A stretch of DNA of 64,000 nucleotides from Armatimonadetes bacterium 55-13. Lineage in GTDB: Bacteria > Armatimonadota > Fimbriimonadia > Fimbriimonadales > Fimbriimonadaceae. A program made the translations under genes and the position numbers. Positions 1 to 64,000 of the stretch are shown here, piece by piece. The stretch covers positions 638,150 to 702,149 of the forward strand of contig MKRX01000006.1 in the NCBI GenBank assembly GCA_001898035.1. The letters are read 5' to 3'. Position 1 is the stretch's first letter, and every line of letters starts with the position of its first letter. The notes below the pieces were generated by a model. It saw only the letters and a list, made by a program, of their open reading frames with translations, did not search any database and had not been told where the DNA came from.

Positions 1-29
1 AGCGAGGTCCCAAGAGAAGCGATGGCGCG

Positions 30-548
30 CTATGGCTTAGAGACAAGACCAACGCTTCCGTCCGCATAACCAACCACATTTCCCTTCTCATGCCTGGGAG
101 TATTGGGCAGAAGTCTAGGCGATGCAACGGCGTTTTTGCCCAAGACGTTCGAATCGAAGATGAGAGGAGTTTGAAACTCCAAATCGAGCAGCCGCTTAGA
201 ACTGGCATCCGAGTTGAAAGCATAGCCATAGGACCCGACGCCTCCTGCTTCCGAAATCTTGGGACAATGAAATCGAGCGCGGTTCGGGACATACGGAACC
301 AGGGCATCCATCCAAGCTCTATCCGGTGGAAGACGATCGTCAAAATCGGCAGCGTACATCTGCAATGCCGTTCCGTCGATCTTAATGTTTGCAATGCAAA
401 GTTTGCCGTATGTCTTTGGCGGGTCGCCAGCGACTACGGGAACGGTTGCAAGGCCCACCAATGTAACGATCACTACAGAAAGCAACATTTCCCACATGGT
501 GATCGCACGTCTGTGAAGTTGAGATTGTTGAAGAACGGGCCCGACCAT
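30..548 (-). CDS. Prepilin-like secreted protein (type II pseudopilin / H-X9-DG class)
   Basis: 172 aa. Residues 13-40 form a short basic stretch (HRR), a prepilin-like cleavage site and a hydrophobic helix. The site reads A/ITMWE, with Glu at +5 as in type IV prepilins, but Ala rather than Gly at -1 and Trp at +4. The C-terminus (RHEKGNVVGYADGSVGLV) matches the YADGSV ending of the H-X9-DG prepilin-like proteins that are greatly expanded in Armatimonadota, Planctomycetes and Verrucomicrobia. The middle holds a MYAADFDDRLPP segment typical of that class. It probably sits in the inner membrane or is exported; its exact role is unknown. It stands alone, facing away from the downstream PEP-CTERM gene. 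Confidence 0.75.
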   Translation of the reverse strand: MVGPVLQQSQLHRRAITMWEMLLSVVIVTLVGLATVPVVAGDPPKTYGKLCIANIKIDGTALQMYAADFDDRLPPDRAWMDALVPYVPNRARFHCPKISEAGGVGSYGYAFNSDASSKRLLDLEFQTPLIFDSNVLGKNAVASPRLLPNTPRHEKGNVVGYADGSVGLVSKP

Positions 549-739
549 CAGAATTTTCGGCTTCAGTGTAAGCCACTTTTGAATTCCAGTTGACTACCAC
601 GCACCTTGTATCCTCGTAAAATCACCTGCTTTGAGGACCATTACTCGCACCTAGCGGTGGATCGCATATAGTAAGGGGGATATCGGCAGGATTTGTCGTG
701 ATTATTGATTCCTTCGTAGCAATACGAATTGGAGGGAGT

Positions 740-1474
740 ATGAGTTTTCTTAAATTACGCCGCGTTGGCTTTGCTATTGGGTTAGGAGTGATGGCATGTG
801 CAGCCCAAGCCCAGATTAATTTCTTCGAGAACCACGATAGTGGAAGTTCGACTTTCACCCAAACCGCAATTACGGGTGGTAATCCGTGGGCTATGGAGAC
901 AAACGCCGCCAACGCGCATACCAGCGACACCTATTGGCGACTCCGAGAACCGTCCAGCATCAGCGATAGCGTCCTGACCAGCCCTACACTCAACTACACA
1001 GCAACAACAACCGGTCCGGTAACGCTGAGTTTTTGGCACAAGTTTGGCTTTGAATTCTCCGACGATTCAGTGGGCTTCGACGGAGGAATCGTCGAACTAC
1101 AGATCAACGGAGGCGCCTGGTCGAATATCGGGGCAGGAGCCTTTACGACGAACGGCTATACCCATACGATTAGCTCGTCGTTCTCCAGCCCCATCGGTGG
1201 TCAGTCCGCATTCTCAGGCAACAGCCCCGGATTTACTACTTCCGACAGCACCACGAATTGGATCAATTCCATCGCGATGCTCAACGGCTTCGTGGCAGGA
1301 GATAGCTTTGCCATCCGATTCCGAGGAGCCAGCGATAGCTCTGTTTCGAAGAACGGATGGCTCATCGATGAGATTTCCCTTACCGCTGATGCAGCTCCCG
1401 TTCCCGAACCAATGAGCATGTTGGCACTTGGTATCGGAGCGCTGGGAGTGTTCGCCAAGAAGCGACGACGCTAA
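740..1474 (+). CDS. PEP-CTERM sorted secreted protein
   Basis: 244 aa from the ATG at 740, which has GGAGGG at 731-736. An ATG-like start 42 bases upstream lacks such a site. A signal peptide occupies about residues 1-24, with a basic start, a hydrophobic core and AQA before the mature QINFFE. The middle is Ser/Thr/Gly/Asn-rich and looks like a beta-sandwich adhesion or MAM-like fold, but I do not recognise a specific domain. Residues 221-244 are a PEP-CTERM tail: VPEP, a hydrophobic helix, then KKRRR. By family knowledge such proteins are cut by an exosortase and attached outside the cell; no exosortase gene is in this window. A strong terminator follows. Confidence 0.85.
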   Translation: MSFLKLRRVGFAIGLGVMACAAQAQINFFENHDSGSSTFTQTAITGGNPWAMETNAANAHTSDTYWRLREPSSISDSVLTSPTLNYTATTTGPVTLSFWHKFGFEFSDDSVGFDGGIVELQINGGAWSNIGAGAFTTNGYTHTISSSFSSPIGGQSAFSGNSPGFTTSDSTTNWINSIAMLNGFVAGDSFAIRFRGASDSSVSKNGWLIDEISLTADAAPVPEPMSMLALGIGALGVFAKKRRR

Positions 1475-1500
1475 ACCTCATCACCCCCATGAAGTCAGGA

Positions 1501-1533
1501 AATGCCGGGAAATTCTCCCGGCATTTCTTTTTG
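1501..1533 (+). terminator. Rho-independent terminator after the first PEP-CTERM gene
   Basis: A perfect 10-bp stem (1501-1510 with 1516-1525) and a 5-base loop are followed by a T-rich run (TTTCTTTTT). It lies 26 bases after the stop codon. Confidence 0.9.
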
Positions 1534-1606
1534 GAATAATTAGTAAGTTGCATTAAAATAGTGTTCTGCATTCACCGTAGATTGCGTTGAACAAGGAGGA
1601 CCTTCT

Positions 1607-2242
1607 GTGAGATTCACTTTTTCTGCATTTGCTATTGCCGCTGCGGCCCTGGGGGCTGCTCAAACCTTTTCGAACCCCTCCTCAATTGCGGTACCCGCAT
1701 CGGGTACCAGCGGACCTGCGACGCCGTCGAGCATCGCTGTCTCGGGGATCACCGATCCAGTCGTTTCGGTCACCGTCGATCTGTTAGGATTGACGCACAC
1801 TTTCCCAGACGATCTAGACATCCTGCTCGTTAATCCTTCAGGTCAGGGCGCGATCATCATGTCCGATGCGGGCTCCTCGTTCGATATCGACGGGGTTGAT
1901 CTCAGCTTCGACGATAGTTCAGCAAATGTCTTGCCCGATGCCGCCATCCTCACCTCGGGCACCTATATGCCGGCGAACTATGGCGGTTCCGACGTCTGGA
2001 CAGCCACCACTCCCGCGCCCCCCGCCGGGCCCTATGGAACGACTCTCTCCAGCCTATTGAGTGGAAACGTCAACGGAAACTGGTGGCTCTTCATTGAGGA
2101 CGATGCGGCAGCCGATGTCGGAGTGTTTGCCGGCGGTTGGAGACTTAATTTCACGACCCAGCCCGTCCCCGAACCAGCGAGCATGTTGGCGCTTGGAGCG
2201 GGAGCCTTGGGCCTTCTCGCCCGTCGCCGACGGAAACACTAG
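1607..2242 (+). CDS. PEP-CTERM protein with proprotein convertase P-type domain
   Basis: 211 aa, starting at a GTG with AAGGAGGA at 1592-1600. The signal peptide is roughly residues 1-19 (ending AQT). Residues about 45-180 resemble a P/homoB domain: SVTVDLLGLTHTFPDDLDILLVNPSG, then ...WWLFIEDDAAADVGVFAGGWRLNF, the jelly-roll pattern found beside subtilisin-like proteases and, without a protease, in many PEP-CTERM proteins. Residues 187-211 are the sorting tail VPEPASM, a helix and RRRRKH. No catalytic domain is present. It is likely an extracellular or outer-surface protein. The gene follows another PEP-CTERM gene but has its own terminator and probably its own promoter. Confidence 0.85.
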   Translation: MRFTFSAFAIAAAALGAAQTFSNPSSIAVPASGTSGPATPSSIAVSGITDPVVSVTVDLLGLTHTFPDDLDILLVNPSGQGAIIMSDAGSSFDIDGVDLSFDDSSANVLPDAAILTSGTYMPANYGGSDVWTATTPAPPAGPYGTTLSSLLSGNVNGNWWLFIEDDAAADVGVFAGGWRLNFTTQPVPEPASMLALGAGALGLLARRRRKH

Positions 2243-2253
2243 GATCGAAAATG

Positions 2254-2296
2254 GAAACAATAAGAGGGGGCCCTTTTGGCCCCCTCTTATTGTTTC
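2254..2296 (+). terminator. Long perfect hairpin terminator
   Basis: Perfect 19-bp stem (2254-2272 with 2278-2296) with a 5-base loop, only 11 bases after the stop of the PEP-CTERM gene. It is followed by pyrimidine-rich sequence rather than a pure T-run. It excludes an upstream start for the next gene, since that would translate through the hairpin. Confidence 0.85.
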
Positions 2297-2326
2297 TCTC
2301 ACCGTCTTTTCCTACCATGGAAGACG

Positions 2327-3607
2327 ATGCCATCCTTTCGCCTCCCCGAAGTATTGAATCTCTCACCTCACGCGATGCTCTATGCCTTGACCGAGCATCT
2401 AGCGGCCGAATTCCCTGACCATCACCTCCTCGCAACGGCCAGTTGGTCGTTTCAGATTGAGGGCTTCGCTTCGGAAGGGCATTGCCAATTTGATCCTCTA
2501 GAAATTCCTGTGGAGTACGAGTATCGGTGGGAAATGGAACATCGTCTGTCAAGGGCAAATATCTGGACGGGATGGTTTTCTGTGCAGTGGGAGGAACAAT
2601 CCTATTTCCTCCTTTGCGTCAACTTCCACAAAGATTACGGTCGGCAGCGCCACTGGTTCTTGCTTGGAGAGACCGAGGCGGCAACTCGGCGCTTTTTTGA
2701 GGCCGTCTCTCAGTTTGCAACCGAGGTAACTGGCGAAGTTCTCGTCTTCGACGGAGGTTGTTGGGCAAAAGACAAGGATCTCTTTGACTCCATCCAGAAT
2801 TCCACCTGGGATGACTTAATCTTGGAAGGAGACTTAAAGGCCGAGATTCGGCAGGATTTAGAAGGATTCTTCAAAGCCGGTGAAACTTATCGTAAGTATA
2901 AAATCCCCTGGAAGCGCGGCATTCTCTTCCTCGGTCCTCCGGGGAATGGCAAAACCCATACCATCAAGGCAATAGTGGGCTCAATCGGCTTTCCGTGCCT
3001 CTATGTCAAGAGCTTAAAAGCCGAGCACCAGACCGACCACCAACTGATTGGCGAAGTCTTCGATCGAACTCGAGCAACGGCGCCCTGCGTACTGGTATTG
3101 GAAGACTTGGATGCTCTCATCGATGATGAGAATCGATCTTTTTTCCTCAATGAGTTGGATGGATTTGCCGCGAATGAGGGAATCCTGACGATTGGAACCA
3201 CCAACCACCCCGAACGTCTTGACCCCGCCATTTTGGAGCGCCCAAGTCGTTTCGACAGGAAGTACACCTTTCGGTTACCGGGCGAATTGGAGCGAAGCGC
3301 TTATTTACACCGCTTCTCCGAGAAGCTCGAGCCGGACCTGCGGTTGGACGATGAAGATTTGAAAATCGTGGCTGAAGCGACGGACGAATACTCGTTCGCT
3401 TACCTCAAGGAACTCTACCTATCGTCGCTGATGAGTTGGATTAGCGCCCCTGGAGAGAGACCCATTCGAGAAATTATGCTGAGCCAATGCCAGACATTAA
3501 GATCGCAGATGACCACGGAACCAGAGCCTGAATCCCAACCCAGTCCTCAAAGACGGAGCACCCTCACTCCCGCCATGATGCGCGCCTACATGGATCGTTG
3601 GCGATAA
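2327..3607 (+). CDS. AAA+ ATPase (BCS1/FtsH-like single AAA module)
   Basis: 426 aa from the ATG at 2327 (GGAAG just upstream). The longer reading frame begins inside the terminator hairpin and is not credible. The N-terminal 190 residues are an unrecognised alpha/beta region. The AAA module follows: Walker A GPPGNGKT at 203-210, Walker B VLVLEDLDAL near 255-264, sensor-1 TTNHPERLD, and the arginine-finger-like RPSRFDRKYTF. The C-terminal tail is Pro/Ser/Gln-rich and ends with RAYMDRWR. The family uses ATP hydrolysis to remodel proteins; the substrate is unknown. No protease domain is attached. The next gene converges on it three bases away. Confidence 0.85.
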   Translation: MPSFRLPEVLNLSPHAMLYALTEHLAAEFPDHHLLATASWSFQIEGFASEGHCQFDPLEIPVEYEYRWEMEHRLSRANIWTGWFSVQWEEQSYFLLCVNFHKDYGRQRHWFLLGETEAATRRFFEAVSQFATEVTGEVLVFDGGCWAKDKDLFDSIQNSTWDDLILEGDLKAEIRQDLEGFFKAGETYRKYKIPWKRGILFLGPPGNGKTHTIKAIVGSIGFPCLYVKSLKAEHQTDHQLIGEVFDRTRATAPCVLVLEDLDALIDDENRSFFLNELDGFAANEGILTIGTTNHPERLDPAILERPSRFDRKYTFRLPGELERSAYLHRFSEKLEPDLRLDDEDLKIVAEATDEYSFAYLKELYLSSLMSWISAPGERPIREIMLSQCQTLRSQMTTEPEPESQPSPQRRSTLTPAMMRAYMDRWR

Positions 3608-3610
3608 GCG

Positions 3611-4336
3611 CTATTCCAGATACGTTCCGTTGATGTTCAAAGCAAATTTATAGCCGAGAATGTCGGCGGAACGACGGCACATCACCATGCGACTGAGAAA
3701 AATCTCGAAGTACTCCATGACGGTGGCTTGCTTGGTGTCAATCTCGAGTGTGAGCTCGATTGAGTGCTTCTCGGAGTTCATCTCAACTCGACTCTTTTGA
3801 ACCGCGTAGTTGACGCGATCGTGGATATCGAAGGTTTCGATGATCGGATTCTGAACTCGGCTGTAGTGAACATCGCTTTTGTCCGCGATGATAATGGCGG
3901 CCGACATGTTACTAACCGGCGTCCCGAGCAGTTCCTCATGGTTACCGATCGCGCCTAAGATCGGCGCAATCTCTGCCGGGTCCATCCCCATCTCGTTGAG
4001 AATGGTAAAGGCGATATTGGCTCCAGAAATGGGATGATCTACGCGATTGATGACATTTCCAATGTCATGAAGATAGGCGGCGATCTGGGCGAGGTCGGTC
4101 TCTCGGGCTGGAGAGCCCAGATTTTCCATGATATAGCGGGTGATGCTAGTAACCACTCCTACATGTCGGTGACCATGCTCGGTGTATCCCATGGCGCGCA
4201 TGACTTCGTTGGCGCCGTCGATCAACTTACGAACCTTTGGATTGGCGCGCACTTCTTTGAGTGTGACGAGTCGGGGAGATTCTACGAGGACGGGTTCCAT
4301 CGGTACAACAACTATATGATTCGGCATCTTTGCCAA
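3611..4336 (-). CDS. HD-domain phosphohydrolase
   Basis: 241 aa. The metal-binding HD signature is intact: H54/H58 in EHGHRHVG, H90-D91 in YLHDIGN, H101, H133 in GNHEE and D152 in ADKSDVHYSR. This matches the HD superfamily of metal-dependent phosphohydrolases, which act on nucleotides or cyclic nucleotides. The substrate cannot be told. A C-terminal part of about 75 residues (SRVEMNSEKHSIELTLEID...) looks like a small regulatory beta domain. A start at Met4 is equally possible. It lies downstream of the lipoprotein and pcrA on the same strand, with a gap of 70 bases. Confidence 0.8.
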   Translation of the reverse strand: MAKMPNHIVVVPMEPVLVESPRLVTLKEVRANPKVRKLIDGANEVMRAMGYTEHGHRHVGVVTSITRYIMENLGSPARETDLAQIAAYLHDIGNVINRVDHPISGANIAFTILNEMGMDPAEIAPILGAIGNHEELLGTPVSNMSAAIIIADKSDVHYSRVQNPIIETFDIHDRVNYAVQKSRVEMNSEKHSIELTLEIDTKQATVMEYFEIFLSRMVMCRRSADILGYKFALNINGTYLE

Positions 4337-4406
4337 GGACTTGGAAGGTTTACCTTCAAGACGCCGTGCAGTGAGTCTCTACGGTCGGGACTCGGTCAGC
4401 GTTTCG

Positions 4407-4961
4407 CTATCCACTCAACCGTTCGATCTTGAGAATGAGGTTACCGTTTATCCACTGACGCTGCGTCGCAATGCCCGCACCATCTTGGAACATGGTTTGA
4501 AGTTTGATGGTTTGATTGGGCGAGATTACCGTCAGAACGCTCTTCGTCACTTTAACCGTCCGGCCACCTAACTGTTCCTCGGCCGGACCTTGCTCTAATG
4601 TCGCCGTGCCTTCGGCCTTGCCCCACAGCCCCATCAATTGGCCCTTCCAAGTTCGTTTGACGCGGGAAACGTTTTCGACCGCCAGCGGAATGGCAGGCTC
4701 AAATCGAGAGTTGATAAGCCGTTCGGCAACCAGTTCATCGCCTTTCCACGCTAATCGCGATTCGCCCATCGGCCCCGTCAGCACATAACCTTCTACTCCC
4801 GCGACACCAGTCTTTTGCGAAACTCGAACCTCGGTGTTATAGGAATTGAAATTGGCATCCACCGTGTAGGTCCATTTTTTCCCCACAGCCATGGGCATCA
4901 GATCGTGCTCTGCCCCACATCCGGCCAGCACAAGCAACGAGAGAAGTGCAATCTTCCTCAT
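4407..4961 (-). CDS. Small lipoprotein
   Basis: 184 aa with a clear lipoprotein signal: MRKIALLSLLVLAGC, lipobox LAGC with Cys15. The mature part (MPMAVGKKWTYTVDANFNSYNTEVRVSQ...) fits the small beta-rich periplasmic lipoproteins that begin with a PxxxGxxWTY motif; the function is not known. The ATG directly follows the TAG stop of pcrA with no spacing, so the two genes are probably translationally coupled. Confidence 0.75.
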   Translation of the reverse strand: MRKIALLSLLVLAGCGAEHDLMPMAVGKKWTYTVDANFNSYNTEVRVSQKTGVAGVEGYVLTGPMGESRLAWKGDELVAERLINSRFEPAIPLAVENVSRVKRTWKGQLMGLWGKAEGTATLEQGPAEEQLGGRTVKVTKSVLTVISPNQTIKLQTMFQDGAGIATQRQWINGNLILKIERLSG

Positions 4962-7181
4962 CTAAACTGCCTCAAGTTTGGCAAAGCTCTGCGCGAGCTT
5001 TTTGACGCCGGTGACTCCGGGGAAAGCGACGGTGACTTCGGAGTCATTCTTGATGGGATTGCAGGCAACCACCACCCCGATCCCGAATTTGGCGTGGCGG
5101 ACGCGCTGGCCAATTTCGAACGGGGGTTTGTAGGTGGGTGAGATCTTCTCTTTGTGAGGCTCGGCAAATAGCGAACTGGGAGGCTGGCTGTAGGAGCCGG
5201 TTCGCTCTTGATAGACCGATCGGCGCTCCGCGGGCATGGCGTAGCCGGAATGTGAGATGGTGTCGATAATCTCGTTGGGAAGATCGTCGAGGAACCGGGA
5301 ACGGCGGTTAAAGTTGGGCTGGCCGTAAAGAGAACGACGGTGCGCATAGACGAGATTCAGCTCTTCTCTGGCTCGGGTCATTCCCACGTAACACAGACGG
5401 CGCTCTTCCTCAAGCTCCGAGTCCGAGTTGAGGGAACGTGCGTGGGGGAAGACCCCCTCTTCCAAGCCGACCATGTAGACGATGGGGAATTCCAGCCCCT
5501 TGGCCGAGTGGAGAGTCATGAGCGTTACGGCGTCTCCACCTTCGTTCAAGTTATCGACATCGGCGACAAGAGAGACGCTTTCCAGAAATCCGCTGAGCGA
5601 GGGTGAGTCCGAACTGGCGTCGTACTCCGAGGTTACGTTGAGCAATTCTTGAAGGTTTTCCAGTCGGCTGAGCGAATCATCCGATCGGTCTTCCTTTAAC
5701 ATGTCTACATATCCGGAGCCGCTCAGAAGCGATCTAAGGACGGGCGTGACTGGCCCTTGTTCAGCGAGTTCGGTAGCATCGTTAATGGCTCCCACGAAGG
5801 CACGAACCCCACTGGCGGTTTTCTTTTGAAGGCTGGATTGGACTTCTTGCTCAGCGAGGGCATTGAACAGAGGAAGGCCACGGTCGTTGGCCCATTGTTC
5901 GATCATGGACATGGCGCCAGCGCCGATTCCGCGGGTGGGAAGGTTGATGACGCGTCGAACGGCGATATCATCCCTGGGATTGAGCGTGAGGCGGAGATAG
6001 GAGAGCATGTCCTTGATCTCCTTGCGCTCGTAGAAGCGCACACCGCCCACGAGCATGTGGGGGATCCGCATGGTGAGAAAGGCTTCTTCCACGACGCGCG
6101 ATTGGGCGTTGGTTCGGTAGAGAACGGCAAAGTCTCCGTACTTGCGTCGGCCGGTTCTCACGTCTTTGAGAATCGCGTCGGCGACCAGCATGGCTTCGTC
6201 CTGCTCGGTGCCCGCTTGGGTGAGGGTGATGGCGGCGCCTTCTTCGTTATCGGTCCAGAGCTGTTTGCTAGCGCGGGAGCGATTCTTTTGGATGACGGCG
6301 TTCGCGGCGGCGAGGATGTTCTTGGTGGATCGGTAGTTCCTTTCCAACTTGACGATTTTGGCGTCGGGATGATCCGACCCGAATCTGAGGATCAGTGACA
6401 CATCGGCGCCTCGCCAGGCGTAGATAGACTGGTCATCGTCCCCGACCACGACGATATTTCTATGTTTTTCTGATACAAGATGGACGATTTGGTATTGAGC
6501 GTAGTTGACGTCTTGATACTCGTCCACCAGCACGTGAAGGAATCGCTCTTGGTATTTTTCGAGGACGTCCTTTCGTTGTTCAAAGAGTCGGACGGCGTAG
6601 AAAAGGATGTCGTCGAAGTCGAGCGCATTGGCTTTGTTCAGTAGCGCGTTGTACGACCTATAGACGTCGGCGACGATTCTCTCGAAAAAGCCGGTAGCCT
6701 TATCCGAGTATTTTTCCGGGGTCAGGAGCTTTTCTTTGGCGCTGGAGATCTCGTTCAGGACCCCTCGGGGCTGAATGGACTTATCGTCGATGTTCTTGGC
6801 TTTGAAGATCTCGCGGATGAGGGAAAGTTGATCTCCGTCATCGTAGATCACAAAGTTAGGGTCGAGGCCAATGGCTTTACCGTCGATGCGGAGGATGCGC
6901 GCGCAGAGCGAGTGGAACGTTCCGATCCACATGCTGGCGGCGCTATCTCCGACGAGAGCGGCAACCCGCTCTCGCATTTCGCGGGCGGCTTTGTTGGTAA
7001 AGGTTACGGCAAGGATGCGCGAGGGGGGCGTTCCCTCTTTGATGAGGCGAGCGATGCGTTGCGTGATGACGCGAGTTTTGCCGGAGCCAGCGCCGGCAAA
7101 GATCAGAAGCGGGCCGCCGGGCCACTCTACGGCCTCTCGCTGCTCTGGATTTAGGGTGTCTAAGTCGAGAAGCACGGCCAT
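4962..7181 (-). CDS. pcrA: ATP-dependent DNA helicase PcrA/UvrD
   Basis: 739 aa, the normal length for PcrA/UvrD (superfamily 1A, 3'-5' helicase in nucleotide excision and mismatch repair and in clearing RecA or replication blocks). Visible motifs: Q-motif LNPEQREAV, Walker A GAGSGKT at 30-36, VTFTNKAAREM (Ia), LVDEYQDVN (II), VGDDDQSIYAWRGAD (III), ERNYRST (IV), TLHSAKGLEF and EEGVFPH (V), and EERRLCYVGMTRA (VI). The C-terminal FEIGQRVRHAKFGIGVV segment is the PcrA-type Tudor-like domain that contacts RNA polymerase. The ATG at 7181 is well placed before LNPEQ. Confidence 0.95.
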   Translation of the reverse strand: MAVLLDLDTLNPEQREAVEWPGGPLLIFAGAGSGKTRVITQRIARLIKEGTPPSRILAVTFTNKAAREMRERVAALVGDSAASMWIGTFHSLCARILRIDGKAIGLDPNFVIYDDGDQLSLIREIFKAKNIDDKSIQPRGVLNEISSAKEKLLTPEKYSDKATGFFERIVADVYRSYNALLNKANALDFDDILFYAVRLFEQRKDVLEKYQERFLHVLVDEYQDVNYAQYQIVHLVSEKHRNIVVVGDDDQSIYAWRGADVSLILRFGSDHPDAKIVKLERNYRSTKNILAAANAVIQKNRSRASKQLWTDNEEGAAITLTQAGTEQDEAMLVADAILKDVRTGRRKYGDFAVLYRTNAQSRVVEEAFLTMRIPHMLVGGVRFYERKEIKDMLSYLRLTLNPRDDIAVRRVINLPTRGIGAGAMSMIEQWANDRGLPLFNALAEQEVQSSLQKKTASGVRAFVGAINDATELAEQGPVTPVLRSLLSGSGYVDMLKEDRSDDSLSRLENLQELLNVTSEYDASSDSPSLSGFLESVSLVADVDNLNEGGDAVTLMTLHSAKGLEFPIVYMVGLEEGVFPHARSLNSDSELEEERRLCYVGMTRAREELNLVYAHRRSLYGQPNFNRRSRFLDDLPNEIIDTISHSGYAMPAERRSVYQERTGSYSQPPSSLFAEPHKEKISPTYKPPFEIGQRVRHAKFGIGVVVACNPIKNDSEVTVAFPGVTGVKKLAQSFAKLEAV

Positions 7182-7358
7182 ATCTTGTCTATTATGGTGG
7201 ACAATCGTATATCTTTGCTGATTCGGAAAGTTCCGTTAGAAAAGGTAGGGACGAATGAAATCGTCACTTCGCACGATGTGATGTGACGTCTAGAGAAATA
7301 TGAGCGTCATAATTGAAACGAATACGAGCGTGCGACCGCACGACTCGGAGGACTGTTG

Positions 7359-8795
7359 ATGAAGCGAACGTTTGGAACTCTCGTGTTCATGTGCGTGATG
7401 GGCGCCGCCTTTGCTCAGGCTCCCTTCACTATCGTGCGACCGGCCGATGGGTCGAAGGTGCGCGAGAAAGTGCATGTGTTGATCCCGAAGAACAGCATCC
7501 CCCAGGGTGGCTACATTGGCATCTTTCTGAATGGTAAGTTCGTCGAGGCCGTCACACCTCCCCTTTCGGGCAAGTACTACGACTATGTGCTCGACACGAA
7601 GGGTCGGAAGATCGCGGACGGCAAAGTCAATCTGGAAGTTGTGCTTTACGTCGACTACAACGAGAATCCACGAATTGTGGATCGTTCCTCCGTCTCGGTC
7701 AACGTGGCCAATTCGGCCAGCATCGCCATCCCGGCGAATGGTTTCAAACTTCGCTACAAATTTACGCCTGGCACCGAGCTGATCTACAACATGGAGCAGC
7801 GAATGGCGGTTTCGACCATTAGTGGTACTCAGAACAGTGCGGGTGGCCGCCCGGCAGAGCTTCCTCTTGATGCCGAAAAAGTACGACTGCTTTATGCCGT
7901 GGACAATGCGTACGGTAACGGCGACGGATTGGTTCGAATCCAAGCTCTGACGAACAAGGGCAAAGACTACGCAATGCTGACGACCAGCGCAAGTGAAGGC
8001 GAGCCCAAGAAGTTTTACGACTACATGATGCATCCGGTGTATATGCGGATCAATAACACTGGCAATGAAGTCTTTGGATCGGTCCCTAACTACTTCCCGA
8101 TGGAAGGCACGTCTGGGAACACAGGAGAAGACGTCATGCAGAATCTGTATGCCGTGTTCCCGCTTCCCACGCTACCGGCCAAAGCCGTTCGCCCCGGAGA
8201 TTCATGGCAGTCACGATTCCAAAATGGCAGCCTGAATCTGGAGAAGCTGGACGAGACCACCTCTCTGGTCAACCGATTCCCCGCTCGCGGAGAATTTATT
8301 GGCGTGGAATGGGAGATGGGACATCCATGCGCAAAGATCAAGAACTCCATTGCCCAAGGCACGAAGAGTCTTGACGGAAAGAAACTTGCATCCGCTGGCG
8401 CCGCCTTTACCGATGACAAGATTGAACTGTCAGAGACGATTTGGTTCGCGCTTGACCGTGGCGTCATCATGAAGGTTGAGCGAGAGCTTCGAATCGATCG
8501 CAAACTGGAAAGTCAGGGCGGCGCTCCCGGGATGGGTGGTCCTGCAATGGGAGGACCTTCAGGTGGTCCTTCACGAGGCGGTCCTGCGGTTGGTCCCGCG
8601 ATGGGCGGCGACACCTCAAGACAAGTTGGAGCTCCTCCTGCCGGCATGCCCGGTCGTGGTGGGTCCCGTCAGGGTCCGGGAATGGGTCCTGGAATGCCCG
8701 GTTTGGGTGGCGGACGCTCCGGCGGTCCTTCTGGCGCGGCTACGGTCCAATACCTGCGAATTAGACAACTCTCCACTTTCACCTTGGAAGGGTAA
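7359..8795 (+). CDS. Secreted protein with Gly/Pro/Met-rich C-terminal tail, unknown function
   Basis: 478 aa from the ATG at 7359, with GGAGGAC at 7347-7353. Translation could also begin one codon earlier at TTG, but the ATG spacing is better. Residues 1-20 are a signal peptide ending AFAQA. An Ig-like or bacterial-surface segment follows (PADGSKVREKVHVLIP...VDRSSVSVNV), then a beta-rich body. About residues 390-460 form a low-complexity region of GGP/MGG/RGG repeats, after which a structured tail YLRIRQLSTFTLEG closes the protein. No known enzyme motif is seen. It is probably periplasmic or surface-located. It precedes tatC by 12 bases and may share its transcript. Confidence 0.7.
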   Translation: MKRTFGTLVFMCVMGAAFAQAPFTIVRPADGSKVREKVHVLIPKNSIPQGGYIGIFLNGKFVEAVTPPLSGKYYDYVLDTKGRKIADGKVNLEVVLYVDYNENPRIVDRSSVSVNVANSASIAIPANGFKLRYKFTPGTELIYNMEQRMAVSTISGTQNSAGGRPAELPLDAEKVRLLYAVDNAYGNGDGLVRIQALTNKGKDYAMLTTSASEGEPKKFYDYMMHPVYMRINNTGNEVFGSVPNYFPMEGTSGNTGEDVMQNLYAVFPLPTLPAKAVRPGDSWQSRFQNGSLNLEKLDETTSLVNRFPARGEFIGVEWEMGHPCAKIKNSIAQGTKSLDGKKLASAGAAFTDDKIELSETIWFALDRGVIMKVERELRIDRKLESQGGAPGMGGPAMGGPSGGPSRGGPAVGPAMGGDTSRQVGAPPAGMPGRGGSRQGPGMGPGMPGLGGGRSGGPSGAATVQYLRIRQLSTFTLEG

Positions 8796-8807
8796 GCTGG
8801 AGACGCC

Positions 8808-9653
8808 GTGGGCGCTCAACCAGACATGTCACGAGATAAGGCACGAAACTCCTCAGGAGATCCTGAGGAGTTTCGTGCTACTTTGATTGAGCACTTGGAA
8901 GAATTGCGGACCCGGTTGGTCCGCTCGATCACAGTCATCGTGATCTGTTGGGTGGGGGGATGGTTCGCTGAGCCCTGGGTTTACGGCACCCTTCACAATA
9001 TCGTCGGCGAGGCGATGAAGTCTTCGCTTCCGCCTGGCTCAAATTACGTCGAGGCCTTCAACCACTTCACCGAGATGTTTCTGTTTAAGCTGAAACTCTC
9101 GTTCTTGATCGGGCTCGTCGTTGCGCTACCTCTTGTCATCAATCAACTCTGGGGCTTTATCGCTCCCGGATTGACTCCCGCTGAGCGACGCCCCGTTGTC
9201 CGGTTGGCGCCCATTTCTTTCCTGCTGTTCCTCATGGGGGCTACGTTCTGCTGGTTCTGCCTCCCGGCCGGAATTGGCTGGTTTGTGAGCTACTTGGCCG
9301 ACTTCCCGGGCGCAAGTCTGTTCCAGGAACCGGGGGCCATGGTGCTCTTCTTGGTCAAGCTGATCTTGGCCTTTGGTCTCGGATTCCAGCTTCCCATCAT
9401 CGTCTATGGCTTGGGCGCGTTGGGACTTCTGAGCGCGCAGACCTTGTCGAAGTACTGGCGACACGGAACGGTCTTCGTGTTCTTCCTCTCGGCCATTCTC
9501 ACCCCGAGTAACGACCCGCTGACGATGTTGATGATGGCAATTCCTCTGTCGATCCTCTTCATGATCAGCGTTTGGGCCGTAAAGATCGTGCAGCGCAAAA
9601 AGGTGAAGGTCATCGAGAACCCGAACTTTAGCGAAGACGACGACGTTGACTAA
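8808..9653 (+). CDS. tatC: Sec-independent protein translocase TatC
   Basis: 281 aa. TatC is the multi-spanning receptor of the twin-arginine export pathway. The hallmark N-terminal LIEHLEELRTRL is present, followed by six hydrophobic segments, the conserved F..P.L...E region (FIAPGLTPAERR) and a Pro in the last loops (ILTPSNDPLTM). The annotated start is GTG at 8808 with GGAG at 8799-8802. ATG 8826 and TTG 8883 are alternatives. The first 25 codons contain a perfect 18-bp inverted repeat (see separate entry), which makes the true start uncertain. tatA/tatB are not in the window. The helicase gene downstream overlaps by 8 bases. Confidence 0.93.
   Translation: MGAQPDMSRDKARNSSGDPEEFRATLIEHLEELRTRLVRSITVIVICWVGGWFAEPWVYGTLHNIVGEAMKSSLPPGSNYVEAFNHFTEMFLFKLKLSFLIGLVVALPLVINQLWGFIAPGLTPAERRPVVRLAPISFLLFLMGATFCWFCLPAGIGWFVSYLADFPGASLFQEPGAMVLFLVKLILAFGLGFQLPIIVYGLGALGLLSAQTLSKYWRHGTVFVFFLSAILTPSNDPLTMLMMAIPLSILFMISVWAVKIVQRKKVKVIENPNFSEDDDVD
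8841..8878 (+). repeat. Perfect 18-bp inverted repeat inside the start region of tatC
   Basis: The arms 8841-8858 and 8861-8878 are perfectly complementary, separated by only two bases. The repeat lies 46 bases after the stop of the preceding gene and covers codons 12-24 of tatC as called. It contains GAGGAG at 8865-8870, 12 bases before the in-frame TTG at 8883, so it could hide a ribosome site or act as an attenuator. Confidence 0.8.
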
Positions 9654-11898
9654 CGGATCTTCCGACTTTACGCAACTCCTTCACGACCAGGCTTTGCGCG
9701 ACCAGATTGCGCATGTCGAACAATTGCCGCCGCGTGACGCTGCCTATGGACAGTCCAAGGCTCCCATGCACCGCTTACTCTCTGAGCGGTTGGAGGCATT
9801 GGAGATCAAGCAGCTGTTCGCTCACCAGGCCGAGGCTTACGATGCCGCTATGGCCGGGAAGGACTTGGTGGTGGTCACGGGCACTAATAGTGGCAAGACC
9901 ATGTGTTACAACTTGCCTGCCCTGCAGTGGTCCTTGGCGGAGCCAGCAGCGCGGATGATGTACTTGTTCCCGACCAAAGCCCTGGCGCAGGATCAGTTGT
10001 CTCGGTTGGAGAAGTTGCTACCAAACGCCAGTGTGAGGGTGGGGACTTACGATGGCGACACTCCGGCGAACCAGCGGGGGACGCTTCGTCGGCTGGCGCA
10101 TATTGTTCTGACCAATCCAGACATGCTTCATATCGGGATCTTGCCGGGGCATGAGCTTTGGGTGAAGTTCTTGAAGTCGCTGCGGTTAATCGTCATCGAC
10201 GAGATGCATGTTTACCGCGGGGTTTTCGGTTCGAATGTGGCAGGAGTTCTGCGGAGACTCTTGCGGTTGTGCGAGTGGCATCATTCGCGGCCGCAGATCA
10301 TTGCCTGTAGCGCAACCATTGGGAACCCAGGCGAGCTGTTTACGAAGTTGACGGGGAGGAAAGGACATCTGATCGATCAAGACGGCTCTCCAAAAGGGCG
10401 ACGAACGTTCGTCTTTTGGAACCCGCCTGAGATTGGTGGGGGACAGCGGCTGAGTTCCAACTTGGTGTCCTCCGAGGTCATGACGATGCTGACGGAGGGC
10501 GGGTTGAGATCGCTCACCTTTAATCGGGCGCGGATCTCGGCGGAGTTGGTCTTGAAGTACGCGCGTGAGCGACTCAAGAAGAATGGAGAGGTCTCACCGA
10601 CCAAGATTGAGAGCTACCGGGCGGGCTATACACCAAAAGAGCGTCGACAGATTGAGAAGTCGATCTTTAAGGGCGACTTGTTGGGGCTCTCGACTACCAA
10701 TGCGATGGAGCTTGGCGTGGACATTGGTGGACTGGATGCGGTGATCATGAATGGATATCCGGGGTCGATCGCGAGCTTTTATCAGCAGGCGGGGCGAGCG
10801 GGGCGAGGCGTTCATGACGGGCTGGCGATCATGGTGGCTCATGAGGATCCTTTGGAGCAGTACATCCTTCGCAATCCGGAAACGGTGATGGATGCGGCGA
10901 ATGAGAGCATTTCCATCAATCCAGAGAATCCGCAGATCCTGAGTCAGCAACTCCTGTGCGCGGCGCACGAGCGGCCGTTGTCTCCAAGTGAGTTGGAGTC
11001 GTTTGGGGCGAGTGCGTTCGAGATTGCGGAGTCGATGGATCGGTCGGGGGAGTTACAGTACCGGGCCGGAATGTTCTTTTATCCATCCCATGAGCCGCCT
11101 GCTCCCCGAGTGAATATCCGGGGGAGTTCGGGGGAGACGGTGACCTTGCTTCATGACGGTGAAGAACTGGGGTCGATGGAGAAGTGGCGGGCGATGCAGG
11201 GGGCTCATGAGGGGGCGGTGTACTTGCATCGGGGATCGACTTACGTGTCGATGGAATTGGACTTGGACGTGGGGGTCGCGCACGTCGAACCGGTGGAGGT
11301 CGATTACTACACCCAGCCGATCCTCCAATCGATCATCGAACCTCAGGTGACCATGCTGGAGCAGGGAGTTATCGCTTTGCAGGGCGTACGGCTAACGACG
11401 GCCATCGTTGGATTCAAGCGCAAGTCTTTGGATGGCGATACCGTTTTGGCGACGGAGCCATTGGATATGCCTCCGCAGACGTATGAGACCTTGGCGGTGG
11501 GAATTGTCTTACCCAACGCGATGCCGGGGGACGATCCGGCGCGGTTCTTGGGGGGAGTTCATGGGGTGGAGCATGCTCTGCTCGCGTTGGCGCCTTTGCT
11601 CAGCGGATGCGACCGGAGTGATTTAGGGAGCGCTTGGTATGCTTTCCATCCCAACTCGATGTCACCGGCAGTGTTCGTGTATGACCAGATGCCGGGAGGC
11701 GTGGGGCTTTGTGAAAAGTTGTTCGACTCGTTTACCGGGTGGGTTCGGGCTTCTCACCAGTTGCTTCATAGCTGCCCCTGCGAGACGGGGTGCCCGGCTT
11801 GTTTGTTCAGTTCTCGTTGCGAGGCGAATAATGAGGCTTTAGACAAGGGATATGCGCTTACGCTGCTGAAAAGCCTGGCTGGAGATGGAGTTTTCTAA
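9646..11898 (+). CDS. MrfA/YprA-type DEAD-box repair helicase with C-terminal MZB zinc domain
   Basis: 750 aa superfamily 2 helicase. Motif I is TGTNSGKT (78-85), Ia PTKALAQDQL, II DEMH (185-188) in the DEMHVYRGVFG context typical of this family, III SATIGNP, V/VI GYPGSIASFYQQAGRAGRG. The C-terminal DUF1998/MZB domain carries four close cysteines in SCPCETGCPACLFSSRC (about 710-726). Bacillus MrfA, with the exonuclease MrfB, repairs mitomycin C damage; no MrfB-like gene is adjacent here. The start used is TTG 9646, overlapping the end of tatC by 8 bases, with no strong Shine-Dalgarno sequence, so it is probably coupled to tatC. Confidence 0.88.
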   Translation: MTNGSSDFTQLLHDQALRDQIAHVEQLPPRDAAYGQSKAPMHRLLSERLEALEIKQLFAHQAEAYDAAMAGKDLVVVTGTNSGKTMCYNLPALQWSLAEPAARMMYLFPTKALAQDQLSRLEKLLPNASVRVGTYDGDTPANQRGTLRRLAHIVLTNPDMLHIGILPGHELWVKFLKSLRLIVIDEMHVYRGVFGSNVAGVLRRLLRLCEWHHSRPQIIACSATIGNPGELFTKLTGRKGHLIDQDGSPKGRRTFVFWNPPEIGGGQRLSSNLVSSEVMTMLTEGGLRSLTFNRARISAELVLKYARERLKKNGEVSPTKIESYRAGYTPKERRQIEKSIFKGDLLGLSTTNAMELGVDIGGLDAVIMNGYPGSIASFYQQAGRAGRGVHDGLAIMVAHEDPLEQYILRNPETVMDAANESISINPENPQILSQQLLCAAHERPLSPSELESFGASAFEIAESMDRSGELQYRAGMFFYPSHEPPAPRVNIRGSSGETVTLLHDGEELGSMEKWRAMQGAHEGAVYLHRGSTYVSMELDLDVGVAHVEPVEVDYYTQPILQSIIEPQVTMLEQGVIALQGVRLTTAIVGFKRKSLDGDTVLATEPLDMPPQTYETLAVGIVLPNAMPGDDPARFLGGVHGVEHALLALAPLLSGCDRSDLGSAWYAFHPNSMSPAVFVYDQMPGGVGLCEKLFDSFTGWVRASHQLLHSCPCETGCPACLFSSRCEANNEALDKGYALTLLKSLAGDGVF

Positions 11899-11947
11899 GA
11901 CCCTGTATCGAGAAACGTAGGCAAGGTTCTACAATCAACGCCACAGT

Positions 11948-13651
11948 ATGGAAATAAAGTCACTTGGGGATTTGTTACGCGACTCCTGTCGCCGCCACGC
12001 ATCGAATATCGCGATGCTAGCGCCGGGCAAGAAGGAGTTCGAGACCATCTCCTATTCCCAGCTTTACGAAAAGGTCCACGCCTACGCGGGGGTGGTGAAG
12101 TCGCTTGGGGTGGTTCGGGGCGACAAGCTGGTCATTTTGAGCGAGAACTGCGTGGAGTGGGCGCTGACCGATTGGGCCTGCCAAACCCTCGGCGTCATCG
12201 TTGTGCCGATCTATCCGACACTTCCGGCAGATCAGGCGGCCTATATCGTCAAGGACTGCGAAGCGAAGATCGTGGTCGCGGGTGACGAGTCGCAGAAGAA
12301 GAAGATCGACGGGATTGAGGGCGTTGAGGTTGCGATGCTGCGAGGAGCGGGATCGATTTCTGAACTCGCAGCATCAAAGGCGAACGAGATTCCCAAGGCG
12401 GAGTGGGAAGCGGGAATCGACGAGGTCCAGCTCGACGATATCGCGACGATCATTTACACGAGCGGAACCACGGGGCTCCCTAAGGGAGCAATGTTGGCCC
12501 ACCGTGGGTTCATCATGCTCTTTGGCTCGATTCGCCAGAACATTCCGGTTGATGAGAATGATCGGTTCCTTTGCTTCTTGCCGATGTCTCACGTCTTTGA
12601 GCGAACGGACGGGCAATATTTGCCAATTTCGCTCGGCGGATCGATTGTTTACGCCAAGAGTCTGATGACCCTGGCCAAGGACATGGCGAACAGCAAGCCC
12701 ACCGTGATGCTGGTGGTTCCCCGCTTCCTGGAATCGACGATGGATAAGATCCTTGATAACGCGAAGAAGGAAAAAGGGATCAAGAAGTTTCTCTTTGACC
12801 TCGCGCTGTCTCAGGGCAAGAAGAAGTTCCATGGGAAGTTTGCGCCACTGTTTGGGTTGACCAATAAGGTGGTGGGGGCCAAGATTCGCGAGAAGGTTGG
12901 TGGCCGTTTGAGGTTCTTTGTCGCGGGCGGGGCGGCGCTGCCCGCGCATGTGGCGGAGTTCTTTGGCGCGTTTAGTCTGAAGATCATTCAAGGTTACGGG
13001 CTCACCGAGACGTATTCCGGAGTCTGCGTGAACCACCCGGATCGTATTCGCCAAAACACGGTTGGTGAATTAATCCCGGGCGTTGAACTCAAGATCGCCG
13101 AGGATGGGGAGATCTTGTTCCGAGGAGCGGCTCGCATGGTGGGTTACTACAAGCTGCCGGAGGAAACAGCAAAGGCGATCGACGCGGATGGTTGGTTTCA
13201 CACCGGCGACATTGGTGAGTTTGACGGGAAGTATCTGAAGATCACCGACCGCAAGAAGGACCTCTTGGTGCTGGGAAACGGCAAAAACGTCGCGCCTCAA
13301 CCTATTGAGAACAAGCTACGCTCGTCTCACTTCATCCAGGAGGCGGTAGTGCTAGGCGACGGCATGGAGTACTGCATCGCCCTCATCGTGCCCAACATGG
13401 AGACCGTGGCGGACAAGCTTGGAAAGAAAGACATCGCCAAGCCGAGTGAAGATCCTGACGTGAAAGCACTAATCAAATCGGAGATCGATCAGATTAACAA
13501 GACGCTAGCCAACTTCGAGATGGTGAAGAAGCACTCGATCTTGGACAAGGCCTTCTCCATTGACTCCGGGGAGCTTACGCCGACCTTGAAGGTCAAGCGT
13601 AAGGTGGTCAAGGAGAAGTATCAATCCTTGATCGATGCAATGCGAAACTAG
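11948..13651 (+). CDS. Long-chain fatty acid-CoA ligase (AMP-forming)
   Basis: 567 aa adenylate-forming enzyme that activates fatty acids to acyl-AMP and then acyl-CoA. The P-loop YTSGTTGLPKG lies at about 170-180, the adenine/acyl motif GYGLTETY near 350, and TGDIGEF...ITDRKKDLLVLGNGKNVAPQPIENKL spans the hinge. A final lysine-rich part (ELTPTLKVKRKVVKEKY) matches the catalytic Lys region of long-chain FadD/FAA proteins. The C-terminal domain has the long-chain form (Asn-Phe-Glu-Met-Val-Lys-Lys). The stop codon overlaps the stop of the convergent M42 gene within the shared CTAG at 13648-13651. Confidence 0.92.
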   Translation: MEIKSLGDLLRDSCRRHASNIAMLAPGKKEFETISYSQLYEKVHAYAGVVKSLGVVRGDKLVILSENCVEWALTDWACQTLGVIVVPIYPTLPADQAAYIVKDCEAKIVVAGDESQKKKIDGIEGVEVAMLRGAGSISELAASKANEIPKAEWEAGIDEVQLDDIATIIYTSGTTGLPKGAMLAHRGFIMLFGSIRQNIPVDENDRFLCFLPMSHVFERTDGQYLPISLGGSIVYAKSLMTLAKDMANSKPTVMLVVPRFLESTMDKILDNAKKEKGIKKFLFDLALSQGKKKFHGKFAPLFGLTNKVVGAKIREKVGGRLRFFVAGGAALPAHVAEFFGAFSLKIIQGYGLTETYSGVCVNHPDRIRQNTVGELIPGVELKIAEDGEILFRGAARMVGYYKLPEETAKAIDADGWFHTGDIGEFDGKYLKITDRKKDLLVLGNGKNVAPQPIENKLRSSHFIQEAVVLGDGMEYCIALIVPNMETVADKLGKKDIAKPSEDPDVKALIKSEIDQINKTLANFEMVKKHSILDKAFSIDSGELTPTLKVKRKVVKEKYQSLIDAMRN

Positions 13652-14724
13652 GCGAAGATTCGAGGGGTGAAGTCGGTATCTGGCTTCACCTTTCGGCAAT
13701 AAGCGGCCATCAATCGCGCACAGTTTTCGACATCCGTCAGCGAGAGCAATTCGCACGGGGTGTGCATGTATCTCAGCGGCACGCCCACGATGCCGACGGC
13801 CATGCCGCCCATGTTCATTTGCATCGCGTTTCCGTCCGTTCCGGTGCCTCCAGGAGCCACATCCACTTGGTAGGGGATGCCCTCTTCTTGGCAAGCCTCG
13901 GTGATCATCTTGAAGACGATGGGGTTTGCATTCGCACCACGCATCACGCTCGGGCCTTTGCCGGTATCAAGTTGACCGTAACGGGTCTTTGAGACGCTCG
14001 GATAGTCGATGGCGTGATTCACGTCCACCGCGAGTCCCGATTGGGGAGCAAGGTTGAAACTGGCGGTTCGAGCGCCGCGGAGGCCGATTTCTTCTTGAAC
14101 GGTGGCGACGGCGTAGACGCCAACGCCCGCATCCAGTCCGCCGTCCTCCTTGAGGATTCGAACCGCTTCGGCCACGATCATGGAGCCCATCTTGTTGTCG
14201 AAGCCTCGGGCGGTCGCGCGGTCGCCCATGAGCTGCTGGAATTCGTATTGGAAGGTCACGACGTCGCCCAGGCTAATGACGGCCTCTACTTCTTCTCGGC
14301 TGGTCGCACCGATGTCGATCCAGAGGTCTTTCAGTTCGGGTTTGCGCTTGCGCTCATCCTCGTCCAAGAGGTGAATGGCTTTGCGGCCAATGATTCCGGG
14401 AACGCGCTCTTTGCCGTGAACCCATACGCGCTGTCCAACGGGGATGATACTGTCATGTCCACCGATGCCGGAGAAGTAAAGGAGACCTTCTTCGGAGATG
14501 TAGTGGATGATGAAACCGATCTCGTCCATGTGCCCGGCGAGCATGATCTTCATCTCGGCATCGGGGTTTAGCGCGGCGTAGGTATTGCCGTGAACATCGG
14601 TCCAAACCTTGTCGGCAAAGCCTTTCGTGTACTGTCGGTAGATCTCGGCCGCGTGTTCCTCATAGCCGGAGGGGGAAGGAACATTGACGATGGACTTGAG
14701 GAATTCAAGCGACTCGGCGCGCAT
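13648..14724 (-). CDS. M42 family metallo-aminopeptidase (FrvX/PepA-like)
   Basis: 358 aa. Dinuclear zinc aminopeptidase of the M42 (TET) family. The metal ligands are visible: H and D in AGHMDEIGF, D in ARGFDNKMGS, the catalytic EE in VQEEIGLRGA, D in AVDVNHAID and the final H in RYMHTPCELLS. The N-terminus LKSIVNVPSPSGYEEHAA is the usual family start, supporting the ATG at 14724. It degrades peptides in the cytoplasm as a large assembly. It lies 39 bases downstream of pstA on the same strand and may be read from the pst transcript, though a functional link is not obvious. Confidence 0.93.
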   Translation of the reverse strand: MRAESLEFLKSIVNVPSPSGYEEHAAEIYRQYTKGFADKVWTDVHGNTYAALNPDAEMKIMLAGHMDEIGFIIHYISEEGLLYFSGIGGHDSIIPVGQRVWVHGKERVPGIIGRKAIHLLDEDERKRKPELKDLWIDIGATSREEVEAVISLGDVVTFQYEFQQLMGDRATARGFDNKMGSMIVAEAVRILKEDGGLDAGVGVYAVATVQEEIGLRGARTASFNLAPQSGLAVDVNHAIDYPSVSKTRYGQLDTGKGPSVMRGANANPIVFKMITEACQEEGIPYQVDVAPGGTGTDGNAMQMNMGGMAVGIVGVPLRYMHTPCELLSLTDVENCARLMAAYCRKVKPDTDFTPRIFA

Positions 14725-14763
14725 AAATTCCAGTTTGGCCGAATCTTCGTTTGAATTGCACTT

Positions 14764-15642
14764 TTAGGGCCTAAGCCGCTTCTGCGCCCGCGCTCGGAGG
14801 AAGATTGAAAACGAGTTGAGGATAAGCAAGGCGACAATGAGGACGATGATGGCGGCGGCGGCAGCATCGTTGAACGCCTTACGCGAGTCTAGCGACCAAT
14901 CGAAAATCTGGATCGGGAGAACGGTGAACTTATCTCCGAGACCTTTGGGAAGCGTGGAAATATAGCTGGCCGCCCCGACCACAATGAGGGGAGCGGTCTC
15001 TCCGATGGCTCGCGAGATTGAAAGAATGATCCCCGTGAAAATGCCGGGGGCGGCAGAAGGAAGCACCTGGTGCCGAATCGCCTGCCAGCGGGTAGACCCC
15101 AATGCCAAGGAACCTTCCCGATACGTCTTCGGCACGGCCTTAAGCGCCTCCTGCGTTACGATGATCACCGTAGGCAAGATGAGCAAGCTCATCGTTAACG
15201 CACCGGTGATGACGCTCGACCCCAGACTTAGCCAACGCGCAAATACGGCAAGTCCCAGGAGTCCGTAGACGATGGAAGGAACACCCGCAAGATTCGCAAT
15301 ATTGAGTTGAACGAAACTGACGAACCGATTCCGACGCGTGTTGAACTCCTCCAGATAGATCGCGGAAGCAATGCCAACCGGAACGGCAATGAGCGCGGTC
15401 AAAGCCATCACATAGAGGCTGCCAACAATGGCTGGCCAAATTCCAGTGCGTTTGGGACGGGAGGAAAGTGGATCTAGCAGAAACTTGAAATTTAGACGAC
15501 CGATGCCATCGACATACATCTTCACCAAGAATATGATCAGGAGCACCACGCCCAGCCCGGCCGCAGCGAAACAGAGATAACGGAAGATATTATCCGCGCG
15601 CCTTCGCCGAAGACGGTGCGCCGAGGGTTCGAGGAAGCTCAC
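14764..15642 (-). CDS. pstA: Phosphate ABC transporter permease PstA
   Basis: 292 aa inner-membrane permease with six hydrophobic segments. The PstA-type region IPVGIASAIYLEEF is followed by SIVYGLLGLAVF and the EAA loop EALKAVPKTYREGSLALG, the contact site for the ATPase PstB. The start is GTG at 15642, overlapping the pstC stop by four bases (GTGA), so translation is coupled. No pstB or phoU follows; the next gene on this strand is an M42 peptidase. Confidence 0.92.
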   Translation of the reverse strand: MSFLEPSAHRLRRRRADNIFRYLCFAAAGLGVVLLIIFLVKMYVDGIGRLNFKFLLDPLSSRPKRTGIWPAIVGSLYVMALTALIAVPVGIASAIYLEEFNTRRNRFVSFVQLNIANLAGVPSIVYGLLGLAVFARWLSLGSSVITGALTMSLLILPTVIIVTQEALKAVPKTYREGSLALGSTRWQAIRHQVLPSAAPGIFTGIILSISRAIGETAPLIVVGAASYISTLPKGLGDKFTVLPIQIFDWSLDSRKAFNDAAAAAIIVLIVALLILNSFSIFLRARAQKRLRP

Positions 15643-16574
15643 GAGTACACCTGCCGGAACTTCTTCACCAACTTTTGAGCGATCATATTCATGATCATCG
15701 TGAAGACAAAGAGTGTTATTCCCACCGCAAACAGCGATTGATACTTAATTGTTCCGGTAGGCGCATCTCCCTTGGCGGTCGAGACGATATACGCGGTCAT
15801 CGTCTGAATACTCTTAAGCGGGTTAAAAGTGAGAACAGGGTTAGAACCTGCCGCCAGCGCAACGGCCATCGTTTCACCGAGCGCGCGACTCAGTGCAAGA
15901 ATAAACGAGGCCATGATTCCCGAGAGCCCAGCCGGCACCACGATTTTAGTGATGACTTCCCGCTTGGTAGCCCCCAAACCATAGGCTCCTTCCCGGAGTG
16001 CTCGAGGAACGGCCGATATCGCATCTTCACAAAGAGAAGAAACGAGCGGCAGAATCATGATTCCAACCACAATCGCGCCGCTTGCGGCATTCGTCGCCTG
16101 AGTACTAGGGAAGATGCTCTTCAGCAGCGGCGTTACGAAGAACAAACCAAAATAGCCGTAGACGACCGTTGGAATTCCGGCGAGAATCTCCAGCGCCGGC
16201 TTTAATATCGCACGAAACTTGGGATGAGCGTACTCGCTTAAGTAGATTGCGCTCAGGAGTCCAACGGGAACTGCAATCAGACCGGCCCCAAGGGTAATCA
16301 ATAATGTGCCGGTCACCAGGGGCAATATGCCGAACGATGGATGCTCCCGCGCAGGCGCCCACTCCGAACCAACAAAGTCGGTTATGGGGACCTGCTTAAA
16401 GAAAGGTAGGGACTCGCTCACCAAAACGACAATGATGCCGAAGGTCGTAAACACTGAGACGAGAGCGCAAATGAAGCAGATCCACTTCACCGCGCTCTCG
16501 CTAAAACCACGCGCCGTCAGTCCACGCTTTGCGCGAATTGCGAACGAATCGAAGACTGACGGCTTGCTCGCCAT
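15639..16574 (-). CDS. pstC: Phosphate ABC transporter permease PstC
   Basis: 311 aa inner-membrane permease, partner of PstA. Six membrane segments are seen. The family signatures are IAVPVGLLSAIYLSEY, ILAGIPTVVYGYFGLFFV and the EAA loop EDAISAVPRALREGAYGLGATKREV, followed by ALSRALGETMAVALAAG. The ATG is at 16574, five bases after the pstS stop. It belongs to the leftward pstSCA operon. Confidence 0.93.
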   Translation of the reverse strand: MASKPSVFDSFAIRAKRGLTARGFSESAVKWICFICALVSVFTTFGIIVVLVSESLPFFKQVPITDFVGSEWAPAREHPSFGILPLVTGTLLITLGAGLIAVPVGLLSAIYLSEYAHPKFRAILKPALEILAGIPTVVYGYFGLFFVTPLLKSIFPSTQATNAASGAIVVGIMILPLVSSLCEDAISAVPRALREGAYGLGATKREVITKIVVPAGLSGIMASFILALSRALGETMAVALAAGSNPVLTFNPLKSIQTMTAYIVSTAKGDAPTGTIKYQSLFAVGITLFVFTMIMNMIAQKLVKKFRQVYS

Positions 16575-16579
16575 GGTGG

Positions 16580-17620
16580 TTACTTTGCGGCGGCTTCTTT
16601 GAGAATATCGAGGGTCGACTTACCCCCAGCCGCGTCCATAAAGATGGTACCGGTCTTGCCCTCGCTGAGTCGCGCCTTCACGAGATCATATGCTTCTTGG
16701 GGCATTTTGATGTACTCGTTTTCTTCCACTGCGCCCAGGCCATCGCCCAACGCGAAGTCGAAGAATGCTTTCACTTCTGGCTTGGTGTCATAAGCTTTCT
16801 TGCTTACGTACATGAACAGAGTTCGGGAAAGGGGAGCGTAGCTACCGTTCTCGATGGTCTCAGGAGTGGGCTCCACACCGTTCACCTTGACCGCTTTGAG
16901 CTTGTCCTTGTTCTCAATGTAGTAGCTGTATCCCATGTAGCCGATACCGTTTTTGTCGCCAGAAACCGCGGTTACGATGGGGGCGTACTCTTGATTTGCC
17001 TGGTAACCCTTTCGGATTTCGTTCTTCTTGCCTGCGATCTTCTCGGTGAAGTACTCGTAGGTGCCGTGGTTGTTGGTCAGCCCGTAGAACGTGATCTTCT
17101 CAGCGGGGAATCCGGCTCGAATGTCCGCCCAAGTCTGAACGGTGCTATCGGGAGCCCATGCCTTGCGGAGTTCATCGGCGGTGAGGTCGCCCGCGAAATC
17201 GTTAGCGGGGTTGATCACGATAGAAACGCCGTCAAACGCGATGGGGACTTCGATGTAATCGATTCCCTTGGCCTTGAGCTGGTCCACTTCTTCCTTTTCA
17301 ATAGTTCTTGAAGCGCAGCAAATGTCCAGGCTCCCGTCAATGAACTTCTTAAAGCCACTTCCCGTACCCGACTTTGTGACGTCGAGCTTTACGCCCGAAT
17401 TCGCCTTGCCAAAGTCTTCCGCCATCGTGTTGGCAATGGGATAAACGGTGCTACTTCCGTCGATACTAATCGACCCAGTGAGGTTTCCGCCTGCCGCAGG
17501 TTTGGATGAACCTCCGCCTGCCGTTTCGCCCTCGGTTGAGGAGCCGCCGTTGCAGCCCGCCATAAGCGCAGCACCTGCGACGGCCATGAGGCCGAGAGTC
17601 CAAATCCTATTCATTTTCAT
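16580..17620 (-). CDS. pstS: Phosphate-binding lipoprotein PstS
   Basis: 346 aa from the ATG at 17620. The frame is open to another ATG at 17647, but the Shine-Dalgarno GGAGGAC falls inside that extension, about 13 bases before 17620. The lipobox is LMAGC (Cys23), giving a periplasmic lipoprotein. GSISIDGSSTVYPI and KSGTGSGFKKFIDGSLDICCASR match the phosphate-binding loops (ISGAGAT/GSSTVYPI and GSG.G). FVYVSKKAY-like and GIGYMGYSYY segments also fit PstS of the sphX/pstS type. It is the first gene of the operon, with Pho-box-like repeats 55-72 bases upstream. Confidence 0.94.
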   Translation of the reverse strand: MKMNRIWTLGLMAVAGAALMAGCNGGSSTEGETAGGGSSKPAAGGNLTGSISIDGSSTVYPIANTMAEDFGKANSGVKLDVTKSGTGSGFKKFIDGSLDICCASRTIEKEEVDQLKAKGIDYIEVPIAFDGVSIVINPANDFAGDLTADELRKAWAPDSTVQTWADIRAGFPAEKITFYGLTNNHGTYEYFTEKIAGKKNEIRKGYQANQEYAPIVTAVSGDKNGIGYMGYSYYIENKDKLKAVKVNGVEPTPETIENGSYAPLSRTLFMYVSKKAYDTKPEVKAFFDFALGDGLGAVEENEYIKMPQEAYDLVKARLSEGKTGTIFMDAAGGKSTLDILKEAAAK

Positions 17621-17674
17621 CTGTTTTAAGTGTCCTCCGTCGAGCATTCGGACACCCGGAAGCTACCAATGGCG

Positions 17675-17692
17675 TGTTAAGTGATTGTTAAG
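17675..17692 (-). promoter_or_regulatory. Pho-box-like direct repeat upstream of pstS
   Basis: On the pstS strand CTTAACA occurs twice with an 11-base period (17692-17686 and 17681-17675). This matches the TTAACA-N5-TTAACA arrangement bound by PhoP/PhoB-type response regulators in other bacteria. A third TTAACA lies at 17738-17733. The intergenic region is shared with the divergent gene at 17764. Confidence 0.55.
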
Positions 17693-17763
17693 AAATGGTC
17701 CTCTGGGACCTTACAGGGAGTCTGAACACGAATGTTAACGGGGTGATTCATAATGCCTAAGCG

Positions 17764-18762
17764 ATGAGACGTGAGTGGGCGGCATTTATTAAGAACCGGC
17801 GTTGGGAAGAGTTTGAAAAACTCGCAAAAACCGAGCCGGATCAGATCCTTTGCGATACCGTGGCGGAGCTGGAAAAAGGCTTTACCGAGAAGGCGGATCG
17901 GAAGGCACTGAAGAAGGTCCTCTGGATCTTAGAAAAGGAAGGATTTACACCTAACGAAGTGGAAGAAACCGCTTCCGAAGCCCCGGCGCCAGCGCTTCTT
18001 ACCGCCGCCTTCATGCTCTCCGCCGACTCCCGCGGGGACACCCCGATCACCTACGGTTCTGAGGACAAGGGTCGGGTGCGATGGCTGACCGCTTATGTTA
18101 ACGAAACGAAAGGAATCACGCGGGCCAGCGAGGACTCGATGTCCAGTTCCGAAGGCCACGCACGGCTTCAATTATTAAGATCTAGTGAAGCTCGTCCCTA
18201 TCTTTCCGCCGAGATTGATCCTGCATACGCCCTCTGGCGATTCAAGCGAGCCCTTAGTAAGAACCGCCCGGGGAGCACTCCGCCAGCGATTGCCTACTGG
18301 CGGTCCGTGATCGAAAAAGCCACCGAACTGCCCCATCCGTCCAAAGAACTCAAGGCAACTAAAACCAAGGCGAGTGAAAGGTCTGAGGAAATCCTCTTGA
18401 TGGATCCAACCCTGTCTTGGCGATTGGAGTTAGGTGCGGCAACTCCGATTTTGGAGCAGATGTACGAGGCTCAGCAGGCAAATGCGGCGGAGTCTGAAGA
18501 CGAGAAGAAGGCGGCCACCAAGAAAGCGGGGGAAGAGGCTCGAAAGATGGTGATTACCCCAGAGATCGTTGCCGATCATGCGATGCGGCTGCGCGACCTG
18601 GCTTGGTTGATGCATCTGAAAGGTGACGAGCAAGCGGGCAAAGTGCTCTCGGCAGCAGAAGAGTTAGAGAAGAAAGGCGCCGACAGTGAGTATGCAAAGG
18701 GCTTGGTCGACAAGACAGTCGTCATCTATGTTGAGTCGATGAAGAACGCCGAGCAAAGTTAG
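17764..18762 (+). CDS. Hypothetical helical cytoplasmic protein
   Basis: 332 aa; I do not recognise the family. There is no signal peptide or membrane segment. The protein is rich in Glu, Lys and Ala, is predicted mostly helical, and begins MRREWAAFIKNRRWEEFEKLAKTEP. Charged blocks (residues 195-270, including an EDEKKAATKKAGEEARK run) could be coiled coil. The C-terminal 60 residues (HAMRLRDLAWLMHLKGDEQAGKVLSAAEELEKKG) look TPR-like. It is divergent from pstS across 143 bases that carry Pho-box-like repeats, so shared phosphate regulation is possible but unproven. Confidence 0.6.
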   Translation: MRREWAAFIKNRRWEEFEKLAKTEPDQILCDTVAELEKGFTEKADRKALKKVLWILEKEGFTPNEVEETASEAPAPALLTAAFMLSADSRGDTPITYGSEDKGRVRWLTAYVNETKGITRASEDSMSSSEGHARLQLLRSSEARPYLSAEIDPAYALWRFKRALSKNRPGSTPPAIAYWRSVIEKATELPHPSKELKATKTKASERSEEILLMDPTLSWRLELGAATPILEQMYEAQQANAAESEDEKKAATKKAGEEARKMVITPEIVADHAMRLRDLAWLMHLKGDEQAGKVLSAAEELEKKGADSEYAKGLVDKTVVIYVESMKNAEQS

Positions 18763-18835
18763 CAGTTTTGTCCGCCTTTTTGCCTGAAACCTGAAATCAC
18801 CGAACAGCCTTAATAGGGTTAGTCGTCGGTGAGCT

Positions 18836-19144
18836 ATGCGGTTCTTCGTTCCAGGAACCTTCGACGCGTCTACGGCAGACGTTCTGTGGTCGATCACGCG
18901 GAATAAGTTGCAGAAGGCCTTGGACGTTCCCATTTGGGATCGTCGGATTCAATCATTGTCATTGATGATTGATCGCGAACACGTCAATGTGACGATTGGA
19001 GAGGCCTATCATGGCGAAGAGGTTCTCATGATCTTTGAAGCGCCCCAGTTGTTGATCTGTACCGCCGGTCACGGGATGTATCGGGGCAAACCGATTGTGG
19101 TTCCAAAGGAACGGGCGGTGGCGGTGGAGTTCTTCGACGCTTAG
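18836..19144 (+). CDS. Small hypothetical protein
   Basis: 102 aa, not recognised. It starts MRFFVPGTFDASTADVLWSI and contains alternating beta and helix stretches (IQSLSLMIDREHVNVTIGEAY, VLMIFEAPQLLICTAGHG). There is no signal peptide. It lies 73 bases after the preceding unknown gene on the same strand and is closed by a hairpin shared with the convergent PEP-CTERM gene. Good start context was not seen, so it is annotated from coding character alone. Confidence 0.55.
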   Translation: MRFFVPGTFDASTADVLWSITRNKLQKALDVPIWDRRIQSLSLMIDREHVNVTIGEAYHGEEVLMIFEAPQLLICTAGHGMYRGKPIVVPKERAVAVEFFDA

Positions 19145-19176
19145 TCGGGTGGCAAGCCCTCATTCCTGCCACCCGA
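19145..19176. terminator. Bidirectional hairpin terminator
   Basis: A perfect 10-bp stem (19145-19154 with 19167-19176) with a 12-base loop lies immediately after the stop of the small gene and before the stop of the convergent PEP-CTERM gene. The trailing T-run is short. Confidence 0.7.
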
Positions 19177-19183
19177 TTTGCCG

Positions 19184-19936
19184 TTACTTACGGCGTCGGC
19201 GAACTAATGCTACGATGCCAACGCCAATCACAGCCATAGAGGCGGGCTCTGGCACGGCTTTGGCGGTCATGAACGTCACGTCGGCCAATGAGCCGTTGAT
19301 GTCATCGATCCAATCCGATCCGACATCGAAGGTAATGAATCCGGTTACCTTAACGGTGTGAACATCATAGCTGGTGAAGTAAATGGGCTCCAGTTCATAT
19401 CCGTTGCCGCTGTGGCTCCAACTTCCATGATTTGTTCCTGGCCCACCGTTAACACTGACGGTCAAATCGCCAATTTCCGAAAAGTTCGGGGTGGAGGCTC
19501 CGCTCGGTGTCTGCACTTGAACTAACGGCACGAGATAGGCTAAGCCTTCATCGCTTGGTTTGAGGTAATTGCCTGTCAGGGTCGTCCCGAACATCGACCA
19601 GGCAATATCACCGGTGTCAACGTTGTAATTAAGTTCGAACTCCTGCGGCTGCCCTAAGACAGACGCCCAAGGATTGGTTGGACGTGTTCCCTCCGAGGCA
19701 ATAGTCGAACTCTCGCCCAATATCCACAGATTAGATCGCGTTGGAGGATTGAACTCCAGGCTCGCCCGCGCCGCAAACCGAGTGCTAGCGGTTGCATTGT
19801 CGTAGATTCCCGGGTTCACCAAGCTCGTTTGAGCCATCGCCGATACAACGGCTACGAAAGCACCTAAAATAAATCCAGCCCGCACCACTGCGCGCCGGTT
19901 CTCTCCAAATGAACTAACGATAAACATCGCATTCAT
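19184..19936 (-). CDS. PEP-CTERM sorted secreted protein
   Basis: 250 aa. A signal peptide lies around residues 14-36 (RRAVVRAGFILGAFVAVVSAMAQ). The body is Thr/Ser/Asn-rich with beta pattern (DLTVSVNGGPGTNHGSWSHSG...VHTVKVTGFITFDVGSDW) and matches no enzyme. Residues 228-250 are the sorting tail VPEPASM, a helix and RRRRK. The start could be Met1 or Met4; neither has a strong ribosome site. It lies 36 bases downstream of ppc on the same strand but is unlikely to be functionally linked to it. Confidence 0.8.
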   Translation of the reverse strand: MNAMFIVSSFGENRRAVVRAGFILGAFVAVVSAMAQTSLVNPGIYDNATASTRFAARASLEFNPPTRSNLWILGESSTIASEGTRPTNPWASVLGQPQEFELNYNVDTGDIAWSMFGTTLTGNYLKPSDEGLAYLVPLVQVQTPSGASTPNFSEIGDLTVSVNGGPGTNHGSWSHSGNGYELEPIYFTSYDVHTVKVTGFITFDVGSDWIDDINGSLADVTFMTAKAVPEPASMAVIGVGIVALVRRRRK

Positions 19937-19972
19937 TTTGATTTAATGCAAGAAATAGGCAGGACCTTTTTC

Positions 19973-22729
19973 TTAGCCGGTGCTTTGCATTCCCGCAGCG
20001 ATGCCGGCGATGGTTTGAAGCATAGCTTCTCGCCACAGACCGGACTGCTCTTCATCCGAAAGAGAACCCCAGCGTCGCATAAGGGCGACTTGCATGACGT
20101 TGAGGGGGCGGACGACCGGATCTCGGAGGTCAACCGTGTTACGAACCGTCTTTGCCTTCTCCAACAGATCCTCGGCTTGAATCACATCGAGGACGCTTGA
20201 GAGGGTGGTCTCGAATTCTCCGGCGATGAGATCGTGAATCGCTTGCGACGGGGCCATTTTGCCGTAGAGGCGAGCGGTTTCGAAGTGAGCGCGTTTTAGT
20301 TCGAGCTGAGCGTTGTCGATAACGGTGCGGAAGAATCCGGATTCTCGGTAGAGCCTCTGAAGTCGTTCTCGCTTTTCAGGAGAGCCCTCGGCATAGGCGG
20401 AAAGGGCGTGACCGATGCCATACCAACCGGGGACAACGTATCGGGACTGCACCCAGGCAAAATTCCACGGGATGGCGCGGAGGTTAGATAGGTCGCCCGA
20501 CGAGGACTTTCCAGGACGGAACACGGGGCGGGAGGCGATTGTGAGGTACTGGATGTAATCGATGGGGGTGGCGTGGGTGTAGAAGTCCCAGAAATCGTCT
20601 CGCTCGTACACCAGCTTGCGGTATCGGGCTCTCGACGATTCGGCCATCTCGTCCATGGCTTCATCGAGTTCGGCTTCTTGACCTTGGCCGGTGCCGGAGG
20701 CGGCGAGAAGACAGGCGCTGACGATCTGCTCCAAGTGTCGGTGGGCGATCGGTGCGATGGAATAGCGGAAGGAGATGACTTCGCCCTGCTCGGTAAACCG
20801 GATGCTCCCGGTGAACGAACCCTTGGGCTGGGCGAGGATTGCGCGGCTGGCGCGGCCACCACCCCGTCCTACCGTACCGCCACGACCGTGGAAGAATCGG
20901 AGGTCACAGTTATGCTTCTCGCCGACTTCCGTCAAGTTCCGCATGGCTTGCTGAAGCGCCCAGTTTGCCGCCAGGTAACCGCCGTCTTTGCTGCTATCGG
21001 AATAGCCGAGCATGATCTCTTGACGAGGGCGATCTGTGGTGATCACGTCGCGGTAGATCGGCGTGTTGAGAAGCTGGTCGATGATGCCCGGACAGTGATC
21101 GAGGTCTTCGATTGTCTCGAAAAGGGGGACGACTTCGATATCCGAGATGATGCCGCCGTTCTCCGTTCGGACCAGACCGTACTGCTTGGCGAGGAGGAGG
21201 ACCTCCAGCATGTCGCTGGCGCCGTGGGTCATTGAGATGATATAGGCCCGGATGGCATCGACGCCGAGGCTGCGATGCGCTTTCCGAATGACTTCGAAGA
21301 CGCCAAGCACGTGATTGGCGGCAGGCGAGCCATCGAATTCGATCGGGATCAGGGGGCGGCGAGAGAGGAGCTCCTTGGTGAGGAGTTCGACTTTATCGTC
21401 TTCGGCGAGGGCGAGATACTCACCTTTCTCCAGCACTCCGGCGGCGGTAAGGATCTCGTCCAGAACCTTCTCGTGCTCATGGCTATGTTGGCGAATATCG
21501 AGCGCAGCCAGGCGGGATCCGAAGCACCGGGATTGCCAATAGGCGTAGAGAAGCGATCCCCCGTCGGCGATATCAGCGGCGCCGTTTTCGCGAAGACTAT
21601 CTCGAATGGCCTTAATGTCTGAAGTCAAATCAACGCGGGAGAAGTCTCCTCGCTCCAGCCCCTCTAAGGCGAGTTTGATTCGATGTTCCAAGACCAAGCC
21701 CTTTCGGACGTAGGGTTCTTGGGCGTAGCGCAGGCTGTGGAAATCGCTTAAGGGCAGTTCTTGTTCATCTCGAACGAGTCCCTCTATGAATTGGGGAGTG
21801 GCATCCACGAGCTTGGTGGACATGGTCAGCTCTCGGCGAATGGTCTCCATTCTCGCCAAGAGACTTTCCAGAGCGGCTTTGCGGTGCTCGACCAGGGTTT
21901 GCCAGGTGACTTCGGGAGTGACGTTGGGGTTACCGTCCCGATCGCCGCCGACCCACGATCGGTATTCGAGGATGGGCGGAACGTAGATTTCGTCGTTGGG
22001 ATAGGCCTCTCGAAGTGCGTTCTCCAAGTCCTCCATCATCCAGGGCACCACCTCAAGCACTGAGCGCTCTAGGAAGTAGAGGACGTTTCGGACCTCCTCG
22101 GTGACGGTGAGAGTACTGGTGCGCATCTCGTCCGTCTGCCAAAGCGCGGTCAGGTTGCGGCGGATGATGCCTTCACCCTGCTCTTTCTCATTGATGGGCC
22201 CCGTGAGGGTGCCAGTGGCGCTTTCAATAGCGGAAAGCGCCTCAACAATTCGCTGGATCTTTTCGAGAACGGCCCGGCGCTTGGCTTCGGTGGGATGCGC
22301 GGTGAAGGTGGGGACGATCGAAGTTCGATTGAGCAGGTCTTCAATCTGTGCGGCGGTGAGTCCCCGGTTTTTGAGTTCGAGGATGGTTTCGCGGATCGAC
22401 TCTCGACGCGGCGCATCGCCTTGGCTCCGCGCTCGATTGACGCGAACGATCTCTTTTTGCTCGGCTGCGTTTAGCAGTTGGAGGAGCATGGTGAAGGCGC
22501 GGGCGAGTCCTTTGAATTTCTCCGGATCGTTAAGCTCGGGGAATTCTTGGAACAGGGTTTCCGGGTCGGCGCCTTTGTACATCTTTTGAGCGGCTTCCAA
22601 GATCCAGGAGCCTTCTTGCTCAAGCAGCGCACCGCCGAGTTGTGAGTCCAAGATGCCGATGTCGGCGCTCAAGGGCTTTGAAAGACCGTGATCCTCCGGT
22701 CGCAGGCCTAAGAAACTCACGCTCTCCAT
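19973..22729 (-). CDS. ppc: Phosphoenolpyruvate carboxylase
   Basis: 918 aa, full length for bacterial PEPC, which fixes bicarbonate onto PEP to replenish oxaloacetate. Catalytic His145 lies in FTAHPTEAKRR. Other signatures are SWVGGDRDGNPNVTPEV, LGYSDSSKDGGYLAANW, FFHGRGGTVGRGGGRASRAI and GSIRFTEQGEVISFRYS. The C-terminus ends GMQSTG, close to the usual xxNTG end. The Asn-to-Ser change at the penultimate motif is minor. It runs leftward, 10 bases downstream of the methyltransferase gene, so the two may be co-transcribed. Confidence 0.96.
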   Translation of the reverse strand: MESVSFLGLRPEDHGLSKPLSADIGILDSQLGGALLEQEGSWILEAAQKMYKGADPETLFQEFPELNDPEKFKGLARAFTMLLQLLNAAEQKEIVRVNRARSQGDAPRRESIRETILELKNRGLTAAQIEDLLNRTSIVPTFTAHPTEAKRRAVLEKIQRIVEALSAIESATGTLTGPINEKEQGEGIIRRNLTALWQTDEMRTSTLTVTEEVRNVLYFLERSVLEVVPWMMEDLENALREAYPNDEIYVPPILEYRSWVGGDRDGNPNVTPEVTWQTLVEHRKAALESLLARMETIRRELTMSTKLVDATPQFIEGLVRDEQELPLSDFHSLRYAQEPYVRKGLVLEHRIKLALEGLERGDFSRVDLTSDIKAIRDSLRENGAADIADGGSLLYAYWQSRCFGSRLAALDIRQHSHEHEKVLDEILTAAGVLEKGEYLALAEDDKVELLTKELLSRRPLIPIEFDGSPAANHVLGVFEVIRKAHRSLGVDAIRAYIISMTHGASDMLEVLLLAKQYGLVRTENGGIISDIEVVPLFETIEDLDHCPGIIDQLLNTPIYRDVITTDRPRQEIMLGYSDSSKDGGYLAANWALQQAMRNLTEVGEKHNCDLRFFHGRGGTVGRGGGRASRAILAQPKGSFTGSIRFTEQGEVISFRYSIAPIAHRHLEQIVSACLLAASGTGQGQEAELDEAMDEMAESSRARYRKLVYERDDFWDFYTHATPIDYIQYLTIASRPVFRPGKSSSGDLSNLRAIPWNFAWVQSRYVVPGWYGIGHALSAYAEGSPEKRERLQRLYRESGFFRTVIDNAQLELKRAHFETARLYGKMAPSQAIHDLIAGEFETTLSSVLDVIQAEDLLEKAKTVRNTVDLRDPVVRPLNVMQVALMRRWGSLSDEEQSGLWREAMLQTIAGIAAGMQSTG

Positions 22730-22739
22730 GGGTTCGATG

Positions 22740-23870
22740 TTACCGGGTCTGGGCGGGCAAGGGTTGGGCGATGATGTGACGGATACTCTTGCCTACGGTG
22801 TAGAGAATCACGCAGAGTTCTCGGTCACCGGTGAGCTTGAGTTTTTTGCGCATCGCCTCCAAATCTTGATCCGCTCCCCTTTGTTTGACGACGGGAGTGG
22901 AAGAATGGAGGCATTCCAATTCCCGCTTGGTTTCTTTCAGGTCCGCTTTGCCATGGTAAAGGACTCGGTAAGCACGGAGCCACGGCGAGGAAATCTCATT
23001 CGGACCCGTGAGGTAACCGTTGGAATCGCCGAGGGCGTACAGATCGAACGGGTCGGCGAGAGCGCCCAGAGTGTGGGCTCGAATCGCGGCGGGATCGGCT
23101 TCGTAAAGGTATTCGTTTGGGGTCTCGGTTTGAATGGGGTCGCCTGCCTCCTCCAGTTCTTCACCGGACTCGACTTGGACGGCCTTGCGGGTCGGGTTGA
23201 CCTCAGAGCCAAACGAGACGAGGACTTCGCGGCACTCTCCGCCAAAGGAGACGAATCGAATATCGTCGCCGAGGGATTCGAGGAAGGAATCCGGGAGCAT
23301 GGGGCTGAGTTTGAAGACGACGCGTTTGGCGTCTTTGAAGCGCTCGGCAATCAAGGAAGGATTTGGGGCGAATTGAGAAGGATCGAGGGTCCGGCGGCCG
23401 CCTTCTCGGCGGGCGGGATCGGCGAAGATGTACTCGCTGGAAGCGGGAATCCGTTCAAGGCCATCCCCGATGAGGATCTCGGCGGTTTGGCGATTCGCGT
23501 CCAGGTTGTGACGGGCTAGTTCGGCTCTTTCGGGAGAGACTTCCACGCCAGTGGAGGGTCCCCGTTGGGCGAGCGCGATAAGGTCGGCGCCGATGCCAGC
23601 GGTCAAATCGAAGACATGGGCACTTGCGGGGAAAAGCGAGGCGTTGTATGCTGCCATACGTTCGTGGGTCGCCATCTCAAGGCCCTCGCGATCAAAGAGC
23701 ATCTGGGAAGCGTTTTTAAACTTCGCGGCGGCTTTTTGGCGGAGGGTCCACTGAGTAAACGCCCAACGAGCCGCTTCGTCGGAAGTTTTTTTAGCGACGG
23801 CGGCAATTGCGGAAGGCTTTGGCTCTTTGTTTTCCGCAAGATTTAGAGCTTTTTCGTATAAGGGATTCAC
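22740..23870 (-). CDS. SAM-dependent methyltransferase with THUMP-like C-terminal domain
   Basis: 376 aa. The Rossmann-type methyltransferase core shows motif I DLTAGIGADLIALAQRG, an acidic GVEVSPERAELARHN post-I segment and the family hallmark ADPARREGGRRTLDPSQFAPN (DPARR) in place of NPPY. The last 100 residues fit the THUMP-like domain that follows in this family; some members are annotated as RNA methyltransferases, but the substrate is unproven. The start at 23870 is only 4 bases from the start of the divergent M60 gene. Confidence 0.8.
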   Translation of the reverse strand: MNPLYEKALNLAENKEPKPSAIAAVAKKTSDEAARWAFTQWTLRQKAAAKFKNASQMLFDREGLEMATHERMAAYNASLFPASAHVFDLTAGIGADLIALAQRGPSTGVEVSPERAELARHNLDANRQTAEILIGDGLERIPASSEYIFADPARREGGRRTLDPSQFAPNPSLIAERFKDAKRVVFKLSPMLPDSFLESLGDDIRFVSFGGECREVLVSFGSEVNPTRKAVQVESGEELEEAGDPIQTETPNEYLYEADPAAIRAHTLGALADPFDLYALGDSNGYLTGPNEISSPWLRAYRVLYHGKADLKETKRELECLHSSTPVVKQRGADQDLEAMRKKLKLTGDRELCVILYTVGKSIRHIIAQPLPAQTR

Positions 23871-23874
23871 CGAT

Positions 23875-26004
23875 ATGTTGCAGTCATTGTGCTGTCTGAG
23901 CTTGCTGTTGATGCAACCGACTCAGGCCGAAACCGATCTTCAGTCTCTCACGAATGGAGTTGCCAAGGTCGCGAAACCCGGATTGCCGGGTATCGTGAGC
24001 GCCGTTGGCAAGGACGCCATTCCCTTTCTCATCTGCAAAGATGGTCAGACGCTGGCCCCTGTTGCCAGTGCGGGGAGGCTCGGCAAGGGCCGAGTCGCTG
24101 CGTTTGGCCACGGCGGATATCTCACGACAGAGTCCGCCGACGAAGGCGACACCGGAAAGCTCTTGACCAACGTGGTGCAGTGGTGTTCTGGGCGAGCTTC
24201 CAAACCGCGAGTAGGCTTCCTGGCGGGCTCCAGCATCCGGCAATTAGTGACCAAGCTAGGATTCGAAGGGGTTCCCCTCAATCGTGCCACTTTAAGCGAT
24301 GACCTAAAGCGGGCGGACGTGGCAATCATCCCCGCCGATTCTGATATCTCCGTTCTGGAGAGCTACGTCAGAAACGGAGGCGGCTTGATCACCGCACATA
24401 CGCCTTGGGGTTGGATGCAACTAAACCCCGGCAAAGACTTGGCTACCGAAATGCCGATGCAGAGCCTCCTTCATAAAGCAGGACTCTCTTTCAGCGATGG
24501 TACCGCCGACCAAATCTGGCCCGCGAAGTCTCTCACCGAGTCGCAAAGCTGCAACGCCGAGTACGCGCTGGCCCACCTCGATACCGATGGGGCGCAGAGT
24601 TCTTCGATCATCATGGCGGTCTTGCGCTCGACGGTTGAATCCGATCCTTTCCAGAAAGCCGTTCGCGCTAAGTGCGCTTCGGCAGGGAATCGCATTCCGA
24701 CCGCCCAAAAGCCCCTTCAGGCAAAGGATGCAGTGGACCGACTCGCTTTGACGATTCGATCTCTGGACCGCGCCAATGGTCGCCCCGTTCCAAAGATCGA
24801 GCCCAGCGCCAACGACTTTCCCGGCGCTGTGCCCACCGACGCCTCACGAGTCGATGCCACTGTCCTCGTTCGGGTTTCGAAGCAGGAGTGGTCGAGCACC
24901 GGGCTCTATGCCGCTCCTGGCGAAGAGATCACCGTGGAAGCACCAGCTTCGATGATCGGTCAAGGATTTAGCGTCCAAATTGGATGCCACTCCGACCAGT
25001 TGTGGGGACTCGATAAGTGGGAACGACATCCCTCCATCGTCACTCGCAAGCGCATCGAAAAAGGATTGACGCGAATCAGCAGTCCTTTCGGTGGCCTGGT
25101 ATATATCGTCGTCGATAAAAAGCTTGGGCTCCCCGACCAAAAGGTGGAGTTTGGAAACGTGATCCGCTCCGCTCGCTACGTTCACGGCAAGACGACGAAA
25201 GAAGAGTGGGCGAAGCAGCTTCGCTACGCTGCTCCTTGGGCAGAAATTGGTTCCGACAAGCTCATTTTTAGCGTTCCGATCGATGCGGCTCGAAAAGTCG
25301 AAGATCCCATTGCGCTGATGAACCTCTGGGACAAGTGCATCGACCTCTATAGCGACCTCGATGGCTCGCCCGTGTTTGATCGGCCGGAGCGCATAGTATG
25401 CGACCGGCAAATCAGTGCGGGATACATGCACTCGGGTTATCCAATCATGACTTGGATGGACAAGTCCGTCCCGCTCTCGCTAGACGTGCACGATCTGACG
25501 ACCGAGGGAACGTGGGGCCACTGGCATGAACTGGGCCACAACCGACAAAAAGGTGAGTGGACGTTTAGTGGCACCGGTGAGGTAACGAACAACATCTTCA
25601 CCCTCTACATGATGGACAAGATCGCAGGAAAGACGATCTGGGATCGCATCGGATCGGAAACGCCAAAGTTCAAGGCTTACATCGAGAAAGGAGGCGACTT
25701 CAACCAGTGGAAGAGCGAACCCTTCTTGGCCCTCTACATGTATGGACAGCTCATTCAAGACTTTGGATGGGATTCGATGAAGAAGTATTTCCGCAGCTAT
25801 GAAGGACCCAACGCTGGCACTCAGCCTCGCAATGACATGGAAAAGCACGATCAGTTCCTGATCCACTACTCCCGTGTCGTAGGCAAGAATTTGGGACCGT
25901 TCTTCCAAGCCTGGGCGGTCCCCACTTCGCAAGCCGCTCGAGATAGCGTAAAGGAACTTCCCAAGTGGTTACCGAAGGACTTTCCTAAGAGCCCGAACCT
26001 CTAA
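23875..26004 (+). CDS. Secreted M60-type (enhancin-like) metallopeptidase
   Basis: 709 aa from the ATG at 23875. A longer reading frame would run into the divergent gene. A signal peptide spans residues 1-19 (ending TQA). The first half resembles a glutamine-amidotransferase-like fold (VAAFGHGGYLTTESADEG, ADVAIIPADSDISVLESYV) followed by a beta domain (YAAPGEEITVEAPASMIGQGF). The second half is the M60 peptidase: HELGH at 551-555 in WGHWHELGHNRQ, then WTFSGTGEVTNNIFTLYM, where E569 is the likely third zinc ligand. Family members cleave mucin-type O-glycoproteins or host/environmental glycoproteins. A terminator follows. Confidence 0.85.
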   Translation: MLQSLCCLSLLLMQPTQAETDLQSLTNGVAKVAKPGLPGIVSAVGKDAIPFLICKDGQTLAPVASAGRLGKGRVAAFGHGGYLTTESADEGDTGKLLTNVVQWCSGRASKPRVGFLAGSSIRQLVTKLGFEGVPLNRATLSDDLKRADVAIIPADSDISVLESYVRNGGGLITAHTPWGWMQLNPGKDLATEMPMQSLLHKAGLSFSDGTADQIWPAKSLTESQSCNAEYALAHLDTDGAQSSSIIMAVLRSTVESDPFQKAVRAKCASAGNRIPTAQKPLQAKDAVDRLALTIRSLDRANGRPVPKIEPSANDFPGAVPTDASRVDATVLVRVSKQEWSSTGLYAAPGEEITVEAPASMIGQGFSVQIGCHSDQLWGLDKWERHPSIVTRKRIEKGLTRISSPFGGLVYIVVDKKLGLPDQKVEFGNVIRSARYVHGKTTKEEWAKQLRYAAPWAEIGSDKLIFSVPIDAARKVEDPIALMNLWDKCIDLYSDLDGSPVFDRPERIVCDRQISAGYMHSGYPIMTWMDKSVPLSLDVHDLTTEGTWGHWHELGHNRQKGEWTFSGTGEVTNNIFTLYMMDKIAGKTIWDRIGSETPKFKAYIEKGGDFNQWKSEPFLALYMYGQLIQDFGWDSMKKYFRSYEGPNAGTQPRNDMEKHDQFLIHYSRVVGKNLGPFFQAWAVPTSQAARDSVKELPKWLPKDFPKSPNL

Positions 26005-26012
26005 ACTCTCTC

Positions 26013-26044
26013 GCCTACCCCGCCTTGATTCCAACGGGGTAGGC
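26013..26044 (+). terminator. Terminator after the M60 peptidase gene
   Basis: Perfect 10-bp stem (26013-26022 with 26035-26044) and a 12-base loop, 9 bases after the stop codon; a T-run comes slightly later (26059-26063). Confidence 0.65.
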
Positions 26045-26400
26045 TACCTTCCTACGAGGTTTTTGAATCAGAGCTGGGCGGATACCTCACTCCGACATTG
26101 AATGTCAATGTTTTATTGACCTATCCATCCCGCGTAAGCTAGCAAGGTGGCTCCAGTGGCGATCGCCTAGGCGTCTTTTGTGAATGCGATTCAATTAGGA
26201 ACGCATGGAAACGAGACGTCGAATGGGAAAGATTGCGAGTTTTGCTTTTGGGTTCAACGTTAGGACCAGGTGGAAACTGAACTACATGGAGCGCTAAGCC
26301 GCGATGTTGCCGCTACAATTGCATCGTTCGAGAATCGGATAAGTTAAGTTTTATAACCGCCATGGACGCGATGTTCGCGTTCAATAGGATGGGAGGAACA
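26045..26400. promoter_or_regulatory. 356-base non-coding leader upstream of the ribose-type transporter
   Basis: No convincing gene. It holds a GTCAAT-N5-ATTGAC inverted repeat (26104-26120) and two overlapping 10-base perfect palindromes, GGCGATCGCC (26158-26167) and CGCCTAGGCG (26164-26173), which are operator candidates for a LacI-type regulator. A 30-codon open frame starts at 26205 but shows no supporting feature. Transcription of the transporter must start here. Confidence 0.4.
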
Positions 26401-27417
26401 ATGAAGACCACCAAGACACTCGCATGGCTGCTCGGCGCGACCATCGCCCTTGCCGGCTGCGGGGACAAAGGAACTGAGACGAGCTCGACCGGATCCGCCA
26501 CGCCGGAAGCCGGTAAGAAGCTCAAGATTGCCGTCATTCCCAAGGGTTCGACTCACGAATTCTGGAAGTCCATTCACGAAGGGGCAAATGAAGCCGCCTC
26601 CGAGCTGGGCAATGTCGAAATTATCTGGAAGGGTCCGCTCAAAGAAGATGACCGTAACGACCAGATCAAGGTTGTTGAAGATTTCACAACCCAAGGCGTC
26701 GATGGCATCGTTTTGGCTCCCCTCGACGACAAGGCCCTGGCTCGCCCCGTCATGGACGCAAAGAACTCGGGAATTCCGACCGTCATCATCGACTCTGATT
26801 TGAAGGATGCGGAAACCGTAAGCTTTGTTGCCACCGACAACTATAAGGGCGGCGAAACGGCAGGCGAGGAGATGGCCAAGCTCCTGGGCGACAAGGGCAA
26901 GATCGTTGTCCTGCGATACGCCGAAGGATCTGCCAGCACCAACTTCCGCGAGCAAGGCTTTATCGACGCGATCAAGAAGCACTCTGGAATCACAATTGTC
27001 AGCGAAAATCGATACGCCGGCCCGACAACGGATTCCGCGCAGACGGAAGCCGAGAATCTGCTTGCCGGATTCAAGAAGCCCGATGGCTCGCTGGACATTG
27101 ACGGAATTTACACTCCGAACGAGAGTTCCACCGCCGGTATGCTTCGTGTACTTCAGCAGAATAACTGGGCAGGGAAGGTCAAATTCGTCGGTTTCGACTC
27201 TTCACCCAAGCTCCTGGATGGTCTGAAGTCAGGCGAAATCAACGGCCTGATCGTCCAGAACCCCCGCAAGATGGGGTACGAAGGCGTCAAGACTATCGTT
27301 GACGCCATTAACAAGCGAACGGTTTCGAAGCGAATCGACACCGGGGCCACCTTCGTTACGAAGGAGAATATGGAATCCCCCGACATCGCTAAACTGATCG
27401 CTCCCCCGAAGGCCTAA
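26401..27417 (+). CDS. Sugar ABC transporter substrate-binding lipoprotein (RbsB-type)
   Basis: 338 aa from the ATG at 26401 with GGGAGG at about 26390-26396. Upstream in-frame starts lack such a site. The lipobox is ALAGC with Cys20. The mature part is a Peripla_BP_4 (type I periplasmic-binding) protein: IAVIPKGSTHEFWKSIHEGANEAA, GVDGIVLAPLDDKAL, TVIIDSDL, FVATDNYKGGETAGEEMAK, and IVQNPRKMGYEGVKTIVDAI. It delivers a sugar such as ribose to the permease. Binding specificity cannot be read from sequence. It is the first gene of a three-gene importer operon. Confidence 0.92.
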   Translation: MKTTKTLAWLLGATIALAGCGDKGTETSSTGSATPEAGKKLKIAVIPKGSTHEFWKSIHEGANEAASELGNVEIIWKGPLKEDDRNDQIKVVEDFTTQGVDGIVLAPLDDKALARPVMDAKNSGIPTVIIDSDLKDAETVSFVATDNYKGGETAGEEMAKLLGDKGKIVVLRYAEGSASTNFREQGFIDAIKKHSGITIVSENRYAGPTTDSAQTEAENLLAGFKKPDGSLDIDGIYTPNESSTAGMLRVLQQNNWAGKVKFVGFDSSPKLLDGLKSGEINGLIVQNPRKMGYEGVKTIVDAINKRTVSKRIDTGATFVTKENMESPDIAKLIAPPKA

Positions 27418-27435
27418 CTCCAGGCCACGTCCGAG

Positions 27436-27462
27436 ATGGGCGGCGTTGAATTCGCCGCCCAT
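27436..27462 (+). repeat. Intergenic hairpin between binding protein and ATPase genes
   Basis: A perfect 10-bp GC-rich stem (27436-27445 with 27453-27462) with a 7-base loop and no T-run. In binding-protein operons such hairpins stabilise the upstream mRNA segment and cause excess of the binding protein; that role is inferred here. Confidence 0.6.
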
Positions 27463-27494
27463 TCGCGAGTACGAACTCAACCGCGTCTGAGAAG

Positions 27495-28952
27495 ATGTCT
27501 TTTCTTGAACTCAATAACATAACCAAGCGCTTCGGCGCGACCCTTGCGCTAGACGGCGTTTCCCTCGCGGTTGAGAAAGGCGAAGTCCACGCCCTCGTCG
27601 GCGAGAATGGCTCTGGTAAGAGCACCCTGATGAAGATCCTCGCAGGGGCTCAGCCGCAAGACAGCGGAAATATGGTGCTGGATGGAAAGCCTTTCAATCC
27701 TCGCAATCCGCTCGATGCCCGTCAACAAGGCATCGCCATGATCTACCAAGAGCTTGCGCTTTGTCCTGATCTCAATGTCGCTGAGAACATCCTGCTCGGC
27801 CTCGAGGACGCCAAGAATGGCATCGTAGACCGAAAGGAAAGCGAACGCCGAGCGCGGGAGGCGTTGGCAACACTTGGGTACCCCGAAGTAGATGTAACCA
27901 CGCCGGTTCGTAATCTTCCCATCGCAGTGCGACAAGTAGTTGAGATTGCCAGAGCCGTTGCTCTTGGCTCCAAGGTCGTCATCCTGGATGAGCCAACCAG
28001 CAGCTTGACTCAGGCCGACGTGGAGAAGCTATTCAAAGTCATCGAATCGCTTCGAACTGCCGGACATGCCGTCGTTTATATTTCTCACTTCCTTGAGGAA
28101 ATCAAACGAATTTGTGATCGACTAACGGTTCTGCGCGATGGTGTCTACATCGGTTCTGCGAACGTGGCCGAAGTAACGGCCGACGACATTGTCTCGATGA
28201 TGGTTGGCCGAGACATTGCCGAGTTGTATCCCCACTCCACACGACAACCGGGCGAAGTCGTGCTCGAACTGGCCAACCTTGAGACGATTAAGGGCAGATC
28301 CACTCTGCAGCTTCGACGGGGCGAAGTGGTGGGAGTGGCTGGCTTGAATGGCTCGGGACGATCCGAACTCTTACGATCCATCTTCGGACTTGATCCGGTG
28401 AAGAGCGGCGAGATCAAGGTTGGAATCGTTGAAGGCTACCGACCGCCTGCAAAACGTTGGGAAGAAGGCATCGGAATGCTTAGCGAAGACCGAAAGCTTG
28501 AAGGTCTCGCCCTGGGCATGCCAATTGCCGACAACATCTTGCTCACCAAGCTGCCGCGCATCATCTCCACCCCCAAGCACCTGGCGGAAGGAGAGATTTG
28601 GATCGAGAAAATGCGCGTGAAGTGCCAAGGCCCCCAGCAGCCGGTAGGGGAACTCAGTGGGGGAAATCAGCAAAAGGTCGCGATCGGCCGATTGCTTCAC
28701 CACGGTGTGGACGTCCTCTTGCTGGACGAGCCGACTCGAGGCATCGACGTCGGAAGCAAGCAACAGATTTATCAATTGATCGACCAATTGGCGATGGAGG
28801 GTAAGGCGATTTTGATGGTGAGCAGTTATTTGCCCGAACTGCAGGGCATGTGCGACCGCATCGCGGTCATGCACAAAGGTGATTTGGGAGAAGCTCGCAG
28901 AACAAAGGAAATCACTGCGGAAGACATCATGCGTGAGGCGGCAGGCATTTGA
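27495..28952 (+). CDS. Sugar ABC transporter ATPase, double ABC module (RbsA/MglA type)
   Basis: 485 aa with two ATPase modules. Module 1 has Walker A GENGSGKST (36-44), Walker B VVILDEPTSSLT and a weak signature PIAVRQVVEIARA. Module 2 has the degenerate Walker A GLNGSGRSE (Lys to Arg, normal for this family), the signature LSGGNQQKVAIGRLL and Walker B VLLLDEPTRGIDVGSK. It powers uptake of the sugar through the next gene's permease. It overlaps that gene by four bases. Confidence 0.94.
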   Translation: MSFLELNNITKRFGATLALDGVSLAVEKGEVHALVGENGSGKSTLMKILAGAQPQDSGNMVLDGKPFNPRNPLDARQQGIAMIYQELALCPDLNVAENILLGLEDAKNGIVDRKESERRAREALATLGYPEVDVTTPVRNLPIAVRQVVEIARAVALGSKVVILDEPTSSLTQADVEKLFKVIESLRTAGHAVVYISHFLEEIKRICDRLTVLRDGVYIGSANVAEVTADDIVSMMVGRDIAELYPHSTRQPGEVVLELANLETIKGRSTLQLRRGEVVGVAGLNGSGRSELLRSIFGLDPVKSGEIKVGIVEGYRPPAKRWEEGIGMLSEDRKLEGLALGMPIADNILLTKLPRIISTPKHLAEGEIWIEKMRVKCQGPQQPVGELSGGNQQKVAIGRLLHHGVDVLLLDEPTRGIDVGSKQQIYQLIDQLAMEGKAILMVSSYLPELQGMCDRIAVMHKGDLGEARRTKEITAEDIMREAAGI

Positions 28953-29923
28953 AACGACTTAAACTTGGCTCGGCGATCAATGTCATTGGTCTGCTTGTAG
29001 CATGGGTATTGATCTTTGGAATCTTTGTCGTCTTGCTCCATATGCAGGATAAGTCAGGCTTTTTGAGTCTGATTAACATCGAGACTATCCTTCGTCAATC
29101 CAGTTCGGTTTGTCTGGCGGCGCTCGGGATGACCCTGGTCATCATCACCGGAGGTATCGACCTCTCGGTTGGCTCCGTTGTCGCCTTCGTGACGGTCGCC
29201 GTCGCTTGGTGTCTCAACAAAGGCGTGTCTCCCTATGTCGCTTTGGGTGGAGGGCTGGTCGCGGGAACCCTATGCGGCATCCTCAATGGTCTTTTGATCA
29301 CTCGACTCAAGGTCGGACCGTTTATCGTGACTTTGGCCACCATGCTCATTGCCCGCGGTGCGGCGAAAGGCATGGCAAATGAGCAAAAGATCGACGCTCC
29401 GATTACATGGCTCAACGACCTGCTGGCAGTTCTGCCCCAAGGCGAGAAATGGAAGATATTCCCGATTGGCGTTTGGATCATGATCGTCTTGGCCTTTGTC
29501 GTGTCGTGGATATTGAACTCCACTCGCTTTGGCCGACATGTTGTGGCCGTGGGTTCAAACGAGAATGCCGCTCGCCTTTGCGGAGTGCCTGTTGAGCGCG
29601 TCAAGCTCCTGGTTTACATCCTCATGGGCTTACTCGCCGGATTCGCCGGCTTGATGGTCTTCGCGCGCCTCTCGGTAGGCGACCCCACCACCAGTCAGGG
29701 GTTTGAGTTGAGCGTCATCGCCGCCGTCGTCATCGGCGGCGCCTCTCTCTCGGGGGGTTCTGGCTCTATCCTCGGCGCGATCATCGGCGCACTCATCATG
29801 GCCACGATTAACTCGGGCTGCTCCCAGTTGGGATTATCCAACTGGGTACAGGAGATGATCACGGGAGTGATCATCGTCGTCTCCGTGATGCTGGACAGAA
29901 TTCGCTTAAAGCGCGCCACTTAA
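28949..29923 (+). CDS. Sugar ABC transporter permease (RbsC type)
   Basis: 324 aa with 8-10 hydrophobic segments. Family motifs are ALGMTLVIITGGIDLSVGSVVAF near the N-terminus, GPFIVTLATMLIARG, and VIAAVVIGGASLSGGSGSILGAIIGALIMATINSG near the C-terminus. The start is TTG/ATG-like at 28949 inside the preceding stop region, so translation is coupled. Its stop overlaps the stop of the convergent aldo/keto reductase by four bases. Confidence 0.94.
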   Translation: MKRLKLGSAINVIGLLVAWVLIFGIFVVLLHMQDKSGFLSLINIETILRQSSSVCLAALGMTLVIITGGIDLSVGSVVAFVTVAVAWCLNKGVSPYVALGGGLVAGTLCGILNGLLITRLKVGPFIVTLATMLIARGAAKGMANEQKIDAPITWLNDLLAVLPQGEKWKIFPIGVWIMIVLAFVVSWILNSTRFGRHVVAVGSNENAARLCGVPVERVKLLVYILMGLLAGFAGLMVFARLSVGDPTTSQGFELSVIAAVVIGGASLSGGSGSILGAIIGALIMATINSGCSQLGLSNWVQEMITGVIIVVSVMLDRIRLKRAT

Positions 29924-30867
29924 GGAAGCGACGCGCCCCGAGCGGCGACCAAAATTCGGTACCAATCTTCGCGGTCCAAGTCGATAGCATCGGCTTGGAC
30001 CGCGTCTTTGATGTGACTCGGGTTCGTTGAACCTACGATAGGAATGATCCCACTCGGATGCTTGAGCAACCAAGCCAGCGCGATCACCGTTCTCGATACC
30101 TCGTACTTCGCCGCAATTTCGTCCAGAGTTTCCTGGACCTTTCGTCGGAGTTCCACTTGAGGGTTATCGTCGGCGACTTTACCACCCGCACCTAGCCACC
30201 CTCCGCCCAGGGGACTCCACGAGAGCGGAGTGATTGACTTCTCGATGCATTGATCCAGGGTTCCATCGACAAAGCAATCGAGCCGCCCCAGATGGATCTC
30301 CACCTGATTCACCACCAACGGAAACGAAAGCGCCGATTGCAGAGCGGAGACGAATGACGGCACAAAGTTTGAAACGCCGAAATAGCGAACTTTGCCTTGC
30401 TCCTTGAGTGTTGTAAACGCTTCTGCAATCTCTGCCGGATCCATGAGAAGATCCGGTCGATGCAGTTGGTAAATCTCAATCGTCTCCACACCCAACCGCT
30501 TCAGAGACTGCTCGCAGGACCACAGGATGTGTTCGGCCGAGAAATCGTAGCGATGGGGCGAGTCCGCATGAGGTTCTCCAGAAAAACGAATCCCACATTT
30601 GGTGGCGATCTGCGTTTCTTGGCGGAGCGATGGAGAGTCTTTCAGGACCTCACCATGAATCGCTTCGCACTCCCCTCGGCAGTAGATGTCCGCGTGGTCA
30701 AAAAGGTTGTAGCCCGCATCGTAAGCAGCCAGAATGGCTCGCTTTCCCTTCTCTCGCATCTCGGTCGTAATGTCTGCCGGGGTCCATGTCCCCGCCACCC
30801 TCATGCAGCCATAACTCAATCGTGCCGATTCAAGGTCGGAAAGACCCACTTTCTGCCGCTTCATCAC
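29920..30867 (-). CDS. Aldo/keto reductase (YdhF type)
   Basis: 315 aa NAD(P)H-dependent oxidoreductase of the AKR superfamily. Catalytic tetrad candidates: Asp and Tyr in DHADIYCRGECE, Lys in ATKCG and His in YQLHRPDLL. The cofactor region is GIIPIVGSTNPSHIKDAV. The N-terminus SRLSYGCMRVAG-like and the C-terminus fit the YdhF group. It lies convergent to the sugar importer; its substrate is unknown. Either Met1 or Met2 may start. Confidence 0.9.
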   Translation of the reverse strand: MMKRQKVGLSDLESARLSYGCMRVAGTWTPADITTEMREKGKRAILAAYDAGYNLFDHADIYCRGECEAIHGEVLKDSPSLRQETQIATKCGIRFSGEPHADSPHRYDFSAEHILWSCEQSLKRLGVETIEIYQLHRPDLLMDPAEIAEAFTTLKEQGKVRYFGVSNFVPSFVSALQSALSFPLVVNQVEIHLGRLDCFVDGTLDQCIEKSITPLSWSPLGGGWLGAGGKVADDNPQVELRRKVQETLDEIAAKYEVSRTVIALAWLLKHPSGIIPIVGSTNPSHIKDAVQADAIDLDREDWYRILVAARGASLP

Positions 30868-30921
30868 CCAACTATGCCCCTATTTCCCTAAGGAAATCGC
30901 CATTACGCGCCGAAAACAACG

Positions 30922-31110
30922 ATGGCGATGAATATCTCAAGCACTTCCGGAGTCGATGCCGCGCTCACAGCCGTGCAAAGCGTAGAGGACAAGCGCGCGG
31001 GTCTTCAGATTGCCTTATTGCGTAAGTCTCTGGACTCTCAACAGCAACAAGCGGCAGACCTCATGAAACTTCTTGAGGGAAAGGGCCAGCAGATAGACCT
31101 GCGAGTCTAA
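30922..31110 (+). CDS. YjfB-family putative motility protein
   Basis: 62 aa. Sequence MAMNISSTSG...TAVQSVEDKRAGLQIALLRKSLDSQQQQAADLMKLLEG matches the short YjfB family: a polar start, an amphipathic helix with a central K.LD..QQQAA.L...L. The family is tied to motility only by genome association. No flagellar basal-body genes are adjacent here; flagellin is 25 kb away. The start may be Met1 or Met3. Confidence 0.7.
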   Translation: MAMNISSTSGVDAALTAVQSVEDKRAGLQIALLRKSLDSQQQQAADLMKLLEGKGQQIDLRV

Positions 31111-31157
31111 ATAAATTGCCCTATAGCACTCGTCGAAGTTCGGTAAACTTATAGCCC

Positions 31158-31430
31158 GTGCCCGATAAGAAGCCAGAAAAGCCTCTGCCGAAGCCAGTGT
31201 GGTTCAAAAACACCTATTTTTGGATCGCAGGATTTCTATTCATCCTCGGCTTTATCGGCCTCCCCTTTGTTGGCGGTGACGCCGCGATTCGCGATCCTGG
31301 TCAAAAGCGAGAGGGTTGGCTATTTCTGCTCTACTTTGGCGCCGCCGCCGTCATGCTCATCAATGGCTACATCAGCCATCAGCAAACGGTTCAGCACTAT
31401 CGGGAAACAGTTGGAGAAGTAACGGAATGA
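31158..31430 (+). CDS. Small two-helix membrane protein
   Basis: 90 aa from GTG 31158. A charged Pro/Lys-rich start (PDKKPEKPLPKPVW) is followed by two hydrophobic segments, about residues 21-39 and 54-72. No family is recognised. Its stop TGA overlaps the ATG of the following zinc-ribbon gene (ATGA), so the two are coupled. Confidence 0.6.
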   Translation: MPDKKPEKPLPKPVWFKNTYFWIAGFLFILGFIGLPFVGGDAAIRDPGQKREGWLFLLYFGAAAVMLINGYISHQQTVQHYRETVGEVTE

Positions 31431-31627
31431 TTCAATGTGCGTGCGGAAAGACGCTCGACAAGGTGCCTACCTGGCTGGCCAATGCAAAGGTCGCCTTCGT
31501 TTGCAACAATTGCCCCAACCGACAGGCTAAGAACATCGCGTTCTTGCAGTTGGAATCCGAGATGCCTCAGACCCCCAAGCTCGATGAGGACCTCGACGAG
31601 ACCGAAGAAGAAGAAGACGAGGACTAA
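31427..31627 (+). CDS. Small zinc-ribbon-like protein with acidic tail
   Basis: 66 aa beginning MIQCACGKTLDKVPTWLANAKVAFVCNNCPNRQ. The pairs CAC and CNNC form a four-cysteine zinc ribbon. The C-terminal 15 residues are almost all Glu/Asp. The start overlaps the stop of the upstream membrane protein by four bases. The function is unknown; the acidic tail suggests protein or basic-surface interaction. Confidence 0.65.
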   Translation: MIQCACGKTLDKVPTWLANAKVAFVCNNCPNRQAKNIAFLQLESEMPQTPKLDEDLDETEEEEDED

Positions 31628-31887
31628 GCTGCTCGCGGCCGCGCGCTGAGGCAGACAAACTGCTTCGGCGTGTGGTGAAGTCCCAACTCACACGCGCATC
31701 GAAGTCGAAGCTCTCGAGGCGTGAGTTCCGTAGAGTCAAGAAGGGTCACATGGGCCCTCATCTCTCCCGATTCGAACCAGACCGACGCATCGATCACATC
31801 CGGCTGGGTGAGCAGGTAGTGCTCTGTGATCTTCGGATCCACTCGATTCAGATAGATGACGTTATCCACCAAATGGATCATCGGCAT
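31624..31887 (-). CDS. Orphan domain resembling the C-terminal domain of AMP-forming acyl-CoA synthetases
   Basis: 87 aa if started at the ATG at 31887, just beyond the ispE stop; an upstream start would overlap ispE by 61 bases. The sequence follows the AMP-binding C-terminal domain pattern: DNVIYLNRVDPKITEHYLLTQP.V.DASV, GEMRAHVTLLDSTELTPRELR, then LGLHHTPKQFVCLSARPR. It stops before the catalytic Lys loop and has no adenylation domain. It may be a decayed fragment or a small binding protein. It overlaps the stop of the opposite zinc-ribbon gene by four bases. Confidence 0.55.
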   Translation of the reverse strand: MPMIHLVDNVIYLNRVDPKITEHYLLTQPDVIDASVWFESGEMRAHVTLLDSTELTPRELRLRCACELGLHHTPKQFVCLSARPRAA

Positions 31888-31901
31888 AAAGAAGGCAATC
31901 T

Positions 31902-32729
31902 TTAGCCTGAGATTCTTACGAGACTGAGGCTCTCCTTTCTGGTGAGAAGGGGCGCTACCCAAACCTGGCCCAACTGCTCTTCCTCAGCGCGCTTCTGAGC
32001 AGCCAGCGCTGCATCTTCCGACTCGAAGAGTCCAAATAATGCCGAACCTGAACCACTTAAGCCCGCATTTGTTGCGCCAAAGACCCCGAGCCGCTCTATG
32101 GTATCGGTGCATTGGCAAGGCGCTACCCGCTCGAAGTCATTGTAAACGGCATCTCCCTCAAAGTCCTTCCACTCGTAAGTAAGTTCGTCCAGGGCCTGGT
32201 ACATAGCAGGCGTAGAGCAACCAACCGAAGGCTTTACGATGACCGTCCAGCTCGGTTCTGGATCATTTAAGGGCTCCAAGATATCTCCATAGCCCGTGGC
32301 CTTGGCCCGCCCACCCACCAAGAAAAAGGGAACGTCCGCCCCAACGGCCTTGGCCACCGTTAAGGCATCTCGCTCAGAAAGCCGTTCAGGATGCAAGTAA
32401 CGCATCGCACGGATTATTCCCGCGCCGTCCGAGGACCCGCCTCCCAAACCCGCCTCGGACGGAATGCGCTTCTCGATCTCGATCCTCATTGCGGGAAGAT
32501 CGGTGTACTCCGCCATCAGACGAAGCGCTTTCGTTACCGTGTTGCTCTCAGGCACATCGGCGCCCAAGAAGTCGACGGTAGTCTCGGAGACGTCCAGGTC
32601 GATGCGCATGGCGTCGTACAGCCCTACTGCCTGGAAGATCGACCGGATCGGGTGGTAGCCACGAGTGTCGATGGGTCCTACCGCTAGAAAGAGGTTGAGT
32701 TTGGCAGGGCAGGAAACGATGAGTGACAT
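31902..32729 (-). CDS. ispE: 4-diphosphocytidyl-2-C-methyl-D-erythritol kinase
   Basis: 275 aa GHMP kinase of the non-mevalonate isoprenoid pathway; it phosphorylates CDP-ME at the 2-hydroxyl. The N-terminal CPAKLNLFLAVG carries the substrate-binding Lys and Asn (PAKLNL). The ATP loop IPSEAGLGGGSSDGAG and the C-terminal GLSGSGSALFGLF (motif 3) are clear. The length is normal. The start at 32729 directly precedes MSLIVSCPAKLN. Confidence 0.95.
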   Translation of the reverse strand: MSLIVSCPAKLNLFLAVGPIDTRGYHPIRSIFQAVGLYDAMRIDLDVSETTVDFLGADVPESNTVTKALRLMAEYTDLPAMRIEIEKRIPSEAGLGGGSSDGAGIIRAMRYLHPERLSERDALTVAKAVGADVPFFLVGGRAKATGYGDILEPLNDPEPSWTVIVKPSVGCSTPAMYQALDELTYEWKDFEGDAVYNDFERVAPCQCTDTIERLGVFGATNAGLSGSGSALFGLFESEDAALAAQKRAEEEQLGQVWVAPLLTRKESLSLVRISG

Positions 32730-32767
32730 GGTCCGCTTGAATTATGAATCCAAGCGAACCAGACGGT

Positions 32768-33499
32768 TTACTTCTTCTCCTCGTCGATCCCTTCGATCAA
32801 GAACTTGGAGAAAGCCTCGTACAATTCTTTGGCGGTCACGGACTTGGGTGACGAAGGATTCGGAATATCCGAGTCCGGGACATCCACTTTTCGTAGCCGC
32901 AAGGTCTCGACCATTGTCGTCTTGTCCACCTTGGTAATCTCTTTCATCACCACCGGGTCCTCATCCTTGGTGACGGACGTGTAGCTCGTGGCCCTCCCCA
33001 GAGATTGCTTCATCTCCTGTACCGCGATTCCTTGGACGGTGTAGATTGCTTGAGAAGCCAGGGCCTGGCTACTCATCGCGCCAAGCGAATTCGAGAACGC
33101 CGCTGAGAAAAGGCTGTTGGTGAGAACACCCGTCAGGCCACCCAAGAGATTTCCGCCCAAACCGCCCAGAATGCCTTTCTTCTTGGGCTTCGGCCCGGCT
33201 GCGTTGGCATACACCTTGGCAAAGTAGCTGACGCTGGCAACGGGTTCGTCTTCCTTTGGAGCGGGCGAGGTGTAGGCCTCTTCGCCGATGATCAAGGTGA
33301 TGTTGCCGGATGACGAATCGTTGATGATCCACGCCTTCTTATCGTTGACGTTGATCAAGGTCGCCTTTCGATTGTCGAGATTCAACTCGTCGTGAATCAC
33401 TTGCAGTTTGGTGCTCCCGCCATCGGTATCCCGAAATAGGGTCACGTACTCATTTGCTGAACTATAAAAAACCGCCGAAGCGATGAAAGTAATTAGCAT
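32768..33499 (-). CDS. Hypothetical exported protein with glycine-rich centre
   Basis: 243 aa, unrecognised. The N-terminus MLITFIASAVFYSSANEYVTLF is a plausible signal peptide. Residues about 100-135 (KKKGILGGLGGNLLGGLTGVLTN) are Gly/Leu-rich and could be membrane-active. The rest is polar with a charged C-terminus ending IEGIDEEKK. It lies between ispE and the LuxR regulator on the same strand. Confidence 0.6.
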   Translation of the reverse strand: MLITFIASAVFYSSANEYVTLFRDTDGGSTKLQVIHDELNLDNRKATLINVNDKKAWIINDSSSGNITLIIGEEAYTSPAPKEDEPVASVSYFAKVYANAAGPKPKKKGILGGLGGNLLGGLTGVLTNSLFSAAFSNSLGAMSSQALASQAIYTVQGIAVQEMKQSLGRATSYTSVTKDEDPVVMKEITKVDKTTMVETLRLRKVDVPDSDIPNPSSPKSVTAKELYEAFSKFLIEGIDEEKK

Positions 33500-33597
33500 C
33501 GATGCTCCTTGGATTTGCGACTCTCCGTTCGCTTTCCATCCTTATGATGGATGGGCCCGCCAAAGAAGCGCGTCACACCAAAGTGCCAATTTCAGCG

Positions 33598-36219
33598 CTA
33601 TGTGTGCAATATCTCGCTGGCAATCTTCGCCGCCTTGGTGCGGCTATTCACGCCCAACTTAGTCAGCAAGTGGGTGACATGTCTCTTCACCGTGAAAGGA
33701 CTGATTACCAGTCGCTCAGCGATCTCAGTGTTGGAAGCGCCTGCCGCCACTAACTCCAGCACTTCAATCTCCCGCGGGGTCAGCTTCTCCTCGGTGCCCG
33801 GAATGATCACCACTCGATGTTCGGCAGTCGGCAATGAGGCAGCGAGAATCTTCACGGGCGTTGCCTCGGGAATATCGACGATCTCCAACAGCGGTTCCAG
33901 AATCTCTCGGCCGGTCATGAAGAGAAGGCCGGGGCGAGCATTCTCATATTCGCGTTTAATGGCCACCTCGGCCATCTTTCGCGCTTCTTCATACTCACCT
34001 TTTTGCAGTTTAAAATAAGCCAACGCTAGATTGGGATCGGCCACCACGACGAGGTTGGGCCACTTCTCAAGCAAGTCCGCCGAGGTCTGGAAATAGGCCT
34101 GAGCTCGGTCCATTCTTCCCTCCGCCATGGCAATGTAGGCCTTGCCTGTCACTCGGAACCATTCGGCGGTTGGCCAGCGAGACTCCAGTGAACCCGTCGC
34201 CTCCTTCGAGTAGGCTTTGGCCTTCAGAATGTTCTTCTTAGCCAGGGCCACCCGGACGAGGTGCAGAGTATAGAGATCAAGCCAGGGCCTCGGATGGGTT
34301 GCCCGATGCTTTGAATTGATCACTTCCTTGCCTCGGGCCAAACATTGCTCCGCTCCCTCCAACTGTCCGAGGTGGACATAACACATGGGGATCATTCGGC
34401 AAATATCGACGATGATGTTGTGCAAGCCGCCAAACCGATCGCTAATTGCCAGCGCTTTCTCGCCAAATTCAATTGCTCCTTCCCAATTCCCTTTACACAT
34501 CTGGAGATAGCACTCCAGAAGGTGTACGTGAGCGCGCTGAGGAGTTTCTCGCCCTCTAATTGCCGACTGGAGGATGGGAAGAATCTCCTCAAGGCGCTGA
34601 GCCACTCGAGGAATTCTAAAGATAGGTCCATTGAATGCGGCTACCAATTCATAGAGTAAAGCGGCATTCCCACTGGCCAGGGCCATGTCCAATGCAATCG
34701 CGGCATCCTCTCCCGCTCCGTCGTAATCGCCATTCAGGCCGCGCAGCCAGGCCCGTGTGCAATAGAGGGACATTCTCGCCGTTTCGTCGACATCCGAAGC
34801 AAGCGCCTCCTCTGTATTCTTCCAAACCGTGGTGAGGTCGCTGAAGGTCCAACCAATACTGACCAATCGCGCTTTTGCGTAGCCGATGGCGAGATCGTCA
34901 GTTTTCTCCATGATGGAGACGGCTAATTCAAGTTCGTGTCTGGCTTCCGCGAATCGCCATCGTTCCGTGTGGCAGAAGCCTAGCAAGAAGTGCAGAATGC
35001 CAGAATCGGAACATTGCTCCTGAGGGATGGATTCTAGGATGTGCTGCAGGCTGGAGATATTCGCTTCGGATTGAATGCCAACGACGTCTTTGCGTAGTCG
35101 AGCCAAAGCCAAATCGTACAAGTTGGCGTTCACCAACATTCTCGCCGCAATCAATGGGTTGTCGCTAGCATCTGCCGCTCGAGAAAATAGCTCGGCAATC
35201 TCAGTAAGCGGTAATGCTTGGAGTCGGGTTTGAAGGAAGTCTCGAAAGATGTCGTGAATGCGGTAGGAGTTTTGGATCGGGTCCAAGGCCTCCACGAATC
35301 GATTCTGAGAGTGAATTCTCTTGAGTTGGGCCGAGTTGACTTCTTTATCCAGGACCCTGGAACAAGCGATAGGATCGAGAATCTCAAGCATCGCGCATCG
35401 CACCATCAGCCAGCGGTCCTCATCGGACATCTGCCCCAAGACCTCGGTCTCCAAATACTCAAGCCAGGTCGGAAGCTTGGCCTCCAAAGCGGTGTCGATT
35501 CCTCCGCCGGATGCGCTGTGTAAGAGGTTCAGGCCCGCAGTCCAGCCACCCGTGCGTTCGAGAATTCTCGCCACTTGCTCGTCTGACACTTCAAGGTTAA
35601 GGCTTTCACGCAAGAAGTCAGCGGTTTCGTCTTCCGTAAGTTGCAGATCCCGTAAGTCGAAATCCAGGATGTCCCCGCGGGAATGCCATCTCGCATAGGG
35701 CAGATTGAGCTTGATACGAGAGCCCGTCATCACGCGGACTTGCTCCGGCAACAACTCCAAGAGATCGGCCAACATGGCTTCCGCGGCTGGATCTTCCAGT
35801 CGATGCAGATCGTCGATCACTAGCAGGATAGGTTCGTGAACGAACTCAGCAATTTCGTCCGCAAGCATGACGGCCATCCGCTGAGGGACGCTCTGCTCGA
35901 TGATGGAAGTGTGCGCCGCATCCTGAATCGCGCTGCGCAGCAAGGGAAATGCTGCTCGGCAGGCGGAGAGGATCCCCGTAGCCAAATCGTGGAGAGTATC
36001 TCCCTGCGTCAGGGTCAGCCAACATACGCGCTCGGTTTCTTTCCGCTGCTCCCCGATCGAGGCCATCAAGGTGGTCTTGCCATAACCCGCAGGAGCAATG
36101 ACATTTATCCATCGAGGCGCCGGGCTCATCGCCGCCACTCGACCTAGCAGGCGGGAGCGCCGTAGGACATTGGACCTCAACGTGGGCTGTTGTAAGCGGC
36201 TGGACGACGCGCGAATCAC
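33598..36219 (-). CDS. MalT-like LuxR-family transcriptional regulator (STAND ATPase)
   Basis: 873 aa. The N-terminal NTPase has Walker A APAGYGKTT (42-50) and Walker B PILLVIDDLHRL near 135. The middle of about 450 residues is helical repeats (TPR/MalT sensor type). The C-terminus is a LuxR helix-turn-helix: LTPREIEVLELVAAGASNTEIAERL.IS..TVKRHVTHLLTKLGV. Such proteins bind a small inducer and ATP, oligomerise and activate transcription. The start is GTG at 36219. It is divergent from the secreted protein gene at 36353, a possible target. Confidence 0.9.
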   Translation of the reverse strand: MIRASSSRLQQPTLRSNVLRRSRLLGRVAAMSPAPRWINVIAPAGYGKTTLMASIGEQRKETERVCWLTLTQGDTLHDLATGILSACRAAFPLLRSAIQDAAHTSIIEQSVPQRMAVMLADEIAEFVHEPILLVIDDLHRLEDPAAEAMLADLLELLPEQVRVMTGSRIKLNLPYARWHSRGDILDFDLRDLQLTEDETADFLRESLNLEVSDEQVARILERTGGWTAGLNLLHSASGGGIDTALEAKLPTWLEYLETEVLGQMSDEDRWLMVRCAMLEILDPIACSRVLDKEVNSAQLKRIHSQNRFVEALDPIQNSYRIHDIFRDFLQTRLQALPLTEIAELFSRAADASDNPLIAARMLVNANLYDLALARLRKDVVGIQSEANISSLQHILESIPQEQCSDSGILHFLLGFCHTERWRFAEARHELELAVSIMEKTDDLAIGYAKARLVSIGWTFSDLTTVWKNTEEALASDVDETARMSLYCTRAWLRGLNGDYDGAGEDAAIALDMALASGNAALLYELVAAFNGPIFRIPRVAQRLEEILPILQSAIRGRETPQRAHVHLLECYLQMCKGNWEGAIEFGEKALAISDRFGGLHNIIVDICRMIPMCYVHLGQLEGAEQCLARGKEVINSKHRATHPRPWLDLYTLHLVRVALAKKNILKAKAYSKEATGSLESRWPTAEWFRVTGKAYIAMAEGRMDRAQAYFQTSADLLEKWPNLVVVADPNLALAYFKLQKGEYEEARKMAEVAIKREYENARPGLLFMTGREILEPLLEIVDIPEATPVKILAASLPTAEHRVVIIPGTEEKLTPREIEVLELVAAGASNTEIAERLVISPFTVKRHVTHLLTKLGVNSRTKAAKIASEILHT

Positions 36220-36352
36220 TCTGGTTAGCTTGACTTTAACTTAGCTTGGAATCAAGCCCTCTGGGACAAAAAATGGCACCTTTGGACGATTTGCCCGTGC
36301 AGAACTACCCCCGCATACTCCACCCCGCATACCCAGCGAAGGATGTAACTGA

Positions 36353-37363
36353 ATGAAAAACTTACTTTTAATTGGAATGTTTGCGGCTGTATTGGCGGCA
36401 AACGGCAATGCACAGACTAAGAAAACGAAAGGACAACCCGCTCAACGAATCGTGAAAGGCACGACTCAATTAGCAGGGGACAACGGCAAACTCAATGTAA
36501 CGTATACCCTGGGCAAAGTAGACCCGATCAACATCACTTTGACGAATGTTCGCTTTAGTGCGGTTCGAGAAGTAGTGGGTAACGATGTAGTCGCTCCCAA
36601 CAAGGAAGAAAAACTCCTAGTGGTGGACTTCATCGCTCATAACCCGAACCCCAAAGCGATTTACTTTGGCGGGGGTTCCGTTAAGTTTGTCGGCGTCGAT
36701 CAAGAATCCGTTAACCGTCAAGGGACTGGTACTTTTACGAGAGCCAAGACAGGAGAACCATTCAACGCGGAACTTAAGCCAGCTCAGAAGGTCGAGCTGA
36801 GAGCCGTCATCGTTGTTCCTGCCGCCGGAACGGTGCCCAAGTTGATGTTAGAGCACCAAAGCGGCGGTCCGGTTCTTCGTTACGATCTCAAACCGGCCCT
36901 GAAACCACTTCCTGCGCCGTTCGGCGATGCCAAAGACGAAACCGGAATGACGGCAGCCGCGACCTACGAATGCGAACCCGGCACTTACTATCCGATGGCC
37001 TTGATCGACATTAAACTTGCGGATAATCCCGTCGGTCTTCACGGTCAGAAGTTTCACTTCAACACGACCGGGGCAGATAAGATCTTTGCGACGGTGAAGT
37101 TCACGCTCAAGGGGCAATGCCCCCATCCCGCATTCCTTCGATTCGAAGGGGATATCTACGATGAGAATGGTGAAAAGTATCCAATTCTGAAGGTGGCTCA
37201 GGTTGCCACTGAAGAATCGGTGGGCCGCCAACTCGAAATGGGCGAGGAGTACACCGTTCGATTCCTGACCATCATGCCTGCCAATGCGAAGCCCAAGATG
37301 GTCAAGCTGCTGGACACCTCGACCAATCGGCTGTCTCGACTTTATATCTTCAAACTGCCCTAA
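36353..37363 (+). CDS. Secreted hypothetical protein
   Basis: 336 aa with a signal peptide MKNLLLIGMFAAVLAANGNAQ. The mature protein is beta-rich and begins KKTKGQPAQRIVKGTTQLAG. Two similar blocks (about 50-165 and 200-330), each with LL.VDFIAHNPNPK- or VKFTLKGQ-like strands, suggest two immunoglobulin-like (DUF4352-like) folds. The function is unknown. It is followed by a strong terminator, and the locus seems to be duplicated and decayed just downstream. Confidence 0.7.
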   Translation: MKNLLLIGMFAAVLAANGNAQTKKTKGQPAQRIVKGTTQLAGDNGKLNVTYTLGKVDPINITLTNVRFSAVREVVGNDVVAPNKEEKLLVVDFIAHNPNPKAIYFGGGSVKFVGVDQESVNRQGTGTFTRAKTGEPFNAELKPAQKVELRAVIVVPAAGTVPKLMLEHQSGGPVLRYDLKPALKPLPAPFGDAKDETGMTAAATYECEPGTYYPMALIDIKLADNPVGLHGQKFHFNTTGADKIFATVKFTLKGQCPHPAFLRFEGDIYDENGEKYPILKVAQVATEESVGRQLEMGEEYTVRFLTIMPANAKPKMVKLLDTSTNRLSRLYIFKLP

Positions 37364-37390
37364 GACAGGGCAATTCCCTCTCCTGCATTT

Positions 37391-37420
37391 GCCCGCGATT
37401 ACCTCTCGCGGGCCTTTTTT
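37391..37420 (+). terminator. Rho-independent terminator
   Basis: An 8-bp perfect stem (37391-37398 with 37406-37413), 7-base loop and a T6 run ending at 37420, 28 bases after the stop of the secreted protein gene. Confidence 0.9.
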
Positions 37421-37539
37421 GTTTTGGACTGGGGCCGTTTTGTCGTTTGCACTCATGGGAAGCGCGAAAGTGGCACTTTTGGGCGATTCTGCTGCGGGAT
37501 CTGGCCTTACATAATTCAAATCAGATTCGAGACAGCGAT

Positions 37540-37731
37540 ATGAAAACTTGCATTTTTGTTCTTTCAATTGCGTTGTTTTTCGCTGCCACGGGAATGGCTC
37601 ACAAGCTCCGAATCGCCAGGACGTGTGGAAAAGGGGACCACGCCCTTGGTGGGCGAGCGATCGTCGTGATACCGGCGGTTTGGTATTCCAGGAGCCGCAC
37701 CTGTGCTTTCAATTTGCCCTCGGGCAATTAG
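37540..37731 (+). pseudogene. Shrunken copy of the upstream secreted-protein locus (63-codon open frame)
   Basis: The open frame MKTCIFVLSIALFFAATGMAH gives a signal peptide like that of the 336-aa gene. Its upstream sequence at 37469-37487 repeats the motif at 36272-36290 with few changes, and the 3' end repeats CAA..TGCCCT..GGGCAATT and a near-identical terminator. Most of the coding body is missing. It is either a decayed duplicate or a short new secreted peptide of 63 aa. Confidence 0.5.
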
Positions 37732-37753
37732 TCCCAAACATTGCATGCTATGT

Positions 37754-37787
37754 GCCCGCGACTTTGACTCCCGCGGGCATTTTTTTG
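37754..37787 (+). terminator. Rho-independent terminator of the shrunken copy
   Basis: A 7-bp GCCCGCG/CGCGGGC stem (37754-37760 with 37772-37778) is followed by a run of T. Its sequence parallels the terminator at 37391-37420. Confidence 0.85.
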
Positions 37788-37815
37788 TGAATTCCCCCCT
37801 TGGGTTTTCGATGTA

Positions 37816-37839
37816 TTATGTAGACAATATTCTACATAA
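37816..37839. promoter_or_regulatory. 24-bp palindromic operator before the mutagenesis cassette
   Basis: Perfect 9-base arms TTATGTAGA and TCTACATAA flank 6 bases, 33 bases before the ATG at 37872. Size and position suit a repressor such as LexA controlling the three genes that follow. Which protein binds is inferred; no LexA gene is in the window. Confidence 0.6.
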
Positions 37840-37871
37840 ATTGCCCTCTGGGCTTACTTCGAGGACCTTTC

Positions 37872-38396
37872 ATGAAGCGCGGCTATGCCCCTATTCAATA
37901 CTCTTTACTCTCGCCTGACGAGGCGCCTTTGATGTTCGGTGTACATCATCACCGAGCCACCCAGGATCACTTCGACCTACGGCTGGAATGTGGCTCCTTC
38001 GCCCATAGTTGGGTCCTTCCCGAAGGCCCCAGCCTATACCCAAAGCATGTCCGCGAAGCCATTCGGGTGAAAGACCACGCGAAGAAGTGCCTTGGGACCG
38101 AGGGACGCATTCCAACGGGCTTCCGAGGGGCAGGTCCGATCTTGCTTTGGGACAAGGGGACCTATCTTCCCTCTCTGGCCAGCAATAGCTCGCCAGAAGA
38201 ATCAATTGAACTAGGTCTGCAGCAGGGATGCCTTCACCTCACTTTTCGGGGGGAAAAGCTCCTGGGAGCGTGGCTGTTGGTACGGAGGCGGACCGGGTGG
38301 TTGTTTCAGAAACTACGGGACGCACACGCCTCCGATCTTGATGTTCTGCGGTTAGATCGATCGGTATTGACCGGGAGGCAGATCGGCGATCTATGA
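37872..38396 (+). CDS. Stand-alone DNA ligase D-type 3'-phosphoesterase domain protein
   Basis: 174 aa matching the 3'-phosphoesterase (PE) domain of bacterial LigD, which removes 3'-phosphates and 3'-ribonucleotides from damaged DNA ends. HHHRATQDHFDLRLE carries His27, His33, Asp35 and Arg37, equivalent to His42, His48, Asp50 and Arg52 of Pseudomonas LigD. VKDHAK gives His69 (His84). The Tyr88 position is Cys73 here. WVLPEGPSLYP and GAGPILLWDKGTY also match. No polymerase or ligase domain is attached. It overlaps the next gene by four bases and sits downstream of a palindrome, so it is the first gene of a likely damage-inducible operon. Confidence 0.85.
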   Translation: MKRGYAPIQYSLLSPDEAPLMFGVHHHRATQDHFDLRLECGSFAHSWVLPEGPSLYPKHVREAIRVKDHAKKCLGTEGRIPTGFRGAGPILLWDKGTYLPSLASNSSPEESIELGLQQGCLHLTFRGEKLLGAWLLVRRRTGWLFQKLRDAHASDLDVLRLDRSVLTGRQIGDL

Positions 38397-39568
38397 GACG
38401 TCACATCCTCTTTGTTGCCCTTGACCGATTCTATGTTCGTGAGCAAGAGCGTCGTACTCCGGCCTTGCGTAAAGAGCCGCTGGTGATCTCTCGCGATAAG
38501 CAGGTCTTCGACGCGAATGTTGAAGCGCGTAAGCTTGGGGTGTTTCGCGGACTTCCCCTAGAGCGTGCTCGTTTGCTCATGGGCTCCACAGGGACGATAC
38601 TTCCGTGGAAGGCGGAAGACTACTCAGAATTGCAGACCCGCTGGTTGGACCTCTGCGTGGAGCATAGCGGGGCAGTTGAACCAGAGGATCAGCATGCCGC
38701 TTACCTCGACCTGTCTGCCCACCCCGATCCTTTGTTTGTAACCCAGGCGGTCATCGATCGTTTGAGCGCAGCATTAAAGCATGCAATTCGTTACGGGGTC
38801 GGTCCCGTTCGATGGATTGCCAAGACCGCGGCCTTGGTGGAAGGCGCCTCCTTGCGGTCCTTCTGCGTCGATGATTTCGCCGAGCTGAAGGTCGAACTCC
38901 TCGCCCCGGTTTCTGAGGCGGATCGGCAGCGCCTGCACTTTCTGGGTTACCGGAAGATTGGCGATGTTTCGCGACTACCGCTTTCGATCTTGACTCGGCA
39001 GTTCGGTAAAGAAGGTCAACGTATCTACGATGCGGTGAATGAGAGTCTTTTTGATCCCGTTCGCCCGAGCTATCCCCCCGATTCGCTTGTCGAGAGAATG
39101 ATCTTTGAAAGTGCGATGGAGGAACTTGAGCCACTACAATCCGCCTTGATCGAGATGGCTCAGCGGCTCTCGCAAAGACTTCAAGAGCGTCAAGCACAGG
39201 CGACGGAGGTAATCGGGGAGGTCGTTTGGGAAACGGATCAGAAGGAGAGCTTCTCGCGTCGTTTCACGAAGCCCCTCCGCTGCCCTCGCTCCACAACCGC
39301 CGCGTTAGGACTGCTCTTTACTCACGTATTCTCCCAGCCCGTCAAAGCGATCGGCGTAAGATTGCCGAAGTTAGAACCGGTGCGATCCGTACAAGGCGAA
39401 TTGATCTTGAACGGTAAGGAGAATCTGCGCGTGCCGCGGCTCGATTCCGCCTTAGCTCGAGTTCACGCGACCTTTGGGGAGAATTCTGTCCTAGCGGCGA
39501 GCAAGATCGTTCTCCCGAGACGCGAAAGACTGCTCAAGGAATGGCGGCGTGCCACCGGCTGGAATTGA
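38393..39568 (+). CDS. imuB: ImuB-like Y-family polymerase homologue without catalytic residues
   Basis: 391 aa. The fold follows Y-family polymerases (ILFVALDRFYVREQE, then palm, GPVRWIAKTAALV, HhH-like LHFLGYRKIGDVSRLP, little-finger). The three metal ligands of the active enzyme are altered: Dpo4 Asp7 corresponds to Ala9, and Asp105-Glu106 to His101-Ala102 (sequence HAAYLD instead of DEAYLD). Loss of these residues is typical of ImuB, an accessory scaffold of the DnaE2 mutasome. The C-terminus ends abruptly at ATGWN without the usual tail, and a likely tail sequence is found at the start of dnaE2. It is coupled to both neighbours. Confidence 0.82.
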   Translation: MRRHILFVALDRFYVREQERRTPALRKEPLVISRDKQVFDANVEARKLGVFRGLPLERARLLMGSTGTILPWKAEDYSELQTRWLDLCVEHSGAVEPEDQHAAYLDLSAHPDPLFVTQAVIDRLSAALKHAIRYGVGPVRWIAKTAALVEGASLRSFCVDDFAELKVELLAPVSEADRQRLHFLGYRKIGDVSRLPLSILTRQFGKEGQRIYDAVNESLFDPVRPSYPPDSLVERMIFESAMEELEPLQSALIEMAQRLSQRLQERQAQATEVIGEVVWETDQKESFSRRFTKPLRCPRSTTAALGLLFTHVFSQPVKAIGVRLPKLEPVRSVQGELILNGKENLRVPRLDSALARVHATFGENSVLAASKIVLPRRERLLKEWRRATGWN

Positions 39569-42500
39569 GCATCTCGCTCGCTGGCGCGAGGTAGGAGAAT
39601 GGTGGCAAGAGGCACCGCCGTTAGAATGGGTGCGCTATTTGGACGCCGATGGTGTCAGACGAGAACGCTCGCGGACTCTGCCCATTCCTCTCACACCGGC
39701 AGAGATCACGCTCACTCCCGCTGATCCTCGCGACGACTATAGCGTTCGCCTGCACAAGACCCGAGACGAGAAGGTTGCGAAGGCGTGTGGAGCTATTCAC
39801 GATCATCATTTGAAAGTCCTAACGCCCCAGGTTAGGCGAGCCGCTTGTTTGTTTGTTCAGACAGGCTATTCCTTTGGGCGCAGCACCTTGCTCGCCACAG
39901 AGGCGCCGGGGTTTGTGGGGAACCGAGGGTTCTCTGCCGCTCTCATTGCCGATCGTTTCTCGTTGGCTGGAGCGAGGGAGTTTTCGAATACTGCTAACCG
40001 CGTCGGTCTACACCCTCTTATTGGAGCAACGATTGAGATCGCTGAAGGTGGCGAGATTGTTCTGGTGGCCCGCAATGCCGAGGGCTATCGCTCGCTCAGT
40101 CGTTTGATTACTGAATGTCACCTCGGGGAGCCTCGAAACTATCCGCTGGCTCACTGGAGCCGGATCGAGAAACACTCAGAAGGCTTGCTGCTGCTTACGG
40201 GGGGCAATGCGGGCCCGATTAATCGTCTTCTTGTTCGCCGGGAAGAAGAAACGGCCGAGAAACTCCTTCGACGCTTCATCACGCTGTACGGTTCTAAGAA
40301 CGTTTTTGTCCAGATTGAGCGCACCTACATGCCTTGGGAGATCACGGTCAACCGAAGGCTGCATGACCTTGCAGAACGATACTCGCTCTTGCCGGTAGCA
40401 GGAAACCCTATTACTCACCTAGAACCCGGTAGCTTCCCCGCGCAGGACATTCTGGTTTGCGTCGAATCTCTGTGTCTCATTGAAGAGATTGAGGGGCGAA
40501 AGCCTCGACGTGCCGAAGGACAGCCGGAGGTTGTTTTGCCACCTCGACGAGCGCTCAATGCTGAACGATACATGCGTTCAGTGAAACAGTTGGAACAGTT
40601 GTTTAAAGACCTGCCTCACCTTGTCACCAACACCTTGGCGCTTGCGGATCGGTGCGAACGCGACATTCTGCCCGGCATGATTGATCTGCCTTCGCTCGGG
40701 ATCTGCGACGAAAGCGCTTTGACGGAAGCGGTCTACCGGGGAGCGCAAGAAAGATATAAGACGATCAATCATTCCCAGCATCAGCGGCTCAGAGAGGAAC
40801 TCGATCGGATCATCGGTCAGAAGTTTGCCCGCCACTTCTTAGTGGCCGCCGATATGTGTCAGTGGGCGCGGGAGCATGGGATTTTGTTTAGTGGGCGTGG
40901 ATCGGTGGTCGATTCGATGGTGGCTTATTGTCTCGGTTTTTCCCGAATCGACGCCCACGAGCATAACCTTCACTTCAATCGATTCCTCCCCGAAGATGCC
41001 AGCAAACGCCCTGACATCGATATCGACTTTGAAGCTTCGCGTCGCAACGAAGTTCGGCAATACCTGGTTCGCAAGTACGGCGAAAAGCACGTCGCTACCG
41101 TCGCCGCCTTCGGGGCTTATCGGACGCGAGGGATTATCCGTGATGTGGGAAAGGTGTTGGGGATTCCTCCAGAATCGCTGAGTTATCTGAGTAAGCGCTT
41201 GCATGGCAGCGTCACTCCCGAGCGTCTGCGCGAGTGCATTGAAAACAAGCCTGAACTCCGCGACAGTGGGATTCCCGTTCGGCGTTTCGAGTGGGTGTTT
41301 CGGTTGGCCAAGATGCTGATGGATGTGCCTATGGGGGTACGCGCTCACTCGTCTGGGGTCGTGATCTCCCAGGAACCAATCTGCGACATCGTGCCAGTGA
41401 TGCTCTCCGGTGATGAGGACGTGCAGATCATTCAGTGGGACAAGCGAAGCGCCCGAGCGAGTTTCGATAAGTTCGACGTGCTCTGCTTGAGGGGGAACGA
41501 TGTTCTCTCGCGAACCCAAGATCGCGTTCGTCACTTGGACTATAACTTCGACGTTGAACAGGTTGCCCTGGACGATCCAGAGACCTATCGGACGATGCGA
41601 AGTGGTCACTTGATCGGCATTCCCCAATCTGCCTCACCGGCGATGCGACAGGCTCATATTCGAATGCGGACTCAGAACCTCACCGACGCCAGCTTGGTTC
41701 AGGCAGGCATCCGTCCGGGGGTGGGAGGAGCCGTGAAGATCAATGAATTGATCGCCAGAAGGCGTGGGAAGCCTTACGAGATTTATCACCCGGAGATGGA
41801 TCGTATCTTGGGCAACACCTACGGGCTGATCGTCTTTCAGGAACAGGTCGATCAGTTGCTGGAGACCTTTGCCGGCTACTCAGCAAACCAGGCAGAGGTG
41901 ATGCGTGAGGCGATTCATGAGCGCCGTCGCGAAATGTATGTGGAGACGCTGAAGGAAGAGGTCATTCAGCGCATCGTGACCAATGGTTTCAGCCGGGAGA
42001 TTGCCGTGCAGGTGTGCGAACTGGTAGCCGGGTTCAAAGGTTACGGATTTGCCCAGGGTCATGCCTTGGCGTTTGCCGAAGTCTCTGTTCGCTCAATCTG
42101 GTGCCAACAGAACTTCCCCACGCAGTATTTTGCCGCCCTCCTCGATTCGCAGCCAGCAGGCTACTATGGCCCTTGCACCATCGCGAACGAAGCCCGTTCC
42201 CGTGGGGTGCTTCTCCTGCATCCAGACGTCAATCGCAGTGAATTGAACTTCGTTGTGGAGGATATGGATGAGGCGGCAATGCCTGATGTTCCTCATGGCG
42301 GCATTCGAGTTGCGCTTCAGCAGATCAGCGCCGTGGCCAAAGACACTCTGCTACGCACCTTGAATCAGCGGATTGAACGTCCTTATCGTTCCTTTTTCGA
42401 TTTCATCGCGCGCGTACGGCCTAATCGAGACGAGTTGGAGCAGTTCATCTTGGCGGGAGCGTTTGACTCGATGCACCCCAATCGTCGTGCGCTCCTATGG

Positions 42501-43064
42501 GCGATTCCTTCCGCTTACGAGTTTGCAGAGCTGGTTCGCAAGAATGGCGACGCCTTGGACATCTCTTGGGAAGAGCCTTCTCTGCCAACTAACGTGGAAG
42601 ATTTTGATATCGTTGAGAAGGCAATCCGCGAACGCTATGTTCTCGATCTCGATATCGAAAGGCACCTCATGGCCTTCGAAAGAGAGCGGGTGGCAGCGAA
42701 AGGAGTGATCACGACTCGAGAAGCTACGCAACTTGCCCCCGGAACAAAAGCGTTTGTCGTCGGTAATCCCATCCGCCTCCGCTTCCCTCCCACCTCAAGT
42801 GGGAAACGCGTGATGTTCTTTGACCTGGAGGATGAAACCGGGCTCTTGAACGTGACTTGCTTTGATGACGTTTACCAACGATACGGACATGCCATCATCT
42901 GCTCCCCCTACATCACCCTGTATGGCGAGGCGCAGGATCGTGACGGGCACATCGCGTTTCTTACCGAGAGGGTCTATAACTACCAGCCCCGGTTTGGAGA
43001 TGCGCGTAAGGAAGTGGACGTGCGAGAATTGCCAATTACAACGGCTGATTTCTTGGTGAGTTAG
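39549..43064 (+). CDS. dnaE2: Error-prone DNA polymerase III alpha subunit (DnaE2 type)
   Basis: 1171 aa from GTG 39549, with AAGGA 8 bases upstream, overlapping imuB by 20 bases. Polymerase Asp residues lie in RPDIDIDF (D489, D491, D493). KFDVL supplies the third Asp, and the family segments FSGRGSVVDSMVAYCLG, FQEQVDQLLETFAGYS and GYGFAQGHALAFAEVS are present. An OB-fold is near the end. The PHP domain starts near residue 97 as CLFVQTGYSFG and has lost its metal-binding His, and IADRFSLAG has Arg for His. The first ~95 residues are extra compared with usual DnaE2 (about 1050 aa). Expected role: lesion bypass and induced mutagenesis with ImuB. Confidence 0.92.
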   Translation: MPPAGIEHLARWREVGEWWQEAPPLEWVRYLDADGVRRERSRTLPIPLTPAEITLTPADPRDDYSVRLHKTRDEKVAKACGAIHDHHLKVLTPQVRRAACLFVQTGYSFGRSTLLATEAPGFVGNRGFSAALIADRFSLAGAREFSNTANRVGLHPLIGATIEIAEGGEIVLVARNAEGYRSLSRLITECHLGEPRNYPLAHWSRIEKHSEGLLLLTGGNAGPINRLLVRREEETAEKLLRRFITLYGSKNVFVQIERTYMPWEITVNRRLHDLAERYSLLPVAGNPITHLEPGSFPAQDILVCVESLCLIEEIEGRKPRRAEGQPEVVLPPRRALNAERYMRSVKQLEQLFKDLPHLVTNTLALADRCERDILPGMIDLPSLGICDESALTEAVYRGAQERYKTINHSQHQRLREELDRIIGQKFARHFLVAADMCQWAREHGILFSGRGSVVDSMVAYCLGFSRIDAHEHNLHFNRFLPEDASKRPDIDIDFEASRRNEVRQYLVRKYGEKHVATVAAFGAYRTRGIIRDVGKVLGIPPESLSYLSKRLHGSVTPERLRECIENKPELRDSGIPVRRFEWVFRLAKMLMDVPMGVRAHSSGVVISQEPICDIVPVMLSGDEDVQIIQWDKRSARASFDKFDVLCLRGNDVLSRTQDRVRHLDYNFDVEQVALDDPETYRTMRSGHLIGIPQSASPAMRQAHIRMRTQNLTDASLVQAGIRPGVGGAVKINELIARRRGKPYEIYHPEMDRILGNTYGLIVFQEQVDQLLETFAGYSANQAEVMREAIHERRREMYVETLKEEVIQRIVTNGFSREIAVQVCELVAGFKGYGFAQGHALAFAEVSVRSIWCQQNFPTQYFAALLDSQPAGYYGPCTIANEARSRGVLLLHPDVNRSELNFVVEDMDEAAMPDVPHGGIRVALQQISAVAKDTLLRTLNQRIERPYRSFFDFIARVRPNRDELEQFILAGAFDSMHPNRRALLWAIPSAYEFAELVRKNGDALDISWEEPSLPTNVEDFDIVEKAIRERYVLDLDIERHLMAFERERVAAKGVITTREATQLAPGTKAFVVGNPIRLRFPPTSSGKRVMFFDLEDETGLLNVTCFDDVYQRYGHAIICSPYITLYGEAQDRDGHIAFLTERVYNYQPRFGDARKEVDVRELPITTADFLVS

Positions 43065-43088
43065 CCCCTGCCTAAAAGGCAGGGGCTT
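43063..43088. terminator. Bidirectional terminator between dnaE2 and pruA
   Basis: An 11-bp perfect stem (43063-43073 with 43077-43087) with an AAA loop includes the dnaE2 stop codon. The convergent aldehyde dehydrogenase ends 13 bases further. Confidence 0.8.
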
Positions 43089-43100
43089 AGAATGAATCGC

Positions 43101-44729
43101 TTACTCGCTGGCGAGGAAGGGATAGCGGTAGTCGGTGGGAGGAACGAAGGTTTCCTTGATGGTGCGGGCGCTGAGCCAGCGATAGAGGTTCAGGATGGAA
43201 CCCGCCTTATCGTTGGTGCCGCTCGCGCGGGCTCCGCCGAAGGGTTGCTGGCCGACAACGGCGCCGGTCGGCTTGTCGTTGATGTAGAAGTTGCCTGCGC
43301 AGTTTCGAAGCTTGTTCGTGGCCAATTCCACCGCGTACCGATCTTGGGAGATCACCGCGCCGGTGAGGGCGTAGGGGGAGGTCTCGTCGATCAGTTCCAG
43401 GGTCTCCTCGAACTTGTTCTCATCGTAGACGTAGATCGTCAAGACCGGGCCAAAGATCTCTTCGCACATGGTGGTGTACTTGGGATCGTTGGCTTCGATG
43501 ATCGTGGGCTGAATGAAGTAGCCCTGCGATTTGTCATAAGTGCCGCCAACCAAAATCTTCTGACCGTCGGCTTTGGCCTTATCGATGTAGCCCGCGATCT
43601 TATCGAAGCTTCGCTCGTCGATGACCGCGTTGATGAAGTTGCCGAAGTCCTCAACGGTGCCGACCTTGAACGACTGAACACCCTGAATCAGCTTGCGCTT
43701 GACCTCGTCGGCGATGTTGCTCGGGATGTAGGCGCGGGAGGCGGCGGAGCACTTTTGGCCTTGATACTCGAAGGCGCCGCGGAGGAGGGCGGTGGCGACG
43801 ACGTCGCTATCGGCGCTCTTGTGAGCGACGACGAAGTCCTTGCCGCCGGTCTCACCGACGATTCGGGGGTAGGCGCGGTAGTTGCCGATGTTCTCGCCGA
43901 TGGTCTTCCACATTTGGTTGAAGACGCCGGTGGAGCCGGTGAAGTGGACACCAGCGAAATCTGGGTGCTTGAAGCAGACTTCGCCCAAGGTCGGGCCGTC
44001 TACGTAGACGAGGTTGATGACGCCTTCGGGAAGTCCGGCTTCGATCATGATGCGCATGAACATTTGGGCGCTATAGACTTCCGTGTTGGCGGGCTTCCAG
44101 ACCACGACGTTTCCGCACATGGCGGCGGAGGTGGGGAGGTTGCCGGCGATGGCGGTGAAGTTGAAGGGGGTGACGGCGAGGACGAAACCTTCGAGCGCTC
44201 GGTATTCCAGGCGGTTGTGCATGCCGGGGCTGCTGATGGGTTGCTGGCGGTAGATCTCGCTGAGGAAGTGGACGTTGAAGCGGAGGAAGTCCACGATCTC
44301 ACAAGCGCTATCGATCTCGGCTTGGAACGCGTTCTTGCTTTGGCCGAGCATCGTGGTGCCGTTAAGGTACGGGCGGTACTTGGTGGCGATGAGGTCGGCG
44401 GCGCGAAGGAAGATGTTGGCGCGGTTCTCCCAACTCGTGTTGGCCCAGGCCTCTTTGGCTTCTAGAGCAGCTTCGATGGCTTGGTTGACGTGGCTGGCAT
44501 CGCCCATGTGGAAATGGCCGAGGGTGTGGGCGATTTCGTGAGGGGGGTGCATGGAAACGAGGTTGCCAGTACGGACTTCTTGGCCGCCGATGTACATCGG
44601 GACATCGATCTGTTCGGCCTTCAGCTCACTGAGAGCGCTTTTGAGGGCGGCTCTTTCCTTGGTGCCGGGGGCATAGGTCAGTACGGGCTCGTTTGCGGGT
44701 GAAGGGTAATTGAAGTAACCGCGGTCCAT
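43101..44729 (-). CDS. pruA: L-glutamate gamma-semialdehyde dehydrogenase (1-pyrroline-5-carboxylate dehydrogenase)
   Basis: 542 aa from the ATG at 44729; an upstream extension exists but lacks similarity. This NAD-dependent enzyme of proline breakdown makes glutamate. It resembles the longer ALDH4A1-type form: ITPFNFTAIAGNLPTSAAMCGN, GVHFTGSTGVFNQMW, the active-site region ETGGKDFVVAHKSAD with Glu, and FEYQGQKCSAASRAY with catalytic Cys. C-terminal QPFGGARASGTNDKAGS is the usual pruA end. No proline dehydrogenase gene is adjacent. It is divergent from the sugar importer. Confidence 0.94.
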   Translation of the reverse strand: MDRGYFNYPSPANEPVLTYAPGTKERAALKSALSELKAEQIDVPMYIGGQEVRTGNLVSMHPPHEIAHTLGHFHMGDASHVNQAIEAALEAKEAWANTSWENRANIFLRAADLIATKYRPYLNGTTMLGQSKNAFQAEIDSACEIVDFLRFNVHFLSEIYRQQPISSPGMHNRLEYRALEGFVLAVTPFNFTAIAGNLPTSAAMCGNVVVWKPANTEVYSAQMFMRIMIEAGLPEGVINLVYVDGPTLGEVCFKHPDFAGVHFTGSTGVFNQMWKTIGENIGNYRAYPRIVGETGGKDFVVAHKSADSDVVATALLRGAFEYQGQKCSAASRAYIPSNIADEVKRKLIQGVQSFKVGTVEDFGNFINAVIDERSFDKIAGYIDKAKADGQKILVGGTYDKSQGYFIQPTIIEANDPKYTTMCEEIFGPVLTIYVYDENKFEETLELIDETSPYALTGAVISQDRYAVELATNKLRNCAGNFYINDKPTGAVVGQQPFGGARASGTNDKAGSILNLYRWLSARTIKETFVPPTDYRYPFLASE

Positions 44730-44807
44730 TATGAAGAGAAGTGTACCGAGGCGGGGGAAAAGGGTTCGTGACCGGGTGGGTTTTGCAGTAATCTTGTGGC
44801 ATCGGTT

Positions 44808-44843
44808 GGATACCCTATGATCAACCGGATACCCCATGATCAA
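44808..44843. promoter_or_regulatory. Tandem direct repeat in the pruA/sugar-importer intergenic region
   Basis: GGATACCCTATGATCAA (44808-44824) and GGATACCCCATGATCAA (44827-44843) differ at one base and are spaced 19 bases apart. They lie 22-57 bases before the ATG at 44865, a good place for a regulator's paired binding sites. Confidence 0.5.
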
Positions 44844-44864
44844 AAAAAGAGCCATCAACGACAG

Positions 44865-47351
44865 ATGAACTCAACTATCGATAGTTCAATTTTCTCTTTC
44901 ACTTCGTTAAAGCGGGTTCTTTTGGGGCTCGTTCTGCTGTCTTTGTCGGCGGTGGGATCGGCGCAGATTCGGTTCTGGGCGGTGACGAGCAGTTTGCGGG
45001 ACGTGGAGATGTACCGGAAGCTGGCGGAGGGGTTTACGGCGAAGACGGGCATTCGGGTGGAAGTCACGCCGCTGGCGTGGGGGAACTTTCAGACGAAGTA
45101 TTTCACCTCGATGGCGGCGGGATTGCCGCCGGACGTGGGGGTGACGAACCTGGGAGGTCCCTTCGACTACGGAAGCGTGGGGGGGTTGGTGGACCTGCGG
45201 GGGGAGTTTCCGGAAGAGACCAAGCGAATCGAATCGCGATTTCACCCGGGAATGCTGGAGATGTTCTCCCAGGGAAACAAGCTGTATGGGATTCCTTCGG
45301 ATATCTCGACCCTGGTGCTGTACTACCGCACGGACGTTTTTGAACGGCTGGGCTTGAAGCCACCCAAAACGTGGTCAGAGCTGAACGAGACGATCGCGAA
45401 GTTAGAAGCGAACGGCTATCGGTATTACTTTGGCTGGGTGGCGGGGGCGCAGTGGGCGCTGAATCTGTACACGATGCCGTTTGACCTTCCCGGATTTCGG
45501 CGAGGAGCCGATGGGAAGCCCGAAGTGCTTTGGAACGACCCGCAGTACCAGCGGGGGGTTGCGGAGGCGCTCCAGTTGTGGCATCTGCACGACTCACCCG
45601 GGAAGGATTTAGGGAACCGGATTGTGGGGATGTTCCGGTCGAACGACAAGGACACAGCGGTACCGATGTTCATCGACCTGCACAACCTGGGCGGGCAGAT
45701 TCGGCAGTTAGCTCCCGAGTTGAATGGCAAGTGGGACATTGCTCCGTGGCCCAAGGCGGACGACGGGAAGGCGTTCCATGTGATGGGCGGGACCACCTAT
45801 GTGATCTTCCGGCAATCTCGGCACAAGAAGGAAGCGATCGCTTGGCTGGACTATCTGAATTCGATGGAAGCCCAGCGGTTTATGGTTCGGAATCGAGAGT
45901 CGCGGGGGGATGAATCGACGTTTTCCATCTCGCCCTTGAAGGAGATGTACGCGCCGGCGAACGATGCATTTTGGCAAGAGCCGGAGATGCGGGCAGACTT
46001 GCCGCTGAAGAATGTCTTGGCGGAGATGCTGCCGAATTTCCGAACCGTGCAGACGATTCCGGGCTCGGTGGAGGCGGGGCGATTGGAGTCTAATCTGCTT
46101 GACCAGATGGGGACGTATCTGCGCGATCAGATGGATGCGCTGGGGCAGCGATACAACGTCTCGCGGTCGGAGCTAGTGAAGCGGCTTGGGAACGGAACGC
46201 TGCGGACAGAGCGCGAGAAGTTGGAGCGATTGCTCCGGGCCAAGTTGAAGAACGAGTACGCGAAGATTCAGCCGCAAGCGCTGAAGATTATGCGCGAATC
46301 GGCCTCGAAGTACGAGGAGCGGTACGGCGATGTGGTGAAGCGGCTGCCAGAATACGAGCGGCAACGCAATGTCCTGGACGCGGTGAAGCTGTTGATGGGC
46401 GGACTACTGGCGCTGGCGGTGGTGGCGGTGATTGCTCGTCCGCGACTACGGCGGCATTGGGTGTCCTACCTCTTTGTTTCCGTTCCGATTTTGTTGGCGG
46501 TGGTGTTTGTATTCGTGCCCGCGCTGACCGCGCTCTATCTTTCTTTCACCGACTACCACCCGGTGCTTCCGCTTTCGACGGCGAAGTGGGTGGGGGGTGA
46601 GAACTACTCGGCGGCGGTCCACTCGGGGGACTTGGCGGCGACAGTGGGGCGGACGCTGCGGTACGCGGTGTACACGCTGCCGGTGGGGATCTTGTTGGCG
46701 CTGATCTTTGCGTACCTGCTGAACGGCAAGCTGCGCGGCGAGAAGTTCTGGCGGTTCCTGTTCTTCTCTCCCCTGGTGACAAGCGTGGTCTCCATTGCGT
46801 TGATCTTCACGCAACTCTTCTTGGGGGGCAAGCAGGGGTGGCTGAACGCGCTGCTGCTGTGGGCGGGGGCGATCCGGGACCCGATTCCGTTTTTGACCTC
46901 GGAACACAGTTTTATGAACTGCGTGATCGTGCTGGCGATCTGGCACGGGTTGGCGTTTACGATCTTGGTGTTCTTGGCGGGACTCCAACAGATTCCGGCT
47001 TCGCTGTTCGAGGCGGCGACGATGGACGGAGCGAACCCGTTGCGGCGGTTCTGGAATGTGGCGGTTCCGGGGCTACGGCCTCAGCTTTTCTTTATCACGG
47101 TGTTGGGTCTCATCGGGGCGTTTCAGGTGTTCGAGACGATCTACATCCTGGCCGGGAAGAGTGGGGATGCGGGGGCGCGGTTTGGACCAAACGATTCGGC
47201 GCTGACGATGGTGCCGCTGATCTATCACAGCGGCTTCGAGACGTTTGAAATGGGCAAGTCCGCCGCGTACGCTTACATCTTGTTCGTGATGATCTTGATC
47301 CTGACGGGGATTCAGTTTGCGGTGTATCGGCGCAAGGAGGCGACGGAATGA
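44865..47351 (+). CDS. Fused sugar-binding protein and MalF-type permease
   Basis: 828 aa from the ATG at 44865. A signal or anchor segment spans residues 15-33. Residues 34 to about 420 are a type II extracellular solute-binding protein (ITPLAWGNFQTKYFTSMAAG-like, YGIPSDISTLVLYYRTDVFERLGL, GGTTYVIF). A helical, charged linker (about 420-500) follows. The rest is a CUT1 permease with about seven hydrophobic segments and the EAA loop EAATMDGANPLRRFWNVAVP near residue 715. Normally these are two proteins; fusion ties the receptor to the channel. No dedicated ATPase is present. The MalG-type gene follows with a four-base overlap. Confidence 0.9.
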   Translation: MNSTIDSSIFSFTSLKRVLLGLVLLSLSAVGSAQIRFWAVTSSLRDVEMYRKLAEGFTAKTGIRVEVTPLAWGNFQTKYFTSMAAGLPPDVGVTNLGGPFDYGSVGGLVDLRGEFPEETKRIESRFHPGMLEMFSQGNKLYGIPSDISTLVLYYRTDVFERLGLKPPKTWSELNETIAKLEANGYRYYFGWVAGAQWALNLYTMPFDLPGFRRGADGKPEVLWNDPQYQRGVAEALQLWHLHDSPGKDLGNRIVGMFRSNDKDTAVPMFIDLHNLGGQIRQLAPELNGKWDIAPWPKADDGKAFHVMGGTTYVIFRQSRHKKEAIAWLDYLNSMEAQRFMVRNRESRGDESTFSISPLKEMYAPANDAFWQEPEMRADLPLKNVLAEMLPNFRTVQTIPGSVEAGRLESNLLDQMGTYLRDQMDALGQRYNVSRSELVKRLGNGTLRTEREKLERLLRAKLKNEYAKIQPQALKIMRESASKYEERYGDVVKRLPEYERQRNVLDAVKLLMGGLLALAVVAVIARPRLRRHWVSYLFVSVPILLAVVFVFVPALTALYLSFTDYHPVLPLSTAKWVGGENYSAAVHSGDLAATVGRTLRYAVYTLPVGILLALIFAYLLNGKLRGEKFWRFLFFSPLVTSVVSIALIFTQLFLGGKQGWLNALLLWAGAIRDPIPFLTSEHSFMNCVIVLAIWHGLAFTILVFLAGLQQIPASLFEAATMDGANPLRRFWNVAVPGLRPQLFFITVLGLIGAFQVFETIYILAGKSGDAGARFGPNDSALTMVPLIYHSGFETFEMGKSAAYAYILFVMILILTGIQFAVYRRKEATE

Positions 47352-48175
47352 AGCATGGACGCTGGGAAGCGGCAACGGTCTATACGGTCCTGACTTTGGG
47401 AGCGCTCTTGATGGGTCTTCCCTTCTACTACATGATCGTGACCTCGCTGAAGCCGAACACCGAGATCGCACAACCGACGGTGAGCTTGATGGTTCACCAG
47501 CCGACGATTCAGCCTTATGTGGACTTGATCGACGCAGGATTAGTATTACGAGCTACTTGGAATAGCTTTGTGATTGCGCTGATTACGACGGTGGGGAGCA
47601 TGTTCTTCTGCACCCTGGCGGGATACGCGTTTGCCAAGCATCGTTTTCCGGGTCGGAACGCGCTGTTCCTGACGCTGCTGGCAACGATGATGATTCCGGG
47701 GTCGGTGCTACTTGTTCCCTCCTTCCTATTGATGCGGGATTTCGGGTGGCTGAATACGTGGCTGCCGTTGATCGTGCCCGGGCTTGGGGGCGCGTTTGGG
47801 GTGTTTCTGGCGCGACAGTTCATCGAGAAGATTCCCGACAGTCTGCTGGAATCGGCGAAGCTGGACGGCGCCTCGGAGCCGCGCATCTTTTGGTCGATGA
47901 TTCTGCCGCTCACCAAGCCGCTCTTGGCGACCTTGGGGATCTTGACGTTCCTGGGGTCTTGGAACAGCTTTATTGGACCGCTGATTATCTTGCTGGATGA
48001 GAAGAAGTTCACGCTGCCGCTGGTGATCGCGATGTTGCAGGGCCGGTTTCCGGGGAAGGACAACATGCAGATGGCGGGGGCGATGATCTCGATTCTGCCG
48101 GTGCTGGTGATCTTCTTCTTGTTTCAGAAGCAGATTGTGAGCAGCTTGGCGTCGAGTGGGTTGAAGGAAGGGTAA
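47348..48175 (+). CDS. Sugar ABC transporter permease (MalG type)
   Basis: 275 aa with six hydrophobic segments. The MalG start TLGALLMGLPFYYMIVTSLKP is clear, and the EAA loop ESAKLDGASEPRIFWSMILPLTKP contacts the shared ATPase. It pairs with the fused binding-protein/permease. The MsmX/UgpC-type ATPase must come from elsewhere in the genome. It is followed by a repeat-rich gap. Confidence 0.93.
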   Translation: MKHGRWEAATVYTVLTLGALLMGLPFYYMIVTSLKPNTEIAQPTVSLMVHQPTIQPYVDLIDAGLVLRATWNSFVIALITTVGSMFFCTLAGYAFAKHRFPGRNALFLTLLATMMIPGSVLLVPSFLLMRDFGWLNTWLPLIVPGLGGAFGVFLARQFIEKIPDSLLESAKLDGASEPRIFWSMILPLTKPLLATLGILTFLGSWNSFIGPLIILLDEKKFTLPLVIAMLQGRFPGKDNMQMAGAMISILPVLVIFFLFQKQIVSSLASSGLKEG

Positions 48176-48344
48176 CGCGATTTTCGATTTTTGATAGCGG
48201 ATTTTGGATTGGGTTGTTTGGGTGATGCTGGGTGGATGCAAACGCTTCGATTTGGGTGAGATGCAGTGCGCGCTCTGTGAATGCGCGGGTGGGACGCCTG
48301 TGCTACGATCCACTTATCTATTTGCGCTCTACTATTGGACGCGC

Positions 48345-48479
48345 TCACGTCGGGCTTGACCGACGACTACACCTGCCGGTGGCCGGAATTGATGGGCGGG
48401 GTCGTGGATTGGCGGGGCGCTCGGCGGGTGGTTGCGCTCACGACGGTGCGACCGTCGACTACACCTTCCGGGGGCCGGA
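48345..48479 (+). repeat. Dispersed repeat A, copy 1
   Basis: 135 bases repeated at 49700-49834 with about four differences (97% identity). Each copy is two half units, and each half holds a stem-loop (48348-48353/48360-48365 and 48441-48447/48451-48457) followed by GACTAC or ACTAC and ending GGCCGGA. Confidence 0.85.
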
Positions 48480-48521
48480 TAATTGGTTCGTAGGTGGTCC
48501 CTGTTTACACTCTGAAAGCGT

Positions 48522-48571
48522 CACGGGCGGGACGCCCGTGAAAACCATGGTCGAGACGACCATGCTACAGC
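48522..48571 (+). repeat. Paired short hairpins with shared loop type
   Basis: CACGGGC/GCCCGTG (48522-48528 with 48534-48540) and CATGGTC/GACCATG (48546-48552 with 48558-48564) have loops GGGAC and GAGAC. They share the architecture but not the stem sequence. Confidence 0.65.
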
Positions 48572-48677
48572 TTGGATGAAAGTTTGAGGATTTGTGATAG
48601 CGCTTTGCAAGCGGTCATCCCTTCATTTTAGGAAGAGCCACGCTCGGCTTGGCCGGGCGTGGCTTGGAGAAGTTGAA

Positions 48678-48733
48678 TTGGTTCTCGCAATGGGGCGAAT
48701 TTGAAAGCACCCACGCGACGAAACCGCGGTTAC
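48678..48733 (+). repeat. Dispersed repeat B, copy 1
   Basis: Starts TTGGTTCTCGCA and ends near CGAAACCGCGGTTAC. It matches 49580-49636 over about 56 bases with roughly nine differences. Confidence 0.75.
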
Positions 48734-48931
48734 GCCCTTCGGGTCGGCGGGCGAGGTCCCGAGTTTTTGTTGAAAGTGCCCGTGATTCATTGCGCTCGTG
48801 TCGGGCGACTACGCGTGTCGTTGGCCGGATGGGGTTGGTGAGAGGGTTGGGCTCGGTTGCTTGGTTTCGTTCGACTGACGGACTCCATCTATCTTTGGGA
48901 ACGTCTGCCTGCCCGCTGGTCAAGGGCTGTT

Positions 48932-49468
48932 TCAGTCGCAGTCGATGGTGAATTGAGCAAGGCCCTTTGGGCCGAAGACGAGGTCGAGGGTCCAGTCGGT
49001 GTAGCGGCTGTTGTCCTTGTTGACCGGGTTCTGAGAGTAGCGGATGAGGCCCTTTCGATGAATCGAACTGGTGGCAAGTTTGATGCCCAGGGCCTTCTCG
49101 ACCTCTTTGCGGGACATGCCCTTTTTGAGGGTGGCGAGGAGGCCGTAGTCGGAGCGCTTGAGGTGGATTTTGGGGATGTTCTTTTCGACTTCGCTTGAAG
49201 GTCGCCAATCTATTTGGAAGCCATCGAATATCTCGCCTTTGTTCGAGTAGTTGAAGCCATCGGCATAGATGAAGATTCCGAGGCTCGGGTCATACCATTC
49301 CCGGGCCCCATTGGAGTGGCCGCCCATGGTGACGTGGCCCCTTCGGTAGCGGCGCTCAAAGTCGGGGATGGTCGTGAGCCCGGCGGTGATTCCGGCGGCG
49401 GTGGCGATCCTGGGGGCTTGGATTTGAACGGGAGTTTGCGCGGTGCAGAGAAGGGCGATGGTGAGCAT
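48932..49468 (-). CDS. Small secreted protein with BamE/SmpA-like motif
   Basis: 178 aa. A short signal peptide (MLTIALLCTAQTP) precedes a polar mature part. LLATLKKGMSRKEVEKALGIKLA resembles the GM...V...LG element of BamE/SmpA-like outer-membrane assembly and inhibitor folds; the rest (GREWYDPSLGIFIYADGFNYS) is unrecognised. It is the only credible gene inside the repeat island and is bracketed by repeats B and A on both sides. Gene content and base use resemble its neighbours, so transfer is not evident. Confidence 0.6.
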   Translation of the reverse strand: MLTIALLCTAQTPVQIQAPRIATAAGITAGLTTIPDFERRYRRGHVTMGGHSNGAREWYDPSLGIFIYADGFNYSNKGEIFDGFQIDWRPSSEVEKNIPKIHLKRSDYGLLATLKKGMSRKEVEKALGIKLATSSIHRKGLIRYSQNPVNKDNSRYTDWTLDLVFGPKGLAQFTIDCD

Positions 49469-49579
49469 GTTGGGATTCTCCTATTGTTGCCTGGATCCTT
49501 TGTGGGGGCAAGAGGAGATTGTTGAGGGGTGCCGGAGATTTTGCGGTTTGGCGAAGGTACTCTGCTTACGGAAGACGAG

Positions 49580-49636
49580 TTGGTTCTCGCATTGAGGCGA
49601 ATTCGGAAGCACCCACGCGGACGAAACCGCGCCTAC
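49580..49636 (+). repeat. Dispersed repeat B, copy 2
   Basis: Second copy of the 56-base repeat at 48678-48733, same orientation. Confidence 0.75.
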
Positions 49637-49699
49637 AAGCTTCGCGTAAGTGGGCGAAATTTTGTGATGTTGGCGACGCCGCCCTGTCCGCGAGAGCGA

Positions 49700-49834
49700 T
49701 CACGTCGGGCTTGACCGACGACTACACCTGCCGGTGGCCGGAATTGATGTGCGGGGTCGTGGATTGGCGGGGCGCTCGGCGGGTGGTTGCGCTCACGACG
49801 GTGCGACCGTCGGCTACGCCTGCCGGGGGCCGGA
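49700..49834 (+). repeat. Dispersed repeat A, copy 2
   Basis: Second copy of the 135-base repeat at 48345-48479, same orientation. The differences cluster in the second half unit. Confidence 0.85.
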
Positions 49835-49842
49835 ATTCTTAG

Positions 49843-50595
49843 CTATGCCTTCTTCAATTCATGGTGAGAAAGCCAGTGTTTTCTTTCCTCGGGCGGGAAG
49901 TGTTCGAGGGCGGTGCGGAGGGTGATTCGGGGCATGGTGGAAGCGTGGCGAGCGAGGAGGGATTGGAGGGTGGCAGGGTCAATCTTGCTGGCCTCCCGAA
50001 GGATCCAACCCACGGCTTTGTTCACGAGATCGAACGGGTCATTTATCAGTCGCTCCGCTATGCGATACGCGTCTGCGGATTCATGTCGAGCGATCAAGAA
50101 GAGCGTCGCGACGGCGGCGGTGCGGCGCTCCCAAGGATTTTCCGATTGGGCAAGTTGGTCCAAGACGGCGCGGGATTCACTGGTCTCGTAGAGGTAACGA
50201 CCGACGACTTTATGGGCGGCGAGATCGACCAGGTCCCAATCGTTGATGCGGTCGTGACGGCGTAGGTAGAGGTCATAAAGTGCGCGTTTTTGGAGAGCGG
50301 TGGCCCGCTTGTGGCTGGCCTGCTGTCCCATGACGCTACAACCTCCGGCGCGAATCTCGTGGACGGGGCTTTCTAAGAGCTTCTCGATTTCGTTAGGGGT
50401 CAGATCGATGAACTCTTTGGCGACGGCGAAGACCTGGCCCATGCGGATACCAACGAATCGATCTCCGTCACCGGATTCGTCGTCGTCGAATTTGAAGTAC
50501 CGGTGGTACTTGCGTTTCTCCTCATCCGACTGAAAGGTCATCAGCTTTTCAATGAAGCGCTCCGCCGTGAGGGTGGGGTCTTCTGCCGTCGCCAT
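49843..50595 (-). CDS. AlkD-type DNA alkylation repair glycosylase
   Basis: 250 aa from the ATG at 50595 (AGGAAG upstream, five bases after the previous stop). HEAT-repeat glycosylases of the AlkC/AlkD family remove alkylated purines. The signature region INDWDLVDLAAHKVVG carries the conserved Trp and Asp of the active face, with NPWERRTAAVAT and NKAVGWILREASK repeats, as in Bacillus AlkD. It is the last gene of a four-gene operon with ArsR, SRPBCC and VOC proteins. Confidence 0.88.
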   Translation of the reverse strand: MATAEDPTLTAERFIEKLMTFQSDEEKRKYHRYFKFDDDESGDGDRFVGIRMGQVFAVAKEFIDLTPNEIEKLLESPVHEIRAGGCSVMGQQASHKRATALQKRALYDLYLRRHDRINDWDLVDLAAHKVVGRYLYETSESRAVLDQLAQSENPWERRTAAVATLFLIARHESADAYRIAERLINDPFDLVNKAVGWILREASKIDPATLQSLLARHASTMPRITLRTALEHFPPEERKHWLSHHELKKA

Positions 50596-50600
50596 TCTTC

Positions 50601-51014
50601 CTATTGAGGCATCTGAGACATGTCCATGTAAAGGACATTCCAGCGATGGCCATCTAAGTCCTGGAAGGCACAGCCATACATCCAACCGTCGGTCTCGGCC
50701 GGTTTGGCGAAGAGGTTTCCTCCGGCAGCGGTGACCTTGGCGGCGATCTCGTCCACTTCCTGGCGGGTATCGGCGCCGACGGAAATGAGGACTTCGGCGG
50801 AAGTCGCCGTATCCGCAGCTGAGGTCTTCACAAATCCTTCAAAAGTGGGTTGGGCAAAGAGCATGACAATGAATTCATTTGTGCCTAATTTGAGGCTAAG
50901 GCAGTCGTCGCCACCGGGGTGGTGAGGGTTGAACGGGAAGTCGATCTTCTCAAAAAACTCTCGGGCCTTGGCGACGTTTTTGACGGGCAGGTTTAACCAG
51001 ATGGAATTGGGCAT
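50601..51014 (-). CDS. VOC-family glyoxalase-like protein
   Basis: 137 aa of the vicinal oxygen chelate fold: IWLNLPVKNVAKAREFFEKIDF at the start and GCAFQDLDGHRWNVLYMDMSQMP at the end. It resembles the group of stand-alone VOC proteins commonly encoded beside SRPBCC and ArsR genes. The metal and substrate are unknown. A GGAGAG site precedes its ATG. Confidence 0.85.
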   Translation of the reverse strand: MPNSIWLNLPVKNVAKAREFFEKIDFPFNPHHPGGDDCLSLKLGTNEFIVMLFAQPTFEGFVKTSAADTATSAEVLISVGADTRQEVDEIAAKVTAAGGNLFAKPAETDGWMYGCAFQDLDGHRWNVLYMDMSQMPQ

Positions 51015-51029
51015 TTTTCTTTCTCTCCT

Positions 51030-51536
51030 TCAGGCAATTTGTTCAGTGGCGATCTCCGCCAGGACCTCGTCCAGTCGAGCGTAACCCGCGGATACGCCCT
51101 TGTCCATGCCGGAAGCGATGGTGGCGTCCCGGGCTTCTTTGGATGGATAGGTGAGGGTCATCTTCAAGGTGGTCTTGCCATCTGACTCCTCGAATGAGAT
51201 GGCGGCAAGTTGTTGTCCGGCTTGTGGTTCGCAGCCGATCTCGAAGGACTCGGTGCGAACGATTCGATCAAAGGGGGTGATCTCTTGGTATTCGCCGAAG
51301 AGGGCAAGTTGCGCTTGATCGGGACCGATCCATTCCCAGCGGAAACGTCCTCCCTCTTGAAAGTCGTTATCACACAGGGTCATTTCCCAACCGGGAGGGC
51401 CGAGGAGCCAGCGACGGATCAGCGCGGGTTCGGCCAGGGTTCGCCACACCATTTTTTTGGGTGCGTCGAACATTCGTGTCAAGACGATCTCAAGATCGCT
51501 GGGGGTGGTGACTTTGAAGGTCTCTATATAGTTCAT
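51030..51536 (-). CDS. SRPBCC/AHSA1-family protein
   Basis: 168 aa: ITLVLTRMFDAPKKMVWRTLAEPALIRRWLLGPPGW, then ...FRWEWIGPDQAQLALFGEYQEI and a C-terminal helix. This START-like fold binds hydrophobic ligands; function is often unknown. It overlaps the ArsR stop by four bases. Confidence 0.87.
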   Translation of the reverse strand: MNYIETFKVTTPSDLEIVLTRMFDAPKKMVWRTLAEPALIRRWLLGPPGWEMTLCDNDFQEGGRFRWEWIGPDQAQLALFGEYQEITPFDRIVRTESFEIGCEPQAGQQLAAISFEESDGKTTLKMTLTYPSKEARDATIASGMDKGVSAGYARLDEVLAEIATEQIA

Positions 51537-51880
51537 CGTTGAAGTCCTTTCTCTTCTGCTTTCATTTCCTCCAAGAGGCCGTCCATTCGCCGGAAGTTGG
51601 CGTCCCAGAGTCGTCGGTAGTTTTCGAGCCAGTCATCCGCCTGCTGGAGCGCCTTCGCTTCGATGCGACATGGACGGCGTTGGGCTTCTCGTCCCCGGGT
51701 GATGAGGCCCGCGTTTTCCAGTACACGTAGGTGCTTTGAAATCGCAGGCTGGCTCATGGCGAACGGCTTGGCCAGTTCCATCACGGTCGCTTCCCCGTGT
51801 GCGAGGCGCGCGAGGATGGCTCGCCGAGTGGGATCGGCGAGGGCGGCGAAGGTGGCGTCGAGATTGGCGGTGGCAGTCAT
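51533..51880 (-). CDS. ArsR-family transcriptional repressor
   Basis: 115 aa winged helix protein: FAALADPTRRAILARLAHGEATVMELAKPFAMSQPAISKHLRVLENAGLI. There is no metal-binding Cys pair, so it probably senses something other than arsenic. It heads the operon with SRPBCC, VOC and AlkD genes and likely represses it through the palindrome just upstream. Confidence 0.9.
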   Translation of the reverse strand: MTATANLDATFAALADPTRRAILARLAHGEATVMELAKPFAMSQPAISKHLRVLENAGLITRGREAQRRPCRIEAKALQQADDWLENYRRLWDANFRRMDGLLEEMKAEEKGLQR

Positions 51881-51896
51881 TTCGATAACCGGTCGA

Positions 51897-51920
51897 TAAT
51901 ATAACCGTTTAGTTATATTA
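51897..51920. promoter_or_regulatory. 24-bp palindromic operator before the ArsR gene
   Basis: Perfect 9-base arms TAATATAAC and GTTATATTA flank 6 bases, 17 bases before the ArsR start. An AT-rich site of this kind suits ArsR autoregulation. Confidence 0.65.
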
Positions 51921-51961
51921 CACCTTACTAGCTGGAAATGGTCATCAATAATTGGATTCTT

Positions 51962-53176
51962 TTAGCTTTTGTAGGCTTCAGTCCAGAAGTCGTGGAAGAC
52001 CTGCGGGCCCATTGGGGAGTCCATGGCGACCTGGGTCATGAGGATGCCGATGAGCTTGTTTGAGGGATCGGTGGCGGCGGTGGTTCCGAATCCGCCCGAC
52101 CAGCCGAAGCGACCCAAGTGATGTTCATGGCCCGACGCGGCGATATCGACCGCCATGCCCATGGCCCAACTGGAGTGGTCGCCGAAGAAGAGAGCGTTTT
52201 CTTTTCGTTGTTCGGACGTGAGTTGGTCCGAGGTCATGTGTTCAACAGTTTCTGGCGAGAGAATTCGGGCGTGACCGAGGGTTCCTCGGTTTAGCATCAT
52301 CTGGCAAAAGGCCAGGTAGTCGTCGGCAGTGGAAACCAGGCCACCGCTTGCGGAAGGGAAGGCGGGCTCTCGCGTCCATTGTCCATCTTCTGCCGGGTCA
52401 ATCACGATAAGCTGGTTTTGCTCGCGATCTCTTCGATACGCGGTCACCAGCCGAGGGAGCTTCGCGGCGGGAACGTAGAACGCGGTGTCCTTCATACCCA
52501 GGGGCTCGAATATCCGTTCCCTCATGAATTCGCCAAGGGGCTGATTTGCGACGCGGGCAATGAGAACGCCGAGGATATCTGTCCCGAGATCGTACAGCCA
52601 CTTCTCTCCTGGTTGATACATAAGAGGAAGACTTCCGAGGCGGCGCATCCATTCGTCAGGATGGGGCGTGGTATCTGGAGCGGGAGGGCCGAGCAACAGC
52701 CCAACTTCGGTAAGCGCCTTTCGAATGGGATAGTGATCCACCTGGGCCATGATGTGCCCCATGCCGAGACGCATGGTGAGCAAGTCTCGCAGGGTGATGG
52801 CTCGCTTGGCGGGGACGGTATCGGCAAGCGGGCCGTCGACCTGGCGGAGGACTTGGCGGTTCGCGAGTTCCGGGAGCCAATAATCGACTGAGGCATCTAG
52901 TTGGATACGCCCCTCTTCCACAAGGGTCATGGCGGCGACGGCGGCAATAGGCTTGGTGAGGGACGCGATGCGGAAGATAGAATCTCGGGCGATGGGGGTT
53001 CCTCCCAGCGTCTGAACGCCGAGAGCTTGGACCTCGGTTTGGCCGTTTCGATAGATAAGGGCGACGAGGCCGGGAACTTGCCCGGATTCGACGTTTCCGG
53101 CGACGGTATTTGCTTTGCTCATATGAGGTAGTCGACTGGCGATAGGATGAATCGACATCTTGCGACTTTTTGCCAC
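51962..53176 (-). CDS. Serine hydrolase of the beta-lactamase class C / esterase type
   Basis: 404 aa. The SxxK nucleophile is S72-L-T-K75 (FRIASLTKPIAAV). The second motif region is YDLGTDILG and the third HLGRFGWSGGFGT. This fits the EstB or penicillin-binding-protein-like group rather than a resistance enzyme. No signal peptide is obvious (MAKSRKMSIHPIASRL), so it is probably cytoplasmic. It is transcribed toward the ArsR operon. Confidence 0.88.
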   Translation of the reverse strand: MAKSRKMSIHPIASRLPHMSKANTVAGNVESGQVPGLVALIYRNGQTEVQALGVQTLGGTPIARDSIFRIASLTKPIAAVAAMTLVEEGRIQLDASVDYWLPELANRQVLRQVDGPLADTVPAKRAITLRDLLTMRLGMGHIMAQVDHYPIRKALTEVGLLLGPPAPDTTPHPDEWMRRLGSLPLMYQPGEKWLYDLGTDILGVLIARVANQPLGEFMRERIFEPLGMKDTAFYVPAAKLPRLVTAYRRDREQNQLIVIDPAEDGQWTREPAFPSASGGLVSTADDYLAFCQMMLNRGTLGHARILSPETVEHMTSDQLTSEQRKENALFFGDHSSWAMGMAVDIAASGHEHHLGRFGWSGGFGTTAATDPSNKLIGILMTQVAMDSPMGPQVFHDFWTEAYKS

Positions 53177-53226
53177 ATTAGCGCACGTTCATTGCAATTT
53201 TGTCCCGTTCGGCGTTTAATGCAACT

Positions 53227-53586
53227 ATGGTTCGAGTGTTGGTGATCGAAGATGATCCCTCGACGGCGCGGCTCTTGGACGTCTGCCTGGCTCGAATGGG
53301 GTTATCGGTGACTTTGGCGGCGGCAGGGTTCGAGGCGTTAATCCGGTTGCGGGACGAGGCGTTTGACGCGGTGGTCTTGGACTTGAAACTGCCGGATATC
53401 GATGGATTTTCTTTACTCCGGCGTATTCGGGCCAATCCGGCCTTTGAACGCACACCGATTTTTGTGGTCACGGCGATGGAAGGGGATAGCGTCATCTTCC
53501 GCGCCTATGAAGCGGGAGCGGATATGTTCCTTCAGAAGCCATTCAATCCGAGAGAGATCGCGGTGGCGCTGGGCGGAAGCGTTTGA
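53227..53586 (+). CDS. Single-domain response regulator (CheY-like receiver)
   Basis: 119 aa from the ATG at 53227. The receiver fold has acidic pair D9-D10, phosphorylation site D52 in VVLDLKLPD, T82 and K104 in LQKPF. No output domain is attached, so it acts through a partner, or passes phosphate. No histidine kinase is nearby. Confidence 0.88.
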   Translation: MVRVLVIEDDPSTARLLDVCLARMGLSVTLAAAGFEALIRLRDEAFDAVVLDLKLPDIDGFSLLRRIRANPAFERTPIFVVTAMEGDSVIFRAYEAGADMFLQKPFNPREIAVALGGSV

Positions 53587-53625
53587 TCCCGAAGGAATGG
53601 GTAACGATGCTTCATAATTGAAGGG

Positions 53626-55035
53626 ATGCCCCCCGAAAGTTCCTCAAAGATCAAGATCGTCACGCTTGGGTGCGCCAAGAATGAGGTGGATAGCGAAGAG
53701 ATCGCCGGGGTCTTGTCGGGTGCGGGCTTTGAAGTTGACGGGCGCTCCAAAAAGACGGGCGTCACGATCATTAACACCTGTGGCTTTTTGGAAGCGGCAA
53801 AAGAGGAATCCATCCGGGCGATCAAGGACGCGGTACGCGAGAAGCGGGCGGGACGAACGGAGAAGGTCATTGTGGCGGGCTGCTTGGCGCAGCGGTTGGG
53901 CTCCGAGCTCGCAGAACTGGCGCCGGGCGCAGATCTGTACGTTGGCGTTGGCCAGATGGGACGATTCGACGAGATCGTTCGAGAGTCTCAAGGTGCGCCG
54001 AAGATGGATCGCGACCAGAAGATTCAGGTCTCGGCTCCTCATCACCGATGGGCAGACGTTCCCACCCGAGCCCGAACCGGACGACCGTGGAGCGCCTATC
54101 TCAAAGTCAGCGAGGGATGCGACCACAAGTGTACGTTTTGCACCATTCCCAGCTTCCGCGGCGGGCACCAGTCGAAGCCGCTGGAGCGAGTTCTGGAAGA
54201 GGCCCGGCATTTGGCTCGTACGGGCGCGAAGGAACTCAATCTCATTGCCCAGGACGTGACGCAGTACGGCTACGACCTCTACAAAGAATTCACGCTCCCG
54301 AGACTGTTACGCGAGTTGAACAAGGTGGACGGAATTGAGTGGATTCGGTTGCTCTACTTCTATCCCAACCGGCTGACCGACGAAGTGATTGAGACAATGG
54401 CGACCTGCGAAAAGGTGTTGCCTTACATTGACATCCCCCTTCAACACGCCCATCCCGATACGCTACGACGGATGCGGCGGCCATGGGAAGGGGAGCGGTA
54501 TATGAAGCTGTTCGAAAAGGTTCGGGCGGCGATGCCGGACTGTTCCATCCGAACGACCTTCATCGTGGGATTCCCGGGTGAAACGGACGAAGAGTTCAAG
54601 TATATGATCGATTTCATGAAGGAATCGAGATTGGATCGAGTGGGAGCCTTTCTGTTTTCACGCGAGCCGGGTACGCCGTCTCACGACATGGACGGCCAGG
54701 TCTCGATGAAAGTGAAGCAGGAGCGGTACGACAAGCTCATGCGGACTCAGCAGAAGATCTCGCTGGAAATGAATCAGGCTTGGATTGGCAAGAGGCTCAA
54801 TGTGCTGGTGGATGACAAGCAAGACGGGTGGTTCATTGGCCGGTCTCATCGCGATGCGCCGGAGATCGACGGGATGGTTTTCTTCCAGGGCGAGGCAGAG
54901 ATTGGGCAGATCGTTCCTGTCGAAATCACTAAGGCCGAGCCGTATGACTTGTACGGACAATCCGAAGGGTACGTGCCCAAGCCTGGACGTCGGCTGGTTC
55001 CTTTACGACAGGCGGGGCCAATCGCACCACAATAG
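53626..55035 (+). CDS. rimO: Ribosomal protein uS12 methylthiotransferase RimO
   Basis: 469 aa radical-SAM enzyme that adds a methylthio group to Asp of ribosomal protein S12. The N-terminal cluster cysteines are C16 (LGCAKNEVDSE), C52 (NTCGFLEAAKEES) and C86 (GCLAQR). The radical SAM cysteines are C165, C169 and C172 in CDHKCTFCTIP. The LGCAKN...DSE start distinguishes RimO from MiaB. A TRAM domain ends the protein. Confidence 0.94.
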   Translation: MPPESSSKIKIVTLGCAKNEVDSEEIAGVLSGAGFEVDGRSKKTGVTIINTCGFLEAAKEESIRAIKDAVREKRAGRTEKVIVAGCLAQRLGSELAELAPGADLYVGVGQMGRFDEIVRESQGAPKMDRDQKIQVSAPHHRWADVPTRARTGRPWSAYLKVSEGCDHKCTFCTIPSFRGGHQSKPLERVLEEARHLARTGAKELNLIAQDVTQYGYDLYKEFTLPRLLRELNKVDGIEWIRLLYFYPNRLTDEVIETMATCEKVLPYIDIPLQHAHPDTLRRMRRPWEGERYMKLFEKVRAAMPDCSIRTTFIVGFPGETDEEFKYMIDFMKESRLDRVGAFLFSREPGTPSHDMDGQVSMKVKQERYDKLMRTQQKISLEMNQAWIGKRLNVLVDDKQDGWFIGRSHRDAPEIDGMVFFQGEAEIGQIVPVEITKAEPYDLYGQSEGYVPKPGRRLVPLRQAGPIAPQ

Positions 55036-55038
55036 GGT

Positions 55039-55986
55039 GTGATCTTCGATCTTCGTTATCCCATCTTTCAGGCGCCGACGGGCTCGGTAGCCGGACCTGA
55101 GTTGTGCTCGGCGGTGACACAGGCCGGCGGGATGGGAGCGATGGGACTCACTTGGGCTTCCTCTGATGACGCCGTGGCGGCGGTCCGGGCGGTTCGCGAC
55201 GCAACGAGTGGACTCTTTCAGGCGAATTTTGCGCTGGCATTTGAACCCGAGTCCCTTTCCGCGGTGCTTGACGCCGGGCTCCCAGTGGTTACCTTCTCTT
55301 GGGGCGATCCCACGCCGTATGTTTCCACGGTGCGCCGCTCTGCGGCTAAGTTTGGAGTTCAGGTGACGAACGGTCTGGGAGCGAGGCGGGCAGTGGATCT
55401 TGGCGCGGATTTTTTGGTGTGCCAGGGAGTGGAAGCCGGGGGCCATGTGCAAGCCAACAGGAGTCTGTGGGATATCCTCGCCGGGGTGGTGGATGCGGCG
55501 GGGAACGTGCCGGTGGTTGCCGCGGGAGGGATTGCGGATGGCGGGGGGATTGCTCGCGCATTAGCGACGGGGGCTTCTGGGGCGATGCTGGGAACTCGGT
55601 TTGTCGCGACGGTCGAAAGTCGAGCGCACCCGGAGTATAAGGCGCGGCTTTTGGAATCCGAGGGGCAGACTGCGCTTACGCTGTGTTTCGATGGTGGTTG
55701 GAAGCAATCGGCGCAACGAGTGTTGAGAAATTCGACTTTGGAGACGTGGGAATCGTGCGGAAGTCCCGCGGCTGGATCGAGACCTGGTGAAGGGGAGACG
55801 ATAGGGTTTTCTGCTTCAGGCGAAGCGATCTTACGCTATGAAGAGGTGGCTCCTCGGATCGGGTTCTCGGGAGATATTGAAGCAATGTGCCTTTACGCGG
55901 GGGCGGGTGTCGGAGTGATTCGAGACTTGCCAACGGCGGCGGAGGCGATCGAGCGTCTTTGGCGAGAAGCCCAGACGCAAGAATAG
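55039..55986 (+). CDS. Nitronate monooxygenase-like flavoprotein
   Basis: 315 aa FMN-dependent TIM barrel: YPIFQAPTGSVAGPELCSAVTQAGGMGAMG, VCQGVEAGGHVQ and AAGGIADGGGIARALATGASGAMLGTRFVAT. This group includes nitronate monooxygenases and related enoyl-ACP-like reductases. The start is GTG four bases after the rimO stop, so it is coupled to it. Confidence 0.88.
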   Translation: MIFDLRYPIFQAPTGSVAGPELCSAVTQAGGMGAMGLTWASSDDAVAAVRAVRDATSGLFQANFALAFEPESLSAVLDAGLPVVTFSWGDPTPYVSTVRRSAAKFGVQVTNGLGARRAVDLGADFLVCQGVEAGGHVQANRSLWDILAGVVDAAGNVPVVAAGGIADGGGIARALATGASGAMLGTRFVATVESRAHPEYKARLLESEGQTALTLCFDGGWKQSAQRVLRNSTLETWESCGSPAAGSRPGEGETIGFSASGEAILRYEEVAPRIGFSGDIEAMCLYAGAGVGVIRDLPTAAEAIERLWREAQTQE

Positions 55987-56011
55987 GCTGACACCTTCCC
56001 TGGTGCCAGCC
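55986..56011. terminator. Hairpin between nitronate monooxygenase and flagellin genes
   Basis: A 10-bp stem with one mismatch (55986-55995 with 56002-56011) includes the end of the gene's stop region; the flagellin gene converges on it. Confidence 0.5.
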
Positions 56012-56039
56012 TGGAGTGGAGGTTGCGCTGTCAGAGCAA

Positions 56040-57467
56040 CTAGCCGCGGAGCAAGCTGAGAACCGCTTGCGGCGCCTGGTTGGCCTGGGCCAGAACCGAC
56101 ATACCTGCCTGTTGAAGAATCTGCTGCTTCGTGAACTCGGTCATTTCGGAAGCAACGTCGGTGTCTCGGATAGAAGACTCGGTCGCGGCGAGGCTCTCTC
56201 GAGAAATTCCGAGCGATCGGACGTTCGATTCGAGAATGTTTCGCTGGAAGCTACCGATGGCTCCTCGGGACTTGGAGACCTGGTCGATGGCGGCGTCGAT
56301 GACCTTGATGGCATCTTGAGCGCCGGAAGCGGACGTGAGGTCCAGGTTGCTCATGTTGAGACCGGTTACGACGCCGGTGCCGATTTGGCTGGCGGCGAAG
56401 TTGCCGAGGGACAGCTGAGTCGTCTGACCGGCGTTCGCACCGATCTGGAACTGGCTGGAGCCCACGGTGACCTGACCGATGGTGGAGTTGGCGACGGTGT
56501 TCGAGTTTCCGGCCTGGGTCAGCTTGATGGTGTTTCCATCGGCATCGCTGAGGGTCAGGCCGTCGTTGCCGTTTTGACCCGACGTGAACAGGGCGGTGGC
56601 GGTGCCGACCTGTACCGAGGCGACTGCATTAACTCCAGTGGTGGACGTCGAACCTGCTCCACCTGCTCGGACGACGCCGTTTGCATCCGTGAGGTCGATG
56701 CGAGCGTTTGCGCCATAGGCAGTAGAGGTGAGGATGATATTCGTGCCGTCGTTGGTTGCGAAGACGCCGGTTTGACCCTGCGCCGCGTTAATCTGGTCGA
56801 GAACTTCCTGTCCGGTCGTGGTGGCGGAAGTCGAGAAGGTGACACCGTTGATCGAGAAGCTACCTGCGCCAACAGCCTGTCCCAACGTTGCGGCAACGCC
56901 CGTTACGGTGGCCTGAGAGGCGGCGGTGAGGACGGTTGCGATAACGGATGTGTTGGACGAGACGGCGGCGCCAGCGAACTGACCGCCGATGTTGATGGAG
57001 CTGACGAGCGAGCCAGCGACGACATTGGCGTTTACGCCGGAACTGCCGTCGAGCAGTCGCTTTGTCCCAAACTGAGTTTGTTGAGCAATTCGAGTGATCG
57101 AAGAAGAGATGGACGCGAGCTGACTCTGGTTAGCCTGGATGGCCGAGGAGCTCAACGTACCGGTGTTCGCGGCGGCAACGGCGAGGCCTCGTGCGTCTCG
57201 GAGCAGTTTGTTAACTTCATCGAGAGCGCCTTCTGCGGTCTTTGCGTAGTTGATGGCGTCTTGGCTGTTCTTGACCGCCTGGTCAATGCCGTTAAGTTGG
57301 GCTCGGAAATTTTCCGAGATGATCAAGCCAGCAGGATCATCCGCTGCGGAGTTGATTCGAAGACCGGTCGAGAGTCGAGTGATCGACTGATTGAAGTTCG
57401 AGTTCGTGTTGCCTACGTTTCGCAGGGCGTTCATCGCCGCTACGTTGGTGTTAATTCTGAATGACAT
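56040..57467 (-). CDS. Flagellin
   Basis: 475 aa. The N-terminal D0/D1 is MSFRINTNVAAMNALRNVGNTNSNFNQSI...STGLRINSAADDPAGLIISE, and the C-terminal D0 ends QQAGMSVLAQANQAPQAVLSLLRG. The middle is Thr/Ala/Gly-rich variable region. The ATG has GGAGG at 57474-57478 with six bases between. It is far from other flagellar genes in the window. A candidate sigma-28 promoter lies upstream. Confidence 0.95.
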   Translation of the reverse strand: MSFRINTNVAAMNALRNVGNTNSNFNQSITRLSTGLRINSAADDPAGLIISENFRAQLNGIDQAVKNSQDAINYAKTAEGALDEVNKLLRDARGLAVAAANTGTLSSSAIQANQSQLASISSSITRIAQQTQFGTKRLLDGSSGVNANVVAGSLVSSINIGGQFAGAAVSSNTSVIATVLTAASQATVTGVAATLGQAVGAGSFSINGVTFSTSATTTGQEVLDQINAAQGQTGVFATNDGTNIILTSTAYGANARIDLTDANGVVRAGGAGSTSTTGVNAVASVQVGTATALFTSGQNGNDGLTLSDADGNTIKLTQAGNSNTVANSTIGQVTVGSSQFQIGANAGQTTQLSLGNFAASQIGTGVVTGLNMSNLDLTSASGAQDAIKVIDAAIDQVSKSRGAIGSFQRNILESNVRSLGISRESLAATESSIRDTDVASEMTEFTKQQILQQAGMSVLAQANQAPQAVLSLLRG

Positions 57468-57565
57468 GCGTTTCCTCCGTGATTCGCTGTCGCCGCTTCC
57501 CCGCGGGGAATTTTCTGCGGCTGACTGTAAACATCACCAGGGGAATTCCACGTTATCTTGCTGGG

Positions 57566-57593
57566 TTATCCAAGTAAAATTACCTGGATTTTA
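57566..57593 (-). promoter_or_regulatory. Candidate sigma-28 promoter of flagellin
   Basis: On the minus strand TAAA (57593-57590) and TTGGATAA (57573-57566) are 16 bases apart, close to TAAA-N15-GCCGATAA with five of eight -10 bases matching. The leader would be about 90 bases. Confidence 0.35.
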
Positions 57594-57689
57594 AAAAACT
57601 GGATTATTTGACTGGCCGGGATTAGGCACGAGGTTTTGAATTTCGCCAAGCCGGAAGAAAGTCGAGGGGCTGTATTATGTGCGGCGGAG

Positions 57690-59051
57690 ATGTCCGCTCA
57701 GCTCGACCCGCGCGCCCTGCGCCTTATTCCTTTGGCCATGACGATCTTCTGCTGCGTGAGCGGCGGGCCGTTTGGCTTGGAGCCGGTGATGCAGTCCGGG
57801 CCAGGGTTGGCGGTGCTTTTGATTTTAGCGACGCCCTTGGTGTGGGGGATTCCTGCGGCATTGATGACGGCGGAGTTGGCGACGGCCATTCCTTCGGAGG
57901 GCGGGTACTACGTTTGGGTCAAGCGGGCGTTTGGCCCGTTCGCCGGATTTCTGTGTGGGTGGTGGACTTGGATTTATACATGGGTGGATGCGGCGCTTTA
58001 CCCGGTGCTCTTCGCCACCTACGTATCCAGTTTGATTGAGCTATTTGGCGGTCAAGGGGTTTCCGATCCTTGGCTCAAGTGGGCAATTGGGATGGCGATG
58101 GTGATTCCTCTCACCTGGCTCAACATACGAGGCACCCGTCTTGTGGGCTTGTCTTCGGTCTTGTTCACGCTCCTGTTTCTGGCTCCTTTCGTCCTTCTGG
58201 TGGCGTTGGGACTGCCGCTGATCTTTCACAATTTGGCGGGGACGGTCACGCCGTTTTCGCCGCCCCGCCAGTCCCTGTCCACCGCGATTTCGTCGGGACT
58301 CTATACGGTGATGTGGAATTACCTTGGCTGGGATTCTTTGTCGACCGTGGCGGGCGAGGTGGAGAACCCGCGCAAGACGTTCCCTCGGGCGCTCGCGATC
58401 GCGACGGCGATCACGGTGCTTTGCTATCTTTTGCCCAGTCTCGTTGGGGCGGTTGCCCTGCGGGACTATTCGAATTGGGAAGAAGGGGCTTGGACGTCGG
58501 TCGCGCAGGTGGTGGGGGGCCGGTGGCTGGGTTTGGCGGTGGTCTTTGCGGGACTCTTTAGCGCGGCGGGATTGTTCTCAGCGACTTTGCTCGGCGCGTC
58601 TCGGATCCCGTTTGTATTGGCGCGAGAGGAGATGCTTCCTCAGTCAATGGCGCAATTGCATCCGCGGTATGGGACCCCGTGGTTAGCCATTTCAATCAGC
58701 TCGGTCGTGTACTCGGTTTTGTCTTTCCAGACGTTCGAAACACTCATCGCGATCGATGTAATCGTTTACGCAGCGGCCCTTCTGTTGGAGCTTTGGGCGT
58801 TGGTAGTTTTGAGAAAACGGGAGCCGGATTTGGAGCGACCGTTTCGGATTGCGGGCGGTTGGCTTGGGGTTGGGTTTGTTTCCGTGGCGCCGACGGCGAT
58901 CTTGGTGTTTGCGGTGGTGAATTCGGTTGTTTTTGACAGCGAGTACGGAATCCGGTCGCTTTGGATGTCGGGGGTGGCGCTGGCGACGGGACCGCTGGTT
59001 TATGGATTTAGGTCGTGGCGGCGCTCCAGAAGATACGCGTCGGCCTCGTGA
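57690..59051 (+). CDS. APC-family amino acid permease
   Basis: 453 aa from the ATG at 57690; an upstream TTG frame is possible. About 12 hydrophobic segments are seen. The motifs SGGPFGLEPVMQSGPG and TAIPSEGGYYVWVKRAFGPFAGFLCGWWTW match the APC superfamily (glycine-rich unwound helix 1, GG-YVW helix). The transported amino acid cannot be told. The 3' end overlaps the convergent glycosyltransferase by 52 bases. Confidence 0.9.
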   Translation: MSAQLDPRALRLIPLAMTIFCCVSGGPFGLEPVMQSGPGLAVLLILATPLVWGIPAALMTAELATAIPSEGGYYVWVKRAFGPFAGFLCGWWTWIYTWVDAALYPVLFATYVSSLIELFGGQGVSDPWLKWAIGMAMVIPLTWLNIRGTRLVGLSSVLFTLLFLAPFVLLVALGLPLIFHNLAGTVTPFSPPRQSLSTAISSGLYTVMWNYLGWDSLSTVAGEVENPRKTFPRALAIATAITVLCYLLPSLVGAVALRDYSNWEEGAWTSVAQVVGGRWLGLAVVFAGLFSAAGLFSATLLGASRIPFVLAREEMLPQSMAQLHPRYGTPWLAISISSVVYSVLSFQTFETLIAIDVIVYAAALLLELWALVVLRKREPDLERPFRIAGGWLGVGFVSVAPTAILVFAVVNSVVFDSEYGIRSLWMSGVALATGPLVYGFRSWRRSRRYASAS

Positions 59052-60436
59052 TAGTGACACTGATCGAGAATTTTGAATTCCTTGTTCAAGTCGGTGGTAT
59101 CGGCCACGTTGATGCCACCCGAAACGATCCAGACTCTGTCTTCTTTCACCTCCGCGGCAAGTCCGTTCTTCTGAACGTCCAGGCGAGAGATGGGCTTTAC
59201 GAGGTCGGCTTGGTCTCGGAAACGAAGATAGTAGGAGAAATTCTCTCGATCCCAGTCGATAGCATAGATGGGCAGACGAGATGGATTTCGGTCGGCAACA
59301 TAGTAAGCGGCTTCCCGCAACTGCTGCTTAGTGGGACGCACGAAGTAGCCGTGGCCAATGGTGGCTTGGATCAAATGCATTGCCGCAACGAGGCCGATCA
59401 GCGCGGGCCATTGGTAAGCCTTTTTGATCGGGAGGAAGGAAAATCCCCGCGCGAGAAGCAACCAAGCAGGAATGGCCGCCAGCAGGAGATTGCGAGGGCT
59501 GTAGACGGGACGGACGGTCAGGCTGACCGCCAGGCTAATCACCAGGGGAACGAATATCCATGCCAACAGCCAGCGATCTCCGGCAGGAAGTGCGGCGCTC
59601 TTCTGCCGAAAGAAGAACAAGCCATAGCCAACCAGGATGACGATAACGGCAATCAGGTCCAATCGCCAACCTGCGCCATAAAACACGTTCACCGCCTCAA
59701 GCACGAAGCGAACAGTAGGAGCGGTGATCCAGTTGGATTTGTTTACGCTGTGGAGGGCGACGGGAATCCAAGGGGCGTACATGGCTAGGAAACCCAGGCC
59801 AAAGAGAAGGGCAATCTTGCGTTGGCGTTTGAAATGAAAGCCGTAAACGACAAGGGTGGTCACTACCAGAAAGCTAAAGAGCAGGCCAAAGTAGTGAAAA
59901 TAGCCGTTGACGCCGCAGATCAGGAGGAGGCCCACGTAGCGCAAAGGCGACTGCCGACGGCTTTCTTGCAGATCGCGAAGGCAATCGAGCAGGAGGGTAA
60001 CCGAGAGTCCGGAAAAGAAAACCAAGAAGATGTATGCCCGAAGCTCTTGACTGTAGTAGATGCTCTGAAAGATGAAGGCGGTGATGAATGCGCCGAATAA
60101 CCCGGTGCGCTGATCAAACAATTGGCGTCCGATTCGGTAAGCGATGGGGACGGAAAGGACTCCCGCGACGGCAGAACTCGCGCGCAATGCGGCGTCGGTG
60201 ACGCCAAATACCCTTCCCCACGACCAAAGAAACGCGAAATAGCCGGGGGGATGAACATCAAACGAGATAAACCCGATGACGTCCTTTAAGGATGGAAGCT
60301 GCGCAGCGTATCCACTAAAGGCCTCATCGTTCCAAAGCGATTCTCGGCCAAGGCCGATGAAGCGAACAAGGATAGCGCCCAGCAGGATCACCCCGAGGGG
60401 CAACCACGGACTCCCTCTGAGTGACCCTGCCTTCAC
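59000..60436 (-). CDS. GT39/ArnT-type membrane glycosyltransferase
   Basis: 478 aa with about 11 membrane segments. The first periplasmic loop carries SLWNDEAFSGY with the Asp-Glu of polyprenyl-phosphate-dependent transferases and ISFDVHPPGYFAFLW. It transfers sugars from lipid carriers to proteins or lipids outside the membrane. It is 24 bases downstream of the GT2/TPR gene and likely co-transcribed. Its stop region overlaps the permease gene. Confidence 0.85.
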   Translation of the reverse strand: MKAGSLRGSPWLPLGVILLGAILVRFIGLGRESLWNDEAFSGYAAQLPSLKDVIGFISFDVHPPGYFAFLWSWGRVFGVTDAALRASSAVAGVLSVPIAYRIGRQLFDQRTGLFGAFITAFIFQSIYYSQELRAYIFLVFFSGLSVTLLLDCLRDLQESRRQSPLRYVGLLLICGVNGYFHYFGLLFSFLVVTTLVVYGFHFKRQRKIALLFGLGFLAMYAPWIPVALHSVNKSNWITAPTVRFVLEAVNVFYGAGWRLDLIAVIVILVGYGLFFFRQKSAALPAGDRWLLAWIFVPLVISLAVSLTVRPVYSPRNLLLAAIPAWLLLARGFSFLPIKKAYQWPALIGLVAAMHLIQATIGHGYFVRPTKQQLREAAYYVADRNPSRLPIYAIDWDRENFSYYLRFRDQADLVKPISRLDVQKNGLAAEVKEDRVWIVSGGINVADTTDLNKEFKILDQCHYHEADAYLLERRHDLNP

Positions 60437-60460
60437 GTTGGGATTATAGCAAGGACTTTG

Positions 60461-62533
60461 TTAAGCGGCCTCGCAGATGACCTCTAGGTTATGCCGGGCC
60501 TCTTCGTAATCTGGTCTAATCGCCAGGGCTTGTTCATAGCCGAGACGAGCGCCCCCAACCGCTCCGAGCCGCGCCAATGCATTGCCCAGAACGAACCAAC
60601 CGCTTGCGTTATTGGGTTCGATTCGAAGACCAGCCTGGTAGTACTCAGCGGCATCGACAAACTGTTCCAGCTTGTAAAGCAAGTCACCCGCGTTGAAGTA
60701 GGCGTTAGGATTCTGAGGCTCTCGTTCGACAGCTTCTCGGAAGCAGATCAGCGCTCGTTCAAACTCGCCTGAGTCATTGAGAGCACGTCCCCAGTTGATG
60801 AGGATATCGGCGGTAGCCACGTGATTTTCGGCATAGGCAGAATAAGCTTCGACGAGCATTCGCGCATCGCCGGTGGCATCCCCAGCCTTGATCCAACCGA
60901 TCCAGGCCTCTTCGTCGTGAACGTCCTTGCGCCAAGCTTCGCGGTAAAACTCGGCGGCTCGCTTTTGCAAATCCAACGCGGCGCAGACTCGACCCGCCCC
61001 CTTGAGGCAGAGTTGGGCGACGTCTTGGTTCTGTTGACCGGCGCAGAACGTATCGAGCGCTTCTTCAAGCTGTCCCGCCTTCTCCAGCGTTGCGGCTTTG
61101 GAATAGATTGCGGGGCCATAGGTGGGATTCACTCGAAGCGCGCGCTCAAACATGGAGAGCGCCTCGGGGAATTGACCCAAGACGGACAGTATTTGGCCCC
61201 GAACGATATAGCGCTTATATTCGACGATACTGGCATCGCCCGTCATATCGGATGGCCATTCGGCGGCCAGACATCGATTAGCGGCATCCAGAGCCTCTTC
61301 ATGAAGGCCCAATCTCAGATATGCGTTCGCTCGCTCGAAATCATTGAGCAGAGTGCCAAATCCGTTTCGATCGGCGGCGTCGCATACTTTGGAGGCGTCA
61401 CCAGCACGATCTTGCTTGAGGAGCGCGTTGCTCCATAGCTGATAGTTCAAAGCGCCCACTTGGTCGCCAGGGGCCAGATACTTTGCGCACTGGGCGGCGG
61501 CGTGTTCGGCACCGATAAAGTCGTTCGCCGCGGTATAGGCGTTCGCCAGATTGAACCATTGGAAGGAGTCGGTGGGGTTATCCGCCAGTTCCTTCTGGAT
61601 CATGGTTACGGTGCGTTCAACCTTGTTTCGCGCCTCCATTTCCGAAGGGCGGTAACCGTAGTGAAGCAATTGAGCGCCCTTAAGATACGCCCAAGGTCGC
61701 CCACTTTGGGCGATGGACGGCATCACCTGCTCGTGAATGCGTCCTGCAAATTTGATTCCGGGTTCGCGGCGGAATAGGCGAACCGGGTTGTGGACGTAGC
61801 GCGCGGCTTCGGAATCGTCTTCGGTGAAGTTGACGATCTCAATGGCGTAGCCACCGAACTGGGGTCGGACGATGGCGCGTTCAATCGCGGCGACCGATTC
61901 CGGGGTTAGTTCTTCATCCGCGTCGATCCAAAGGGCCCAATCGCCGGTGGCGATTTCGAGCGAGAAATTTCGAGCGGCGGAAAAATCATTGCACCATTCG
62001 AAATGATCGACATGAGCCCCAAAGGATTCGGCAATTGCGACGGTCTCATCTGTCGAACCGGTATCGACGACGATGATTTCGTCAACCAAATCCTTCACGC
62101 TGTTTAGACAGCGAGCAAGATTCTTTGCCTCGTCCTTGACGATTAGACAGGCGCTGAGCTTGATACCGATATGATCCAAGGGACGATCGGCGTGAATTCG
62201 TACTTTCTCGAGCGCCAGGTGAGCGATACCGTCTCGTTTGCCCTTCTTGGCGGCCAACTGCTGGCGGCACATGTAGTGCTCCGTAAGCAATCGCCCCAAT
62301 CTTCGAGCGCGGGGGCCCTTTCCGCAGTCGTGGATCAGTTCTACGGCGGCGTCCTCTTCTCCGGCAAAAACGTGCAACAAACCCTGAGCGGCCCGGAGAT
62401 CCGGCTGCGTAGGCTCGGCAACGAGAGCGGCTTCAAGCAGCTGACTGGCCTCTTGCGCCTTACCCGCGCGAATCAATCCCTCGACCTGCTCGGCGATGGG
62501 ATGAAATTCGGGGGAAGGTTGGTTAGGCTGCAT
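60461..62533 (-). CDS. Family 2 glycosyltransferase with TPR repeats
   Basis: 690 aa from the ATG at 62533, overlapping the MerR gene by 11 bases. A short N-terminal TPR-like region is followed by a GT2 domain: SACLIVKDEAKNLARCLNSVKDLVDEIIVVDTGSTDETV and the DxD-like WALWIDADEELT. The rest is a long array of TPR repeats (ANAYLRLGLHEEALDAA, YSKAATLEKAGQLEEAL, NAGDLLYKLEQFVDAAEYYQAG). It is probably cytoplasmic and could glycosylate a protein. Partner GT39 and MerR genes flank it. Confidence 0.9.
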   Translation of the reverse strand: MQPNQPSPEFHPIAEQVEGLIRAGKAQEASQLLEAALVAEPTQPDLRAAQGLLHVFAGEEDAAVELIHDCGKGPRARRLGRLLTEHYMCRQQLAAKKGKRDGIAHLALEKVRIHADRPLDHIGIKLSACLIVKDEAKNLARCLNSVKDLVDEIIVVDTGSTDETVAIAESFGAHVDHFEWCNDFSAARNFSLEIATGDWALWIDADEELTPESVAAIERAIVRPQFGGYAIEIVNFTEDDSEAARYVHNPVRLFRREPGIKFAGRIHEQVMPSIAQSGRPWAYLKGAQLLHYGYRPSEMEARNKVERTVTMIQKELADNPTDSFQWFNLANAYTAANDFIGAEHAAAQCAKYLAPGDQVGALNYQLWSNALLKQDRAGDASKVCDAADRNGFGTLLNDFERANAYLRLGLHEEALDAANRCLAAEWPSDMTGDASIVEYKRYIVRGQILSVLGQFPEALSMFERALRVNPTYGPAIYSKAATLEKAGQLEEALDTFCAGQQNQDVAQLCLKGAGRVCAALDLQKRAAEFYREAWRKDVHDEEAWIGWIKAGDATGDARMLVEAYSAYAENHVATADILINWGRALNDSGEFERALICFREAVEREPQNPNAYFNAGDLLYKLEQFVDAAEYYQAGLRIEPNNASGWFVLGNALARLGAVGGARLGYEQALAIRPDYEEARHNLEVICEAA

Positions 62534-62807
62534 TGCCCATCTCTCGGCTCTTAGCCAGATATCGGCGAGCGCCAGCGATGGAAAACATTTCGTCACGCAG
62601 GAGTCGCTTGATGACGAACACGGTCTGGATGTCTTCCGAGCGATACCGGCGTTGACCACCATCGGTTCGGACCGGGTTCAAGAACTCCTCGAACTCCCGC
62701 TCCCAATACCGGAGGGTGTGCACCTCTACGGCGGTGATTCGGCTGGCAACGCTGATGCTCACCGCTTGATCGTTTCTTTGACGCTTATCCGTCGACACGT
62801 TCAGCAA
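62523..62807 (-). CDS. MerR-family transcriptional regulator
   Basis: 94 aa winged helix domain only: ITAVEVHTLRYWEREFEEFLNPVRTDGGQRRYRSEDIQTVFVIKRLL. There is no ligand or metal domain. It is the first gene of the glycosyltransferase operon and may regulate it. The start ATG/TTG at 62807 is not strongly defined. Confidence 0.85.
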   Translation of the reverse strand: MLNVSTDKRQRNDQAVSISVASRITAVEVHTLRYWEREFEEFLNPVRTDGGQRRYRSEDIQTVFVIKRLLRDEMFSIAGARRYLAKSREMGNAA

Positions 62808-63010
62808 AACTCCTCGACCATGATCGGCCTACCAAATGATGTATCGGTTAAGGCCCGGTGTTTTTGCAGGGGTTTGTGCGTTCTGGGTATGGAACGAGTC
62901 TTCGTTCTGCTTCAAACAGACCTGGAATCCGAGGGCGACGTCCTCTCAGGCGCAAGGCCCCCAAGAACTCTCAGGAGCCATCTCTTCACTTGAATTAGCG
63001 GCGGCGGCGT

Positions 63011-64000
63011 TTACGCTTCAACTAGGTACTCCGCCACGAGCGCAGCGGTGTCTACGAGAGCATCGAGGTGAGTTCGTTCGTAGCCGTGGCTGGTATCGAC
63101 GCCCGGACCGATCAGCGCAACCTCGGCGGCTCCCCCGGAACGCCAATATGCGCTGCCATCGGAGCCGTAGTACGGATAGATGTCCGGAATGAGGTCGATG
63201 CCTCGGCGGTCAGCGATGTCCCGCAGCTTATTGCTCAGGCGCATGCTGTAGGGGCCGCTGGAATCCTTCACGCAGATGGAGCAGTGGAATTCGTTTCCGC
63301 GCAGACCTTGGCCGATGCAGGCCATGTCCATCACCACGTATTCGGCGAGGTCCGCCGGGAGGCTGTCCATACCGCCGTGACCGACTTCCTCGAAGTTGCT
63401 GATGAGGACGGTGGTGGTTTGGGCGGGGGTCATGCCGCTTTCTTTGATCGCCTTGATGGCGGCGAGGGCGCAGGCGACGCAGCCTTTATCGTCGATGAAC
63501 CGGGAGCGAATGTAGCCCGCCTCGCTGACTTCCACGCGAGGATCGAAATAGACGAAATCGCCAACTTCGATGCCGAGGAGCCGGGTTTCTTCGGAACTGC
63601 TGGTGCGCTCGTCCAAACGGACTTCGAGATTGTCCGCATTGCGAGCGGCGGTGTTCGCGTCTCGGTTCACATGGGCGGCGCCGTTCACCATGACGACGGA
63701 ACCCCGAATCTGTCGGCCGGAGCGCGTGGCAATCCAGACGCCCTCGCTTTCGACCGTCGGCCACATCAAGCCGTTCAGGGCCGTTAGCCGGAGCCGACCG
63801 CTCGGCTTGATCTCCGCCACGACCGCGCCCAGGGTATCGATGTGGGCGGTGATGGCACGGGGATGGTCGTTTCGGTGGCCGTCCAGGTGAGCGAGCAACG
63901 CCCCCTTCTTGGTGCGAGTCGTCGCCACGCCCATTGATTCCAGTTCGCCTTGCACGAACGACACCGCGTATTCGGTATCGCCGGTGGGGCTGGGGGTGTT
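63011..64000 (-). CDS. M42 family metallo-aminopeptidase, 5' end outside the window
   Basis: At least 329 residues. The frame runs open to the window end, where it reads TPSPTGDTEYAVSFVQGELESMG, the family's N-terminal PSPTG segment, so the true start is beyond 64000 and a start at 63964 would be false. Ligands: H and D in TAHIDTLGA, D in RFIDDKGCV, EE in NFEEVGHGG, D in VMDMACIG and the last H in YERTHLDAL. It is a paralogue of the M42 gene at 13.6 kb, with low identity. Confidence 0.92.
   Translation of the reverse strand, partial: NTPSPTGDTEYAVSFVQGELESMGVATTRTKKGALLAHLDGHRNDHPRAITAHIDTLGAVVAEIKPSGRLRLTALNGLMWPTVESEGVWIATRSGRQIRGSVVMVNGAAHVNRDANTAARNADNLEVRLDERTSSSEETRLLGIEVGDFVYFDPRVEVSEAGYIRSRFIDDKGCVACALAAIKAIKESGMTPAQTTTVLISNFEEVGHGGMDSLPADLAEYVVMDMACIGQGLRGNEFHCSICVKDSSGPYSMRLSNKLRDIADRRGIDLIPDIYPYYGSDGSAYWRSGGAAEVALIGPGVDTSHGYERTHLDALVDTAALVAEYLVEA

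Follow-up and report, generated by a model that had tools for sequence, protein, structure and literature searches.

The operon and its candidate LexA box

The window, a 64,000-nucleotide stretch of DNA from Armatimonadetes bacterium 55-13, carries three overlapping plus-strand genes at positions 37872-43064, in the order 3'-phosphoesterase (PE), iPolY and dnaE2. The first gene (37872-38396, +) encodes a stand-alone LigD-type PE of 174 amino acids with an altered active site, which matched Pfam domain PF13298 (E value 3.5e-27). The second (38393-39568, +) encodes iPolY, an inactive Y-family polymerase of 391 amino acids without an ImuB-C domain, recognized by its IMS (1.1e-13) and IMS_C domains, and the third (39549-43064, +) a DnaE2-type C-family polymerase of 1171 amino acids (DNA_pol3_alpha, 5.7e-65), an assignment that also draws on a tree. 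PE and iPolY overlap by 4 bases (ATGA) and iPolY and dnaE2 by 20 bases; because the 20-base overlap recurs in the relatives L045, L048, L050 and L058, we regard the dnaE2 start as sound. An earlier note made from the sequence had described these three genes and both overlaps, and had named the third product DnaE2; all of this agrees with what we found, including a Pfam match for each gene. The note also knew of no described cassette of such content, and our literature search likewise found none with a PE.

Upstream of the operon, an intrinsic-terminator-like hairpin (37754-37787, +; an inverted repeat of 8 bases with one mismatch and a gap of 9, followed by seven T) may insulate the genes from upstream transcription, while a hairpin directly 3' of dnaE2 (43064-43086, +), without a T-run, is a possible transcript end. 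A sigma-70 promoter scan at the operon start found none. Judging from the overlaps and this insulation, PE, iPolY and dnaE2 would lie on one mRNA.

Ahead of the genes stands the palindromic site that the earlier note had pointed out, which proved to be a perfect palindrome, TTATGTAGA-CAATAT-TCTACATAA (37816-37839), and was examined by shuffle, genome and promoter searches. No shuffle gave a match to TTATGTAGA-N6-TCTACATAA, and this is its sole perfect copy in the 4.5-Mb genome. The pattern WWDGTAGA-N6-TCTACHWW, with two mismatches or fewer, preceded iPolY at 17 of 23 loci (one genome was fetched twice, so 16 of 22 genomes), against 0.0025 expected per region; with the repeat left out, it was present in 5 of the 8 iPolY loci fetched after the motif was fixed. 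Within the window's genome, boxes with up to two mismatches also precede genes for a Y-polymerase, uvrB, a Tag-like glycosylase and an SPL-like radical-SAM protein (genes named by eye). Since a loose search of this genome gave 33 matches against 61 for the reversed-pattern control, two-mismatch sites were trusted only if near-palindromic and ahead of a gene, and the zero-mismatch pattern, run over 85 genomes, was too strict for regulon mapping. LexA occurs in most of the family, and 29 of 30 lexA promoters contained at least one GTAGAC half-site (0.04 expected each). In the window's genome, one half-site was found in the lexA promoter and two in the recA promoter, with no full box in either. 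The palindrome is very probably the LexA (SOS) box of this clade, and the operon is probably switched on by DNA damage. We found no earlier description in the literature of a LexA box for this phylum.

The iPolY-DnaE2 pair and the absence of ImuA

The active-site acids of both Y-family motifs are replaced in the window's iPolY (VALDRF; DQHAA for SLDEA), and in its relatives the second-motif acids are likewise lost and those of the first mostly so. The protein ends at residue 391, just past a motif resembling the RecA N-terminus (RecA-NT), with no ImuB-C C-terminus. The "catalytically altered ImuB" of the earlier note was thus right about the catalytic residues but not about the name, and the protein is better called iPolY. 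The RecA-NT-like motif, LDSALARVHATFGENSVLAASK (about residues 349-372; 39437-39508, +), compares with RALQMALGQIEKAFGKGAIMRMG in the organism's own RecA; it is conserved in 15 family members, its FG is invariant in the family, and when the iPolY profile was compared by hhalign with the N-terminus of one RecA sequence as target, 0 of 150 permutations scored as well.

The DnaE2 proteins of the family carry an extension of roughly 95 residues ahead of the PHP domain. Its first 45 residues in the window (39549-39683, +; WREAGEWW..EP.RE..R..D..G.RRE) matched the ImuB-C domain (Pfam DUF6504) with an hhalign probability of 93.8 and an E value of 1.8e-7, a result equalled by 0 of 150 permutations. 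The match spans 37 columns, and the Pfam DUF6504 model itself gave no score on this piece. At a Syntrophomonas locus (L126) and another Armatimonadetes locus (L187), ImuB-C is a separate gene of 91-92 amino acids between iPolY and dnaE2, and the DnaEs of both group with the family's DnaE2 (fork support 89 in a quick FastTree). These data are suggestive of a shortened ImuB-C fused to DnaE2 in the family, and stop short of proof because the C-terminal part of the domain is not recognizable here; a literature search found no description of such a fusion. In the same quick tree, proteobacterial, planctomycete and actinobacterial DnaE2s formed a large clade that did not include the window's DnaE; the choice between DnaE2X and DnaE2B lies beyond the resolution of this tree.

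ImuA is absent from the cassette, as the earlier note had observed. An intact ImuA encoded elsewhere, which the note saw as a possible objection to its own reading, was sought over the window's genome with RecA (PF00154) and ImuA (NF033429) models, and these found only recA (C15:350851). Matches to NF033429 in 95 genomes were rejected as ImuA candidates, as they look like recA (one per genome, in RecA-sized frames, and at the same place as recA in the window's genome). A relative of the Y-protein was detected in 199 of 291 genomes of the phylum, and at the family loci inspected dnaE2 directly follows the Y-protein gene, with no imuA. An iPolY-dnaE2 pair without ImuA is the norm throughout the family, whether PE is present or not. 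Modules that lack ImuA and, by way of a RecA-NT motif, use RecA in its stead have been published (PMC6511836; PMC12926913; PMC8072749), so the PE is not needed to explain why ImuA is missing. It is most likely RecA, not PE, that stands in for ImuA, because the Y-protein lacks ImuB-C and has a motif like the RecA N-terminus, as in the published DnaE2/iPolY/RecA modules.

Active site, phylogeny and linkage of the PE

The PE matched PDB entry 5dmp at 2.4e-25, and its AlphaFold model (pLDDT 87) matched solved PE structures (3n9b, E value 1.2e-13). Residues were mapped onto the Pseudomonas enzyme, with numbering and names according to PMC8656161. The Mn triad is kept (H27, H33 and D35 for His42, His48 and Asp50), and the Mn ligands together with Arg52 and His84 are retained in 8 of 8 family PEs outside the LigD clade. 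Gln40 is replaced by His, Glu82 by Lys (K67) and Tyr88 by Cys (C73) in the window's PE, which also lacks the N-terminal segment holding Arg14, residue 15 (Arg15) and Glu21. At the Tyr88 position the other seven PEs have Cys (G121, G084), Leu (G083) or Tyr (G153, G154, G079, G157); among 40 LigD/NHEJ-type PEs, Glu82 is present in all and Tyr88 in all except L019. The Pseudomonas enzyme depends on Glu82 and the N-terminal residues for its 3'-phosphatase activity but removes ribonucleosides without them; Tyr88 is essential (PMC8656161). As these residues are lost, the activity of the window's PE has likely changed, and the earlier proposal that it makes extendable ends from 3'-phosphates is doubtful.

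In a tree of 48 PEs, the 40 of LigD/NHEJ type formed one clade (99/99). The other eight, all short stand-alone frames from the family and including the long-branched lineage of the window's PE, fell outside it; they are treated here as a group whose monophyly the tree leaves unsettled. A stand-alone PE in G106 was left out of this group because it has Ku-like and ligase-like genes on its flanks and a canonical N-terminus. An SOS box lies just upstream of PE in 6 of the 8 (the window, G121, G083, G153, G154 and G157) versus 0 of the 40 LigD/NHEJ-type PEs (Fisher, 2e-6). Elsewhere the window's genome holds a complete NHEJ locus with a canonical PE (PE-ligase, Pol and Ku; C6:87603-90683), so healing ends for NHEJ is not the task of the operon PE. 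What had been called a LigD-type 3'-phosphoesterase alone is indeed a stand-alone PF13298 protein, but one with an altered active site and a position outside the LigD clade.

PE adjoins the polymerase pair in 2 of the 291 phylum genomes, or 2 of the 199 carrying the Y-protein: as an operon in the window's genome and divergently in G083, with one box near each gene. The gene order that the earlier note suggested searching for was thus found in the window's genome, with only the divergent arrangement besides; the note's concern that PE might lie beside the Y-protein gene in a single strain holds for the operon order and not for adjacency. That PE came to lie next to the pair on two occasions may point to a functional link. 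Across 84,980 species, each scanned through one genome, 0 of 79 DnaE loci had a PE within 5 kb, and about a dozen of these loci carry DnaE2 of the window's kind; the DnaE2 alignment served as query, the PE alignment being too divergent for scanning contigs. In three genomes (G153, G121 and G157) a boxed PE occurs with DnaE1 as the only DnaE, and G084 keeps a PE without a detected box. The pair is missing from 4 of the 8 family genomes that bear PE, versus 7 of the 77 others (p 0.009, uncorrected for kinship). Given the rare linkage, the boxed PEs without DnaE2 and the more frequent absence of the pair from PE-bearing genomes, PE is best read as an end-trimming SOS enzyme in its own right that an ImuA-less mutasome operon has captured and that is co-transcribed here. 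Mechanistic coupling between PE and the mutasome is possible, but the earlier claim that lesion bypass is coupled to the making of ends found no support in these distributions.

Interpretation and relation to known modules

Closest to that claim is the idea that PE functions as a component of the mutasome, removing ribonucleotides or blocked nucleotides so that DnaE2 can extend 3' ends. The overlapping genes under a common box, the second linkage in G083 and the intact metal triad speak for it, yet the scarcity of the linkage (both among Y-protein genomes and in the species-wide scan), the persistence of boxed PE without DnaE2 and the excess of PE-bearing genomes that lack the pair make us regard it as a tentative possibility. 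A broader version, in which PEs of a lineage under LexA regulation, their active site remodelled, have evolved a new 3'-end processing activity that feeds the ImuA-less DnaE2 mutasome, as one inducible pathway in the window's strain and G083, seems doubtful to us.

The earlier note had placed PE "in place of" ImuA. That PE replaces ImuA as the structural partner of the Y-protein fits the lack of ImuA and the first position of PE in the operon, but we consider it extremely improbable: the relatives also lack ImuA and nearly all lack such a PE, the RecA-NT motif points to RecA, and structure comparison revealed no RecA-like fold in PE. The long branch, the loss of Tyr88, Glu82 and the N-terminal residues, and the complete NHEJ locus elsewhere would also suit a decayed NHEJ gene whose position here is accidental and which plays no part in damage tolerance. 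Against this stand the boxes kept at 6 of 8 such genes in diverged genomes, the invariant Mn triad, Arg52 and His84, and the intact reading frames, and we judge it unlikely.

Our preferred reading, to which we assign a probability of roughly 0.72, is that LexA controls a mutagenesis operon of the DnaE2/iPolY/RecA kind, lacking ImuA, to whose front a PE gene with a damage box has been joined, giving co-induction without an obligate complex. On this model, DNA damage would lead to RecA filaments, LexA self-cleavage and release of the box, binding and induction being predicted from sequence, and a single mRNA would then give PE, iPolY and DnaE2. By homology, iPolY would serve as a scaffold whose RecA-NT motif docks a RecA subunit in the place of ImuA, and would hold DnaE2 with the aid of the ImuB-C-like piece fused to that polymerase, so that DnaE2 may copy past the lesion. 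PE would act in parallel as a separate manganese-type trimmer of damaged or ribonucleotide-blocked 3' ends, presumably by phosphodiester cleavage more than as a 3'-phosphatase; its place in the operon would provide co-induction, not an obligate joint complex.

DnaE2-iPolY-ImuB-C-RecA (DnaE2X) and DnaE2B-iPolY-RecA modules have been described (PMC6511836; PMC12926913), and the Deinococcus lexA-imuY-imuB-C-dnaE2 arrangement belongs with the ImuA-less modules (PMC8072749). The window's operon shares with the DnaE2X and DnaE2B modules an inactive PolY with a RecA-NT motif beside DnaE2 and a genome without ImuA; LexA control, known in these modules, is predicted here by the box. It differs in being headed by PE, in having a partial ImuB-C-like domain on the DnaE2 N-terminus and in having no separate ImuB-C gene, the last a departure from the DnaE2X type. 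With the ImuA-ImuB-DnaE2 mutasome it has in common a dead Y-protein and DnaE2 under putative SOS control, whereas ImuA and the ImuB-C C-terminus of the Y-protein are missing and its DnaE falls outside the large DnaE2 clade of the quick tree. The PE resembles the LigD PE domain and stand-alone archaeal PEs (PDB 3n9b, 5dmp, 3p4h) in its fold, Mn ligands, Arg52 and His84, and departs from them in its three substitutions (at Gln40, Glu82 and Tyr88), its missing N-terminal segment, its SOS box and its location outside an NHEJ operon. SOS operons that join ImuB-C or SRAP with DinB, Ku and an ATP-dependent ligase are known (PMC3765255); they too encode an end-joining type enzyme together with a mutagenic polymerase, but through Ku and ligase, whereas here PE alone accompanies iPolY-DnaE2.

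These results would add to the ImuA-less mutasomes a layout in which an ImuB-C piece has moved onto DnaE2, and they provide a sequence-supported LexA box for the phylum. They also point to a PE lineage outside NHEJ that appears to have come under SOS control. Should PE prove to act together with DnaE2, 3'-end repair would be linked to mutagenic lesion bypass.

DnaE2 and the downstream reading frame in the window

In the PHP domain of the window DnaE2 (39840-40000), TGYSFG and ADRFSL stand at the places of HSPFSF and TDHNNV in the DnaE2 of the Syntrophomonas comparison locus L126. Judged from these motifs, metal ligands of the domain seem to have been lost, and PHP proofreading would therefore not be expected for this polymerase. 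Downstream, a 457-aa ORF (43092-44465, + strand) lies antisense to a 585-aa aldehyde-dehydrogenase-like gene (43101-44858, - strand) and is probably a GC-rich shadow ORF.

Repair genes in the window's genome and its relatives

A 3-methyladenine (MPG-type) glycosylase gene is divergent from the iPolY-dnaE2 operon in the relatives G088 (L051:4825-5442) and G081 (L052:7560-8177), with a box nearby in each, and is a further repair gene adjoining this pair. Another relative, G121, carries an iPolY remnant with four in-frame stops (C1:29387-29932); it lacks DnaE2 and retains a PE gene with an SOS box upstream. The window's genome also has a split NHEJ locus (G000 C6:87603-90683; L070:3604-6684), in which we recognized by eye a PE-ligase (463 aa) and a Pol (291 aa) on the same strand, and a convergent Ku (279 aa).

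Small SOS-box genes and the lexA promoter

Small HTH proteins in three relatives (L253:1512-1805, L254:964-1491, and L260:1541-1984) start about 40 bases or less from perfect SOS boxes; by eye they resemble sigma region 4, and they are possible regulators within the SOS regulon. Small uncharacterized proteins (L103:2572-2967, L255:1119-1529, and L256:1521-1850), from the window's own genome and from two of its relatives, are encoded immediately 3' of SOS boxes; those of L255 and L256 are similar to each other, the likeness of L103 being less clear. Whereas the half-sites of the usual box are 4 bases apart, many lexA promoters (e.g., L231, L252, and L240) carry GTAGAC and GTCTAC half-sites 18 bases apart, flanking the -10 element. 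This spacing would be a distinct operator layout for lexA autoregulation.
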